DNA from: Arthonia radiata
Lineage: Eukaryota > Ascomycota > Arthoniomycetes > Arthoniales > Arthoniaceae
Direction of reading: 5' to 3'
DNA: 64,000 nt
Assembly (NCBI GenBank): GCA_002989075.1
Contig: PSQN01000005.1
Span: 868,001-932,000, forward strand
The notes beneath the pieces were generated by a model. It searched no databases and was not told the DNA's origin. It saw only the letters and a list, made by a program, of their open reading frames with translations. Of this stretch, positions 1 through 64,000 are shown piece by piece. Position 1 is the first letter of the stretch. Every line of letters starts with the position of its first letter. The position numbers were made by a program, and so were the translations under genes.

Positions 1-3000
1 ATGGTGTTCGAGGAGCTGGCGTGAGATGTTGGGCGAGGGGGTGTACAGCATAATCAGCTGGGCAAGACAACTGAATGCACAAGTAAGACGTTCAGGAATG
101 AGGGAGTGCAGTGTATGATTACAAGCTTAAGCATTATCAGAAGGACCGCGATGTCCAAGCCCAGCGTTCTGAAGGCGAGCGGGTCGAGAGGAAACTATCC
201 AACCACGACCTCATTTACCACAACGTCGCTATCTCAGTAGCGAAACACCACCAGGATCTCCGCTGCGCCTGTGACGTTCGTCACTGCCTCGCCGCTCTCT
301 GGGCCAGAGATAACCTTCTCCTGCCCTTCGCCACGCAGTCGATCCGTCGACACGGGATGTCTCATAGACTTCGCCGCGGGTACGTGTTCAGTCTTGACCG
401 TCCTTCCGCAGTCTTCCCTCATCTACTTCCCACAGTCCCGCTGGCATCCAGCCACCTCAGTGCTCTCACACAAACAGGGCTCATCGTCTCTGGCCTTGCC
501 AGGCGGTTGAACCACCAGGCGCGAGATGTCTCACAAACTCGGCGACGCACAGACATATAGTTGCGACCGTCCTTCATTCGTGCCTGCACTTGCTCCCTGC
601 CAACACCCACGCTTCACGCTCACAACCCCAGGACCTACGGCATTGACCCCTCGCAGCATGGGCCCATCAAATCCTGAGCATGATCAGGCCTCGCGATGCG
701 TACACTTCACTCATCCTCCTTCGCTTCTTTGTTCCCCGCTGCTGGCAGCCAGCCACGCATTGTTCTCAGACAGCAGATTTTCCGGTCGCATACTTCGCTG
801 GCTTTCGATGGTCATCCACAGTACATTGTTGATCGTCATCCACAGTACACTATCGCTCGTTGTCCGCGTAAACGTGCAGTCGTGGCTATTGCCATTTTTC
901 CCTGTTCGCTTCTGTAGTCTGCTGCTTGCGTCCAGCCTTCAATGCTCTAAACGGACAGGTATACTTCCGTTCCTCTCGCAGCCGCCAATCCAAGAGGGGG
1001 GGTGCGTCTTGCGCCTTGCCAGGATTGAGCGGTGCGTTCCCGTCATGTTGATGTACCCGTTCTCCTTGCTCCATTCTACCTTCAAATTCTTTTCTCACCT
1101 TCATCTTGCAGCCAGCACCCAGCTCCTTCGATGCTTCGGAATACGAAAAGCACCCGCTCAAGCCTCTTGCTACGCGATTGATACATCAAGCATTGGATTT
1201 CTCATGCCCTGGGTGCATGTAGTTAGTCGCGGCTGTCCACACCTTCTTTCCTCGGGTTGCTTACCTTTGTTGCTGCCCTGATCTTGCGCTGGCACCGGCT
1301 TTTCACACAACGGCCCCGATCTAAGTCCCGTATCGCCGATGTTCCATCTCTGAGGACGTGTGTCACTGGCTCATCGGTAAAGAGCCGGACCAACCCTCAC
1401 AGACCGCTTGTGCTGTGCCTGAGCACTCCGTCCTTTCGTTCCGCGCCTTCGACGGCGGTGCTAGGCCGCGAGACCACTTCGTTTCGTATTTTACACGTTC
1501 ATGGCGGTAAGAGACTTTCACATCCTGGCACATTGCACTCCTGCGTATGTGGAAGAGGCTGACGGCACAACCGGCACAGAGAATAGACATCTAGCGGTGG
1601 TTTAAAGTAGTGATGCGGTGTATAGCGCGCCGCTCATCATATAGCTGATAGCAGCTGGTCGAACGCAGGCGCGACTGCCACGTCGTTCGATTCAGTGGCT
1701 TTCGTGATTTGCAAGAACTTCCACGAGTACGGTGACGGCTCTTGAGGTCATGTTACAGAAACCGAAGGATGGAGGGTAGGATATGGGAAGAAAGGCGCTG
1801 GGGAAGAATGGCGTTTCCTGATATAGCAGAGGGCATAGCGGCGATACAACCTGCTTGGTCGTCTCGTGGGTAGGTCAGTGGTCTCGAAACCAGACGATGC
1901 TGGTGAGAGCGGACGAAAGAGGAGGAAGTTATGGTTTCTAATTTCAAGGCGTGAGAAGTAGTTTGTTAGTGGTTGTGTGATTGCTGCTCAGGGAAGCGTC
2001 ATTGGAAAGTGGTGCTTTGAAGTGTTGTACGACAACGGTCTGTTTCGCCGTCGCCACGGAAGAAAAAAGAGCGTTACTGTGCGAAGCAAGCTTACAGCTG
2101 ACCAAGTAGGAGAGACGAATTGTGCGATTTCTTTCTGATCAGCGCAGGTCGAAAAAGCTGGTGCGGATTCGTGTTCTTTGCGGTCTCGTTGTTGAAAACT
2201 GGGCGGTGAAATCGTTGATACCTCCGCGGAATATGTGATCTTCTTGCGTTCGTGGTGAGCGGAATTTTACGTCTAAAAGGCCAGAGAACTTGATGTTGGC
2301 AGCGTAGATAGTGGTATACGCACGTATTACACCCGGGAGGCATATCACAGCAATTGATACAATTGGCACGTCCACTGTTGTTGGCTGAGAACCAATGCAA
2401 ACACGACACTCAATCACACTCGAAACCTCAAAAACTCCATGAAAGTAGGCAGGGCTCCGAAGAGGTTTAACAACGAAGAATACAGAGGGGGTGGAGCGTC
2501 TAGTCTTACGGTCTTTCGATTTGTCACAGTCGTTGCTCTGTCCACGCAGTCTTACGTTCAGTGATGAGCTCACCTGCTGAAGAATGAGGCGATATAGAAT
2601 CTCATGTTGCAGCCCATGCCATCTTTTGAGTAGGCGCGTCGTGGCGTGAGTTATGAATCCCATTGTCTCAGTCGCGGAATACGCCTTATCCGGGTAATGT
2701 AACCACGGTGATGGGTTGCGCGTATTCTGCACCGCTTCTTACCAGAGCGACCCAGTTTATTCGCAATACGGGACGTTCACCGCTCGCAAATTCTGTTACT
2801 GTAATACCACTGAGCCATTCTCCTGGATGGGATAAGACAACGGGCGAGGCAGTCCCGATGGCTCTTCGAGTTCCGTCCGAGAAAATGAAAGCCTTTCCTC
2901 TCCCAGAGCGACTACTGTAGTGCGGCCACGGACAGAAGAAATGATGTTGTTCATTACCATTACCATGTTCGGCATCTCTGGATGGTAATCCAACACAAAG

Positions 3001-6000
3001 CAAAGAAGCTCAAAAGGAGACATGAACGTTGAAACATCGCTGACGTGCAGCGGTCAGCCTCATCGATTGTCACCCACGGATTGGACGTCGCGGGCCGCCA
3101 ATGCTTGCTGACCGGCTCATTCCTAGTGTGCCGTGACTTCGGGAGTCTCGGGAGTCCACCAAGAAACGTCAAGCCGACGTCAACTACCTTGAGACCCGAG
3201 TCTGCCGTCAGTTTTGCGACTCTGGGGTCTGGGTGAAAGGCGGTGTGTGACTTTTCTGGGGGTGCGAAGCGTGCCAGCCTCGGAGATTACATGATCGGAG
3301 GTTTGACACACTTAGGCTTTTATGCGAGTGTGTAAGCAGTCTTCGTACTCTTGTGGTTACCAACACGAGCATCGAGAGGTCGTGCAGGCCTCGACGCGAA
3401 GCGTAGGAGTAGGCTGCCTCGCTTTGACGAATTTTTGCTGAGGTGCCTGAATGGCCCCAATGGGTCGGCTCAACGCCGGCTTCATGCATCACCACCTCAT
3501 CGTTTCGTCTTACACTGGATATGCAGCATTAAATTGCGGGCTTGCTTCGTGTCGACAGTCGAGAGATCCGCAGCCTTGGTCAGTGGACTGTGCAGTGTAT
3601 TGGCTCATGTCGGCAGCTAGAAGCCGGAGTCGAGCGTAATCGACAACAGCCCGGGCGAAACGGAAGCACCTGCAGGCTGCAGGCAGGTTGCAGCTTTCTC
3701 CCAGAGCTGCGGCTGAAACATACCGGGAAGCTCGGCGTCCCGTCGCGCGGGGGCCATAATGGCAGTTACATCCCAGAAGCCGAAGTAAATCCTGGTCCAC
3801 AATCCGCGGGGGAGTAAAAGCCACGAGAAGGAATGAAGTTGACCGGACAGCAACAGGCTGTGCTGGTTACGGAGTATCGCATCGCCCCAAATTGATTGCT
3901 ACGATTGTTCGCCAGGTCGCGAGACGACGCTCGAGACATTGTTCGGTCAGCGAGGCACAGCAAAAACCTACACAGTCTTCTACATGCAGCTGGCGACGGA
4001 AGCTGCAACACCTGCATGCTGACGCTTGGTGCCTTCTTCGAGGTGAATGATGCTTTCCGTCTTGTGCCGCGCGGGTCTGCCGACATTCTCACTTCCCAAG
4101 CGAGAGGACTCGGATATAGCAAAGCATGGGTAGCAAGAGTGATGTTTGAGGAGCAGGAGGGGAGCTCCGTTGCCCACGCGTTGCAAGACGGGGTGTTTCT
4201 CCAAGACCATGCCTTGGGCGTCGCGCTGGACATGTAGCGCGTCATGGAGCAAGACTTTATTCGCGCATTTCGGAGAGCGTTTTCTGGGACGATATTTTTG
4301 CGACTGCATCAGCCCAAACTGTGTCGATGCATTCGGGTTGAACGGACTGCGCACGGAAGGCCATGAGAGTGCGCTTGAAAAACCCCAGCCGGAAAGACAT
4401 TCATCTTGCTGCTTACTAGCTCAGGCCACGCTGGGGTCCGCTACTGTCACACTGTCGCCCGGGCACCAAACGTCCCAGCAACACCGTTTCCTCTCTGTTG
4501 GAGTCTTGAACTCGAATGAAAGGAACACCGGCAGTTTGACGCGGCGAGGGCCCACTCGTGACAGTGAATGCGAGTCGAAGAAGCTTACCAGAAGCGCGGC
4601 AGGCGGCGGGAACTCCGCTTAATTAAGGTTTGAAACCGAATCCGGCATGCAAGGAGTGGATAAGGCTGCTGGGTCTGGGAAACGCCTGTGGCGTTGGTGT
4701 GTCGGGATCGCGATGCAGCTTAGCCCCGGGGTTTTCGATTCGCGGCCAACCTTTAACGTCTCATTCGGTGCTGATATGCAGCAGTGCTGCCTGCACTTTG
4801 AGTCTTCGGATGATAGATCGACAAGATTGCTATTGATAGAGGAATCAGCATTGTGAATTGGATGCTGCATTCCGAAGCCCCGAGTGGCCGCCCCTGGTCC
4901 AGCAAGGACATGGTTGCCTCGGGTTTCTGGCAAGGGCTCCGGCACTTGCAATTGGCGCGCCCCACCCTTTGCTGCCAGTCGTCAGATGTCAAAGCGCGCG
5001 GGCAGAAGCTGCGATGCCGTGAGTGGCTGCACCTGGATCGGCTGGGCATCGCGCCGTTTGGTACGTGAGTCGAATGATCGTCTGCAGCCCCCAGGGAAAG
5101 ACCTGAGCACAATCACTTGCCTCACCAACCCGTTCGGCTCGCGGCACACACACTTTGTGGAGGACAGAATCATCACTCTTCGACATTCCCACGCCAGCGC
5201 TTGTCTGTCCTTCCTGTGATGCGAATGCCTTATCCACGGGATCGTAGTCGCTCAACACTCCTATAATATGCACTAAATTAGGATAAACGCTGCAGCCGGA
5301 TCATGCCCGGGGCTCCACTTGCGAGCCCGGATGCGACCTAGATGCAGAGCTTGCCGCATGGTCTCTCTCTTCAGGAGTCGAAGCATCTTGTGACGAGGCG
5401 GCGCTCTTAGTTGTCTGTTGTGGCTGGTGTCGGGTTTCTGGAGGAGAGGTTTCGCTTGAAAGAGGCAGAATGCGGCAGTACAGGGTAAAGCCAATGAAGC
5501 AGGGATTAATAGATGACTAGGGCGGCCGGCGTGCGAGCCGATCAGCCCCGCGGGTTCGCAGGGAGAACTAAGCTCGGTATTCTGCTCTCAGAAGCCGGAA
5601 TTGTGGCGCTCGGCTCAGCCTAAAATCGCAAGGGACCATCTCGATATCCTCGTCGACGGCACCTTCCACTGACTCACAGGATCTGGGTCAATGGTCTTGG
5701 AGAGTCTGGAGGCTGAAACAAGCATGTGACAAGCGCAGAGTTGCTCGTCACAACTTTAAGGTGTGACGGGCAGTATTAATATTATTATTAGGAAGCTGGC
5801 AGATTGTCGAGGTGATGAGCATCGGAAGTCTCGCCGTGTGGTCACGACGGTCCGGCGCCATGGGGCACCTGCCCGAACCGCAGTAGCCTGAGCGAGTCGT
5901 ACATTGGCGCCCTACTGACTTGGGAGCCGGCTGACATCACAAAGGTACTGTACAGCAGAGGTTTGACCGAGCACGAGGCAAAGATGTGCAGGAGTGTAGC

Positions 6001-6891
6001 ACGAGAATGTCGCGTGAAGCGGGAGCGATGAAGGGATGCCGTGACAGATGGGACTGAACATCTTCAAGCAGCGTACGGCGCGACGCCGGCAGGCAAGAAG
6101 AAGAAAAGTGACTGCAGACTAGGTTGCTGACGGTGGATGGGAAATGCAACAGCAGGCCAGGTGAGGACCTGATCGTCGGGATGCTGCCTCTTCGGCCTCC
6201 AAGGCTATCACTCGAGCTAAATCGCTCCTTGGCATCTGGTTCGTGACGACTGCGACTGCTCCTTACCAGCATCAGATCCGATGCTCAAAGACCCAAGGTG
6301 TGGGAGTGAGTTACAGACGTAGCGACAGTATCTCAAAATCTGAAAAGCGGAGTCCAAAGTGCCGGCGTGGCTGAAAGAAGGAGGAAGGTTATTTGGTAGG
6401 GTTCTTGACCTTGTCCCAAAGAGTGAAGCCGCGATCTACACTCCTCCGTCCCGGAAGCGCTTCTCTCTGCCACTGACACTGCTTCTTGGTCCGCGTCTGC
6501 TTGCTGCTGGAGAGCCTGTGCAAAGAGCAGCAACCCTCTGGCGCTCGTCTCTGGCCATCGTCCCTCTCTCCATCCGTCTTACTCGTCCCTCCCTCTTCCT
6601 GCTCATCCTCACTCCTACTCTCTCCTACAACCTGCTACACGCCTGGCCACCTCACACATCCACTTCTTCCTCGATAGAGCACAGACGCTCTCATTCTCGG
6701 CGCCCAGCGCAATTCCCGAACAAGTGGAGCCTGCCTTTTCCAGTTCCCCGCCGGCAGTCTACATCCGCTGAACACCATTACTGTCATCCAAGCTCTCCTG
6801 CTGCGCTCCATTGGCTCCTTGGAGTTTGTACATTGTCGATTCACCTCCTCACACCTCTCTTCTTCACCTCCTAAGCTCTTCATCAACTCAT
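1..6891. other. Gene-poor left arm, no supported gene
   Basis: Open frames up to about 250 codons occur (for example 526-1281 on the plus strand), but they have low-complexity composition, no recognisable domain and no convincing splice pattern, so I call none. Visible items are an imperfect 24-bp tandem duplication at 807-854, a lone copy of the accaagtagga box at 2101-2111, two adjacent minus-strand stretches in different frames at 2686-3023 with protein-like composition that may be the relic of a gene, and an attattaat-type AT run near 5775. From about 6480 the plus strand becomes pyrimidine-rich, as expected for the promoter and leader of the regulator gene that follows. Confidence 0.5.
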
Positions 6892-7011
6892 ATGGGGAAA
6901 ACGCTTCCACCACCGACACATGCCTGGAACATTTCCTCTCGACCACCGGTCCTCTCCCGTCACACTTCCGCCTCTTCATTCCATTCTTGCTCCGCCCTCA
7001 CAACCGTATGA
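6892..7011 (+). other. Possible upstream ORF overlapping the regulator start
   Basis: An ATG at 6892 opens a 39-codon frame that ends at 7011. It overlaps, in another frame, the proposed start codon of the Zn2Cys6 regulator at 6920. If the transcript begins upstream of 6892, as the pyrimidine-rich leader suggests, scanning ribosomes would meet this start first and initiation at the main ORF would be reduced. Peptide conservation cannot be judged here. Confidence 0.35.
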
Positions 7012-9682
7012 TCCAGTGCGCTCGAGAGAAGCACCGCTCAAGGAGCCGCCGCCAGCACCAAATGGCTATCACGCCCACCAGTCCTACTACACAGCTCCGC
7101 ATTATCCCTCAAATGGCGCTGTCGCACCTCGTCCCGCGTGCCCTCCTCCGCCGCAATCGGTGACCACGACACCTTTAACTCACCACACGCAAACGCTCCC
7201 GTATCTCAATGCTCCTTACGCCCCACCGCGGGAGCACGCCTACCCACCACCTCCGCCGCATCCATCATCCCAGACTGCACCCGCTTCTGCATATAGTCTA
7301 CCAACGCTCAACAGCTCTCTGAAAGCCTCCTCGATCAATGCCGTCATCAATAATGCGAGCGCGCCAATGCATGCCAGAGTATCGTCAGACGCTCACGAAG
7401 GGCTTAGAGACAGCCGAGCTCCGACTCGACAAGTGTCGAGCGAGCAGTTACGGTCAGACAATCACAACTCGTCGCGGCCGCCTTCCATGACGGCTCGCAA
7501 TGTCGTCGACGTACGCGACGTGCCTGGCGAAGGTGAATGCTATGTTCTTGGGGATGGCTCGCTCATGCGCACCATGATCGCTGGCGAGCGCGTCAATCCA
7601 GAGTGGGGTATTACCAAAGCCGGAAAGCCTAGGAAGCGTCTGGCAAAGGCGTGCGCTACATGCAGGGAGAAGAAGATCAAGTGTGAGCAAGGAGGTCCGG
7701 GCGACACGAAATGTGTGCAGTGTGCCAGGCTCAATCGCCCATGCAAGATGTGAGTACCTCCAGATCTTTCTAGACAAGCTGTTGTAGGCTAACCTTTTTT
7801 TGCAGACCGCAAGAATCGGCGACTGATAACGTTCCTGAGCAAAAGTCAATGAAGAGGCCTGCTCCTTCGAACGGTTTGAGCGCGGGTCGTTTCCCACCTC
7901 CAAGCAGAGGCGAGAGCTCCGCAAGACAGCGCTATGACACGGCTGTACCGCATCAGACAATGAACGGCTATTCGACACTTCCTGGTGACCGCTTAAGCAC
8001 CCAAGTCAAGCCGTTTGATGAGGAAACCTTCAATGGGTCATATCAAGATCTGCAAGAGTCTCAAGCAGCCATTCTCGCACGAAAGCGAGGGAGGCAGTCT
8101 TCCAAAGGGCGGAAGTTCAGGCAACCGCGTCTGCCTGAGCCTGCCGATGCGGATACGTATCATGCGAAGGTCGATCCATATGAGGCGGATCCAGAGGGAA
8201 CACTATACTTCTTGGAGCTCTTCTTCCACCACCGCAACGCTTCTCCGTACGTGATTTGGCCGCGCGAGCATTTCTTCACGTGGACAATCAACTGCAGGAA
8301 TAAGTCCCCTGATGACATAATGGTGCTGTACGCCATCATGGCTTTTGGCTCCGCTTTCAGCCTGGATGCTTCTGGCAGGGAAATTGGCGAGAAGTGCTAC
8401 CAAGTTGCATATTCTTTAGAGAGAGAACGTGTTGACAAGCCGTCGTTGCAACTTATGCAGGCACGAAGCGCCCTTCTCCTCTACAACTTCGCACGAGGCA
8501 ACTTTGAAGGAACATTCGAGTACACCGCTCATGCGATACGTACAGCAACTTCGATGAGGTACACTGACGAGAACCGGGTGTCTGATATCGACGAAACAAG
8601 GAAGATCCACGACTTCGACATGAACGCAACTCAGATCAAAGAGTGCCGACGTAGGAGCTTCTACATTACCTACTTCATTGACGTGAGTCCCTATCAATTT
8701 TCCGATTTTGCTCAACATGCTAACATTGATCTAGCGGTATAACAGCTTCTCTTACGGCTCCATGGGCCAGATTCACGACATTGAGCTGTTCCTTCACCTG
8801 CCGACACACGAGCATGATTACGAAGCAGGCCTCGAAAAGCCAACCGCTGCATTTGGCGGTGAAGAGGTCCGCGAGGCACACGTTGCAGAACCCTCGCCAA
8901 TGGCGCTCCTCGTCGAGGTCACTTCGATCTGGGGTGATGTCACGGGCAACTCCTATCGCTCTGTCAATCGCGTCCCTTCAATTTATGTCGAGTATTATGA
9001 AGATTACTTCCGTCGCACGAAGGAGCGAATGCGGGCATGGGTCCATTCGCTGCCTGAGCATCTGAAGTACAGCAGAGCCAACATCAGCCGCGCCATCAGC
9101 GAAGGCTACTTCACTGACTTCTACGTCCTGCAAGCCATCTACCATCTCGTTGGCATGAAGCTCGGCCGGACAGGTCGGGTCGATATCCTCCCAGACCACA
9201 TCAAGCGCCGCAACCTACGCATGACACGCTGCTACGCCAGTCGCTTCTTACGAATCATACACGCCTTGTCAGATCAAATCTACAAGCCAGCGAATGACGA
9301 CATCGACCTCGCTTTGTCTCAGCCCTTCCCTGGTTACGTGATACTCAACGCCTGCGATGTGCTTTCGGCCGGGGCGAAGACGTCCGATCTCAACAAGATG
9401 ACGAACGGTGAGCTCAACGACGCAAAGATGGTGCTCGAGCAGGGCAGCAAATTCTGGGCTGTCAACCAGAAGCAATGTCGCGCCATCGACGATCGTCAAG
9501 GCTATCTCAGCGCTCTAGGCATGAACGGTGGAGACTTCAACGACAAGATGAGGGTCGAAAACGCGATTGACCGGAGCTTTCTACCCGAGAATCACGATCT
9601 AGTCTACAAAGTTGACGACAAGCTGTTCTGGGATGTCGTCCTCTCACCGGATTCCGATGAGCATGATCCGATAATGACATGA
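6920..9682 (+). CDS. Zn2Cys6 transcription factor with fungal-specific regulatory domain
   Basis: Predicted nuclear DNA-binding regulator of 884 residues; target genes unknown. Exons: 6920-7749, 7806-8682, 8735-9682; both introns are gt-ag (56 and 52 bp), the second with a gctaac branch site. The N-terminal 240 residues are rich in Pro, Ser and Tyr. The zinc cluster follows: Cys245, 248, 255, 265, 268 and 275, spaced C-x2-C-x6-C-x9-C-x2-C-x6-C, in the context CATCREKKIKC. The first intron interrupts the codon just after the last cysteine, as in many members of this class. A helical region from about residue 400 to 600 (including WPREHFFTW and later RARSALLLYNFARG-like segments) fits the Fungal_trans regulatory domain. 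The start is the first ATG of the open frame, though an upstream exon cannot be excluded. I do not recognise a specific named orthologue. Confidence 0.88.
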
Positions 9683-10689
9683 CAGCACCACACCTACTTC
9701 ACGCCCTCCACGCCCATCTTGCATCCTTGCAGCACACTGTAATGACATTTACGATACCACATACGTTCGCCTCGCGTGTTCGTTTTATTCTCAGCTTCTA
9801 CATTCTACTAGGGACGGAGTTAGATGAGGTCGAGAGGTCGGGCGAGGTGTAGGGAGATGATAACAGCCATGTAGGCATGGGCATGGGCGGTATACCACTG
9901 TACAGGCACCCAGAGTAAAAGCTCCGGCGTTGAAAGAGACCAGAGATATGAGGTCCAGTATCGGGGTATTGTGAGATGATCACGTTTTACAAGGCTCAAT
10001 GATGCCGATACATAGATTTATTCAAGTGGCCCACGGCAGGCTATCGTCCCGATGAGCCACTTTATGAATAGTAGGAGGCAGATCACCTCTGTACAAAGCA
10101 TGGTTCTTCAGTCTACCATTTTGCGTGTTTGCTGTTTATATAGAAGTGTCTACCGTATCTCACATTTCGGTGCGACTGCAGTTTCAGTGAAAATTGCTAC
10201 GACTGCAAGCGACCCTGCTCACAAGCCGCGTTCACCACTGCAACACCTAGCTTCACTACAATAGCGGACGCATAGATAACCGCTGTTGATCCAAGCAAGA
10301 GTTACAATTGAACAGCAGTGCTACTTTACCCTACTCAAGCGATCCAGTACCTCCGTCGCCAGACCTCCCGCGGGCCGCAACCAATCCATGCGGACGTCGT
10401 CCTAAACCACCGTAACACCTCATACCACCTCCGCTGCGCACGACCGGCTACGAGCATCGAACAGCCTCAGGCGCCTCTTCGTTCACTGCCTCTCCTTCGC
10501 ATTCACGCCGACCAAGCATCCTCTCCATTCCTCTCCGGTGCGCACACCTCCCCTATCCTCCTCACCACCGTCCCAGCGCCGCGAATCCGCATGCACACTC
10601 CAGCGTGAGCACACCTCTCCGCTGCGGAAGGGCAACATTTAACTCCAGGGACGATCACCACAGCCGTTGCTCGAACAGCACCCGCAACC
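9683..10689. other. Intergenic between regulator and SPC3
   Basis: It holds the 3' flank of the regulator and the promoter and leader of SPC3. The last 300 bases are rich in cacc/ctcc on the plus strand. I see no coding signature, structured RNA or repeat. Confidence 0.5.
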
Positions 10690-11783
10690 ATGCACAATGC
10701 CCTCACGCGCCTCCAGAATGTCTTCGGCACCTTCAGCAGCGCGGCCACGTTCGTCGCCGCGGCGATCGCGCTGTTCAGTCTGATCATGACGCCGTCTCCG
10801 CAGATGAAGGATGGCAGTTTGACGTTGAGGAATGTGCAGGTGTATGTCTTGTCCCTCCTCCGATCTCCACCCTTCTCCGTCCACATCTCTTCCACTCTTT
10901 CCCTCTGATCTCGTGGCACCCGACCCCAGCCCACACCACCAGCACCGCCCCGAGACGTCGGACTAGGGAAACATGCTGACGTATAGGTATCAATAGCATC
11001 AAAGGCCGCCCCCATTACTACTCTCGCAAACCCGAAGAATACGCACACGTCACCTTCAGTCTCGACGTCGATCTCTCGGAGTTGTTCACGTGGAATACAA
11101 AGCAAGTCTTTCTCTACGTGACCACGAGCTATCCTTCCTCCCCTAAGAGCCCTTCTTCCAACCCCTCTTCAAAATCCGCGTCAGCCGCAGTCCCAGCGAC
11201 CACAGCCATCCTGTGGGACGCGATCCTCCAGCACCCGCTGGCGGCGGAGCATGTGAATCATTTTGACCCGTCCAGCCCGAATGGGAAACGCTCGTCGTCC
11301 TCATCAAGAAATAAAAAGAGAAAGGCGGATGGAGAAGCGGGAAAGAAGAGGAAAGATGGGAAGAAAACAATCCAGGATATCAGTCTGATCAAGTTGGATA
11401 ACCAAAAACCTAAATACACCATCACCGACCCGTCCGGCCGTTTATCCTCACGGCAGAACTGCACGTTGGAGTTGAATTGGAATGTGCAGCCGTGGGTGGG
11501 GGCGTTGACGTGGTCCTCTGGCTCGCTGTCGTCGGCGGTCTATCCGCCGACGGCATCCAGCAAGAAAGGCGACGCGATCATAGGCGGACAGAGCTTGTTC
11601 GGCGGACAGTCGATATTTGGACATTCAGCCTTCTGGCACACGTGGCGGACTGTCGCGGGGGGACAGACGGCGGCGTTCGACATGCCGGGGATGAAGAACG
11701 CGAGTGAGGCGCGGAAAGACGGGGGCGGGGAGGCGTTGGGGACGGCGAAGGGGGCGGAGGGGTATAGGCTTGAGGTTGGTTGA
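10690..11783 (+). CDS. SPC3: Signal peptidase complex subunit 3
   Basis: Subunit of the endoplasmic-reticulum signal peptidase (SPC22/23 family) that supports the catalytic subunit in cleaving signal peptides from secretory proteins. Exons: 10690-10841 and 10997-11783, giving 312 residues; the 155-bp intron starts gtatgt and ends aatag. Other acceptors near 10986 put a stop in frame, which fixes the choice. Residues 14-35 form the single membrane anchor (AATFVAAAIALFSLIM region) of a type II protein. The family core follows: KGRPHYYS, then DVDLSELFTWNTKQVF, then a late KYTITDPSG segment and NCTLELNWNVQPWVG with a potential N-glycosylation site. A Ser/Lys-rich insertion of about 65 residues lies between the two halves, longer than in yeast, and the C-terminal tail past residue 270 is Gly/Ala-rich. 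Identification is firm from the WNTKQVF core. Confidence 0.93.
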
Positions 11784-13034
11784 GTTTGGGTGGACTTCTG
11801 GGTGGACTTCTGGGTTTTGGGGGAGTAAAGGGGAGTGCAGATGGGGTGTGAAGGATGCAGAGGAGCGCAACATTGTTTCGGGGACTGTGACCGGGACGTT
11901 CGCGGTATCAACGAGGTGGTGAGTGTCGATGACCATCTGGTAACGCAAAGAGGTGCGGCGACAAGTCAACAAAGCAGAGCACGAGCAAATAAAGCAAGCG
12001 AAAAAGGCGTGTTGTCAAGGAAGCGACGCCGGAGTGGCATGTACAGGAAAGTGTAAGCCCGCGCGCGAGGAGACACCGAATGGGCGACACGCTCAGATGC
12101 CTTCAATGCAGCACGCAACAAACCGACAAATACAGCGCGGCCACTGAAGCAAGCCATGCGTTTCTTGAGCCTCTTCCATGTTTCCGTTCGCGTCCCCAAC
12201 GTAGCACGCCTGCAAAGCATTCTTACACTGTCCGCAAACCATCGCAGCGACTTTTCAACAGCTAGCTGGCTGCGTGGGAGTACCATGTTAAACAGGTCTG
12301 AACCTGAGCTATTGTCTTGCGTCTCCGGCCATCTACAGGACGACCCTTCCTCGGGTTGGCTCGATTCGACGCACACGTGGGCACAAAGACAAGAGACGAA
12401 GACGCAGACGCAGCAAGGCTCAAAACAGGATAGAAAGTCATCGTTCGTGGCTACATACATCGTCGAAGCTTCGTAACGACAGATCGTCAACGTTAGGCGT
12501 GCGATCCGATGTCAGCTTTAGCTACTACTGGTTTGTGAACAGTAGACAGCATCGCCGGCAAAGACGACCATTCAACGTAGCTCAGTGAACGTAAAGACGT
12601 AATGGCATGCTCGTCATCCATGAAGACGGCTCAGATCTGATATGCTCGTCCCTCCGAGAGACGGGTGTGATCGGGTCTACTCGTCCTGCCTAAGAACGGA
12701 AATGAGTGTGCTGCTATTCCGTCAAACGGACGGTTGTGAATGTGAAGTGAATGTTGATGAAATTGACTGCTGTCGTTGAGATGCTGGAAAGACGTGAACA
12801 GGTATAAAGTGCAATGACATGCTCGCCCAAAGAGGAGGGCGGAAACAGAATAGTGATGTCGGCTGAAAGGCGGAGGGGTTGTGTTGGACAATGTGCTCGT
12901 CTCGTTGCGAGACGGTTTCGAACAATGTAATAGCCGCAGTTGTGTTAGCAGTGCAGCGAGCGTATCGGGACTGGATTCCAGGTGCAAGAGCACCCACTTC
13001 AAAAATGAGCTCTGATGCTCAGACCAGCGCAATA
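11784..13034. other. Intergenic between convergent SPC3 and XRN1
   Basis: It holds the 3' flanks of two converging genes. Just past the SPC3 stop a 12-base unit (gggtggacttct) is repeated twice, at about 11788-11811. The longest open frames (up to 174 codons on the minus strand) are Cys/Arg-rich, contain no domain and look random. Confidence 0.5.
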
Positions 13035-16000
13035 CTACTGCGCGGGCTGAGCTCTCGCTCTCCCCCGACCACGGCCACGACCACGGTGGCCCCCTCGACC
13101 GCGGCCCGCAGCTTCGAGGGTCGCCGGTGGAGGCACATGAGAGTAGTCGTGGGGCTGCACGTGTCTCTCAACAACGCCAGCCATAGGATCAGAGTTGTCA
13201 ACGGTGACGAAGCCATTACGGTTCGCATACTGACCGGGTCCTCCACGCATAGCACGAGGCGTCGGCGGATACCCTATACCGCCGTGCTGGTGATTACCAC
13301 GAGCTGGTCGCTGTGGAAGCTGCATGGTCTGGCCGTTTGCTACACCACTGAAGCCATTGGGTCCAGTATATCCAGCCCGAGATGGCGAACCGGACATGGC
13401 GCCTCGATAGGACCCTCGTAAGGGCGACGGAGCCGCTGCTGGCACAAATTGTCCAGCTACTCCTGCTCCTGCATCGAAGCCGTTCGTAGCGTAGTAGCCT
13501 CTGGGCTCCGTTGGCTTCTTGGGCCGCGTGTCAGCAAACACCTGCTGGTTAGTTAGGTTGAGAAGAGTGTTGCTTTCAACGGAAGCACCACGGAAGGCTG
13601 AGCAGCGTTCATTCAAATTTGTGCCACTCATGAAGGTGGCATCAAAAACGACATCCAGATATGTCGTTCGAGCACTGGCGGTGATGCCAACGACAGTGCC
13701 TGTCATGCCAATGGGTACCTTACCCTTATCAGAAACGTAGGTGCACCGGTCGCCCACCACAAAATGCTGTGCGCTAAGACGCTGTGCGACGTCAGCGGGC
13801 TTAAGGATCGAGTGCCTGGGCGCATTCTCAAGCTTTTGTGTCTTAGCTTCTGGAGTGTTCTGGAAAACATAGTCTGCGCGCTCCTCAATCTGCTTTACGC
13901 CCGAGGAGTCAAGCTGCTCCGCATGCAAGGGGACACGCTCAAATTCTTTAGTCTCGACTGATTTTAGCCACTTGCCAATCTCTTTCATCTTGTCGGCAGC
14001 AATCTCCGGAGGATAGAAGTCAGTATCCTGGAAGCCGTCGCCTTTGGGATTGCGCTGAACTCCAGCAATGAAGTCGGGAAAGTTGATCATGTACTGCGAG
14101 ATAAGATCAATGGCCTTAACACTGTACTCCCAACCAGACTGGCCTTTGCGTGAGTATCCCAAGACTTTCTGTTGCTTGGCCTCAAACTTGAGATTCAGAC
14201 CTAGATTGAGCCGCAGTGAGCTTGAAGTCACATTGAAGGACGAGGTGATCTTAGAAAGCGCCAGAGCATTCATCTGAAGCTGACTTGCCACACGATAGGC
14301 TGGGAAGTACGGCGTGTTCTGTTCGAGGCTTCGCACCATCTGCTTGCCCCACTGTTGGTCCTGACCTTTTGATGTGGCGATCCAAACATCGACTTTGTCG
14401 TTCGCCTTGTGACCAGCAATCTGTAAGGGACGTCCATAGCAGCCATCCTTCAAGCCAAGGAAGAAGCCGATCGAATGGAGTGGTAGCTCCTCCTCGATAG
14501 GCAGAGCTGCCCGCTCAAGGAAACGCTCGTCTTCGCTAAAGACGCTGTCGACGATGGTCTGCGTGGCGTACTGCGTTTCAACGCCAGCGATCGGGCCATA
14601 CTCCTTCACGAAATCGCCCTTTTCAGTCTTCGTGAGACCCTTGAGCATCTCAACATGTACAATCGAATCGACAGTGCCCGTGACCATGCCGAGACGCTTG
14701 CTGTAGACCTTCTCAATGCGATCCGCCATCTTGTGAAAATCGGTAATTGCGGAGTCGTTGTGGTGTAGTGTAATTGGCTGTGGCTGTGGATGTGAAGGAA
14801 GGATGTAGTCGAAGAGCTCATCGGAAACCTTTACGACCTTGGCCTCCTGCAGGAACGGATACCCGACGTGGACGACCTGTCCTAGCTTCTGCTTTGCGTT
14901 TTCTATGCTCGTCAGAGCCTCTGCACCAAGCAAAGTGACGACCATGTTTTGGTTGCGACTGTCTTGCTGAAAGACACTTACACCATGGTAAGCGAGCTGT
15001 CCCACGTGAGGTAGGACTTTCAATGTTGGAAAGCTTGCGAGCGACTCAACACCGAGCTTGACGCCGTTCATCAGACCAACGTGATATTCTAGTCCATCCA
15101 TGGTGGGTAGTTCGTATATGTTCTCGACACAGCGACAGTTCGGTATGTCATTGAAGACACCAGGCATTGAGGAAGGATAGGTGAAGTTCACATCGGAGGA
15201 GTACGTGAACTTCAACGACACTCCAAACTCGTTGCGCTTACGCTCGGCATCTGAGAGGCCATCCTCCTTGGTAGCCATGGCGGAGAGTAGCCTCTTCTCG
15301 TCGATGAAGGGGATCTTCACAACCGCTTCCCAGTCCATCTTCTTGCCGTTCATGTCAAGCTCAAAATCGCGAGGGTAGAAGTCGTAGATTGGTGATTTCG
15401 GATTGGTCATGAGGTCGTGGTATGTCTCGGGCACAATCGTCTTACTGCGGTCTGGCAACACTCCCATCAGCTGCTGGTAAGGTCGAAACGGCTGACCCAA
15501 TGTGAATTTCATGTTTGCGCCGAAGCCCTTCTTGACGTCGGATATCATCGGCGAGTAGTGATATTGAAAGAACCACGGCCATGACGCAACGCCCCGATAG
15601 TAGTAGTACAAGACCCACTGCAAGCCTTGCACGTAATTCTCAGCAAACCGGCGTAGCTCAATTTCGTTGTCGAGGCCCCATTTAAGCTTGTCACGGTAGT
15701 AAGTGTCCCGCCACTCGTAGAACTTGTTGTCGTATTTTTCTTGCATGTTCTTCTGAGCGTCGTCGACAGATGTGTCGACAATTCTGGCCTTGTCGTACTT
15801 CCTTATGACTCTGAAGAGTGCGGTCTGAGCCTCTTCGTCGTCAGCATCATCGTCAGCGTCATCTTCCAGCGGCGGCGGGGAGACAATCTGCATGTGGCGG
15901 TTGCCTCGCTCGTCTTCCACTGTCTTCCAGTCAAGGTGCAGATCTTTTGCAAGGGTTTTCACAAACTCCCGATCACACGCAGGCAGAGTCGCCCCAAGAT

Positions 16001-17392
16001 CGAGCGGAGGTTTAACAGTAAACCCAGAACCACTGCTGTTGACCCACCTCTTCACTTGCGCAAAAAGCTGCTTCTGCGGCGTCGACATAGTCACTTGGCC
16101 GTTATTGGTGCGCTTAGGTGCCTCAACTTCCTCTTGCTTTTGCTTACTTCGTATCCAGCTTGCGTCTGAGTATTCCGACTCGAAGAAGCGATGCTCAGCG
16201 CTGGACAACTCGTCAAGCAGAACCCCCAACCTCTCGAGATTGATCTCGCCGCCATCGTTAATATAACCGCCCGCCTTCGGCAAGACCTTCTTGTAAGACT
16301 CAAACATCAGCGCAAGCGCACCTTCGTTGATGTGCAAATGTGGCAAATTGGGCAGAAAGTCGTTTCCGATAAAGAAGCCCATAAGAATGAAATCGTCAAT
16401 AATACGCTCCATGTCGAACGCAAAGGGTAAGCCGCCATCCACAGCAAGCTCTTGAAACTCGAGCTCCAGATACTCGCGCACGATGCAGAGGTGCATCAAG
16501 TAGAAGTTCTGATGCTCAAGCTCCTTGCTCTTGACTTTGCTCTGGCGGCCAAAGGTGACCTCTTCTCTTAGAAGACAAAAGTGAGGGTCGTGACTGAGAA
16601 GACCGAGCATAATCAAGTCTGCATCCAAGCCGTACAGACAATGTCGGACGTTTGGGTCGTAAGCAGGCTGACTCTTCGCTTGGCGAATGTACTCCATGAT
16701 CTTGTGCTCGCCCTCACCAGGAACCTCATGACCCGACAACACAACTTCGACGTTCTGCCAGTCAGCGTCTTCTGTGACCTTTTTAGCAATAAAGTATTTC
16801 AGTTGTTGAGTTAATCGAGCCATAAACTCTGTGCCAGGTGTGATACAGTTGCTGTCAAAGGGAGTCTCTTTGGGCATTTCAGCGCCTTGGGCAATCGCCT
16901 TTTCCCTCGCTTTCTCTGCATCTAGTGCCGTCCTGAATCTTCGCGCACGCTGCTGGTTCATCTTCGCGCGAGGCGCAACACCATCAATGGCCATGAAGAA
17001 GAGCTGCTTAGGCTTGATCTTGCTGAAAAGATGCTCGATGTAATTGAAGATAGCAATGAACATTTTGTCTTCCGTCATGCGAAAGGTGGGAGAGTCCGAG
17101 TCTTTGTGTGTACAGTTGTGGATGATGCCGTTCATGTCCAGCTGTGGTGCTCGTCAGGATAGTATGTGGGATCAGAACGCGAGAACGTACATATAGACAG
17201 TCGAATTCGGGTATGCGACTCTCCGCAATAAGCTGAGAAATCGCGGGATAGCTTTGACAACGTTAGTAAATGTGCGCTGCACATTGTAAATCACACTCCG
17301 CACATACCGCTCGCTCATCCATCTGAAGAACTTGGGGACACCTGCAATCGTAAGCTCCGGCTGACCCTAGTCGTTGTTTCAAACATACCCAT
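13035..17392 (-). CDS. XRN1: 5'-3' exoribonuclease 1
   Basis: Cytoplasmic enzyme that degrades decapped mRNA from the 5' end. Exons in transcript order: 17389-17392, 17308-17341, 17191-17251, 13035-17141, giving 1401 residues. The first coding exon is only ATGG; the joined start reads MGVPKFFRWMSERYPAIS, the canonical XRN N terminus, which proves the three small exons. The XRN_N catalytic domain spans about residues 1-230, with LDMNGIIHNC, the AIDGVAPRAKMNQQRARRF block, GTEFM, SGHEVPGEGEHK and YGLDADLIML supplying the acidic metal ligands. The central helical domain and the PAZ/SH3-like modules follow. The last 25 residues are an Arg-Gly-rich tail (GRGRGGHRGRGRGRGRAR). Length is close to fungal Xrn1 and longer than nuclear Rat1, and the SH3-like region (HFVVGDRCTYVSDKGKVP) supports Xrn1. 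No defects seen. Confidence 0.97.
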
Positions 17393-17998
17393 CTTGATAA
17401 TTTCAGCTGGCGAAGAATGTCTAAGATCTGGACTTCATAACAAAGCTAGAACAACCGAAGGCACGCATACGCCGAGCGCCCGCTCACCAGCAAGCAATGA
17501 GTGAACAGGTGAGTATCTGAACACACAATGCCGTCAAAGATACTTCTGACAGAGAGAAGAGGATTTAGAGGCTTTCGCCGGTGCGAGATGAACTAACGAC
17601 AATGTGTGGAAAGGCGAACGAGGAAGTCGCAAACGACGGACGAGAACTTCGGAATAAAATTGATCCGCGAGCTATCGATTGGGATCGGAGGTCCGTGCGC
17701 GATCTCGAAAAATGCCATTGGCCGCGAGCAGGAGCTGTCCGTTTCGGAGGTATTGGAAATGGAGCGAATTTATTGAATTTATGGTGACATCTTCACATTT
17801 CATTCAAGCACGCTAGGCAGGTAAGCTTCGCCGGAAACTCAGATCTGTGCATGCCCATCCGCGACCGATCAATGGGAACGGACGCCATGTACGGAGTATG
17901 CCCAGACTGATCATGCACTTTTCCCATGCTCTGTTAGTAGGTGGCCCCAACTCCTGCGCTGAATGTAGACGTAGGCAATGCTTCGACTCCGACCTCTA
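17393..17998. other. XRN1 promoter and NmrA-like gene 3' flank
   Basis: About 600 bases between two minus-strand genes. No coding frame longer than about 70 codons, no repeat and no recognisable site. Confidence 0.5.
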
Positions 17999-19301
17999 TT
18001 ACAATCCTGCTGAACCAGTGAACCCCAGTTCCGCCTCGGCTCTCTTCTCCTCTCGCCCTGCGACACTCCCGCTGCCCTCAGTGAGCCCGTTCTCAATAGC
18101 GTCCGACGCAATGTCTGAGCTTGTCTCGTCATCCAGCATCCACGTTAGGCCATTGGCTTCTTCCTCGCCGGGGAAGATCTCGTGCGCATACTCCTCGATG
18201 CCACGGTTGCCTTCCCAGAGCTCGATCGACTCGTGTGGGTAATACATCTCTGGACCGAAGTAGGGTGCACCTTGATCGCCAAGGACCTCCTGCATTGTTA
18301 GGAGGTGTTCACGGTACCCGTCGGGAACAGGGACATGGAACTCGATTGGTCCTCTCCGGTATTCGACTTTGCGATCCAGTCCACGACTGAAAGCTTCGCA
18401 CGTCTGAATCGGTGTGAGCACTTCAAAGGTGAGAGGAATGCTAGCACTCGTGTCAGCGATGATTCGGCGTCGTAGTCTACGGCCAGCCTTTTCTTGGCTT
18501 TCTGTCTCGAATAGGCATTGGCCAGACTGGACAGAAGGCAGTCCGATGCAGAAGTCATGCGCCGTCGATCTGATGAGAATACATGCGGATGCACTTTACG
18601 CGGAAAGTGCATATCCGGGGGCCAAGGGAGGTTTAGGGTTCCATTCGGAAGACTCACCGATGGCCTGCCCAGCGCTCCGGGCCTTCTTTGAAGATCTGGA
18701 GAAGGGCAGGGCCCATGTCGTGTTCAGGGTCCAGCCAGGGAATGGGCGAGTCCGGTGGGAATGGCGCTTGCCAAACGAAACTGCCGTCTTTTTGAAGCTC
18801 CAAACCGAAGAGTGGATAGCGCAAGCTGGTAAAATTGTTGTTGTAGCACCCAGCATATACGTACGTCGAGTTGAGACCGCGAAGAGATCGCAAGTACTGT
18901 TCCACTTCATACTTGCTGGCCCAAAATGGGATGGCCTTCCAGCCTCTGTTGAACTTGGAGTGATCGACCATGCTGCTGTAAACGTAGTGTGTGACGCCTG
19001 CTTCTTTTGCAGCATCGGCCAGACGGCACCCGATTTTTACCTCATCACCATAGTGGTAGGTGTTGATGAACGCAATGTCGGCGTCTTTGAATAGCGAGTT
19101 GACAAGATTTGGATCTTCGAGCGATCCTTGCACAAGAGTGACATTCTCCAAACCTTCTAGCTCAGGCCCGACTATGTCATCTTTCTGGTGTACTTGAGCT
19201 CGCACACGCCAGCCGACTGCGGAGGCGGCGCGCACGACACTCGCGGCTTGTCGGCCGGTGCTGTTGACAGTGACGAGAAGGCGTGATTTTTGCGATGGCA
19301 T
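17999..19301 (-). CDS. NmrA-like NAD(P)-binding protein
   Basis: Atypical short-chain dehydrogenase of the NmrA/HSCARG type; such proteins bind NAD(P) and either sense redox state or reduce small substrates. Exons: 18658-19301 and 17999-18440, 361 residues. The intron is long for this locus (217 bp); the acceptor at gtgctag gives the continuous reading GHRIPLTFEVLTPIQTCEAF, typical of the family. The start ATG at 19301 gives MPSQKSRLLVTVNSTGRQAASVVRAA, with a Rossmann nucleotide-binding turn (NSTGRQAASV) at residues 13-22. HYVYSSMVDHSKF and the WASKYEVEQYLRSL helix follow, carrying the Ser and Lys seen in NmrA proteins. Whether it is an enzyme or a regulator cannot be told from sequence. Neighbouring genes are unrelated. 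Confidence 0.85.
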
Positions 19302-20651
19302 TAACCTTGTGGCACCCTCCGCAGTCCAAACCTTAAACGAAGACTCCTTGGGTCGCAAATGGATCCCGGTGGCGCGCGCGAAGCTCAGACTATCGACAAC
19401 AACCCCAGGGTTCTATTGAAGTGGCAGTTGGCGTATGTCAAGACGACAAATTGCTAGCAAACGACAGTGCCCGAACTGCGATGAGATGACGTTTAGGGAA
19501 GGGGCGATGATGTTGAGCGAGTGGGTGAGAGCGAAGGATCGAGAAGATGAGGCAAGAGTGAGGTTAGAATGACGGAGGATTTGGGTGGAAGATGCACTTC
19601 CAGTGCGGGCACTTGTGTGGTAGTGCTGAAGAGAGTTTGTGTGAATGCGGAGTGCGTTAGAGGTGAAGCTGCCTAGCGACTGTTGAATTGTTGAGCTTTT
19701 CACTTCTTATTACTTGAAAGGAACTGCTGCCATCGTGAATTCCTCTTCTTGGCCTGGATCAATGCCTTCGTGGGCGCAAGGCCGATAGTGCACGCTCAAC
19801 GTCGAACAGACACTGTCTCAGGAGCAGGCGGAGGGGATCGGGTAGGCAGCAAGAGGTGCTCTCAGGTAGCATCTAGCGGAAGCCACATGTCAGGATTAAG
19901 ATCTGGGGTCGAGGGGTTCATGGTGGCAGCGCGAGATGGGGAACGCAGATGGAATGGTGGCACTGTGGGAGCGAGGGAGGATGGCTGTCCGTATCTAAAG
20001 TCTAAATGGGAGTTGTGTGACGCGGGCAATCGAGCCATTGAAAAAGGAGGCAGAAGCTTGCATCGGTCTAATGCTTTTTTGCAGCAAAGAGGCGAAGCTG
20101 TCACTCCGCTCGACCTGCCTGACTCGCTCTGCCGGCCAACATTCTCCACTCACTAGCACCGCCATGTGCTGCGATCGGTTGCAGAGTTCGTCGTCATAGT
20201 TGCTTCTTACGGCACTCCAGGCTGACCTTTGAAGATCAATGGTTACTATTCGCTCGTTACGGAGAATTTCTGACGCCTTTGCGCCTCCCCCGGGATGGCT
20301 ATTCGATCCGCTATGTAGATAAGAATACCATGCACTCTGCATCCACTGTACAAAAGCAGCAGTACCAACACGTTCCCATCTGACCTATTCCAATCTTCGC
20401 CACATACTGTGCCAGGAAGCCTTGATCTGTACCACTACAGACTTCCGATGTCGCCATTGCTCGCCCCTCGATAGCTCTCCCACGTGGCTTTCCATGAGCC
20501 ATTGGTCGACTCTCCAAGCATTTCAGCGTGTACCATCTACATGTCTTTGGGTCGCCGTCTCTTAGGCCTCCGATGTTCTCAAGGCGGAGTCCTGGTGACC
20601 GTACTGGTAGCCTTGTTTGCGCTCTATCGCACACCGCAATTGTGAGCTGGC
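19302..20651. other. Intergenic, NmrA-like promoter and GSY1 3' flank
   Basis: About 1.35 kb between two minus-strand genes. Short open frames on both strands (up to 180 codons, one reaching into the GSY1 3' end) have no domain and no codon pattern that stands out. I see nothing else. Confidence 0.5.
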
Positions 20652-23099
20652 TCACGCACGTGCGGAAGGCTTCACCAATCCAGGCGCTCCATAACCGTTC
20701 ACTGGATTCGCCATCTCCTCGGGCACAAGTATCGAGCCCGTAGACCCATCTACCTGCGTTGGTGTAATGTCCGTTGCATTCGAATCCTTCTTGGATCGGA
20801 GGGCGAGTGGAAAAGGGTACTCCTCGGGATCTTCCTCTTCTGGCAATTTCCACGCAATGTAGTCTTCAGTACTTAGGCCTTCCATGCCCTCCTGCAGGGA
20901 CGCGAAGTCTCCAGGTGTCATCATGCCTGACCGGTCTCGTGGTGACCCTGGCGCGGACAAAGGCCTCGTTAGTTTCGCTGGTGCTGCATCACCAAACACA
21001 TCGCCCGCCGCTTCGTCTCCGTCGAAGCTTTGAGGATATGCCCGCCTCAGAGCCAGCTGACGAGCTTTCACATATTCCATGCCCATCCGCTTCCAGTCTA
21101 GCAAGTCGCTGAGGCGCTCAGTGCGGTTTCGTTGGTTGATGCGTTGTCTTCTGCTCTTCATCGTGAAGTCGAACATGTAATTGGCAAGTTGATTGACTGA
21201 ATCGTCAATCCCTTTCATGCGTCGGTCAACAATGTAGATACCATAGTCAGAAGCGTTCTCTATTAGCTCCTCCATGTAGCATCCAAAGCCAGAGAGGTTT
21301 GTCGTGATACTAGGGACGCCCATCACTGTACATTCAGCTGGCGTGTAGCCCCATGGCTCGTAATATGATGCGAATACTCCCAGATGAGTGCCTCTAACGA
21401 AATCATCGTAGTCCATAGGTAATACCGGGTTGGCCGAGTTCAGGAATTCTGGGTGAAAGACGATTTTGACGCGGTCTGACGAAGAATTAAATAGCTGACA
21501 TCTGCGGATCTGGTTTAGAATCGGGTCGTCAGCGTCGTTGACCATGTTGTGCGTCACTACCGGAGGTAGAGTGTTGCGTTTCATTGCGTATAGCCGACGT
21601 CGTAACATGATCTTGTCCTGTGGTGTCAGCAACTCCTTGTCTTCTGGCATTGGTTGACCCTCGCTCCATGTGAGCGACCGATCAAAGAGCTTCTTGCCAA
21701 TGTTCTCCTCGATCGACCGCACGGTGTCATGCAGCGACTTGATGACCGCTTGACCTTTGAGTGCCTCTACTGTCAGTGAGGTGACTTGAGCTGGCATGAT
21801 TATGAAAGCCACAATCGTCATGTCCGAGTTTGCTGATTTGAGACGCCAGTTGAGTCTTGCCAGGGACTCGATAAACATATCCACACCCTTGTTGCGATAT
21901 TCGTATCGTCCAGCGGTGAACAGATATAAGGTCTTTTCGGGATCGAAGTCGTTGTGCCCGTAAAAGTGCCCGCGCACGAAGTCATTAATTCGCGCTTTGT
22001 TGGTCGCATGCAAATTCTGGAACTCGTGTGTAGCTGCAAATTTCTTGACGTTGAGACCGTTGGGCAGAACACCGTCGGGTTTTCGCTTTAGCAGATGCTC
22101 GCTTTCATATGCTGTGATATGAGACACCGTGGTGAAGACATCTGCAGAGTGGGCTGCAGCTCTCTCGATGCAGTACCTGTGGTAAATCCCGCGCTTGCCG
22201 GCTTCTGAATCAACGTCAAAGTTTTGCAGATTGTTGTAGAAGTCCACATTCCCTGCGCACAGGTACCTGCCGAGCAGCGTTGCATGCGTTGTGAAGATGG
22301 TTGTGCAGTCAATCATTCTCTTCTTGGTGAGCGGTAGCGCGACACCTGCCAGCCATTCGTGGAATTGAGCGACAACAGCTCTGCGAGTCTCGTGGTAGGT
22401 ATACTAGATTGGTGTCAGTGGGCGCACATCAACAATTGTGCGCTTCGCGTACCTCTCCGAGAAACCTGGATTGGCTGCAGTTAGCAAAGGGGTTTGAACA
22501 TTGGTGGTGGCTGAGACGTACCAAGAGATGATGTATCCGAACACGATGGCTTCGTTCGTCTCATCATCACCAGGAGGCGCTGGAATGCCGCATGTTGTCC
22601 AGAGATCCGCCTTCCACTCATCCAGATACCCATAGGCAGATTTCGTGTCGAAGAGGAGTACTCGAGGCGCACCGTCGATAAGCCATCTGCCGTAAAGCGT
22701 CCGGATCCCTCGGGCGTTCATGTTTGACATCGTCGTGCTCAGTGCCTTGTCCTTCGGCTCGAGTATTTCCACTTCTACAGCGGCCTGTTGCAAGCTGTCA
22801 GCGCGAGCTTCCATAGCCAGTACTCTCGACTGACCGAAGCATAGTTGAGGGGTCCGAGTAGGGTATAGCTGGAGCCATATTCGGCGGTTGTGACTTGAGC
22901 TTTCGATTTGAGGACCGAGTAAATACCGCCAACTGTGGCAGGTTAGTCCCATGGCTACCAGTCGACATGGTAGGGAGATGGTACCTCGATTGGCAACCTC
23001 CGTCGCAACTTCAAATAGGACGTGGTTGCCAACATCTCGCTTCTGAGCGTCTTCGTCTGGTAGACTGGCGGACTGCAAGGGTTCGTAGGAGGCGGACAT
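20652..23099 (-). CDS. GSY1: Glycogen synthase
   Basis: Cytosolic GT3-family enzyme that extends alpha-1,4-glucan chains from UDP-glucose on a glycogenin primer. Five exons in transcript order: 22985-23099, 22835-22932, 22522-22784, 22453-22465, 20652-22403; 746 residues. Exon 4 is a 13-nt microexon that supplies the W-F-L-G-E junction after VFGYIIS. Family landmarks: [14 protein letters not shown] then [12 protein letters not shown] (UDP-glucose site) at the N terminus, [15 protein letters not shown], the FHEWLAG and [18 protein letters not shown] blocks, [21 protein letters not shown], and the nucleotide-binding [16 protein letters not shown] near residue 500. The C-terminal 110 residues hold [18 protein letters not shown], a Ser/Pro-rich stretch placed like the inhibitory phosphorylation sites of yeast Gsy proteins. 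Start chosen at the first ATG in frame before the conserved region. No lesions seen. Confidence 0.96.
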
Positions 23100-23984
23100 C
23101 TCAAGGAGAGTATATGTAGAGGGTATTCTTGTGCTACTGCATGGAGGGAGCTCGTGAAACAGCTTCAATGTGAGAAGCTATGTACAAGTGTACTTTGACC
23201 ACGAGGAGTTGGAGCTGATGGTGTCCAACTCTGGTACAGTCGACGACCCTACTCGCAAGGATGAGTATGTGCAAGAAGACGAGGTGGAAGAGGATATTAG
23301 GTGGAGTAAATGGAGCAGAGATGGGCCGATGACACTCCCCGCGCGAGCACACAATGGCTGGATGGCTGGAGCTCTGCATGTTCAAACTTTACCCCAGCCC
23401 TTAGCGCCGCGCTAGTGCCGGCCGCTTGGCACTCGTCTCAAAAAGGTACTCCATACGGAGGACGCTCTTCACGATCTCGACACAGTCCTGAAGATGATTC
23501 ACAGTCTTCCGCTCGTACTGAGCGCACACATACAACGCGCGGCAGAGGAGATGAAGGAGGAGGAGCTAATGCGCCCATACACACTACAACAAGATCTTCA
23601 AATTCGACCAAGACTACCTGTGCCAGGTGCCTGACAGTCGTCCAAGGAAGTGAACGGTCTACGAGATTGCTCAGCCCGTACTGAAGGGCTAGTGTGCACG
23701 AGGTAGAACAGCGTCCAATAGCAAAGGCACCGGATCACGACTGGACCAAAACTCATAGGCTGAGACTGCCGTGCTATTTTGCAAAGGCGCGATTACATGT
23801 ATTATCGAAAGACGGCATGAATGGTCGCTGCAGCACCTTATATGGCACTTCAGACTGGAAAGCCAAGTGCTTTCCAAGTGATCTTGCTTATGAACTTGAC
23901 AACCTGAAGCCAGAGAGGGGTTGATTCTGCGAGAGACTGATGATGAAGGTGTGAATAGTGGGGACATACCAGCACCAGTGAAAG
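23100..23984. other. GSY1 promoter side and edge of accessory island
   Basis: No supported gene. The plus-strand frames here (for example 23170-23415 and 23310-23684) have compositions expected of chance reading. From about 23.7 kb the base composition looks more AT-rich than in the core regions, which I take as the left edge of the accessory island. Confidence 0.4.
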
Positions 23985-24088
23985 AACATGTTTCCGGGTA
24001 TCTCTGCAAGCACGGCACTCTTCAATTGATATCTGTGCAGCGGCGTCTTTCCGCGCTTACGGGCCGGCCAGCTGGAGCTATGTAACAC
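23985..24088 (+). repeat. Dispersed repeat, left copy
   Basis: About 100 bases that align, in the same orientation, with 31989-32098. The shared core is ttgatatct, then cggcgtc, ttccgcgcttac, gggccgg and tggagct in the same order, with an 11-base gap and a few small ones. This copy overlaps the 3' end of the decayed Crinkler/RHS-like gene, so the right copy could be a fragment of a second member. Confidence 0.65.
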
Positions 24089-25335
24089 CTCTCTCCCATC
24101 GTTCGACCCAGTTGTTCCACTTGTCAGGAAAGCCCTTGCACTGATGCATTGGATTGAACTCAGGATGGATGATAAATGTATGACTCTCGAAGTGCTTCGA
24201 GAAGCGATGGCTCAAGGCCTCGCCAAAGTTGAGGCCGCAACGTTTGGGCAAAGCCAGTGCAACAACAGCTTCTGCTTCTTTTGTTCCAGAGCAGCCACTC
24301 GTGTTGTGACTCGCTCGATGATGCAATCTGTTGGAAGATAAAGCGCTGAAACGGAATTCTCGATTTCCGAACCGTTGGGCTGTATCTGATACTCATCATG
24401 CCGCTTCCGCCTTACCATGAACACTGCGTGAGAAACCCTGCCATCTTCACCCCATGGTGACAGCCGAGCGAGCTCTTCTTCAACGTTTGGGCTGCCCAGT
24501 TTGACGCCTCAAGATCGCTCAAGCGACTCCGTCCGCGTGTCAACGTAGCGAGATATAGGACCGAACTTGTCGATGCGGTCCATCGCAGCTGCGAAGCTGA
24601 CATTTTTACGTAGCCTGACGCTTCTCAATTGTTAGCTTAGGTTAACCAGCGAACGACTTTACTTACAGCTGCTCAAGCTCAGATTGCTGCCAGGGATTCA
24701 TGACAATTGTTCTGAGTCCATGTTTCTTGCTGAGCTCTGTCTTAATGGCTTTTAGCCGGTCGGGAGACGGTGTGAAGATGACAAAAGCCGTGATACTCCA
24801 ACATGGCTCTGGGAATATCCGAGCGCCTTCGCGGAGGTCGAAAGCATCAAACACCATCCTCGGCCGCTGGCTGTCAGAAATATCTTTCAGATAGATGGTC
24901 GTTTCTTGAGTACATGTCTGCGATCTCTGTGTACAGTCTTACATCCCCAAATTGCAGTCTGCGACACATCGTAGGCCATGGTGCAGTCATGGCATCTCTC
25001 TTAGCCACCATCTTCGGTCCTCACCAGCATCGGAGATTGAAGGTTGTAGATGGCGAGCTCCTTGCTTTCAATATCCGCCAGCCTCATGTGGCTCCACTTC
25101 AACGTCCGCACAAACCGCTTGGCCCCGGCGCCCTCGGCTGATCTGTCTTATTCTTTTGGCGCCCCTTGAGTTCATGACCTGTACTCTATACTTCCGACTT
25201 CGAATAGCCCCTTTGGCTCGCTTCGTGCGGTCTGCGTCTTCGAGTGCGAATGCCATAGGAATAGTATGAACCTCTGTGGGTGTGCTCATCGAGCCAGCGG
25301 ACGACGCCGAGCTTGTAAATGGCCGCATCAAACAT
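24078..25335 (-). pseudogene. Decayed Crinkler/RHS-like gene (fossil)
   Basis: Fossil of a Crinkler/RHS-type gene (retrotransposon-hotspot-like P-loop family, expanded in many fungi and known as secreted effectors in oomycetes). Family-like stretches occur in order on the minus strand: an N-proximal LGVVRWLDEH region, FVRTLKWSHMRLADI, AFVIFTPSPDRLKAIK, MDRIDKFGPISRYVD (the family's DKFG-x-PRYV block) and SHTFIIHPEFNP near the end. The stretches lie in several different frames and cannot be read as one product, so the gene looks broken in several places. Divergence is modest enough that the family is still readable, suggesting moderate age. Family assignment is from memory of motifs only. It is transcriptionally divergent from the subtilisin-like gene. 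Confidence 0.55.
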
Positions 25336-25472
25336 TGACATTAGGTGATGCCCTTTCTCGTTCTTGATGAGCTAGCGACGCCGCCTTTTCGGACTGCTGT
25401 TTAAACGTGGAAAGTCCAACCTATAGCGCATCAGCCCAAAACATATTAAACTGTAATTAGGGGGGCCTTAGA

Positions 25473-25733
25473 ACCAAGTAGGATCATAAGAAGCTGATAG
25501 CGTGTGGACCAAGTAGGACCTAGCAGCGCTCTACTAAGGATAATTGCACCTGCTAGAAGGGACCTCTGGAACCAAGTAGGATCTAGCAGAAGGTCAATCG
25601 CGAGTAAGACCAAGTAGGACGTACTACGCTCCTTAAAGAGGCCAACGCAGTTGACCTATTCTAGCATTTCACGTTCCAGCTCCGCCAAACCAAGTAGGAT
25701 TGTACGAGAGCAACCGGGCGGACCAAGTAGGAC
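25473..25733 (+). repeat. Array of six accaagtagga(t/c) boxes in three pairs
   Basis: The 12-mer accaagtagga(t/c) occurs at 25473, 25508, 25571, 25609, 25689 and 25722, all on the plus strand. The copies pair up, with 35, 38 and 33 bases between the starts within a pair and pair starts 98 and 118 bases apart. The first member of each pair reads aaccaagtaggat and the second gaccaagtaggac, so the array looks like three diverged copies of a unit of about 100 bp. The core is an imperfect inverted repeat (CC-N5-GG). It sits between the divergent Crinkler/RHS-like fossil and the subtilisin-like gene. Confidence 0.8.
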
Positions 25734-25781
25734 CATACCACGTCTCAGAACAGAAATCTTCGCTAGGAAGGCGTTACTACT

Positions 25782-26132
25782 TTAAATACTGACCGAACTC
25801 TTTACGTCCTGATGGAGTTTCTTTGCTGTGTCTCGCGCGTCGATAGCAAAACAACATTCGTCCCAGTGTTCTTTGATAGCCTTCACGCTCTTTATAGATT
25901 GATCGATGTGAAGTCCTTTCCTGCGCCACAAGTTAGCCAGTACGTCAACTTTTGCAGGGACAAGTCCGTACGCGGTCGAGTCTCGATACTGTTTGATGCT
26001 TCTCGCATAACTGCATTGTGGGAAAGGCAGACTCGAGCAGCGACGTGGGCTGAAACACAAACATGGAGTGTGAACAGATGATTGGACGCTTGCTTGGACG
26101 CTAGTCAACTCGGCGTATCCTTCTGGCCCCAC
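25782..26132 (-). CDS. Unrecognised open frame, doubtful
   Basis: A 116-codon minus-strand frame without an in-frame ATG at its 5' end. Its second half (from YARSIKQYRDSTAYG to KKLHQDVKSS) has a charged, protein-like composition with alternating helix-forming residues, so it may be the last exon of a small gene or a relic. I recognise no family. A start exon upstream was not found. Confidence 0.2.
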   Translation of the reverse strand: MGPEGYAELTSVQASVQSSVHTPCLCFSPRRCSSLPFPQCSYARSIKQYRDSTAYGLVPAKVDVLANLWRRKGLHIDQSIKSVKAIKEHWDECCFAIDARDTAKKLHQDVKSSVSI

Positions 26133-26285
26133 ATCATGCCTATTATAGTAATGCTAAATGCGAGGGTTACGAATCTAATTTCACATATACTAAAGCATTT
26201 CCCCCCCCGGCTTGCTTCACACATTACCCAAATGCCAATTGCTGTTTCAAACTGAACCGTCTCTCACACCTCTCATTCAGCAACC

Positions 26286-27551
26286 ATGAGCACGCCTCAA
26301 GACAGCGAAGAAATCCACGGGGCTTTGCCGGAACAAATTCCACAAGCTGGAGATCAAAACTCTACCGCATCTTTGACCGAAGCTACCACACAATTCCCGC
26401 ACGTCAACATTAATGGCCACAAAATTCGTGTCGACCAGTATCCTCCAAATGTACCTTAAAAGGCTCAGCGGAACCGGTTCTTCTTTGCACATACCGATGG
26501 ATTCCTTAGCGCAGAGCGAAGGGAATTGCTACGCAATGAGCATCAAGTCGAAGCGATTGAGTCGTTTGGCAACGCAATATACCTCTTTCGCAACGACAGT
26601 GAAGATCGTACGAAACACAATCTTCCAAGCTGTGTTCTGAGTTCAGCGATGTTCGAGCCACGTTTCAAGATGTATTCGCAATTCGCAGAAACTCTATATG
26701 CTTCCGGCGATCAAGCAATTTTTGTTGTACTCATCAGAAGACAGACAGTCGCGGACGCTCGCGAAGAGGACATAGAGCTGTTCGAAAATATAGCAAGTCA
26801 ACGCAATAAGAGCCTATACACGATAAGTTCACGGAATATACTGTACCTCGAGAATGCGCCCCCCGACCTGATTCAGAAGATAATCGAAGTTGACGTTGTG
26901 GCCCAAGTCGATTCTGCCTCGGCGGTGGTGGTCTACAATGTAAGTGAACGTCTAGTCCCCTTCTTTACTTACTTTGCGTCGCACTTGCCCCTTTCAGACA
27001 CTGTTGACGATAGTATAGTAGTAGCTATAGTTGACATCGGCTTGAACTCCGGCCATCCTATGTTCAAGTCGACGACGATAACGTTCTTGCCGGAACCTAG
27101 ACTTGACAAGAAAGGTTACGGGACACATGTCGGCTGTATAATCCTTGGTAAGCACTATACATGGACATAGTCTGTCTTAGGTCCTCTATATCAATAACCA
27201 AGTATTAGAGACCTCTCCCGGAATTGAGCTGCTATTATGGCCTTATGAGGACAAGGAGACCCGTTTGGGTGAGCTTGGAAAAGCATACGAGGCGTTCAAC
27301 TCAAAAGGTCAGCTCAATTCCCTTCATTGATGCGTGCTCTATTCTGACACATTACACTAGTTCCAACAGCTGCGACTGTTCTCAGCTTTTCGATAAACAC
27401 GTTTTATCAACGCAGCGTATATAGTCCAGCTAGTGCTGCTCTAGACGCCTACATGTACAATCATCCCTGCCTCTGGCCCGTCGTCGCGGCTGGTCATCGT
27501 GCCTGTGCTGTGGCGTCAGAGGCGGCTTGTAAGCTTCAAGTTGGGACGTAG
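26286..27551 (+). pseudogene. Subtilisin-like (S8) gene, probably inactive
   Basis: Remnant of an S8 serine-protease gene of the intracellular kind seen in fungi. The ATG at 26286 starts MSTPQDSEEIHGALPEQ; after 57 codons there is an in-frame TAA at about 26457, and the same frame then runs on as RNRFFFAHTDGFLSAERREL, so it is a nonsense change or a missed splice. A gtaagt...cag pair at 26940-26997 looks like an intron, but removing it breaks the frame while leaving it in does not. The protease core follows: VAIVDIGLNSGHP carries the catalytic Asp. The expected GHGTHV is GYGTHV, so the catalytic His is Tyr. Introns 27148-27208 and 27308-27360 keep the frame and lead to ATVLSFSINTF and PVVAAGH, where the oxyanion Asn is His. 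The frame ends at 27551 before any GTSMA-type serine motif. Pseudogene or pseudoprotease. Confidence 0.6.
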
Positions 27552-28150
27552 TCGACAAGTGATCGCCATTATAGAATCGGGCGAATGTGTCACGGAAGCC
27601 AATGGATCGAGATGGCGCTTGCAAACGAGGAGCCAATGCGTCAAATCTCTCGTTATGGCTTATAAAGATCAAGGCATTGAATACGACAGAACAGGGCAGC
27701 TTGTGCGCCAATGGCGCGCTTTGTCGAACGAGGACACTGCCGCTCGCACTGGACCGCAAGATGGTTACAACGCTGGTATTGTAGGTCCACCGGACTTGCG
27801 TGTTATGTCTTGCGACGAAGGCATTCGCGCCATGCTACACAATTTCATCTTCACCTTACGGGCGGTTCGCTACAAGAGCCTAGTTAGCAAAGCTTCACGT
27901 AGGCAGCTCCGTGGTAGTAGAGCTGACTTCGTGTTGCGGAAGACTGCAAAGTTGATGAAGTTATGTTCTCATCAATTATCCCGGCGCGGAGTGACAACTC
28001 TGATACTTTCGAGATTGCGATACACACACAATTTTCAAGCTCCGTCATACACGCCCCAATCGTTAGGTCTCCCCGGCTATTAGTCCTCCGCGCTGACCTT
28101 CCCTCCTTCGATGACTTCGTCACAGCTCTTCAACACACTTGGTGGGCATT
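27552..28150. other. No supported gene
   Basis: A plus-strand frame of 194 codons (27499-28083) overlaps the end of the subtilisin-like remnant in another frame. It has no recognisable domain and starts at GTG. It may be decayed 3' sequence of the protease gene, but I cannot support a product. Confidence 0.35.
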
Positions 28151-29766
28151 TCATGAACGCCCACGCCTGCCTTCCACTCCGTTCGCTGACGGGCATTTAG
28201 GAATCTGACTTGCTTCCATTTTTCGCGGGCGCCCAGGACGCCTCTTTGCCGTGTGGTCCTGATTGTCTCCTGGCGAAGACGTTCGTTTCCTCTTCTCCGG
28301 CGATTTCCTGGGATGACCCTCAATTGCTCTAGTGACCCCCTTGAGGTTATCGGGGCTCATGAGAGCAGGCAAAGTGTCTTGCTGCTCTCTGTGGTCACCC
28401 GTAGGATTGTCGGCAACCCGCTCTTTGGTCGTCTCTATGTGGAAGCAGATGCGCGCCGCATATTTCAACGCCTCCAGGTATGACTTGATATCGGTCCATA
28501 CCGAAGCTTGCAACTGCCATTGGATATGCTCATGGAAGTAAGAGACGATACCGTTCCGTTGCAGGCTGTAGATATGCCAGTTGGGACCTCGCTCAATGGT
28601 ACCGAGAGTCTGAACAGCAGCGGCATTCTGAGGGCTAATATTGTCATGAATAGACAGCAGCATGTCGTGCATAACGAGTGCAAGCTTGTTGCGGCCCTTG
28701 AGGAATCCTGTATCGTATGTACCGACGGATGGCACTGCTTCGATGGCCAAGTATCCATGCTCACCAGCCGAAACGCTACCGTCAATACGCTTGCTGAGAT
28801 GTTTTGATTCGCCGAGGGTTCTATACTCATCCTCGCTGTCACTGCAAGCCTTGCCTCTGCGGCACGATGTTAGATCAAGCACAGAACGTCAATGTACTCA
28901 GTCACCTACCGCTCGAGCTTTACTCCCTTCAGCTGTGTTACACTTTTATCGAAGATATGGTTCCACACGTTATTTGCGTACCAGCACTCATGATGATCTT
29001 GCATGAGGATTTGATTTGTCATCAAGTGTCGAAAGTTGTAGACTGCTCCTACAATCCATTGTCGAGTTGAGTCGTCAATCTCCAATTCTTCCGCGCGTTT
29101 GAACTGCGATCGGTCACGCTCTCCAGCTTGCTCCCCATCGAGAGCATAAAAATGGTCAATGTACTGGCAGACTTTCTCCAGAGTCTCATTCATTGGCAGA
29201 CTGGGTATTTGGCTGAACAATTCTCGTCTTTCGTCGGGGTCGAACATTTCCGAGATCTTTGGATCGTCCGCTGCAAGAATCCACCGGCCCAGAAGAGACT
29301 GAGAGAGGGCTTTGTCGTCGATCGTTTGGCAGTAATGGTGTATGCACTCTTCAACAACAGTGCCAGTAGATAGGGTTCTTTTTTGATCTGGGGATAGACG
29401 GAAGTATTGAGATTCGAATCGATCGCGAAACTCGCAATCATTCATCGAGGTATCGGTTTGACCGTCGAGTACTGCGTTCTTCGATGGGATGTGGGTCAGG
29501 GCTCGTTCTCGCCGTGTTGGTGTGACACAAAGGATCTTTCTCACTGTGTCCCCTTGTGCAGAATGAATGCTGCCGGCACTTTGCTGAAGAGCTTCCCGGT
29601 GTTGAGCCTGATCACCGCTGTCCATATGCTCTCGGCTATAGTTATTTTCGCCATAAACTACGCCTACATTTCCGTCAATGTTGAAGGTCTGAGTTACAGC
29701 GGTCGGTTGCTGCGACGCTGCTCTTTCTGCCGCAAGTGCCTCATCCTTTCGACAGTCACACGACAT
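28151..29766 (-). CDS. Uncharacterised fungal protein, PD-(D/E)XK-like, AT-hook tail
   Basis: 520 residues from exons 28910-29766 and 28151-28856; the 53-bp intron splits an Arg codon (CG|A). Function unknown. Seen in sequence: an N-terminal segment with TFNIDGNVGVVYGEN at about residues 26-40; a middle helical region (from RFESQYFRLS through LLGRWILAADDP); an aromatic block CWYANNVWNHIFDK; then KRIDGSVSAGEHGYLAIEAV, in which Asp and Glu are spaced as in the D...E-x-K/A motif of PD-(D/E)XK nuclease folds; then a conserved helical block (QTLGTIERGPNWHIYSLQRNG). The C terminus is basic and ends in an AT-hook-like KRRPGRPRK, suggesting DNA binding in the nucleus. The gene at 30429-31252 is a paralogue with the same intron position and phase. 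ATG at 29766 is the first in-frame methionine codon. The nuclease link is inference. Confidence 0.72.
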
Positions 29767-30428
29767 CGTGACAGTTGCGAGAGAACGATCCGGGCACAAG
29801 CAATTGGAGGTCGGGAAATCATAGTTTACTTGCGGAACGCGCAAATGACACGCCAAGAATTTTGAGGCCTATCCGAATTGCACTTAAAGGTGGCAAGTAA
29901 AAGCTTTTGAGACCATGCAGAATACTTGACTACATCCTACCCAACACCGTCTTGACACTTGCTACTAGTCGCTACGTATTTGAAAGTGAATGACCACAAT
30001 GCCGCCTAACGCTAGCAGAACATCAGAGCCGACATCATGCAATGCTGAGCATATTTCAGCCCTAGTTCTGTTCCAGGATTGCTAAATCAAAGGACGCACG
30101 AGGACCGCGAGGCTTGGAGTTACTGAGGATGCGAGGAGCGGAATGCTTCGGTGCAGCAATGCCATTCAAACAGCATATCGGGTATGTCTCGTAAGTATTG
30201 AAAGGAGGACCTAAAAGATATTTGAGAATGTTCAATTAGATTTGCGAGAGCTGCGCTTGGAGTAGTTAAACAGGATTGTGAACGGGGCAGGACTCATTCT
30301 TTGCCCAGACTCACCGACCGCAAGACGATGCGATGCGGGTCGACGAGCCTGAGTTATATCCTTCCCCTTTTCCTGTTTACATCAATCGCACAAGCAGAAA
30401 GTATTGCTACTCTTGAAGAGAAACAGGT
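29767..30428. other. Spacer between the paralogues
   Basis: About 660 bases holding the presumed promoter of the gene at 28151-29766 and the 3' flank of its paralogue. No coding frame, repeat or site recognised. Confidence 0.45.
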
Positions 30429-31252
30429 TTATGCATCAGCGGTCTGAATACCTTTCTCTACAAAGCGGAGCTTCTCGCCTGGGCCTTGGTTCTGATTGTC
30501 GGTGCCCCGCCGCTTCTGAGGTGTCTCTGGATTTGGCGACATATTATTCTTACAATGGCGCGCCTCGCCCGTATCCAGTGCGTCGAGTGACAGGATGGTC
30601 TTCTGTATGAACAGATAAATCCTGGCGGCGAACTTGAGAATTTCGAGGAGGTCTTTCACCGTCTTCAATGAGCCTGGCATGCACTTTCTGAAATGCTCGC
30701 GCAAGTATGTACGGTTGCCGCGCTGCTGGAGACCGAATACCGTCCATTGTGCACCTTCCTCCAAGATACCTAGGGTCTGGAACTTCATGACATCGCCGTT
30801 CAGGGACCTCATGTAGCCTTGATCATGAATCTGATACAACATGTCGCGCTGGGCCTTCAACATTTTTTCGAGATCATGCTCGAACTTGATATCGTCATGC
30901 GCGTTTCTTTGGCACCTGGCATCTTCAATCGCAACGAAGTCAATTCGACGGCTGAAGCGTAGAAGACTATCAAACTTGCTGGCTGCCTTTGCATCTGGAT
31001 CTCTCTGCGTCTCTCTGTATAAGGTCGCTATGCTTGAATCCTTGCCTCTGGACAGATATTAGATATCAATAGTAAGTGCCAGGGGTCTAGGACTTCATAC
31101 CGTTGCACAACGATGCCCGGTAAGCGCTGGACGAGATCGTCGAATACGCGGCTCCAGACGTTGATCGCCCACCAGTTCCCAGAATTGTCTTGTGACAGTA
31201 GCGTACTGTCACACTTTTGAGTCAAGGCGAGTATAGCAGACGCAAGCCACAT
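30429..31252 (-). CDS. Paralogue of the PD-(D/E)XK-like family, 5' end unresolved
   Basis: C-terminal part, at least 256 residues, from exons 31101-31252 and 30429-31047. The 53-bp intron has the same length, position and phase (CG|A) as in the neighbouring paralogue. Shared blocks: NWWAINVWSRVFDDLVQRL aligns with CWYANNVWNHIFDK; FDSLLRFSRRIDFVAIEDA aligns with RIDGSVSAGEHGYLAIEAV, keeping Asp and Glu with 14 and 13 residues between them; and FQTLGILEEGAQWTVFGLQ aligns with VQTLGTIERGPNWHIYSLQ. The block KMLKAQRDMLYQIHDQ and the LREHFRKCMPGSLKTVKDLLEILKFAARIY stretch are typical of an abundant unnamed fungal family. ATG 31252 is only the first in-frame methionine; the frame stays open upstream to about 31390 through a Pro run, so one or more 5' exons are probably missing from this model. 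Unlike its paralogue it has no AT-hook. Confidence 0.65.
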
Positions 31253-32498
31253 CGCGGAACGCGTCACGCGCGCCAAAGGAGCAACAATTCTCCGTATTCC
31301 ATCCAGATACGCTACAATAGTGCGAGTTGTGCCAGCTTGCTCAGGAGGAGGAGGCGGCGGAACGGGAACGCAGAGGCTAATGTTTACCTTGAGTACGGGG
31401 ATTCATTTCTGTCTCGAAAAAGCAGTTATCAGAGCGGATCGCAGGTACGATGGGAGCGGCGTCCTCGGTGCGTGGGAAGTCCCAAGATCATCACCCACAC
31501 CATCACCCACACCATCAGAAAACGTACTCAAGACAGAGGCGAGCAGAGCTTCGGGAGAGGAGATACCATATTGATCTGTAGAGGAGCACTTTTGAAACCA
31601 TAAGTGTTCCCGTCACACTGTCACGGCGGCGCACTCCGTCCACTGTGACGGCCTTGCTGGACTTGCTTTGTGCATGGCCCCAAGGTGTTTTCCACAGCCA
31701 CTCAAATTTAGCTCATAGCCAGAACTCGTAAGAACATATGCGTCTTTGCGCTTTTGAAAACAGGCTCGGAATGGCATGAGCGTTCTATGTGAGCAAAACG
31801 AAGCGTATTTCTGTCAAGCGACGCCCATATTAATTGACCTCTTTCACCGCCTCACCGTGCTCACCTTTGGTCCCACACCAGGCACGCCAGGTTCTGTCCA
31901 ACGGGGCCAGGGTCATGGACAGATCTAACGAACCTCTGCCAGCTTTAAGCGTAGACAGCTGGGGAACCTGGTGTCAAAGAAAGATGGTGAATATCGTTTC
32001 GTATTCGCTGGAAGCAAGGCGCTTTTGAGTTGATATCTCAGCAGCCGAGGAGGGCGGCGTCATTCCGCGCTTACGGGGCCGGAGATGGAGCTAACACCCG
32101 AGCGGTGCTGTGAAGCTTCAACGTCTTAACTAAGCCGACGAGGCTGGCCATCATGGGCCGCGGCTCCTTGTGTTTCTCTTTGTCAGGAACTCATTCTTGA
32201 CGGCCCTCAAGCATTTGCGGCTTTCTGCTTAGCATCGCGTATGACATTCTTCGTAATCACACTCATTCGCATCTGGCCTCATGCCGCTCTAGCTTTTTAT
32301 GCCGTGAATATTCGTGAAAGGTGATCATATATCTACCTCGAGGCATCCCAGGCATTTATTCCGTCCTAGAGTGAAAAGCACCACAGCCTATCCTCGTCAT
32401 CACGTAGTACCACAAGCCTCGGGTCTACCCTTTCTTTGGACTTCATCCCCTATTAACCACCGATATTGCATACAAGCGGACACACACACATCCGCAGC
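31253..32498. other. Right edge of accessory island
   Basis: It contains the unresolved 5' part of the preceding minus-strand gene (to about 31390 or further), a short tandem of the catcacccacac type at about 31489-31516, the right copy of the dispersed repeat, and then the promoter of the AIF-like gene. No other gene supported. Confidence 0.45.
31989..32098 (+). repeat. Dispersed repeat, right copy
   Basis: Direct-orientation match to 23985-24088, about 8 kb away, sharing ttgatatct, ggcggcgtc, ttccgcgcttac and tggagct blocks. Here there is an extra ccgaggagggc segment not found in the left copy. Similarity stops on both sides. It could be a fragment of the same gene family as the Crinkler/RHS-like fossil. 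Confidence 0.6.
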
Positions 32499-34110
32499 AT
32501 GGCCGCAGCCCCCGGCGACGTCGTCCTAAACGGCCAGGCAGACACTTCGCAATCATTCAATCCACATGGCCAGACACAAACTTCGCAATCCTTCAGTCCA
32601 TCTGGCCAGACACAAACTTCGCAATCACTCGGTCCAAATGGCCAGACAGACATTTCGCAGTCACTCAGTCCCGATGGCAAGACGGAGTTCTCGCAACGAC
32701 CGAGTGCCGCTACGATGGACGAGACCTCGCAACCTCTCAGTCCCTCTGCCGACGCCGGCCCTCCGCCGGCGAAGAACATTGTGGTGCTCGGGGCTGGCTT
32801 CGCCGGCTTGTCTGCATCTCATTATTTCATGAAACACATCTACCCGAAGCTAAAGAGCGACGACAAGGACAAAGCGTACAGGCTCATCCTGGTTGACCAG
32901 GTGCGTTGTGCAGGAAGCTGATATTGCTTGACAACGAAGCATCCACTGACAACGCAGTTAGTCTACCCATTTCTGGTGGCACATCTCGGCACCGCGCGCC
33001 ATCGCTTCGACAAAGCTCATACAGCATAACAAGGCCTTCTTTCCCCTCGACGAAGGCTTCAAGCAATACGGTGAAGACCAGGACATCATGGAATTCAAGC
33101 AGGCTCAGCCGGTATCTGTCGATACAAAAGAGCGTCTGGTGACCATCAAATATGTCAATGATGAAAGCAACGCGGATGACAACACTCCTGCACGTGTTGA
33201 AAGCATACCGTATTATGCGCTCATCATCGCAACAGGCGGAATGACACCGACACCAATCACGTCCTTTCACGGTGGTCACACCAAGTCGCAGAAAGCTCTG
33301 GACGATATTAACCAACGTTTGGCACGCGCTACCTCCGTGATCATCGCCGGTGGTGGTCCGGTCGCCGTTGAGACAGCGGGAGAGGTCGGCGAGGCTCTCA
33401 ACGGCACCAGCTCCAGCGTAAAGAGTCGAAAAGTAAAGATCACTGTAATTGCTGGCGGCTCGAAGCTTCTTCCCGTCCTAGGTGAGAAGTATACCAAGAA
33501 GTCGACCAAGTTCCTCGACAAGGTTGGTGTGGATGTCGTTTACAATAAAAGGGTGTCGAGTGTCGGTTTCGAGGCCGCTGAAGCCGGCAAGACGACTATC
33601 ACTCTCGACGATGGTAAGACAATGACTGCCGACGTGTATATTCCTGCCACCGGCACAAAGCCAAACACAAGCTTCCTGCCGCCGGAGCTACGCAACGATC
33701 GTGGCTATGTGGAGACCAACCCTGGCACTCTCCGCGTTGACAAGGCTGGTGAGCGGGTCTATGCGCTTGGAGACGTGGGATCCTATACCCGTGGTGGCGT
33801 GATAGATCTCTACGCAGCGACCCCCGTCTTCGGTAACAATTTCGCAGTGGACCTCGGTGTCCGATCTGGAGACAAGCAGCACAAGTCTGACACGTCAGAG
33901 ACGCAGATCGTCCCCGTCGGCAGCAAGGGCGGTGTTGGCGCTTTCAAAGGCTTCGGCATGCCTTCCATTGCTATCAGGAAAATCAAGGGCGGAGACTACA
34001 TGTTGAGTATGACCAAGCAGATCACTTGGGGTAAGCCCAAGCCTTTTACACACTGACAACTGTATACGTTGCTAATAAAGACTACAGGAGAAAAGTACAA
34101 GAAACCGTGA
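32499..34110 (+). CDS. AIF/FSP1-like FAD-dependent oxidoreductase
   Basis: Pyridine-nucleotide:disulphide-type flavoprotein of the AIF2/AMID/FSP1 group, which oxidises NAD(P)H and may reduce quinones. Exons: 32499-32900, 32962-34030, 34088-34110; 497 residues. The first acceptor must be the tag at 32961, because the cag seven bases earlier puts a stop in frame. Residues 12-71 are five 12-residue repeats of the GQTQTSQSFSPS type. The FAD-binding Rossmann turn is VVLGAGFAGLSA at about residue 95; the NAD site is VIIAGGGPVAVETAGE; the second FAD motif is RVYALGDVGSY. The conserved WWHISAPRAI and PYYALIIATGG segments also match the family. No mitochondrial presequence or membrane segment is evident. 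The last exon has only seven codons. The repeat leader is not part of the catalytic fold and its role is unknown. Confidence 0.88.
32532..32711 (+). repeat. Coding minisatellite, five 36-bp units
   Basis: Five in-frame copies of a 36-base unit encode GQADTSQSFNPH, GQTQTSQSFSPS, GQTQTSQSLGPN, GQTDISQSLSPD and GKTEFSQRPSAA. A sixth degenerate copy (DETSQPLSPS) follows. The units two to four are most alike. Such arrays change copy number readily. Confidence 0.85.
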
Positions 34111-34588
34111 GGAAGATCCTCAGTCCTTCGCAGCATCTGGATCTGGCGTTGTATGATTTCGACCTGTATACCGGTGGAGCATCTTGATACCCTTGTGAAA
34201 TTTAATAGATTTGGCTGTTATACCGCATGGAGTGGGAAATGGGTCGTCGCCGGTGTAGACTAAAACTTTTCGTGCCACTTGGGTCCAACCTACGTCGTCT
34301 TTAGTCGTTTTCACCTTACACTTCTACTGTATAGATTCCTACAAGCGAGCACATCGGCACACATCAATCGTGACCCATGAACGATAATGAACTGGAAAGG
34401 ATCGATGACCCCTGAGCGCCGGCTTCAAAGCTGGTAGAATCCCTAGACTAAGTCCCCTATTCTGGATGACCCTGCCAGCGCAAACCATAAATCAAGCACG
34501 CCGAGCTTCTAGCTTCCGGGTGCATCTTCAATTCTTTTCAAACGTCTTTCTCCCATCTTTACCACCATTTCCAGCCAACTTTGCCATC
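34111..34588. other. FAL1 promoter and AIF-like 3' flank
   Basis: Between two plus-strand genes. The 100 bases before the FAL1 start are pyrimidine-rich. No other feature seen. Confidence 0.5.
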
Positions 34589-35893
34589 ATGGCGGACGCC
34601 GGTATCGACCGGAAGATGGAGGAGAAGTTGGAGTTCAACACGTCGAAAGAAGTCACCGTCGCACCCACATTCGAGCAGATGTCGTTGAAAGAGAATCTGC
34701 TGAGAGGCATCTATGCATACGGCTATGAGTCTCCTTCGGCCGTCCAGTCAAGAGCAATTGTCCAAATCTGCAAGGGTCGCGATACTATTGCGCAAGCACA
34801 GTCAGGCACAGGCAAAACAGCAACATTCTCAGTCAGCATCTTGCAGGTTATCGACACTGCAGTGAGGGAAACACAAGGTGCGGAAGCTGAAGCTGCTTCG
34901 GAAATGTTCGGTTGCTGACTCCTTTGCAGCGTTGGTGCTCTCGCCCACGCGCGAACTCGCAACGCAAATTCAGTCTGTGGTCATGGCTTTGGGCGACTAC
35001 ATGAACGTGCAGTGTCATGCTTGCATTGGAGGCACGAACGTGGGTGAAGATATCCGCAAGCTCGACTACGGACAGCATATAGTCTCAGGAACGCCAGGTC
35101 GAGTAGCGGACATGATCCGGAGACGCAACTTGCGCACACGCAATATCAAGATGCTTGTCCTCGACGAGGCAGACGAGCTCCTCAATCGCGGGTTCCGCGA
35201 GCAGATCTACGACGTCTATCGATACCTGCCACCTGCGACGCAGGTAGTCGTCGTATCAGCCACGCTTCCATACGACGTTCTCGACATGACGACAAAATTT
35301 ATGACCGACCCTGTCAGAATCCTGGTCAAGCGTGACGAGTTGACGCTTGAGGGTCTCAAGCAATACTTTATCGCTGTCGAAAAAGAAGAGTGGAAGTTCG
35401 ATACGCTTTGCGACCTCTACGACACTCTCACTATCACGCAGGCAGTCATTTTCTGCAACACGCGCCGCAAGGTGGACTGGCTCACAGACAAGATGCGAGA
35501 CGCCAACTTTACGGTATCCTCGATGCATGGGGAGATGCCTCAGAAAGAGCGCGACAGTATTATGCAAGACTTCCGCAGCGGAAACTCGAGAGTACTCATC
35601 TCGACAGACGTCTGGGCACGGGGGATCGACGTACAGCAAGTGTCGCTCGTGATCAACTATGACCTGCCTATCAATCGTGAAAACTACATTCACCGGATTG
35701 GCAGAAGTGGTCGCTTTGGGCGCAAGGGTGTCGCCATCAACTTCGTTACTAGCGAGGACGTGCGTATCCTGCGCGACATTGAGCTCTACTATTCAACGCA
35801 AATCGATGAGATGCCGATGAACGGTAAGCAATGCGAACCTGTTTTCCTGAGGCCTTACTGACACGTCTTCTAGTCGCGGACCTGTTGTCGTGA
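34589..35893 (+). CDS. FAL1: DEAD-box RNA helicase, eIF4A3/FAL1
   Basis: ATP-dependent RNA helicase of the eIF4A3 group, acting in 18S rRNA maturation in yeast and in the exon-junction complex in other eukaryotes. Exons: 34589-34877, 34930-35823, 35874-35893; 400 residues, the normal length. Motifs in order: the Q motif (PTFEQMSL...[10 protein letters not shown]), AQSGTGKT (Walker A), PTRELA, TPGR, DEAD, SAT, the C-terminal RecA lobe with [21 protein letters not shown] and HRIGRSGR. The final exon encodes only VADLLS, completing the family's usual ending ([13 protein letters not shown]). The choice between eIF4A and FAL1 rests on [12 protein letters not shown] near the N terminus and the MPMNVADLL tail. 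All catalytic motifs are intact. Confidence 0.96.
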
Positions 35894-36190
35894 ATGAACG
35901 ACCCACTTTTCGGCGCGAGCCTCCATCACATCACATCAGGTCCTTAAATGACACTCACATAACACGACGCTCAGCTGTCCTGTACCATTGAAAAGGTCGT
36001 GGTCCAGCGTCAAGACGACGACGGGGGAGAATTGTGGACGTGGGAGGATGGGTCATGTACCTCAGAGTAAGTGCGCGTGGCTGTCACATCCTTTATTGAC
36101 CACCACTGACAACTCAACCAAGCTGATATCACGATTGCAAAGCCTGTTCCAATCTATACAGTCTATACATGCGCGTGCTTCGCCGAGGTG

Positions 36191-37646
36191 TCACATTCGT
36201 GGCGTTCCACCAACGAAATTGTCTTCCACGATGGAGCTTATTAGACGGTTCGCGATCTTGTATCCGTTAGCACTGACAATGAATAGACTCGTCTATCAGA
36301 CTCACCGCCGTAGGAGGTGGCAAACGGAGTCGTCCCTCAACGTAGCCTGGGCCAGCTGGCTCACCAAGGCCGCTCGTGCCCACACGAAGCGCTTCACGCA
36401 CGTCTTCGAATGAGTACCACTTCGCGTCCTCAAGCTCCGGATCGTTGCCCAGATCGATTGACTCACCGCTCGGTATAGCTTGGGCGATCGCACCAATCTG
36501 TACGGCTTTAGCGTATATTACAGAGGATCAGAAAGTGACCGACCATCAGATTCGCCGGGTAAGGCCACGGCTGTGAGCTATGAATCACAACGCGCCCGCA
36601 GGTCACGCCAGACTCCTCATATACCTCTCGCCTCACAGCCTCCTCTATACTCTCGGCAGGCTCGATGAACCCAGCGAGTGTGCTGTACCAATGAGGGGGG
36701 AAACGCTTCTGCCGTCCCAGTAGTACTTTCTGCCCGTCACTCGAAACGACCGCCATGATGACAGTTGGATCCGTCCTCGGAAACGATAGATTTGATATGC
36801 GCCCGCGCGTGGCACACGGCGGTCTCTCCATCGGATCCATGGGCGTTGCCGGGGAAGTGGACCCCGTCGAGCCCTTTATCTGCCCGAAATCTTTCGGCGG
36901 ACACACTCGCTTGCCACCTGCATTCACGGACAAAGTCGGCTGTCCGCATCCGCCGCAGAATGGGTTTCTCGCATTCCAATCTATTAGCGCACGCGCCTGC
37001 GCGTAGATCGCCGCCTCAGGCGCTTCGAATGACAGTATCATTCGCGCATTCATGAAGCTGAGTCCTCTTCCTTGCATCTCCTTGATCAGCTCCTTCGCTT
37101 TCGCCTCGTGCGAACCTCTCGGCGTCACGTCCAACGCCCACATCGGCGCACCTTTGTACACTTCTTTGTATACGAGGCCTTCCTCGACCTTCTCGTCTAG
37201 ACCGAGGAAGACCATTTGCGGATTCGTGGTGCTGGAGTTATACTCCTCGATCATTTGGTCCTCAGTCTTATCGAATGGGTTCTTGCCAAGAAGGGGCTGG
37301 ACATCTTTGAGCTTCGTGAATGCGAGCGCGGCGGGCGACCTGGTGAGGGGCTTGAGGTCGTCGAAGAGGAGGAAGGATGTGGTGGGGTGGTTCAGTGCTT
37401 GTGTCAGGAAGTGATGATCGGTGCGCAGGAAGGAAACGCGGTTGAGGGGGGAGCCTGTGCGGCGTCAGTGAGCTCGCCTTGATCCTGTCGCATGCCTTGC
37501 CTGCCAACAGCTGGAAAAGACTCAAACGAGGCCTGGAACGGATACGTACCAGAGAAGTAATTGGCAACTTCTTTGCCAAACTTTCGAGAAAGCATGGAGT
37601 CGACTTCGGGATGCGCGGGCTCCGGCAGTGCTGGCTGAGGACTCAT
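36191..37646 (-). CDS. NPY1: NADH pyrophosphatase (Nudix hydrolase)
   Basis: Hydrolyses NADH to NMNH and AMP, and in eukaryotes also decaps NAD-RNA; peroxisomal in yeast. Exons in transcript order: 37550-37646, 36544-37454, 36306-36497, 36191-36256; 421 residues. Residues 30-100 carry the NudC-type N domain (NYFSGSPLNRVSFLR, then FLLFDDLKPL). A zinc-ribbon remnant (FCGGCGQP at 198-205 and VCPP near 217) follows. The Nudix box spans residues 294-315, from GFIEPAES to REVYEESG, with all metal-binding Glu present. The intron at 36498-36543 (46 bp, donor gtcggt) is short and non-standard but restores the conserved NLMIGAIAQAI. The last intron restores LPPPTAIANRLISSI. The C terminus TPRM is not a peroxisomal PTS1 signal, so location is open. 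Convergent with FAL1, divergent from COG2. Confidence 0.93.
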
Positions 37647-37942
37647 CTTACTTTGCAAATGGATTCGGCGCGACCAAATGTGAGACCTTCGCTAAACGGC
37701 CTGTCTCGCGCGCAGAGGTCTGCAAGATCATGCTCACTCAGCGGCACAGCACACACTGACCAACGTCACTACACTATCGGAGTAGCGGAACCTCCCGTTA
37801 TCGCCGCCATTGAAACTAAACTCCGCTCCAGCTCTACGGCTCTTCTCCCCGCTCTACTGCTCTTCTCCAGAATTATCTTCCACGAGCAATACGCTACGAG
37901 AGGCACACAGTCACCACACTCCTGGCAAAGTTTGCACGTAAT
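37647..37942. promoter_or_regulatory. Shared divergent promoter of NPY1 and COG2
   Basis: Only 296 bases separate the two start codons, which face away from each other, so both promoters must lie here or extend into the genes. The stretch has several tctacggctc-like pyrimidine runs but no motif I can name. Confidence 0.6.
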
Positions 37943-38896
37943 GGCAGCATTCGAAGTACGTCTCTTCCCTTCCGCTCACCACGACACTACATCCACATCC
38001 TCACCTCCCACCACCCTTTCCTAACCACGCGCTCAAACCACTCCACTAACCACCCACAGCTCCCCTCCCGCTCCCTCTCCCGAACCTCAATCAGCAGCTC
38101 CCATACCGGCTCCTCCGAGTCCTTCGACCTCCCTTTCCCCGAACCACTCCCACGATCCTCATTCCTAACCCCGGACTTCAACCCCCAAACCTACCTCTCC
38201 TCCCTCGGCCCGCGGCACCAAACGCTCGAAGACCTGCGCTCGGATTTGCACGCGCGCTCGCAACAACTGTCGCAAGAGCTCTTGGATCTCGTGAATAACC
38301 ACTACTCGGATTTCCTGGAGCTGGGCAGCAGCGTCAAAGGCCAGGGCGAGAAGGTCGAGGAACTCAGGGTGGGCGTGATGGGTGTACGGAGAGAGGTCGA
38401 GGGCGTAAGGAAGACGGTGGTTGAGAAGGAGAGGGTGGTGAGGGGTTTGGTAGGGGAGAGAAAGAAAGTAAGGGCGGAAATGGAGAAGGCGGGGTCGTTG
38501 TTGAGGTGGGAGGAGGAGATTGGGCGGCTCGAGGGGAAGATCGAGCAGGCCCAGGCTGAGGAAGGCGAGGGCAGTGATGAAGACTGGTCGAGTGAGGCGG
38601 AGGAAGAGGATGATGAGAGTACAGCGGAAATCGCGAGGATGAAGCGGAGAGCGAGGGATCTAGTGGCGCTGGAGAAGACGGCGGACAGTTTGGGAAAAGA
38701 ACACCCGTTTGTGGTTAATCAGATGGGTAGGTTGGTGAAGCTCAGGGGGACGGTGGTCCGGGATGTGAGGGCTGCGTTGCAAGGAGCCCGGACGAGAAAG
38801 GAGGGCGACGCCGTGGTGGATTATTTGGGGTTGATGAGAGAGCTAGGCGCGCAACGTGAAGCTGTGGATGTACTTAGCACAGCGAAGAAGCGATGA
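37943..38896 (+). CDS. COG2: Conserved oligomeric Golgi complex subunit 2
   Basis: Subunit of lobe A of the COG tether, which holds retrograde vesicles at the Golgi. Exons: 37943-37957 and 38060-38896, 283 residues, close to the short fungal form (yeast Cog2 is 262). The first exon encodes only MAAFE; the 102-bp intron has a gtacgt donor and a ctaac branch site before cccacag. The N terminus has the family pattern DLPFPEPLPRSSFLTPDFNPQTYLSSL, then a long coiled coil (residues about 70-165) with HARSQQLSQELLDLVNNHYSDFLELGSSV, and an acidic stretch at about 170-195. The rest of the helical bundle (LVALEKTADSLGKEHPFV) completes it. The N-terminal motif and length make the call good; no lesions. 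Confidence 0.86.
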   Translation, partial: GSIRSTSLPFRSPRHYIHILTSHHPFLTTRSNHSTNHPQLPSRSLSRTSISSSHTGSSESFDLPFPEPLPRSSFLTPDFNPQTYLSSLGPRHQTLEDLRSDLHARSQQLSQELLDLVNNHYSDFLELGSSVKGQGEKVEELRVGVMGVRREVEGVRKTVVEKERVVRGLVGERKKVRAEMEKAGSLLRWEEEIGRLEGKIEQAQAEEGEGSDEDWSSEAEEEDDESTAEIARMKRRARDLVALEKTADSLGKEHPFVVNQMGRLVKLRGTVVRDVRAALQGARTRKEGDAVVDYLGLMRELGAQREAVDVLSTAKKR

Positions 38897-39936
38897 AGCA
38901 CATCCGCAGTCGAACATTGAAAGCAGACGACGGTATAACCCTTCGGACAACTTCGAGCCTTCACGAGGCGAACAATCTTCGCAGCGCCTCACAACACTGC
39001 TGGTGAACATATGCGACCATGCTCATCTACCTCGACGGACGATCTTAAAGTGCCGATGATAACGGCGCTCAAACTCCATAGCAGCACTTTAATAGCACTC
39101 AGCCGACAGACCTCCGGCTGAGCCACATACAGCGACCACCACCCACCACACCCACAATCTGCAGCCGTGCCATAACACCTCCCCCACCATCTGCGCCGAG
39201 CACGGCATAGCAACCCTTTTACCTTCCCGTCCCTCGCTACCCTCAATACTCGCAAGAAGACAGACCCATCAAGACCACCTCCATCCCCGGAAGCGTATAC
39301 GCGGCCTCGTGCTGTGGGACGGGCTTGCACACCGAGTTTCTTGACTGGGATGGTGTGTACCGCACCACATCTGCGGGGCGAAAACCATTCCTTGAGGTCA
39401 TGGTTCTGTTCTCGAAAGGCAGATGAAGGGGAAAGGTGGGTGGTAGAGCGTGAGGCGGTGGATTGCGAGGAGGCTGCATATGGAGCGTTACTGACAGGGC
39501 GGAACGCAGCGATCAGTGAAATCGAGTGCAGCTGAAGGTGACGAAGAGGGCCGGTGAAGCATCTACATTGATGTCTGCTGTATCTCTATGAAACGCTGAT
39601 GCTCGTTCCCAACGATTCACGAACAAACATAGAAGGCTTCTTATCCCGTGAATGCAATCATCAAGCTCAGCCCATCAATACAGCTCACCCCCTATGAGAG
39701 AAATTTGAAACCAGCGTAGATTTATTAGCTGTACACAGCAATCATGTTCCGTACTGTCTGCGCTATCAGACATTACCCTCAGAATATATATCCCTCTGCA
39801 CACGTATATAAGTGCCGTACCATATCCAAAACAGCTCATATAGCCAGGTATACCGGTCCCGATATGAACACCAAACGCCGTGCTGTACCGCGCAGAACCT
39901 CTCTTCCCCTTCCACCCAAGCTAGCTGGAGCCAGGG
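38897..39936. other. Intergenic between convergent COG2 and glycosyltransferase
   Basis: About 1 kb of 3' flank for two converging genes. Frames of up to 113 codons on the minus strand lack any domain. No repeat or RNA gene recognised. Confidence 0.45.
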
Positions 39937-41766
39937 TTATCGCATCCCCCGCTCTTCAAAACCAAAATCTTCACGATCAATGATGTCCTCCCGATCCGCA
40001 GTGTCTTCATCATCCCTCAGCCTCTCTTGCCTTTCTCTGTCGCCAGCACTTCGATCTCCAGCACTTCGATATCCAGCCTGGCTTGTTACCCACTCGCCCC
40101 CACAAGGTTCCCACCGCCTCTTCCGCTCCTCAAACCGTTCCACAAGCCACCCACTAACACCCCTCTCCCCCCTCTTCCTCTTCCGCCGCCGCTTCCCCAC
40201 CGTCACGAAATCATGCCCCTCCCCCGCTACATCCCGCACCTCCACACTCTCACTCTGCCGGTACCCCAACCGCACGCTGAATCCCAGACTGCACGTCCCG
40301 TCCCCTCTGTAGTTCCACTGCAGACACGCGGGCTCTGCGTCGCAGTACTCCGCGCACGCGTCGGGGGAGATCCACGCTTGGCTTGCGCGGACCGCTAGCG
40401 TTTGGCTCGGTGTGATCGGGCGCGTGAAGGTGGGGGAGGGCGATTGTCGCGCGCGGGGGTTTGTGGTACTCGGGTCTTCAGGCGGCGGGAGCACGCGGTC
40501 GGCGGAGAGATTATCCCACTGGTCTGCGCGCTCGTGGCGGGTTACGAACGGGGAGACGAGTGCGTGGTAGACATCGCGCTGCAGCATTACGGCCTGGCCC
40601 TCGTGGATGCGCCGTTGTTCGAGGTCCCAGAGTTTTTGGATTTCTTGTTTGTTCAGGTTGTGGTAGGAGAGGGCTGGGGCGCACCAGTTCTCTTTGGAAA
40701 ATGGCAGGGAGGCCGGGGCGTACGGTTGGAACATCTCCGGCGCGGGGGTGAGCGGGACGGAGATCTCCGCGAGCAGTTTCGCGAGGAGTTGGTCGCCGCG
40801 CGGGGTCTCCAGCGCGAGGCGGTCGTACCGGCGGTGCTCGGTGCGGAGTTGGTCGACGGCCTGACGGACGGCCTTGTTGCTGAGGATGTAGCCGGAGCCG
40901 GCAGGGGCGTACGGCGTGTCGTCCTCCTCGGTCTCTTCGCGGCTCTGAATCTTCGCGGGCGCGGCCGCACCGCCGAGGTACCACGCCTTCTTCTCGTCGA
41001 GCGTGCCCAGGTACTGCAGCAGGTTCGACCACAACACCGCCGTGTCCGTCTCGACGAAGACGAACCACTTCGCCTGGCCGCGGCGCTCGAGCGCCTTGTC
41101 CAGCATGGGAAGATATTTCCACTTGTCGAGCGTGAGCGCGCGCTGCTCCTCCTTCGCGAGCGCCACGTCCTCCTTGTGTCCGCGCGTCTCCGTGCTCTCA
41201 AGGAAGCCACTGAAGTCGATGCGGCCGCGGCGCTGCGCCTCGAGCTGCTCGCGGTAGAGCTCGAAGTCGGGAGAGGTGTATTTGATGGTGGAGGTGGTTT
41301 CGTCGAGGGCGTCGTGCACGGCTTGGCCGGCGACGGTTTCTTCGATGTCGCCGAAGACGGTGAAATGGGGGACGCACTTCAGTGTTGAGGTGAGATGCGC
41401 GGGGAGCTTGTAGCGCGACTCGGTCGCGCCGGTCTTGACGACCACGAGGACGTCCTCGGCACCGGGGAGGTGTTTGCAGGGTGGGTCATTGGAGGTGTCT
41501 GTGGGCATCTGGAAATGGGATGGCGGCCTCCCTTCTCTTGTCTTCCGCCGCCGTCCGAAGCCAAATGTCCACCATGGTGGGTTGAGTGAGGGGGGTGGGT
41601 TGTATACTGCCGGATGCCATTCGCGACCCGGGGGTTTGCGCCAGCCGTGGGCGGGGGATAGGTAATAGATAAACCAAGTGGTGATGGAGAAGACGATGAA
41701 GGTCAGGAGGATGTTCCGTGGCGTGAGACGCGTGGCGCGAGGAGGTGCGAAGAGGATGGATTTCAT
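39937..41766 (-). CDS. Family-31-like glycosyltransferase with PAN-type module
   Basis: Type II membrane protein of 609 residues in one exon, probably in the Golgi. Residues 18-38 (NILLTFIVFSITTWFIYYL) form the anchor, followed by a Pro/Trp-rich stem. The catalytic part starts near residue 100 with EDVLVVVKTGATE and has KWFVFVETDTAVLW near residue 237, where E-T-D is the metal-binding DxD-like site. GSGYILSNKAVRQ and later SYHNL segments resemble fungal GT31 (fringe-like) enzymes. Residues 465-495 (DACAEYCDAEPACLQWNYRGDG) form a Cys-rich PAN/Apple-like module thought to bind sugars or proteins. The C-terminal 90 residues are strongly charged, first basic (KRRRKRKRGERG) then acidic, with a short SAGDRSAGDR repeat. 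Donor and acceptor sugars are unknown. Confidence 0.8.
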   Translation of the reverse strand: MKSILFAPPRATRLTPRNILLTFIVFSITTWFIYYLSPAHGWRKPPGREWHPAVYNPPPSLNPPWWTFGFGRRRKTREGRPPSHFQMPTDTSNDPPCKHLPGAEDVLVVVKTGATESRYKLPAHLTSTLKCVPHFTVFGDIEETVAGQAVHDALDETTSTIKYTSPDFELYREQLEAQRRGRIDFSGFLESTETRGHKEDVALAKEEQRALTLDKWKYLPMLDKALERRGQAKWFVFVETDTAVLWSNLLQYLGTLDEKKAWYLGGAAAPAKIQSREETEEDDTPYAPAGSGYILSNKAVRQAVDQLRTEHRRYDRLALETPRGDQLLAKLLAEISVPLTPAPEMFQPYAPASLPFSKENWCAPALSYHNLNKQEIQKLWDLEQRRIHEGQAVMLQRDVYHALVSPFVTRHERADQWDNLSADRVLPPPEDPSTTNPRARQSPSPTFTRPITPSQTLAVRASQAWISPDACAEYCDAEPACLQWNYRGDGTCSLGFSVRLGYRQSESVEVRDVAGEGHDFVTVGKRRRKRKRGERGVSGWLVERFEERKRRWEPCGGEWVTSQAGYRSAGDRSAGDRERQERLRDDEDTADREDIIDREDFGFEERGMR

Positions 41767-42627
41767 CGTAGTCGTTGCAGGCGCAGCCGAGGAAGTGGTG
41801 GTGGCTGGCTGGTCGCAATGGTGGACGAGATGGGGCGGGCGACTGGTGGGTATGTGGAGAGTGAGTCCGGCATGATTTGGACGTGGTCAAGGGCGCATGC
41901 TGTCTGGAGGGTAGATGTCAGTATGGCCATGCGTTTGCCCAAATGGAAGGCCCTGTAGAGAAGGGACAATGGCTTGGAGTGGAGCGGAGGTCGCTGCTCT
42001 CGTGTGAGCAGAGAGGAGGAAGGAGATTGCTAGGAGTGGTGACCAATCAGACGAGAGCAGGGAGTCTTCCGGGCACTAACCGGCGCTAGCCATGTCAGCC
42101 AAGCTTCTGATTCTTCTCTCCCCTTTCCAGACGTGCCAGAGCCCTAGAACAACACCTTTCCCATCCCGTTGCACCAACCTCTCGCCAAACTGCTCATGCA
42201 CCTCGCTGATCATCGCCTCTCCAGTCTCGAGGCCGCGCGTCCTGCTGTCTCACTGCTGTCTCGAGCTTTGTTCCCCATGGAGCTCTACGTTTTCGCGTCT
42301 CTGGACTGGACTGGGTACGTCGCAGAGCGCTTGAGAGCATTTTGGCATCGACAATCGTACTTTGTGTCGAGTTGTCCATTGTCGCGACTGTCGCAGAGGT
42401 ATCTGCGCAGCTGTTTGGCGTGTTGCGAACGAGAGCAAGACTGTGATGAAGTTGATGAGAAAGAAGAAAGAGGAGGAAGTATTTGAAGATGGGAGCTGTG
42501 CATTCCTTAAGCATCTGACAGGAGTAAGCGCATCCCTGGCGTGCTCATCGTTTCGAGTATTCTTTGCGAAGGCTTCAGCTTTGCATTGCTCGTCAAATAA
42601 TACATACAATAACAATTCTACCCAAGA
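41767..42627. other. Glycosyltransferase promoter and kinase 3' flank
   Basis: About 860 bases between two minus-strand genes. Plus-strand frames here run into the antisense of the kinase gene and are shadows. No repeat or regulatory motif recognised. Confidence 0.45.
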
Positions 42628-44576
42628 TCATGTCGAACCAACGTACAATCCTCGAATCGCCTCCATAATCCCCCAAGCACCTGGATCAGGCGGAAGGTCC
42701 TGCCCTTCTTGCACGCCCACGTACGTCGCGCGGCCGAGCCGTGGCGTTAGCGTTTTCGTGCCCTCTGCGGCGCTCACGACATCGTCGACAGCGTTCTTGA
42801 AGCTGCCTTTGCTCAAGCCCTCAGCAAATGGGATCAGCACGTCCATCACCGTCCTGTCGCCCTTCCGCGCTGCTGTGTACCCTTGCAGGTTCTTCAACGC
42901 GGTGCTGAATGCCTGCGCCCACAGCTGTATGTCCTTCTCGCCCGTGGTGACTCCCTTTTGCAGCGCAGTCGTCAAGCTCACGATGAAAATGCCGAGGATG
43001 CCACCGAGGGTGCCGCCCATCTTCGACTCGACGATGTGCTCGAGTTCATACAGCACTTTCACTGCGGAACCATCTTTCGCGAGCCCGCTGTCCAGCGCTT
43101 GCAACAATGAGGTGCCGCCAGTCTTCAGCGTCTCGCCGCAGTCGCCATCACCCATCACTGTGTCCCATTTAGTAAGGTCCGGCTCTCGGGCGTTCACAGC
43201 CTCGGCCGCGGTGCGCAGCATCTTCTCCAGCAGTGCCGGGTCCACTTTTACATCCTTTGCAGGATCAACGCTCCGCGGCTCTTCTACATTGGCGCTCTTC
43301 ACGAACTGGGACTCTCTCTTCTCGAGTCGCGTTGACTGTCTACCCTGCATGCCCTCCCACTGCGTCGTTGTTCTCACATCCAGGTATTCGATCATCTGTG
43401 GTATACTGTATTTGACCCTTTCTCTTGTCGCCGCGCTGAGGTTGAGTATACTGGTGGAAAATGCCGGTGCATTCAGCGAGCTCTCAATCGTGCCCGAGTA
43501 GACACGCACCGGGCTGGTCTTGTAGTCGCGCTCCAGCTGATTCAGGAGCTCGTCGACGAGCGCGCCGAGCTCGAGATTGGACATGCCGCCGAAGTTGGAC
43601 ACCATCAATACGATCTCGTCTCCGTCTTGTCTCTTGACGTATCCGCGTTCAGGATCTGTTTCGTCGAGCATGTATTTGAGGTTGGTTGCGATGAACTCTT
43701 CGGCGGACGGGACGGGTGTGATCTTGCGGTATCCCTGAGAGCTGTCAGAGTTGTGCTTTCCAGCTTCATAGAGAAGACGATGCTTACCGGCTCGTTGTGC
43801 GGTCCTGTACCCAGCTCAATCTCATTGCTTGCCAACATTGCATGCTCCGTTCGTCCTGGGACATGGCAGTGATCCATTGTTGATGCGATGCTCACCATGC
43901 CAGCGCATAGGCCCTTGGCGAGGCCCATGAGGTCGTCGAAAGCGCCGCCAGCGGCAGATGCGGCACTGACAATCTTCAAGACTGCGCAAAGATTGGATGG
44001 TCAGTGATGCTATCCTGTTCACAGTACAAGCCCTGTGAGGATACTCACTGCCAACTTGGCCTGCCAGACCCCGACGGCCGACCATGCTGCCCTTCCTGCC
44101 AACAGACACATCGTCTCCGGCGATCACGATACCGCAAGGAGCCTTGTTCATCGCATTGGCTTTCTCACAAGCCAGACCGAAGTGGAGGCAGTCGCCTGTT
44201 GCTTCGTCAGCTACACTGCGCTACCATCACGCTGTAGCTTCGCGATCATACCCGTGTAGTTCCCAACGATCAAAATGTGGCCTTTTGAGGAAGGCACTGC
44301 TTCGATCGCACTTAGAACCTGCTTGGTGCTGGGACTGGCGAAGATGTCTCCCGATGCTGCCGCGGCAAGCATATTGCGTCCCACGTAGCCACCCCATGCT
44401 GGCTCATGGCCTGCGCCGCCTCCACTGATGATCGCGACATTGTCCTGACTGTGTGTGGTGTCATAGACGACGCGCGTGTCTTCGATGAGCTTCAGGTCGG
44501 TATTATATGAGATAGAGCCACGGAGGCCTTTGACGACGAGACCGTCCGCGGAGTAGAACAAGTGACGTGCTGACAT
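42628..44576 (-). CDS. DhaK/DhaL-type ketose kinase, probable erythrulose kinase
   Basis: ATP-dependent kinase of the dihydroxyacetone kinase family, 590 residues. Exons in transcript order: 44252-44576, 44049-44195, 43788-43981, 42628-43734. The N-terminal DhaK domain binds the ketose: [14 protein letters not shown] (residues about 51-64), [17 protein letters not shown], and GTGPHNEPG, where His219 is the residue that forms the hemiaminal bond with the substrate. The C-terminal DhaL domain binds ATP-Mg: MGDGDCGE near residue 413, [12 protein letters not shown] and [11 protein letters not shown]. All key residues are intact. By sequence alone it could be an ordinary dihydroxyacetone kinase. 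The divergent RpiB-type and TPI-like neighbours point to erythrulose kinase (EYK1 of Yarrowia) instead. No PTS1 signal at the C terminus. Confidence 0.88.
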
Positions 44577-44983
44577 CTTGCTATAGTCTTCGCTATATTA
44601 GCAAATGCTACGCGCAGAGTCTTCTGGGAGCATTGTGTTCGTGGTTGTCTGCGGTCTTTGCCAATGCTGAAGGGCATCAAAGCCCCACCAAGGGCCCCGC
44701 ATGCCCTTGACCCCATTACAGCATCTTGACCGCGAGCTGCAGACTGAGCTCTGCAAAAGAGCAACTCAAGCGAACTAGAGTCGCTCGTGGCAATAAACGC
44801 CGAGTCAAGTAGGACCCTTTGATTTCGCGTGCTGTGACGTTTTTGGGCCGACTCGTTAGCAGTATCCAACCCTTTTTTTTACGACCACGAACAGTTCAGC
44901 TCATCACATCTCTCTTACAGCAATTGGAAACGACCTACTTCTCTTTACCATTAGTGACTTAGACAGCACAAATTACACACACA
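44577..44983. promoter_or_regulatory. Divergent promoter of the kinase and RpiB-type isomerase
   Basis: The 407 bases between two start codons facing away from each other are likely to co-regulate both genes. A CreA-type carbon-repressor site (GTGGGG on the minus strand) lies at 44683-44688, and a caagtaggacc sequence related to the accessory-island box lies at 44809-44819. A T8 run and pyrimidine-rich leader precede the isomerase start. The CreA match is short and could be chance. Confidence 0.5.
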
Positions 44984-45600
44984 ATGGCCACCAACGGGAC
45001 CTCCACGCCCAAATGGCGGATTGCCATGGGCGGCGACGTATGGACTGTGCCCATAGCTAACGTGAGCGCTCCATCCACTAACTCACCTTGTAGAGCGCAG
45101 GTCTCTCATATAAGAGCAAGATCAAGGCCGATCTCGAAGCCGACTCTCGGGTCGCGAGTGTCATTGATGTTGGCGTGAAAGATTCTGGAGACAACACTGC
45201 GTATCCGACGCCAGCCGTCGAGGCAGCTCGCATGGTGCAGCGTGGTGAAGCAGACAGAGCACTCTTGATTTGTGGCACTGGCCTCGGTGAGTAAAGCATT
45301 GACTCAATGCGATTTGATCGTTTAGCACCAGGCTGACAGTCTCGACCAGGTGTGGCAATATCAGCGAACAAAGTCAATGGCATCCGAGCCGTCACCGCAC
45401 ACGACAGCTTCTCCGTCGAACGTGCGGTACTCAGCAACAATGCGCAGGTGCTCTGTATGGGTGAGCGTGTCGTCGGTCTGGAGCTCGCACGTCGTCTCGC
45501 CAAGGAGTGGGTGGGCTACGAGTTCGATACCAAGTCTGCGTCTGCGCCGAAGGTTGAAGAGATCAACAAGTACGAGGCGGAAGAAGCCAAGAAGGCTTGA
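44984..45600 (+). CDS. RpiB/LacAB-type sugar-phosphate isomerase, probable erythrulose-4-phosphate isomerase
   Basis: Small aldose-ketose isomerase, 165 residues. Exons: 44984-45037, 45094-45286, 45350-45600. The first donor is gtatgg after GGC GAC; this gives IAMGGDSAGLSYK, matching the family start (IAIGCDEAGYEYK type). The conserved VDVGV-like [16 protein letters not shown], the active-site block [16 protein letters not shown] and [27 protein letters not shown] follow. Usual cysteine at position 17 (GCD) is Gly here. The family includes ribose-5-phosphate isomerase B, and the bacterial EryI/DerI enzymes that convert D-erythrulose-4-phosphate to D-erythrose-4-phosphate; in Yarrowia the homologue is EYI2. 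Its divergent pairing with the ketose kinase supports the erythrulose role. Confidence 0.87.
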
Positions 45601-46009
45601 AGACTTGCTCTACGCTCACAATAGCTGCGCGAGGGGTTTGCTGTGTACGATAGCGTCATGAGCGTCGTGAAGTTTCAGATGATTCATAAGTTCCCTCGGT
45701 GTGTGCTTACAGGTCACGCTCGATCGTCGCTTTGAAACAGGGATCTTGCCTTCTTGCTTAACAACTGGGACGAGAAAATTCCTAGCGAAGGACGCAGCTC
45801 GGCAAAGCTAACTCACCTCGGCTTAGTCTTTTTGAGTATGCTTCGCCTTTGGTGCAGTAGAGCTTGCGGCAGCTTCTCTTCTTTATCCTCGCAAAGCAAT
45901 CACACCTGGCGTTTCGCACTAGATTCAAATAGAGGAGTCCAACTACGCATGAACAATCTCCGCTCCAAGCGACCGTTAGCAAAGGGTTTCCGCCATCTCA
46001 TCACTTACA
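45601..46009. other. Spacer within the erythrulose cluster
   Basis: The 3' flank of the RpiB-type gene and promoter of the TPI-like gene. No coding sequence or named site seen. Confidence 0.5.
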
Positions 46010-46765
46010 ATGGCCCTGCAAAGGCCTAAGCGCCTCGTAGGCGTGAGTACTAAGATGTATTTCGGTGTTGCGCAGACGAGAGACTACGTGGACAAAGTGT
46101 TGAGAAAGCTATCGGGCAACAACCGGCTCTTAACGAAAGCAGACGTCTTCGTCATCCCAGACTTTGTGTCTCTTGCCAGTGTGACGGATATGGCGAGAGG
46201 GACCGGCCTCTTGGTTGGTGCTCAGGACTGTTACTCCGAGGACAAAGGCGCTTTCACTGGAGAAGTCTCACCCAGACAGCTCAAAGAGGTCGGTTGCAAC
46301 ATCGTAGAGCTCGGCCATGCTGAACGTCGTCGCCTGTTCCACGAAACCGACGAAGAGGCGGGCCAGAAAGCAGGAGCAGCATGTAGGAACGGGATGATAC
46401 CGCTGGTCTGCATCGGCGAGAAGACTAAAGGCGAAGTCAGCGTAGCAGTGTCTGAATGCCAAGTCCAGGTGGAAGCATTGACCAAAGCCGTCCCGGATGA
46501 TGCAGAGATCGTGCTGGCATATGAGCCAGTGTGGGCAATCGGGAAAGCCGAGCCGGCTGGTGCAGACCATGTGGTAGGCGTCACTCGAGAGCTGAGGAAA
46601 TTGACGCAGTCAAGAAAAGGAACCACAAGGATATTGTACGGCGGAAGTGCTGGCCCGGGGTTATTCGCGAAGCTCAGCGAGGGTGTCGACGGCCTCTTCC
46701 TCGGCCGCTTTGCGCACGACCCAGATCAATTCCTCAAGACTGTCGAGGAGATTGCTACCACATGA
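46010..46765 (+). CDS. Triosephosphate-isomerase paralogue, probable erythrulose-1-phosphate isomerase
   Basis: TIM-barrel isomerase of 251 residues in a single exon. The three catalytic residues are present: Lys15 (VSTKMYFG), His103 (ELGHAERR) and Glu172 (YEPVWAIG). The motifs differ from housekeeping TPI: the N-terminal NWKMN is STKMY, SERR is AERR, and loop 6 is AIGKAEPAGADHV rather than AIGTGKTAT. The phosphate-binding RILYGGSAGPG is close to canonical. Housekeeping TPI genes of ascomycetes carry introns and the canonical motifs, so I take this as the paralogue group that isomerises L-erythrulose-1-phosphate to D-erythrulose-4-phosphate (EryH in bacteria, EYI1 in Yarrowia). The adjacent RpiB-type gene and kinase support that. 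Substrate is inferred, not seen. Confidence 0.87.
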   Translation: MALQRPKRLVGVSTKMYFGVAQTRDYVDKVLRKLSGNNRLLTKADVFVIPDFVSLASVTDMARGTGLLVGAQDCYSEDKGAFTGEVSPRQLKEVGCNIVELGHAERRRLFHETDEEAGQKAGAACRNGMIPLVCIGEKTKGEVSVAVSECQVQVEALTKAVPDDAEIVLAYEPVWAIGKAEPAGADHVVGVTRELRKLTQSRKGTTRILYGGSAGPGLFAKLSEGVDGLFLGRFAHDPDQFLKTVEEIATT

Positions 46766-47614
46766 CGTCTACACCAGCGCGCCTTGAAGTCTCGTCGGGA
46801 GCGGCATGGTTCGACCTTGTCAGTCCGACTTGCAAACGCATGAGCTTGGCCGGAGCGGTGAAGTAAGGCTCAGTGTGCAATGCCTGGCACCTCTCAAGAG
46901 TTTCTATGCATCTCTTTTGAACACGCAGCCGGGATCCAGGATGTGCTCTACGACGCAGACGAATTTCGCCCTCCATCGCCCAATAGGCCTCGCCAAGCCT
47001 TTGTACCTGGTGCAAGTTGCATATCGTTGACAGTGTAGGACTAGCCAGTACCGAGAAATGCACGACATCCTCCCTGTGAGGCTGCAGCATATTTGCACGT
47101 CCGTCTGCAGGATGCACAGCAGTTACTCACGGCAATAATGCCCTCGACGAGACTGAAGTCCTGCTTGGTATGGTTGCTGAAGTGACACAACGTTGTTCCA
47201 GACCGAACTACTCCTGCGCAAAGTAGAAAGAGTTGACAAGAGTTGAGCCGGCACTCAATGGCGGTAGCGGGAGACCGACAAGGCCGTCGCCGCCTTTGAC
47301 GCACGGCAAACTTCTGTATCTCAAGTTTGGCCCCGGAGAACGAAGGCGCAAATAATTACTGGCTCTGGTGGTGAAGCTCAGCGCGGTCAGTGTCGGATGT
47401 GGGGTTGAGAGCCGCTTGCCACTACCGGTGCGGAAATGCCCCTCTTACGTCGCAAACGCGAACGATCCGATAGAACACGCCATCCAAAAGTCGGGAGTTG
47501 GAACACTGCAGACCTATATTAGCTTGCACGTCGCGGAGATTTGTCTTCATCCTCAGCTTTTGACGACCTAATAGAGCTTTAGAATATTCACATCAACCTC
47601 CAAATCGAGCAATA
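46766..47614. other. Intergenic, about 850 bases
   Basis: Between two plus-strand genes. Minus-strand frames of 120 and 87 codons have no domain and atypical composition. I see no dehydrogenase gene here that would complete the erythritol pathway. Confidence 0.5.
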
Positions 47615-48472
47615 ATGGTGTACAACGTTCTCTCAGAGGTAGATTGCTCCAGAAATCTCAGTGACTTGTTACATTAGCTAACAGTACCTTGCAGGAAGCC
47701 CAGCCCAGGCAGTACAACCACCTCAACGGGTCCACCGAAGAGATTCTTGCGCGCTTCTGCGTCGCAGAGCTGTGTCAGGCTTGGCCAGTGTATCGCGACC
47801 ATTCTGAGTGGAAAAACTACCGTGACGTCTTTACGGACGATGCACATGTCTTCACCAGTAAGATCCATGACTGGCTAGAGACCCTTCAGAACTCCATAAG
47901 CTGACACTCTTACTTTCCAGCTTGGAGTGGTGGCTTGACCATTGAGGACTTCATCAAGACTTCCATCAAGGGCCGTGCTGCTGGCGACTTCATCTACCAC
48001 CGAATCAATGGTGTTCTGACAGATCTCAACCTGGCCAAAGGTCGCGCGGTTGGCAAGATGAAGGCCACCATCACTCAGCGTTTCAAGATCCAGGGTATTG
48101 AGTGCGACATCGACTGCGATAGCCAGTTTTTGTTCTTCTGCTTGAAGACGGACCAAGGTTGGAAGGCGAAGTGGGTGAAGCTGTTCTACATCAAGGACAA
48201 GCTCGTGCCAGTAGACGGCAAGACGGTGCCATCATTCAGCGAGGCGGATCTGAAGCAGTTCACTGAAGGTCAGTCAGACAGCCAGTAGATGTCGATGTCG
48301 TTGATGCCTCTGATACTCTCCAGGTTACCAATACCTCTCCGTCGGTCAAGCCAGCCTTGGTCATCCCATCCTTAAAGACCTCCCCAATGGCAACAATGAA
48401 GGCTTCAAGAAGATGTACGCGGCCATCGACCAGTGGCTGCAAGGGGATGACATTGATCTCTTCTGGAAGTAG
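47615..48472 (+). CDS. SnoaL-like (NTF2-fold) domain protein
   Basis: Predicted 227-residue protein. Exons: 47615-47638, 47695-47857, 47921-48268, 48324-48472; all introns are gt-ag with 55-63 bp. The N-terminal EILARFCVAELCQAWPVYRDHSEWKNYRDVFTDDA is the typical opening of SnoaL-like NTF2-fold domains, with a Trp/Tyr-rich first helix. TWSGGLTIEDFIKTSIKG and the strand region FKIQGIECDIDCDSQFLFFCL follow. A shorter C-terminal part (GYQYLSVGQASLGHPILKDLP...IDLFWK) is common in fungal members, whose substrates are mostly unknown. Some relatives act in polyketide or terpenoid pathways, but none of those genes are nearby, and location next to the erythrulose cluster may be chance. A plus-strand start at MVYNVLSE is the only ATG that joins in frame. 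Confidence 0.82.
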
Positions 48473-49128
48473 AAACCGCGCCTGTGGGACAAGAAAGGTC
48501 TCATGAGCGGACGCACTGGCGCGGGTGCAGGCGTCGAGGTCCGTCTTTCCAGACGACGAGACTGTGGTGTATAATAGTACTCCAGGTGACGTGGTACCAT
48601 TAGACCAACACTCAATGAAGCCTCTAGAGAGGCATAATCGTGTCAAATATGGAATGTGAATGCGGCATTGACAAAATCAGCGAAGAAGACGCAAGAATAA
48701 CACAGTAGATCCAAGCAGCAGACAATAACAGTGCCAAGAGAAATGAAACCGCCCCGTCTTGATCGCGCTCAGACCAACCACACTAGGAGCGTCAAAGGCT
48801 GTTTGCGGAAGCCGCCTCCGTGGGAAAGCTCACTGACTCGGCGGCTCGAGGTTTCAACATCCATCTGCCCACGTCTCTCGAACAAGGATCTCTTTTTCTT
48901 CAATTCTCCGCCAACGGCTCGCACGCACCTACTGCTCCACTGTGGTTCATGCGCTGTTGGTGCCAAGGAGACTAATTTTACCGCTAAGAGCTTGCTCTCT
49001 GCGCTCATCAATTCGCATCTCACCATGGACATCTCGTAACATTCACTGCTGGCTCAACGCCGCATGTACTTGTTCTCCAACGACACGGACGATCCTTGCT
49101 GTGAACCTCATCCATCCCTATCAATACA
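48473..49128. other. TRK promoter and SnoaL-like 3' flank
   Basis: Between two plus-strand genes. The 128-codon minus frame near 48260-48646 is antisense to the SnoaL-like last exon. Nothing else seen. Confidence 0.45.
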
Positions 49129-51931
49129 ATGTTCGGGCCCTGGATCGAGATCTGGGCCTTCCTCCAGCGCCTGGTGCCCACCAGCATTGGCCGTCCACAC
49201 TTCAACTACATCACCCTCCATTGTAAGTGCTTGCAAAGTCACAAGCTTGGATCCCCTCAGACGGTTAACGATACATCGTGCAGACATGTACCTAATCTCT
49301 ATGACGATCATTGGCTCCGTCATCCTGTACGGGAAGCGTAACATGGCGTACATTGATGCTTTATTCTTTGCAAGCGGAGCATCTACACAAAGCGGTCTCA
49401 ACACGTATGCGGCCTCGCCATATACTGCGTAGAGGAGGCTGACGGTGATTAGAATAAATCTCAGTGACATTGCCACATATCAGCAGGTGAGCGCACTCGC
49501 CCTCTTTCGACCGAAATGCTTTGCTGACCCCTAGTGTTAGGTAATTCTAATGCTCATTGCTTGTATCTGCAACCCCATCTTTATCAATACATTTGTCGTC
49601 TTTGTACGCCTCTATTGGTTTGAAAAGCGATTTCAGTCAGTCGTGCTCGAAGCATCGCGTCTACGCCGGACTCGAGAAAGATCACGAAGTAAGACGGAAG
49701 CTCGCGACGATGAGCGAAATATTGGTATCGCTGAAGGCAACGGTGTCGGCGATAAGAAGATTACGGTGGTGCGACCTAATCGGAGCGACGAGAGTGCGCT
49801 TGACGAAAAAGCCGCAGACACATCGAGTGAGACGGGATCCAGTGAGAGAAAGACCGACTCAAACGACGGCCTCGCTGAAAGAGATCATCATGATCAAGCA
49901 TTGTCGCCCACTACACACCTACCACGCGCTGTCACCTTCGCAGAACCTGCCCAAAGCCCCTCACGTGCGCGGCGCGATACCGATTCGTCCAGGATGCCAG
50001 TGGCCCGAAGCAAGGAAGACTCCATCGCATTCGTGCATCAACAAAACAATCCCAACGAGGAGGAAACGCTATATATTCCCGGTCCTCGAGACTTCGATCG
50101 TGGCGCTGTCCCAAAGCACATCAAAATCACAACCACTGATAATAATGGCGAACTGCACAGGCAGGTGACGAGCGAGAGGTTTCCACCGATATCCGAATAC
50201 CCAAGGTCTGCAACGAACGAAAGATTTGCGTTCAATGGCGATGACCATGGCTTGCGGGCACCAGAGCGTACCAAAACGTCTACGTCAGATTCCGATGTGG
50301 TCATGCATGAGGAGCGGACTCGACTCGCGGATCGTGTCAAGAGCCACATACCGTTCAAGAGCAATCATGACAATGAACAGGCCGAGCCGGTTGAGGTTGG
50401 GAATCGTGAACCCAGCTCACCTGAAGGACTTCGCAGGCGTGACCGCACCCGTACGTTTGCATCCTTCATGAGCACCTCCAAGACCGAGCAAAAAGACCCC
50501 ATGCCATACCTTTCCTATCAGCCTACCATTGGTCGCAACTCCGCATTCGTGAATCTTACGGAGGAGCAAAGAGATGAGCTCGGCGGTATAGAGTACCGCG
50601 CTTTGAAGCTGCTCGCCATGGTCCTGTGCTCTTATTTTGTTGGCTTCCATATTCTCGGCATGCTGTCATACCTTCCTTGGATCCAGAACGCCTCCGACAC
50701 GTATAAATCCGTCCTCGACGAAGATGGTATCAACTACGGCTGGTGGGGTGTCTTCACCTCCGCATCAATGTTCAACGATCTCGGCTTTACACTCACGCCG
50801 GACAGCATGGTCTCTTTCTCCAAAGCCGTCTGGATCCTCCTCATGGGCTCCTTTCTCATCATCATTGGCAACACCGGGTTTCCTTGCATGTTGCGCTTCA
50901 CCATCTGGGCCACCTCCAAGATCGTGCCCAAACGCTGGCCTCTTTGGGAAGAGTTGCAATTCCTAATGGATCACCCACGTCGCTGCTTCACCCTCCTCTT
51001 CCCCTCTAAAGCTACCTGGTGGCTATTCTGGATTCTCGTAATACTGAACGTTATTGACCTTGTCTTCTTCGTCATCCTCGATCTCCACAACACACCTGTT
51101 GAAGGCCTCTCCGGCGGGCTCAAGTTTCTCGACGGACTTTTCCAGGCTGCTTCTACGCGCACAGCCGGCTTCGCCGTCGTCTCCCTCTCCAGCCTGCATC
51201 CCGCCATCCAAGTCTCCTACCTGATCATGATGTACATCTCCGTCCTCCCCATCGCCATCTCCGTCCGCGGCACCAACGTCTACGAAGAAAAGTCACTCGG
51301 CCTCTACGCCTCCGCCCCGAATGCACCCGACGAAGAAGAGAACAGCTACGTCGGCGCCCATTTACGGCGTCAACTCTCCTTCGATCTCTGGTACATCTTT
51401 CTCGGCCTCTTCATTATCGCCATAGTAGAAGGTGATCGCCTGCAAAATACTAATGAGTACGCATTCACCCTCTTCTCCGTCCTCTTTGAGATAGTATCCG
51501 CGTATGGCACCGTCGGACTCTCCCTCGGCTACCCCAACACGGACCCTAGCTTCTCGAGTCAGTTCCGCGTCATCTCCAAACTCGTCATCATTGCCATGCA
51601 GCTGCGTGGACGCCATCGTGGTCTGCCATACGCGCTCGACAAAGCTATCCTTCTGCCTTCGGAGTCACTGCAAGCGAAGGAGCACGAAGAAGCGACCAAG
51701 CGTCAACTCGCCCGGAAGCGGACGGGAACGGTCGGTGAAGCGACCGAAGAGAAGGCGCCGACGGGGCTGGACGCTGTGGATGAGTTGAGAGGCGGTGCGG
51801 TGCCTCAGCGAACGATGACGGGGAATCAAAGCACCGGACAGGGCACGACGAGGAGTCGAGGATATAGCCTGGGCAGGCTGCTGACCAACGCGCTTGGAGC
51901 GGGCCCGACGGTGAGTAGGAAGCATCAGTAG
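49129..51931 (+). CDS. TRK1: High-affinity potassium transporter, TRK family
   Basis: Plasma-membrane K+ uptake protein of the TrkH/HKT superfamily, 879 residues. Exons: 49129-49222, 49284-49404, 49453-49486, 49541-51931. The N terminus (HFNYITLHYMYLISMTIIGSVILYG) is the first membrane helix; DALFFASGASTQSGLNT is the first pore loop, ending in the GLNT selectivity-like motif. A very hydrophilic loop of about 320 residues, rich in Asp, Arg and Ser, separates the first membrane hairpin from the rest, as in fungal TRK proteins. Helices resume at EYRALKLLAMVLCSYFVGFHI, with later pore segments SASMFNDLGFTLTPDSM, AASTRTAGFAVVSLSSL and VSAYGTVGLSLGYP. The MQLRGRHRGLPYALDKAILLPS end of the core is diagnostic. 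A disordered tail of about 80 residues follows. No defect seen. Confidence 0.95.
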
Positions 51932-52483
51932 TCCGTGACAGGCTGAAGAGATGGAGGAGCATTTAATTGATTTTGCGCGGCGTTGCATTGGTAAGACAGA
52001 CACGAGGGGTGTTCGAAAAGAGATGGCTGCTGTTTGATTCATTGCATGGCGCTGTGCCGGGTAATCGATGAGACATGAGATATGAAAACATGGATGGCGT
52101 TCTTTGACATTGTTGAGGGCGTACGAGGCTATAGACTGGTCTTCCAATTCGGGGTGGGTGTACGCTGGGGCGTGTATGCAGTAGTTGAGAGTGTAATAGC
52201 AAATCAAGCAAACGTATTTTGCTTCCGTCTCATCATATAAATTCAAAATAAGTCTACAACCTGGTCTTCTCTCATACATGATAAGCACGAAAAGCTCCTT
52301 ATATATGTGAATGCATTCATGAAATACTGCCTCTGCTAGTGATATGTATGGGTGGCTATCAACAAACGCCATTATTGTCGCCCAAATGTGTCGTCTCCAA
52401 TCCAACAATCCTTATCTAGCTGTCACGCACCAAAGCTCATGCTCAACGCACCTGCACCCAACCTCATCCTATCCACCCCTGTA
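51932..52483. other. Intergenic between convergent TRK1 and secreted-protein gene
   Basis: 3' flanks of two converging genes. AT-rich toward 52200-52350. No gene supported. Confidence 0.5.
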
Positions 52484-54010
52484 CTACTCAAAAACAATCC
52501 GCACCATCTCCTGCACATTCGGCTGCCCCGTCAAACTAACCCACCACACCTTCCCCGCCTCCTCCGCCTTTCCCCCACCCACGCCCCCCTCAACTCCGTC
52601 TTCCTCATCAGCATAATTCGCAAACTCCGGATGCCACACCGGCGCATACATAAACGCGCCTCTCCCCCCCACAAACACCACCGTCTCATTACTCCACGGC
52701 CCCTCCAGTTTCTCTGCCGTCCGCACAGTAAGCGTATACAGTTCCCCCACCCTCCTTGTCAAACTGATCCAGCACCCCCCGACTCCACTCCAAAACACAC
52801 TCCCCTGGTTTGTTTCTGGCAAGACGACTTTATCCAACCCCGGATTCTTCAGCCGCTCTTTTGACCATCCTGTGGTGGGTCCATGCCAATACTCATAAGC
52901 AGAGACGTCAAGCGCGGAGTGGAGAGGTACTCTAGTCAGAAACTGCTGCGACACCAATTTCGGCATCTCCCCGAACGCATACACATACTTATCACGCCCC
53001 AGCACGATCCCGTGGTCCCCCCACAGCGGCTCAGAGTCATTCGCGTAGTCCCACAGCTGCTTCTGCGGACGCAGACACACCGGGTACAGGAGTGATGTAT
53101 CCACCGTCGCGACGCCGGCGCCCAGCATGTGGTTCTGCACTTCCAGCGGGTGGTCATCCACGAGTGGGGCCTGGCCGGGCGCGACAGCCTGCGCGGTGGT
53201 ATTAACATTCCCATTCGCGTCGACGGGGTAGCATTTCGTGCTGGTAGGCAGATTCGCAACGCCCGTGCAATTCGTACGCGGCTGCGGTCGGGAGTTCCGT
53301 GTAAAAAACAGAATCCCAGTCGTCTCCGAGGTCGCGACGATATTCGAGATGCCCATGCCCCAGTCCTCTGGGGGATGTTCACCCCACGCAGTGTTATACG
53401 GGCAGAACTGCGTCGGCAGGTTTTGGTCCCCGCTGGTGTTGAAGTCCTGGACGCGGAAGGGGTCGGGCGTGGACAGGGCGACGGTGTTGGAGGCGAAGAC
53501 GGTGCAGTGTTGTTGGGCGGCGTCGGCGCAGATGAGGGTGTCGCCGTAGGAGTAGAGGATGTCTTTGCCGATGCGGCCGCGCCAGCCGAGGTCGCGGATT
53601 AGGGGGACGGAGAGGGAGGTTATGTTGCCGAGGAGGGTTGAGGAGGATACGCGGGGGGCGGGGTGGGTGTAGGGTGGTGGTGGCGGTTGCGGTGGGGATG
53701 GTGAGGGGGCGTGAGGGTAGGACGCTGGGGATGGAGGGTGGGAGTAGTTTGGAGGTGGTGGTGCGGAGGGGTATGCGGGTGGTGGGATTGCTGCGCGGAT
53801 GGCGTTGGCGCTGACTTGGGGATGCGGTTGTTGGAGGGAGGAGTGGTGGTGTGGTGGGTGGAATGGGTGTGAGCCGGCGTGGGATATGGGTGAGTTGACT
53901 TCACTGTTGAAGCGCGAGTAATCGGTGTCTCTGGTCGTGCCGTCGAATGTCGGATGGCCACTGACAAGCGGAGCCAGAAGCGCCAGTAGGCGCATGGTGC
54001 TTATAGGCAT
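52484..54010 (-). CDS. Secreted DUF4185-like beta-propeller protein
   Basis: Predicted secreted protein of 508 residues, one exon. The start at 54010 gives MPISTMRLLALLAPLVSGHP, a signal peptide; a second ATG five codons on would also work. Residues about 45-120 are a low-complexity Pro/His/Ser linker. The rest resembles DUF4185-type five-bladed propellers related to glycoside-binding enzymes: RDLGWRGRIGKDILYSYGDTLIC, NCTGVANLPTSTKCYP with paired Cys, HGIVLGRDKYVYAFGEMP, YEYWHGPTTGWS and VWHPEFANY near the end. Several N-glycosylation sequons (for example NIT, NTS, NCT, NTT, NDS) fit secretion. The catalytic activity of this family is not established, so I give none. Read toward the Zn2Cys6 gene's 3' end; no operon-like link. 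Confidence 0.78.
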   Translation of the reverse strand: MPISTMRLLALLAPLVSGHPTFDGTTRDTDYSRFNSEVNSPISHAGSHPFHPPHHHSSLQQPHPQVSANAIRAAIPPPAYPSAPPPPNYSHPPSPASYPHAPSPSPPQPPPPPYTHPAPRVSSSTLLGNITSLSVPLIRDLGWRGRIGKDILYSYGDTLICADAAQQHCTVFASNTVALSTPDPFRVQDFNTSGDQNLPTQFCPYNTAWGEHPPEDWGMGISNIVATSETTGILFFTRNSRPQPRTNCTGVANLPTSTKCYPVDANGNVNTTAQAVAPGQAPLVDDHPLEVQNHMLGAGVATVDTSLLYPVCLRPQKQLWDYANDSEPLWGDHGIVLGRDKYVYAFGEMPKLVSQQFLTRVPLHSALDVSAYEYWHGPTTGWSKERLKNPGLDKVVLPETNQGSVFWSGVGGCWISLTRRVGELYTLTVRTAEKLEGPWSNETVVFVGGRGAFMYAPVWHPEFANYADEEDGVEGGVGGGKAEEAGKVWWVSLTGQPNVQEMVRIVFE

Positions 54011-54585
54011 TGAAGCTGGAGTATCACTAATGGGGTTCGACGGTCGTCCTAAGGAGGTCAAGAGTAGAAGAAGGAACTGCTCTAAACTAGGGCGTTCGAT
54101 CGATCTGAAGGCATGGGTAGATGCGTAGATTGCAGCTTTCTTTGTTGCGGTTAGAGGCGCTTGAACAGTGTTGCGACTGAGGGAAATTGGAGATGTGATG
54201 AGCGGCACCAGCTATATGTTCGGTTCGCAGCCGTTGACCAGGTGAAGAGTTTGGTGATGCTTCGAGGAACAACAATCTTGAACAAGCTCATCCAGGCGAC
54301 GGCTTTGTTGCCTGGTCCGGTCCGGTGGAGTGGTGACATGGTTGCCACAACAACCTCTCAGGTGAGGCGTGGCTGAAAGTCAGCATCACCTTGAAGAGTG
54401 CTAGCACCTTTCACTTGGTAGCCGTTCCAGCGGCTAAGCGACAGCTGTTGCTTGGGTAAAGTTGTCTGCGATCCGATATCGGTGAAGGGTGGAAGCTGCA
54501 CAAAATGCATTGTGCCAACCGTGGGATACTTAGGAATCTGCGGGATCCGACTGCTTCTTTGGACTGCAGCCGAAACCAAAGTTTC
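54011..54585. other. Secreted-protein promoter and regulator 3' flank
   Basis: Between two minus-strand genes. Plus-strand frames here overlap the regulator antisense. No motif recognised. Confidence 0.5.
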
Positions 54586-56328
54586 TCACGATGCCGACGG
54601 CCGATCTTCGTCACGCCTGCCAGGTCTCAAGTCCCCCATGCCCCAACGTTTGTCCAAGTCTTCCGCGTGCTTGATGCTTTTAGTAATCGACATTGTGCGG
54701 TACATCCGGATGACTTTCTCGTAATGTGGATCCTCCTTTGCTGTGGTCGCAACAAGCAAACGAAGAGGAAAGAGCATCTTCTGGCTTCCGTAAAGCCCCA
54801 TCTCATCCTTGATACAATACTCAACAGCAGCGAGAGCTCGGGCAGCCAGCTCGTTGACTCTCCTCGCACTGTACTTCGGCACCATCGAGCCAAGCTGCCA
54901 GCGCTCGCTCTCAGAGATCATGCTACTACTTAGGAGTGCTTCGACAATGTCTTTGACGCTGTCGCACGCCCTCGTATAGAGGACAATAACATAAGCTGCG
55001 AGCACTGCGGACTCTAGATCCCAGAAGTCGCCGTGTCTGAGGACTGCGTCTTCAGGCCAGAGCTCCTTCATCGCTCCTAAAACTTTAGCGAGTCCAGCAG
55101 CATGCTCCTCGAATTTGGACATCTTGGCTTTCCTCGAGACCACATCGGCATCCATGGAGATAAAAGGCAAGCCTTCTACCATGAAGTCGCCGAAGGTCGC
55201 AGTGAAGTCGAATGCAATCTCGTAAAATTTGTGCTCGACCTCGGAGAATGAATCTAGCTCGGCCGTCCGACGCCATTGCGGATCTAGGAAGCTTGAGCGC
55301 TTCCTGGCCTGCGTGACATTGATGAGCTTGAAGAAGCGTTAGCCGAGACTTCACGGTTGCACCGCCTTCGATACCTACATTGACATTCTTGATATCTAGA
55401 AGAAGCGCATCGCGCCATGGCGTGTCAAAATTCTGAGGTCCGCGTGTCGTAGCTAGATTGAATATGCCTTGCTGGTGGGCGTTCCATCCCGCGACGGATT
55501 GGCTAGGTGAGGCGTAGAACTAGGGAGCGTAAGTCTCGCTTAAGCATGGAGAGGCCGCGATAGCTTACCTCGTACATCATCGACACTCTGGCGGCGGACA
55601 AGGCTTGGTCATCGCTGAGCGTATCCGTCACACTCAAATGCGACTTCAGCAGCCCTAGCGCTTCACCATAGCAGTGCGAACCCTCTTCCTGGAGCGTGAT
55701 GTTACCGCTAGCCGCGCCAACTCTATTTGCCGCGAGGGCATGCATAGCGGTCCGCAATGGCGGGTCTGGGTCTTCTAGCTCAGCTAAACCGGTCATCCAG
55801 ACGAGGGTCGCTCCCTTCCTGTTCGCCGGATCAACTGGCAGCCATACGTCCATAAAGCGGGCAACGAGAGATTGATATGACCCCATTCGTTCGTCCAGGG
55901 TGCTGTCGTGAGTAGACACATCCTGAGGACTGTTTCCAGTGGGATCTGGGCTGGGATAAAAGGAAGCAGCGGCCTCCTGAGAAGAAGCCTCAGCTCCATG
56001 ATCGGTCATGCGCGGGAGGGTCTCTTCCACGCGTTCACGTCGTTCCGTACCTTCATCAAATGCATTAGCATAGCCCTCGGCCAGACCGAGGGTGTACATG
56101 CATGAGGACTGACCATCTGTGGAGCGGTGGACGAAGGTGGCGGTCCTGGGATAGCCTTCGCACACCTTGTTCCTCGACAGGCACCGCTTGCATTCTGGTT
56201 TTTGCTCGTCGCACTAGATCTAGTCAATGACTCTCGAGGTCTTGACTGGTGAGTGGCTCGGAAGGCCCTACTTTCACTCTAGCCCGCCGGCAGTTGGCAC
56301 ACCCTTTACTTCTCGGCACGCCGACCAT
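54586..56328 (-). CDS. Zn2Cys6 transcription factor, Fungal_trans_2 type
   Basis: Nuclear regulator of 527 residues. Exons in transcript order: 56272-56328, 55569-56213, 55379-55519, 54586-55326. The zinc cluster at the very N terminus reads GCANCRRARVK then CDEQKPECKRCLSRNKVC, with Cys10, 13, 20, 27, 30 and 37 (C-x2-C-x6-C-x6-C-x2-C-x6-C). An intron divides it between Lys19 and Cys20, a common place in this family. After a Cys-poor linker and a Ser-rich region, the LVARFMDVWLPVDP and ALSAARVSMMYE segments begin a helical region that continues through FYASPSQSVAGWNAHQQGIFNLAT to the C-terminal AVLAAYVIVLYTRACDSV, matching the second fungal-specific regulatory domain. The small basic tail is GRRDEDRPSAS. 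Targets unknown; the adjacent secreted-protein gene is a candidate by position only. Confidence 0.87.
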
Positions 56329-56962
56329 GGTGAAGACCGAGTAGGGTCACCAAGCAAGTGTGCGTGCTTACACTACGTGGATTCAGCCTTCACTGCCCCT
56401 ACTTGTCATTGTCTTGTGAGGTCGCACGTGCGAAGTGCTGGAGATCTCGCTGTTTGTGTCCGCATACGGTAATGCTGGACCGTTTCGCGCGCGGAGGCGA
56501 CGTGTAGTGCACGTCCGACACGTGGCAACGACAGATTAGGTAGGATGGTCCTATAATCGGTCCCGAGAAATAGGCAGCAAGTTCGCAGGATAAAGCAGAA
56601 TTGGTCTAGTGTGGCGGAGGTTATTGTGTAGAAGAGAAGATGATCAACAGGCCCGTTCTTGTCTGACGTCGCCAAAAGTGCCTTCGCGATGCGGGCCGCA
56701 CCTCGCACTTAGCGCGTATTCACAGATCGTACTGTAATAGCACAATAATTGCATACTCGGATCTCCTATTGAATCTAGCCCACAGTATGATCTGCGTCAG
56801 GCCACACTGTCTTGCATCTCTACCGACATTAGCCTCATCCCTCAACGCCGCGCTATCTGCACATGGTATCATTACACGCTCGCTCTAGCCGTACCGCGTG
56901 TTCCGGACTGTGTAATAGTCCTTCATGCGTCGTCATTGAAAATCGTACAAGCCTCTATCATA
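56329..56962. other. Regulator promoter and KDM5 3' flank
   Basis: Between two minus-strand genes. A 100-codon minus frame at 56406-56708 has no domain. Nothing else seen. Confidence 0.5.
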
Positions 56963-59900
56963 CTATGCTAGAAGCGCCGGATCGACGTTCCCGCCCTCGC
57001 CCTTCTCTCCAGTTACGCTCGTAGCTCTGTTGGTCACATCGACATTGGTCGTGAAGTCTGCAAACATGCTCTCGCCAAAGCTATCACCGCCTAGATTGCC
57101 GCTATCGCCGTCGGGCTCGCCGTTGGGTTGACCGTGGGGTGACGAGCCAAACATCGTCGTGTCTGCCGGGGCTGTGTCGTTCTCGTCCAAGAATCCAGGC
57201 TGATCTGGGCCACCGTCGCTACCATCCTGCTGGTCACCGAACGCTTGCGCCTGTCCAGCCAGGGCTGCCAGCCCGGCTGCATTGCCCGTCTCGAACATGT
57301 TTGAAGCGCCATCGGGGTTGGCTGGTGTTGTAGGTGACGCAGCTGTTGCTGCGTAAGGAGATTCCAAGGGAGCGGTAGTTGCTGACGGTGGGCCATTCAT
57401 TGCCATGGCAGTACCAGAAGAGAACATTGGCGAATCCAGTCGAATGCGATTGTCTTGCTGAGCGTGCTGGGGAAACGAGCCAGCAGTCAAGGGTGTTCTG
57501 AAATTGATCGAGCCTGAAGAGCCATTGGTTGGGCCTGCAGGATGGTGTCCTAGCTTGGGTGCCGCATCACCGGAGTGGGTCGTGGAAGAAGTCCGGCGAC
57601 TGGCCTCAGCGACCACCGCTGCATTTTGCTCTTTTGGCTGATGCTGTGAAGCTCTTTTCTTGGGAACCTTCGGTTGAATCTCCGCAGGCAGATCTTCGAC
57701 GCGCTCGACGTTGTACTCCTTCAACAGCTTCTGCAACTTCGTCGGACGAGGCTTTCGCGTACTCTTCGAGATCTCCTGGAGTCTGGGAGGCCCGCTAGCA
57801 ATAGGGAACAGTCGGTGCAGCTCCGTTTTGAAGAAGTTGGTCTCTTCAGTCAGAAGGATATCCGCGCCTTCAATCTTCCGCAGATAGAAGCGAATGAGAG
57901 GCGTCTCTTCCGCTGTCAGGACAACGCTGGACTCCAGATATTGCTGCAGATGCTCTCGGAAAGCCTGTGCAGTGTCGACAATCTCCTTGATAGTATCGTA
58001 TTCCTCAGGCTGGAAGGGAAGGAACGGCATGTCGTTCTGAATCTCCATCATCTCTTCGAGCTTGGGCCGATCCGCGTCGCGAGGAATCTTCTTGGTGTGG
58101 TCACAGATGGGGCAGATGAAATCGTCATCGTCCTTGACCTTGCCACGCGCGATCTTCAAGCACTTGCTGTGATACCATTCGTGACAGATGGTGCACTCAA
58201 TCATCATGCCTGACTCCGGCCGTCTGCAAAGACAGAACACATCTCTATTTGACCGATCTTCCTGTGACGTTTCCGGCGTGACTTCCCTCGAGTTCGGCTC
58301 TGCTGGCGCTCGCGGAGTGTCAGTGACGTCAAAGCAGTACTTGTTGCGATCTCTGATGGTCTGCAAGTGCTGATGAAGAATGTGGAGTGGCGCATTAGAT
58401 TTGCCGAACAAGCGCTTGCCTTTTCGCATCCAGTCCTCATGTTTCTTTTGCTGACGTTCTATGTCAATTGCGCCCGCGGGCTTGCTACTCAGCTCCGCAA
58501 TCATCTTCAGGACGTCGTTGAGCTCTGCGTATTGTGGCCGCTCCCAGAGATTACTGTGTTGAGTACGCTTGAAGAGCTTATCGATCTCAGCCGACGCTTC
58601 TCGCTGCTTTTTGAGTACTGCGTCGATCTTCGCCAACGTGTCTCGCGAGACGGGCAGATCAACGGCTTGCCTTGACAGTGCATCGAGCTGAGGGAAATGG
58701 ACATTCTCAACACTGAGCAACTCCCTAGCTTTGTTCTCCCACATCTCCCCACGTAGCTTAGAATCTTGAAGAATCAGTAAGTGCATGTTGGTCTCTGGAA
58801 CTTTGATAATTTCCGCCTCTTTGATAAGACCGTCCACCTCTGACAGAGCTTTTGGCTGCGAAGTGTCACTCGCTTTGTCTCTCCATCGCATCTGACGGAC
58901 GATCTTCTCAAGATATTCGTTCTCGGGGACTTCAACAGGGAAGCCGTGCCCAATGTCAATAAGGCTCTGAATCTGGTCTGTAGTCACGGATTCCAAGTCC
59001 GACAGCGCCGATCGCGCATCGCGTTGGAATTCCGTGATGGCGTCCGCACGCTCTTGTAACGTAGAGATCTCGGCGCAATCAAAGCCAATACGATCAGCCT
59101 CTCGTAATAACTTGTACAGGTGATCGATCTTGCGCATGTCATCCTCTTTCTCATCTCCTTCGGCGCTCTTGGCTTGATTGCTCTTCCTGGAATTCCTGCT
59201 GTTCTTTTTGCGACTTTGCTGCTTACGCACGATGTAGGATTGGGCTTCTTCTACCCATTCGTTGCATCTATCGACAAACTTTCTCAGCTCTGGAAGCTGC
59301 GGTAAATGCCAGGGGATGCGCTCACCCTCGGTAAGTAAAGTTCGAAGCGTCTTGAGTTGTGGCTTTGGCGTATCCGCGATGGCTGCCTCAAACTTGTCCA
59401 TCCAGGCTTCAGGCATCCTTGCCTTATCAGTGATCTTTTGCACGATCGTCTCTAACCGAGAGGTCTGCATTCGCAAGTGCACGACGTGGCCGGTGCTCTC
59501 CTCGCAGCAGTCGATCGACGCAATGTGGTCAAGACAGGCGACCTTGCTCGTTTTCGTGCAGACAAAGCGCGACAAGTATGCAAAGCCCTTGCAGTAGCTG
59601 CAGACGTACGTATCTTCGGGTAGATCCTCCGTATCTGTCGCGCGCTCAAACAGAAACTCAAAGTCATTGTCCGGTCGAGGTTTGTATTTGTGCTTGTCAT
59701 GCACATCGGCTTCGAATGCCTGACGCTGTTCCTTTTCCCTGTCTAACGTCCGCTGCAGAGCTGGTGCGAGCCACTTTGCCGTCTTGATCGGGATGTCTTT
59801 AGTTGTTGCAGCGGTCAAGAGGAGCTCGTCGTGCGAAAAGGCGGGCTGTCGCCGGAAGTCACGGAGGCGTTGAGCACCAGCTTGGCCAAACGGCTCCCAG

Positions 59901-62248
59901 TCCGGCGGCGCAAAATTCACTGCCTCGTTGAAGTTGAAACCGTGATTGAAGCCCGCATGATATGCCTGTGGAAACGTGATCACCAGCTGACCGGCTCTTT
60001 GATCTACGGCATGGACGTTGACCCCGGCTTTCTTGAGCTGTTCAGGCTGCAGAAGGGTGACCAGTTGGAACAATAAATCAGGCTGCTTCTCGAACAGATC
60101 CGGCACAGCATTTCGCATTGCCTCCTCGAACTTCTCAGCGTCGTCCCCCGAAATGCCATACCATGTCTTTGTATCACCAAAATGCTGATAGTTGGCTGAG
60201 TACGCATAGTGATCCTCGTTGTGCCAGCAGAAGGTGGAGAATATCATGCCAACGTACAGCCATGGCACTGTCATGCCGGAGATGTCGGATTTGATATAGC
60301 GAAAGAGTGATTCAGAGTAGAGTGGTAATATGTTGAGATTCCATGGATCGATCGCATATGGATTTCGAGCATTAGACTCAATCGTCGGAAAGCCGCTCCC
60401 ATGCGTTGTTGAGTGGATGTCTGCGCCATATTCTACCTCCACGGTTTCGGTCAAGCTTGATACAAGCCGCCAAAACTCTCGCTCCACGTCGTCCTCAGAT
60501 ATTTGCTTGGGACCATTGAGTATAAGATCAAATGGCTGCTTGTTCTTGAAGTGACTTTCGCGAAAGAAGAATGCTCGTTCTTGAAACTGTTTGAGTGAGT
60601 AAGTACCACCTTCTTCGAACCCATATTCACCTGTGCCAACCAAGCATTTCGGACAATGCCAGTCAAAGTCGGGGACGGCATTCAGAGGTGGATCCAGGCA
60701 GTATGTGTGGTAGCCATTATGACAGCTTTCACAAAGGAGGATGTTTCTATCATCATCCCCTCTGGTACACACTTCGCAAAAGTCACCAGGCCCCCACTCT
60801 TCTCTCTCTTTCGCAGAGATTGTTCTAGGATTGGACGGACGCTGGTTCATGTACGATCCTGCGACGGTCGGCGCTCCTGGCTCTCTTTTGGCACGTTTGA
60901 TGCTTCTCTCTTCCGACGGAGCTGGGCTCTCATCAGCCGCGAGGTCTGAGTAACTGCGCTTGAGATCGTGTGGTGCATACATCGGTCGTGGATGATAAGT
61001 GGGTGGTGGATGATTGTCGTACCCGTTTACCATTGTGTGCGGACGCACGGGTATTTGCTCTCTGGGAGCGCTGAAGTGGCCTTCTCTGGGCAGGCTGAAA
61101 CTGCTGTCTCTTGGAAGCGCGAAACCGCGTTCAGGGGTGAAGCCAGAGTTGCTTTCTCTTGGCCGACCAAAACCAGTCTCATGGGGCAAACGAAACCCAG
61201 TTGACATGTTGATGGGTCCATAACTTGGCGATGGTCTGTTGATGGCAGTGAACCCGCCCGCATTGATTGGTGTAAACCCTGAGCTTGATATCGCGGGAGG
61301 TGCAGTCTTTGGTGGTAAATTGGACGTCTCCTGCAAGTCATAATCATCTTCAATCGCGCCATTAAGAGCCTCAGACGCTCGTGCGACAGGTGAAGTCTTG
61401 CCGAGACTTGACGGTGTATGTTGCTGGCTTGGATATCTCTTCATGGGCGAGGCGCCTGGTGACGGTGTGTTGAATGGGCCGCCGCGCTCTTGTTCGATCT
61501 GCCACTGGACTGCCGGCTTTGCACCCGCCAGGTATCGCTCGTAGGGTTCCAGCCATTTTGCGTATGAGTTCTTCAAAGAGGTCGAAAGCGATGACATGAT
61601 CTTGCCGCTGTAACCGAGCATGCGTCCTATTTCAGCCCATTTCTTGCCCCTGCAGACACGCTCGAAGCCACCGCGGCTCTCGACAGCCTTCTTGAGCTCG
61701 TATAGGTCTAGTGGACGTTTGTCGACGCTGGGAAAGCGGTTCAGGTTCATACCCTGAGACTTGTGGAACTTGGTGAGTTGATCTAGGTAGTCCAGGTTGG
61801 CGCGTGTGCCGCCCTCACAAGAGTTGAGCTCTTGCTTCCGAGTTTTAAAATGAAAGCGCGTCGTGTCGATAGCGAAATCGGGATTCCAGCTGTCTGGGGG
61901 GATAATTTTGATGATGCCATATTTTCTGCCCTCGGGCGCAATATTTTGCATGTACACCAAGGGATCCCGCCATTCATCTTCGGTGGGTCTGTATGTGGGC
62001 GCTTCGGGAATGCCGTGTATGTGTGTTCTCGCAGGGGGTTCTTTCGAGCCTGGCGTCCTCCGCGGAACATTGTCCAGATTCAGTGGCTCTGCCACACGAG
62101 CGCTGAGAGGTATACTGGAAGCAATGGCGACTGAGCTGGCCGTGAGACCGTTTTTGGAGCGCGCTGGAACATTTGGCACAGGCACTGGGCTGGGTCTGGA
62201 CTGGAGAACGGAGGTCGAAGAACCCCCTCCATTTGGCGCTGAGACCAT
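56963..62248 (-). CDS. KDM5/JARID1-type histone H3K4 demethylase
   Basis: Fe(II)/2-oxoglutarate-dependent chromatin enzyme removing methyl groups from H3 lysine 4, 1761 residues in one uninterrupted exon. Domains in order: JmjN (about 80-115, APTYRPTEDEWRDPLVYM), ARID (about 143-238), a first PHD finger at about 486-535 (FCEVCTRGDDD...LLCESCHNGYHTYCLDPP), JmjC at about 630-790 with the metal ligands in WHNEDH near residue 673 and the later His in AGFNHGFNFNEAVNF near 764, a C5HC2 zinc finger at about 883-930, PLU-1 coiled regions at about 940-1290, and a second PHD at about 1336-1386. The metal-binding H-x-E is intact, so activity is likely. Yeast Ecm5 lacks catalytic residues; Lid2/KdmB of filamentous fungi keep them, and this fits KdmB. 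The C-terminal 300 residues are low-complexity. Confidence 0.96.
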   Translation of the reverse strand: MVSAPNGGGSSTSVLQSRPSPVPVPNVPARSKNGLTASSVAIASSIPLSARVAEPLNLDNVPRRTPGSKEPPARTHIHGIPEAPTYRPTEDEWRDPLVYMQNIAPEGRKYGIIKIIPPDSWNPDFAIDTTRFHFKTRKQELNSCEGGTRANLDYLDQLTKFHKSQGMNLNRFPSVDKRPLDLYELKKAVESRGGFERVCRGKKWAEIGRMLGYSGKIMSSLSTSLKNSYAKWLEPYERYLAGAKPAVQWQIEQERGGPFNTPSPGASPMKRYPSQQHTPSSLGKTSPVARASEALNGAIEDDYDLQETSNLPPKTAPPAISSSGFTPINAGGFTAINRPSPSYGPINMSTGFRLPHETGFGRPRESNSGFTPERGFALPRDSSFSLPREGHFSAPREQIPVRPHTMVNGYDNHPPPTYHPRPMYAPHDLKRSYSDLAADESPAPSEERSIKRAKREPGAPTVAGSYMNQRPSNPRTISAKEREEWGPGDFCEVCTRGDDDRNILLCESCHNGYHTYCLDPPLNAVPDFDWHCPKCLVGTGEYGFEEGGTYSLKQFQERAFFFRESHFKNKQPFDLILNGPKQISEDDVEREFWRLVSSLTETVEVEYGADIHSTTHGSGFPTIESNARNPYAIDPWNLNILPLYSESLFRYIKSDISGMTVPWLYVGMIFSTFCWHNEDHYAYSANYQHFGDTKTWYGISGDDAEKFEEAMRNAVPDLFEKQPDLLFQLVTLLQPEQLKKAGVNVHAVDQRAGQLVITFPQAYHAGFNHGFNFNEAVNFAPPDWEPFGQAGAQRLRDFRRQPAFSHDELLLTAATTKDIPIKTAKWLAPALQRTLDREKEQRQAFEADVHDKHKYKPRPDNDFEFLFERATDTEDLPEDTYVCSYCKGFAYLSRFVCTKTSKVACLDHIASIDCCEESTGHVVHLRMQTSRLETIVQKITDKARMPEAWMDKFEAAIADTPKPQLKTLRTLLTEGERIPWHLPQLPELRKFVDRCNEWVEEAQSYIVRKQQSRKKNSRNSRKSNQAKSAEGDEKEDDMRKIDHLYKLLREADRIGFDCAEISTLQERADAITEFQRDARSALSDLESVTTDQIQSLIDIGHGFPVEVPENEYLEKIVRQMRWRDKASDTSQPKALSEVDGLIKEAEIIKVPETNMHLLILQDSKLRGEMWENKARELLSVENVHFPQLDALSRQAVDLPVSRDTLAKIDAVLKKQREASAEIDKLFKRTQHSNLWERPQYAELNDVLKMIAELSSKPAGAIDIERQQKKHEDWMRKGKRLFGKSNAPLHILHQHLQTIRDRNKYCFDVTDTPRAPAEPNSREVTPETSQEDRSNRDVFCLCRRPESGMMIECTICHEWYHSKCLKIARGKVKDDDDFICPICDHTKKIPRDADRPKLEEMMEIQNDMPFLPFQPEEYDTIKEIVDTAQAFREHLQQYLESSVVLTAEETPLIRFYLRKIEGADILLTEETNFFKTELHRLFPIASGPPRLQEISKSTRKPRPTKLQKLLKEYNVERVEDLPAEIQPKVPKKRASQHQPKEQNAAVVAEASRRTSSTTHSGDAAPKLGHHPAGPTNGSSGSINFRTPLTAGSFPQHAQQDNRIRLDSPMFSSGTAMAMNGPPSATTAPLESPYAATAASPTTPANPDGASNMFETGNAAGLAALAGQAQAFGDQQDGSDGGPDQPGFLDENDTAPADTTMFGSSPHGQPNGEPDGDSGNLGGDSFGESMFADFTTNVDVTNRATSVTGEKGEGGNVDPALLA

Positions 62249-62965
62249 TTGGAGAGGAGGGCCAACTGCGGCCAGGGCTGATTATGGCTGCACGACCCGC
62301 GAACGTGTGGGACAAAGATGCTGTGACAACCAACAGTGCGACCGACGACTCAAGTGGCTGCTAGTTTGTCGCTGCTGGAGCATTTGGATGTGGACGGCAC
62401 GGCTTTAGGAGGACTGGCGGATGTATATCATGCACAGGGTTTTGACGGTTGAAGGTGGAAGTCTCATTGACTGCTGTCCGCGAGTGAGATCGGTGGCCGT
62501 GAGAGTCGTGCAAGTTGGTAATTAGGAGAAGTGAGAGTTGGGGTTTGTGGTGGACGAGAGGAAGATAGGCTTGCTGTATGCAAGGTCGACCAACGTTTCG
62601 ATCGAGCCGGCCAACCTTTTTGTCACCGCTTTTGATAATGCGGCAACCCTGTCGTCATATGCACGGCTGATGTGAAGACGGCCGTTCATCGAGGCTTCAC
62701 GTCGAGCAATAGGGTCATGAGGATGGCATGCAAGACAGAAAAGGCACTGATGCCTTGATTTGTAGAAGACCAAGAGATGTTCGTCGAGCTGGACTGCCCT
62801 TGCTGCGCAGATGCCGAGCGCCAATCAGATCCGCCTGACAAGCGCTGCCGTCGCTATTCCCAAAACGGCACTAGATTTATTTACACCTCTCTTCTGCAGC
62901 CGTGACGCTGTTACTCCTAAGGCCCTTACACTGTAGGTTTCACTGAAATATCTCAGTAAGACTAA
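62249..62965. promoter_or_regulatory. Divergent KDM5 and SLX1 promoters
   Basis: About 720 bases between start codons facing away from each other. A minus-strand frame of 100 codons at 62522-62824 shows no domain and I do not call it. No element named. Confidence 0.45.
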
Positions 62966-64000
62966 ATGGACCGGCCTGTACCAGCATTCTATTGTGTATA
63001 TCTTCTGCGTTCAAAGCGATCTCCGCAAAGTCTACTATACATAGGCTCCACTCCGAATCCGCGTCGCCGTTTGCGACAACACAACGGGGGCTCAAAGGGT
63101 GGTGCTCAGCGAACACACAAGCCAACGCAGCGACCATGGAAGATGTGTATGATTGTTACAGGCTTTCCGAGCAAGATCGCTGCACTTCAGTTCGAATGGG
63201 CTTGGCAGCATCCACTCAAAACCCGCCACATCGATCCAGATGATCGAGGCGAGGCGAGTTCTACTAAACGCTTCAGTCCAAAGTCTGTTCGCCAGTGTGT
63301 GCCATACCTGCACATGCTGTTGAGGAACAAGGCTTTTGTGCGCTGGCCACTACAGCTCCAATTCTTCGCCGAGGATGCTCACAGGGAATGGCTTCGTTAC
63401 GTCGCTTCCATCCCGAAATCTCTTCCTTCCTGGATGTCAACCAAGTTGGTGTCCAACGACGCACAAATGGTCTCGAAACCACGCAAGTCGAAGAAAACAC
63501 AAGACCTGCCGCCCGTAGAAGAGCAGCCGGTAGCGCCAGACGAGCCTCAACCTTCGATCGATGCTCTTGACGTCACTTATCAACCACTCAAAGCGCGAAT
63601 GAAGTCAACGATTGATCGGATTGGTGCCAAAAAGCTTGCGTGTTCTGTTTGCACTAAGTCTTTGGGGATAGAAATGGTAAGTCTCAGAGCATTTGTAGAC
63701 TCCGTTCTGTTGCGTGAAAGGCAATGCTTAGCAGTGGTCGCGCCGGCGTTGCTCAAAGTACTTTGTTTGAGACTGGAATTGACTTCGGAAGAGGCTTTGC
63801 TGACATCATGTTTCTAGGTAAGTCGCAGAGCAGCCACACACTTTGTCTTATTGCGTGAAAGTCAATGCTTGGCAGCCGGTGCACCCGCGTCGCCTGGAAT
63901 AATATTGTTTGAAATAGCAATACTCGTCAGGAGTTGCTGTACTGACAGCTCGTTCTTAGGACAATATCTTGACCTGCTCGCATGGTGGGTGTGATATGGC
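62966..64000 (+). CDS. SLX1: Structure-specific endonuclease subunit SLX1, 3' end beyond window
   Basis: GIY-YIG nuclease that, with SLX4, cuts branched DNA in repair and rDNA maintenance. First exon 62966-63676 (237 codons); the coding sequence resumes at 63960 and runs past the window end. The nuclease signature is near the start: FYCVYLLRS, LLYIGST (the YIG), RRRLRQHNGG with the catalytic Arg and His, and FEWAWQHP with the metal-binding Glu. The C-terminal zinc RING begins with KLACSVCTKSLGIEM; after the intron the frame continues DNILTCSHGGCDMA, giving the next Cys/His/Cys of the RING. That join skips 283 bp of intron sequence made of two tandem copies (63677-63817 and 63818-63959). The rest of the RING is outside the window. 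Confidence 0.9.
63677..63959 (+). repeat. Tandemly duplicated whole intron in SLX1
   Basis: The intron consists of two back-to-back copies of 141 and 142 bp. Each starts with gtaagtc, then cagagca, shares ttgcgtgaaag and caatgctt about 35-50 bases in, and ends ctgaca...ttctag or ctgaca...ttcttag. Over the first 58 bases I count about 44 identities by eye; the second half is weaker. Each copy has a complete donor and acceptor. Confidence 0.8.

Follow-up and report, generated by a model that had tools for sequence, protein, structure and literature searches.

A stretch of 64,000 nucleotides of Arthonia radiata DNA (here called the window) carries a cluster of three genes which, with a probability that we put at roughly 0.87, is devoted to the catabolism of L-erythrulose, and hence most likely to that of erythritol. 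The cluster consists of a Dak-family kinase gene with fused DhaK and DhaL domains, as evidenced by Dak1 and Dak2 matches (44576..42628, minus strand; 590 aa; candidate L-erythrulose kinase), a divergently oriented RpiB/LacAB-family isomerase gene (44984..45600, plus strand; 165 aa; candidate D-erythrulose-4-phosphate isomerase) and, beyond the latter, an intronless gene encoding a TPI paralogue (46010..46765, plus strand; 251 aa; candidate L-erythrulose-1-phosphate isomerase). The start codons of the kinase and RpiB genes are separated by 407 bp (44577..44983), this intergenic region being a candidate promoter common to both. Exon borders were placed by eye and by homology, so that the gene models are predicted ones: the kinase gene has three GT-AG introns (44251-44196, 44048-43982 and 43787-43735), its spliced frame containing a single, terminal stop, and the RpiB gene has two introns (45038-45093 and 45287-45349). 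The two spliced frames and the TPI frame are all intact, and the gene order as well as the ketone-binding catalytic His219 of the kinase (the His of the motif GPHNEPG), both of which had been reported in a preliminary description of this DNA, are borne out.

In the proposed pathway, a polyol dehydrogenase, presumed to exist as its gene was not found here, would oxidise erythritol to L-erythrulose, after which the Dak-family kinase, binding the ketone via His219, would generate L-erythrulose-1-phosphate. The TPI paralogue would convert this compound to D-erythrulose-4-phosphate, and the RpiB homologue would then form D-erythrose-4-phosphate, which would enter the pentose phosphate pathway. L-erythrulose is taken as the entry compound because a TPI gene is linked, while D-erythrulose would, from pathway chemistry, need the kinase and RpiB alone. 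The substrates, the direction of the flux and the induction of the cluster are what we infer in this scheme. As set out in the accessible part of a Yarrowia study, the reaction order and the three enzyme families of the Yarrowia scheme match those proposed here (PMC9835291); another Yarrowia paper, as far as its accessible part goes, counts against this order in that it proposes phosphorylation ahead of oxidation (PMC5992420). The accessible parts of both papers also reverse an assignment made in the preliminary description, where EYI1 was called TPI-like and EYI2 RpiB-like: EYI1 (YALI0F01628g) is RpiB-like and YALI0F01584g (EYI2/EYL2) is TPI-like (PMC9835291, PMC5992420).

A whole-genome family search returned one Dak1 locus and one Dak2 locus, both corresponding to the kinase gene of the cluster, a single LacAB_rpiB locus, which is the cluster RpiB, and two loci of the TIM family, being the cluster TPI and a separate locus on contig C1. 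The housekeeping TPI sought outside the window was thereby found and is intact, and an RpiA locus is also present in the genome, which together leave the two isomerases of the cluster free for another job. Accordingly, the notion that RpiB is obliged to act as a ribose-5-phosphate isomerase was rejected on account of the RpiA locus. The probability of the observed grouping arising by chance is approximately 3e-7, a rough estimate that takes the reported gene number of Arthonia radiata, 6,931, and asks for the sole RpiB at most two genes from the sole DAK, together with the second TPI at most two genes from RpiB; chance co-location was rejected on this count.

These data bear on the reading that the locus comprises an ordinary dihydroxyacetone kinase next to unrelated, spare TPI and RpiB genes. 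The genome search indeed found no Dak gene besides the kinase gene of the locus, and the NCBIfam names for the two proteins are glycerone kinase and ribose-5-phosphate isomerase; yet the low chance of such a grouping, its recurrence in fungi and bacteria (see below), the TPI tree, the diagnostic residues and the existence of RpiA and a housekeeping TPI elsewhere all speak against this reading, which we regard as highly improbable. By contrast, the clustering, the residues, the TPI tree and the copy numbers support the earlier view of the kinase, RpiB and TPI as a coherent erythritol/erythrulose pathway.

The TPI paralogue was separated from all nine housekeeping TPIs used, that of its own genome included, by a tree split with support of 100/99 (17 of the 120 listed fungal rows and all 46 bacterial ones being placed in the tree), so that the paralogue stands apart from housekeeping TPI, as had been anticipated. 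Given this split and the second intact TPI in the genome, the cluster TPI was rejected as the only or housekeeping TPI. Its best structure match is 3s6d, followed by the L-erythrulose-1-phosphate isomerase 11ef. The Asn of TPI is replaced by Ser in the paralogue, a change shared by 11ef and 36 of 38 operon-type bacterial rows (two unread), and the phosphate loop contains GR instead of GG. These Asn/Ser counts, like the His/Ser counts for RpiB given below, were read by regular expression, unmatched rows being tallied as unread. The paralogue scores under the cut-off of all nine NCBIfam TPI models listed, and the other TPI of the genome passes TIGR00419; since L033, an EryH-like bacterial protein, passes NF000722, the NCBIfam TPI models do not generally exclude EryH-like enzymes.

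The RpiB homologue, the nearest solved structure of which is C. immitis 3qd5, carries the motifs CGTGLG and SNNAQV, in which the reactive Cys is kept and the ring-opening His has become Ser, this Ser occupying the His102 site where ribose-5-phosphate isomerases have His. Ser is found at this site in 120/120 listed fungal relatives and in 69 of 71 bacterial operon rows, the other two being unread. In the accessible part of the Coccidioides RpiB paper, a substrate of shorter chain was suspected for the His-to-Ser enzyme (PMC3212906). The cluster RpiB passes two NCBIfam models for ribose-5-phosphate isomerase, i.e. RPI_actino (189 versus a cut-off of 168.2) and the RpiB model (144.3 versus 135), and remains below the cut-off of NF051858, the model for the rhizobial D-erythrulose-4-phosphate isomerase DerI (146.7 versus 240 bits); the same scoring pattern is displayed by the bacterial operon-linked RpiBs. 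An origin of the fungal RpiB from within the actinobacterial spread was also considered, and the base of a tree containing 27 of the 120 listed fungal and 58 of the 91 bacterial rows did not resolve it for the 80 best loci.

The substrate of the kinase is the weakest link of the erythrulose reading. The protein is 59-86% identical to 120 listed fungal relatives and passes TIGR02361, the glycerone kinase equivalog of NCBIfam, with 626.8 bits (cut-off 574.95), a model that cannot separate the two kinds of kinase because both a solved dihydroxyacetone (DHA) kinase and a relative of the cluster kinase from Trichoderma pass it, scoring 744.2 and 692.5, respectively. Five DHA-kinase chains, two of them nearly identical, have a Lys before NYTGD and a His after GHEP[AL], and it is from the reading of these chains that the two residues are taken as DHA-kinase marks; the cluster kinase has Gly at the Lys site and Trp at the His site, and neither the fungal cluster kinases nor the bacterial operon kinases possess that Lys and His. 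In a quick tree including 15 of the 120 listed fungal and 12 of the 78 bacterial rows, the single fungal DHA kinase 26vk falls outside the clade formed by 16 cluster kinases of fungi (SH-aLRT 100, no bootstrap). The bacterial operon kinases form a separate clade and are approximately 28-30% identical to the cluster kinase (12 rows), on which basis an arrival of the fungal kinase together with a bacterial operon was rejected.

The preliminary description had placed the novelty of the present genome partly in the arrangement of the genes, which was an overstatement: of the 16 named fungi common to both match lists, 13 have their DAK and TPI matches on contigs of the same length. Many filamentous fungi possess this gene set, each of the three proteins has relatives in numerous fungi that form no lichens, and the pathway is already known from yeast. 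Among the 80 best bacterial RpiB relatives, which are 66-77% identical to the cluster RpiB, a Dak-family kinase is encoded within 5 kb in 74 cases and a TPI in 36. The 44 loci without a TPI within that distance are what a D-erythrulose route would allow, and bacterial pathways for several tetritols reportedly use the same three families (Huang 2015), so that the substrate of the cluster could in principle be a different C4 compound, whether a polyol (a threitol, for example) or a ketose (for example D-erythrulose). As a TPI-type enzyme would be superfluous in the D-erythrulose route, and one is both linked and conserved here, such a substrate is considered improbable. L-threitol, for its part, would likewise yield L-erythrulose.

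In line with the preliminary description, no erythritol dehydrogenase was seen in the window among the scored candidates of the genome, which amounted to 52/52 for ADH_N and 18/158 for SDR. A Pfam scan of 10 other ORFs of the window returned neither a dehydrogenase nor a Euf1-like gene, in a survey of 12 picked frames which genes with short exons could escape, from which the picker missed the TPI frame and which left parts of the window outside its scope. The Yarrowia Euf1-linked motifs ATGCA, CGGAT and CGGCTT and their complements are absent from the 407-bp divergent region. A single CGGCTT is located between the RpiB and TPI genes.

With L-erythrulose catabolism as the preferred reading of the chemistry, the cluster may show how the fungus uses erythritol supplied by its algal partner. 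Erythritol has been reported as the main compound passed from Trentepohlia to lichen fungi, and the Trentepohlia partners of Roccella and Lecanactis, both members of the Arthoniales, are listed as erythritol releasers. We tentatively propose, as a possibility with odds clearly below even, that the cluster constitutes the entry point through which an Arthoniales lichen fungus burns Trentepohlia erythritol, against the published view that this erythritol stays unchanged, and that a fungal kinase, recruited separately, has been combined in it with an RpiB and a TPI of bacterial type, the pocket of this kinase being altered at the very two positions that also differ in the bacterial operon kinases. 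Somewhat better odds, almost even, are given to the alternative in which the chemistry is the same and the fungus either turns over its own erythritol, which serves as an osmolyte, or uses erythritol from a source other than the photobiont. The wide occurrence of all three proteins outside lichens is consistent with it, as are the production and reuse of erythritol by Yarrowia under osmotic stress and the statement of reviews that lichen fungi appear to leave erythritol unchanged, while the erythritol-releasing partners of Roccella and Lecanactis count against it. This alternative concerns the role of the cluster and is compatible with L-erythrulose catabolism. Three genes and a sequenced host make the fungal fate of Trentepohlia erythritol directly testable.

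When compared with known systems, the cluster shares its three enzyme families with the erythritol cluster of Yarrowia lipolytica (EUF1, EYI2/EYL2, EYK1, EYI1/EYL1, EYD1). According to the accessible part of the Yarrowia study, EYK1 and the RpiB-like EYL1 are divergent and 438 bp apart, versus 407 bp here, and the TPI-like gene, which is nearby in both clusters, is listed by locus numbers beyond EYK1, whereas it is found on the RpiB side in Arthonia (PMC9835291). EYD1 and EUF1 are present in the Yarrowia cluster and neither was seen near that of Arthonia. The actinobacterial Dak kinase-RpiB(-TPI) loci, which are probably the tetritol pathways described in mycobacteria, resemble the Arthonia cluster in RpiB; their TPIs are approximately 33-47% identical to the cluster TPI with matching motifs, and their kinases belong to the same superfamily. 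Most of these loci are same-strand operons, in contrast to the divergent pair described here. EryH, the L-erythrulose-1-phosphate isomerase of PDB entry 11ef, has in common with the TPI paralogue the Ser at the TPI Asn site and the GR phosphate loop, yet represents a second operon-linked subtype with the motifs WKM and GHSER, the Arthonia paralogue being of the GVS[LT]KM and GHAER subtype. Finally, the nearest solved structures to the Arthonia isomerases are those of Coccidioides, namely 3qd5/3sdw for RpiB and 3s6d for a putative TPI, and the cluster suggests a function for these structures as well as for many fungal proteins labelled TPI, ribose-5-phosphate isomerase or dihydroxyacetone kinase.

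The interval 42628-46765 was found to be filled by three intact genes, and both the extent of the cluster and the ketone-binding histidine at kinase residue 219 were correctly placed in the preliminary description. The genes encode a Dak-family kinase (42628-44576, minus strand; four exons, 590 residues), a homologue of RpiB (44984-45600, plus strand; three exons, 165 residues), whose start is located 407 bases from the kinase in divergent orientation, and, downstream of the latter, a paralogue of triosephosphate isomerase (TPI; 46010-46765, plus strand) specified by a single 251-residue frame. In the proposed route, L-erythrulose would be phosphorylated by the kinase to L-erythrulose-1-phosphate, which the TPI paralogue would convert to D-erythrulose-4-phosphate and the RpiB homologue would act upon to yield D-erythrose-4-phosphate. 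The names initially taken from Yarrowia require correction, EYI1 having been presented as TPI-like and EYI2 as RpiB-like: in the relevant section of PMC5992420, EYI1 (YALI0F01628g) is RpiB-like and YALI0F01584g is TPI-like, these genes being called EYL1 and EYL2, respectively, by another group (PMC9835291, excerpt).

Whole-genome family searches (33,499,693 bases, 16 contigs) returned one locus each for Dak1 and Dak2, both corresponding to the window kinase gene, a single LacAB_rpiB locus, two TIM loci and an RpiA locus. The other TIM locus (C1:4159k, on contig C1) provides the housekeeping TPI that was to be sought elsewhere in the genome, its spliced product being an intact TPI of 246 residues in which the usual motifs are present, and the window TPI is therefore dispensable for glycolysis; similarly, the presence of RpiA implies that the window RpiB is not the sole candidate ribose-5-phosphate isomerase. 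Three contigs carry FGGY_N matches, of which that at C1:698k is strong, and a glycerol kinase may be among them.

Comparison of the TPI paralogue to solved structures retrieved as best match 3s6d (8.4e-60), a putative TPI, presumably of Coccidioides, followed by 11ef (1.6e-41), the L-erythrulose-1-phosphate isomerase EryH, both of which outrank all chains plainly named triosephosphate isomerase among the 60 listed of 184 matches. In a tree of 66 rows, for which the program issued a warning on long branches, that of the genome's own housekeeping TPI included, a branch (100/99) has the fungal cluster TPIs and one bacterial operon set on one side and EryH, a second operon set and the housekeeping TPIs on the other. 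All nine rows of housekeeping TPIs, that of the genome's other TPI among them, form a single clade (100/97), and EryH groups with the second operon set (100/88). The residue pattern, which is independent of the tree, agrees with this split: the TPI Asn is replaced by Ser in 36 of the 38 operon-type bacterial rows (two unread) and kept in seven of the eight bacterial housekeeping rows (one unread), and the GG loop reads GR in all 17 readable bacterial operon rows (21 unread) and GG in 8/8 housekeeping rows. The window TPI has Ser and GR at these sites, and the genome's other TPI carries Asn and GG. The window TPI scores below the cut-off in 9/9 listed NCBIfam models and the other TPI passes TIGR00419; since the EryH-like bacterial protein L033 passes one NCBIfam TPI model, such models do not cleanly part the two functions.

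For the RpiB homologue, the closest structures are 3qd5 and 3sdw, which represent the C. immitis enzyme; the portion of PMC3212906 concerned describes the loss of its phosphate-binding residues, the replacement of a conserved His by Ser109, a substrate suspected to be shorter and a separate RpiA. Ser occupies this site in the window RpiB, in 120/120 listed fungal relatives and in 69 of the 71 operon-linked bacterial rows (two unread), and 20 further RpiB paralogue rows comprise 11 with Ser, five with His and four unread. Counting against the erythrulose reading, the window RpiB passes the NCBIfam model RPI_actino, named ribose-5-phosphate isomerase (189 bits versus a cut-off of 168.2); it fails the rhizobial D-erythrulose-4-phosphate isomerase model (146.7 versus 240). 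The operon-linked actinobacterial RpiBs exhibit the same NCBIfam scoring pattern, so that the ribose-5-phosphate isomerase label may simply be old, and the name D-erythrulose-4-phosphate isomerase 1 is already in use for fungal members in some sources.

A scan of genome contigs for bacterial RpiB loci generated 582 confirmed stretches, the best 80 of which (66-77% identical to the window RpiB) represent, by title, 79 actinobacteria and one record labelled Vibrio cholerae. Within these best 80, a Dak-family kinase is located at most 500 bases from RpiB in 61 loci and at most 5 kb in 74, the corresponding counts for TPI being 34 and 36, and these loci are not independent events considering that they were picked by RpiB similarity, include many close relatives (Curtobacterium foremost) and in part reside on short contigs. 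Fungi outside Arthoniales possess RpiBs mostly 69-76% identical to that of the window in the alignment, actinobacteria being about equally close, and in the RpiB tree the fungal rows are nested among the actinobacterial ones, the base being unresolved, and do not make up a single clade (25/29 group at 93/92, and the Coccidioides chain and three rows of Armillaria type lie apart). This closeness and placement suggest that RpiB may have been transferred between kingdoms. The Vibrio cholerae strain 35D contig (L041) contains a kinase-TPI-RpiB block, the TPI of which groups with Arthrobacter and Kocuria, and this record is probably mislabelled or contaminated.

In fungi, linkage was assessed indirectly from contig size. 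By-eye matching identified 16 named species common to the kinase and TPI lists among the matches listed, with both genes on contigs of equal size in 13, the three exceptions all being Fusarium. In five of these 13 (Alyxoria, Chrysothrix, Neoarthrinium, Parahypoxylon and Hypoxylon texense), where the tags are readable and stem from a single assembly, those of kinase and TPI differ by two, leaving space for one intervening gene. By the same indirect measure, kinase and RpiB are on equal-size contigs in 6/6 names matched by eye (Coniocarpon, Alyxoria, Chrysothrix, Sarocladium, Hirsutella and a record labelled Carpinus fangiana). Three database proteins labelled Carpinus fangiana or Quercus suber (P0126, P0303 and P0281) group with or closely match fungal proteins, and the records of these two plants probably contain fungal contamination. 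The nearest named proteins among the matches listed are those of Coniocarpon cinnabarinum (Arthoniaceae, Arthoniales; kinase 86%, RpiB 88%, TPI 79%). Alyxoria varia likewise belongs to Arthoniales; its kinase is annotated as part of a single protein (P0122, 857 aa) whose C-terminal end holds a class II aldolase domain (residues 650-833), reflecting either an adjoining gene joined by annotation or a true fusion.

The weakest link of the erythrulose reading is the kinase. It exceeds the NCBIfam cut-off for glycerone kinase (626.8 versus 574.95 bits); the same model gives 744.2 bits for a solved dihydroxyacetone (DHA) kinase and 692.5 bits for a Trichoderma relative of the window kinase, and is thus not decisive for the substrate. 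In the DHA-kinase chains 26vk, 2iu4, 1un9, 1un8 and 3ct4 (among the matches listed), a Lys precedes an NYTGD-like motif and a His follows GHEPA or GHEPL, sites at which the window kinase has Gly and Trp, respectively. The Lys site, which we take to be the substrate contact Lys104 of E. coli DhaK, is Thr in 114 of the 120 listed fungal relatives (Ser in two, Gly in two, Leu in one, one unread) and Gly in 76/76 read of 78 bacterial operon kinases. At the His site, all 119 fungal relatives read of these 120 have Trp, and the 78 bacterial kinases have Phe in 64 cases and Tyr in one (13 unread). The ketone-binding His is preceded by Pro (GPHNEPG) in 120/120 fungal kinases and by Ile in the bacterial ones. 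In a quick tree of 30 rows, bacterial operon and fungal cluster kinases form two clades, and the two DHA kinases included lie on the side of the fungal ones, so the changes common to both groups at the Lys and His sites look independent.

Of twelve frames picked in the window, ten lie outside the cluster. Pfam assigned seven of these to a Fringe-like protein, a TrkH transporter, DUF4185, a PLU-1/JmjC protein, a pyridine nucleotide-disulphide oxidoreductase, glycogen synthase and XRN1 and gave no match for three, and none of the ten looks pathway-related. Of the candidates scored genome-wide (52/52 ADH_N, 18/158 SDR and 9/145 sugar transporters), zero are inside the window; the reported absence of a dehydrogenase from it thus holds for the ADH_N and SDR candidates scored, so that the dehydrogenase and the transporter either are not linked to the cluster or escaped the search. 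The best SDR and best Zn-type ADH matches among those scored lie approximately 1.1 kb apart in opposite orientation at C15:556406-558585 (contig C15), representing a candidate polyol dehydrogenase pair. Three motifs tied to Euf1 targets in Yarrowia (ATGCA, CGGAT and CGGCTT; PMC10935855, passage) do not occur in the divergent kinase-RpiB region. A 315-residue open frame at 8735-9679 (plus strand), without Pfam match, resembles by eye a fungal transcription factor in its C-terminal portion.

The partner alga of A. radiata is trentepohlioid. The Trentepohlia partners of Roccella and Lecanactis, both Arthoniales, are listed among erythritol releasers in a passage of PMC10952756, which also describes tetritols as the principal compounds supplied by Trentepohliales and Chlorophyceae and states that erythritol may stay unchanged in the lichen fungus. 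Thus, the host probably belongs to an order for which an erythritol pathway is to be anticipated, provided that the fungus metabolises what its partner gives; these genes also occur in many non-lichen fungi, and their presence by itself is therefore no proof of a symbiotic role. Titles, abstract starts and passages of the literature on lichens and erythrulose, erythritol and Trentepohlia, and fungal erythrulose kinase clusters yielded no description of the cluster for a lichen fungus. For Yarrowia, both the pathway and a cluster of similar shape have already been described (PMC10935855, PMC9835291 and PMC5992420, passages): this kind of cluster is already known, and what is new is another instance of it, in an interesting host.
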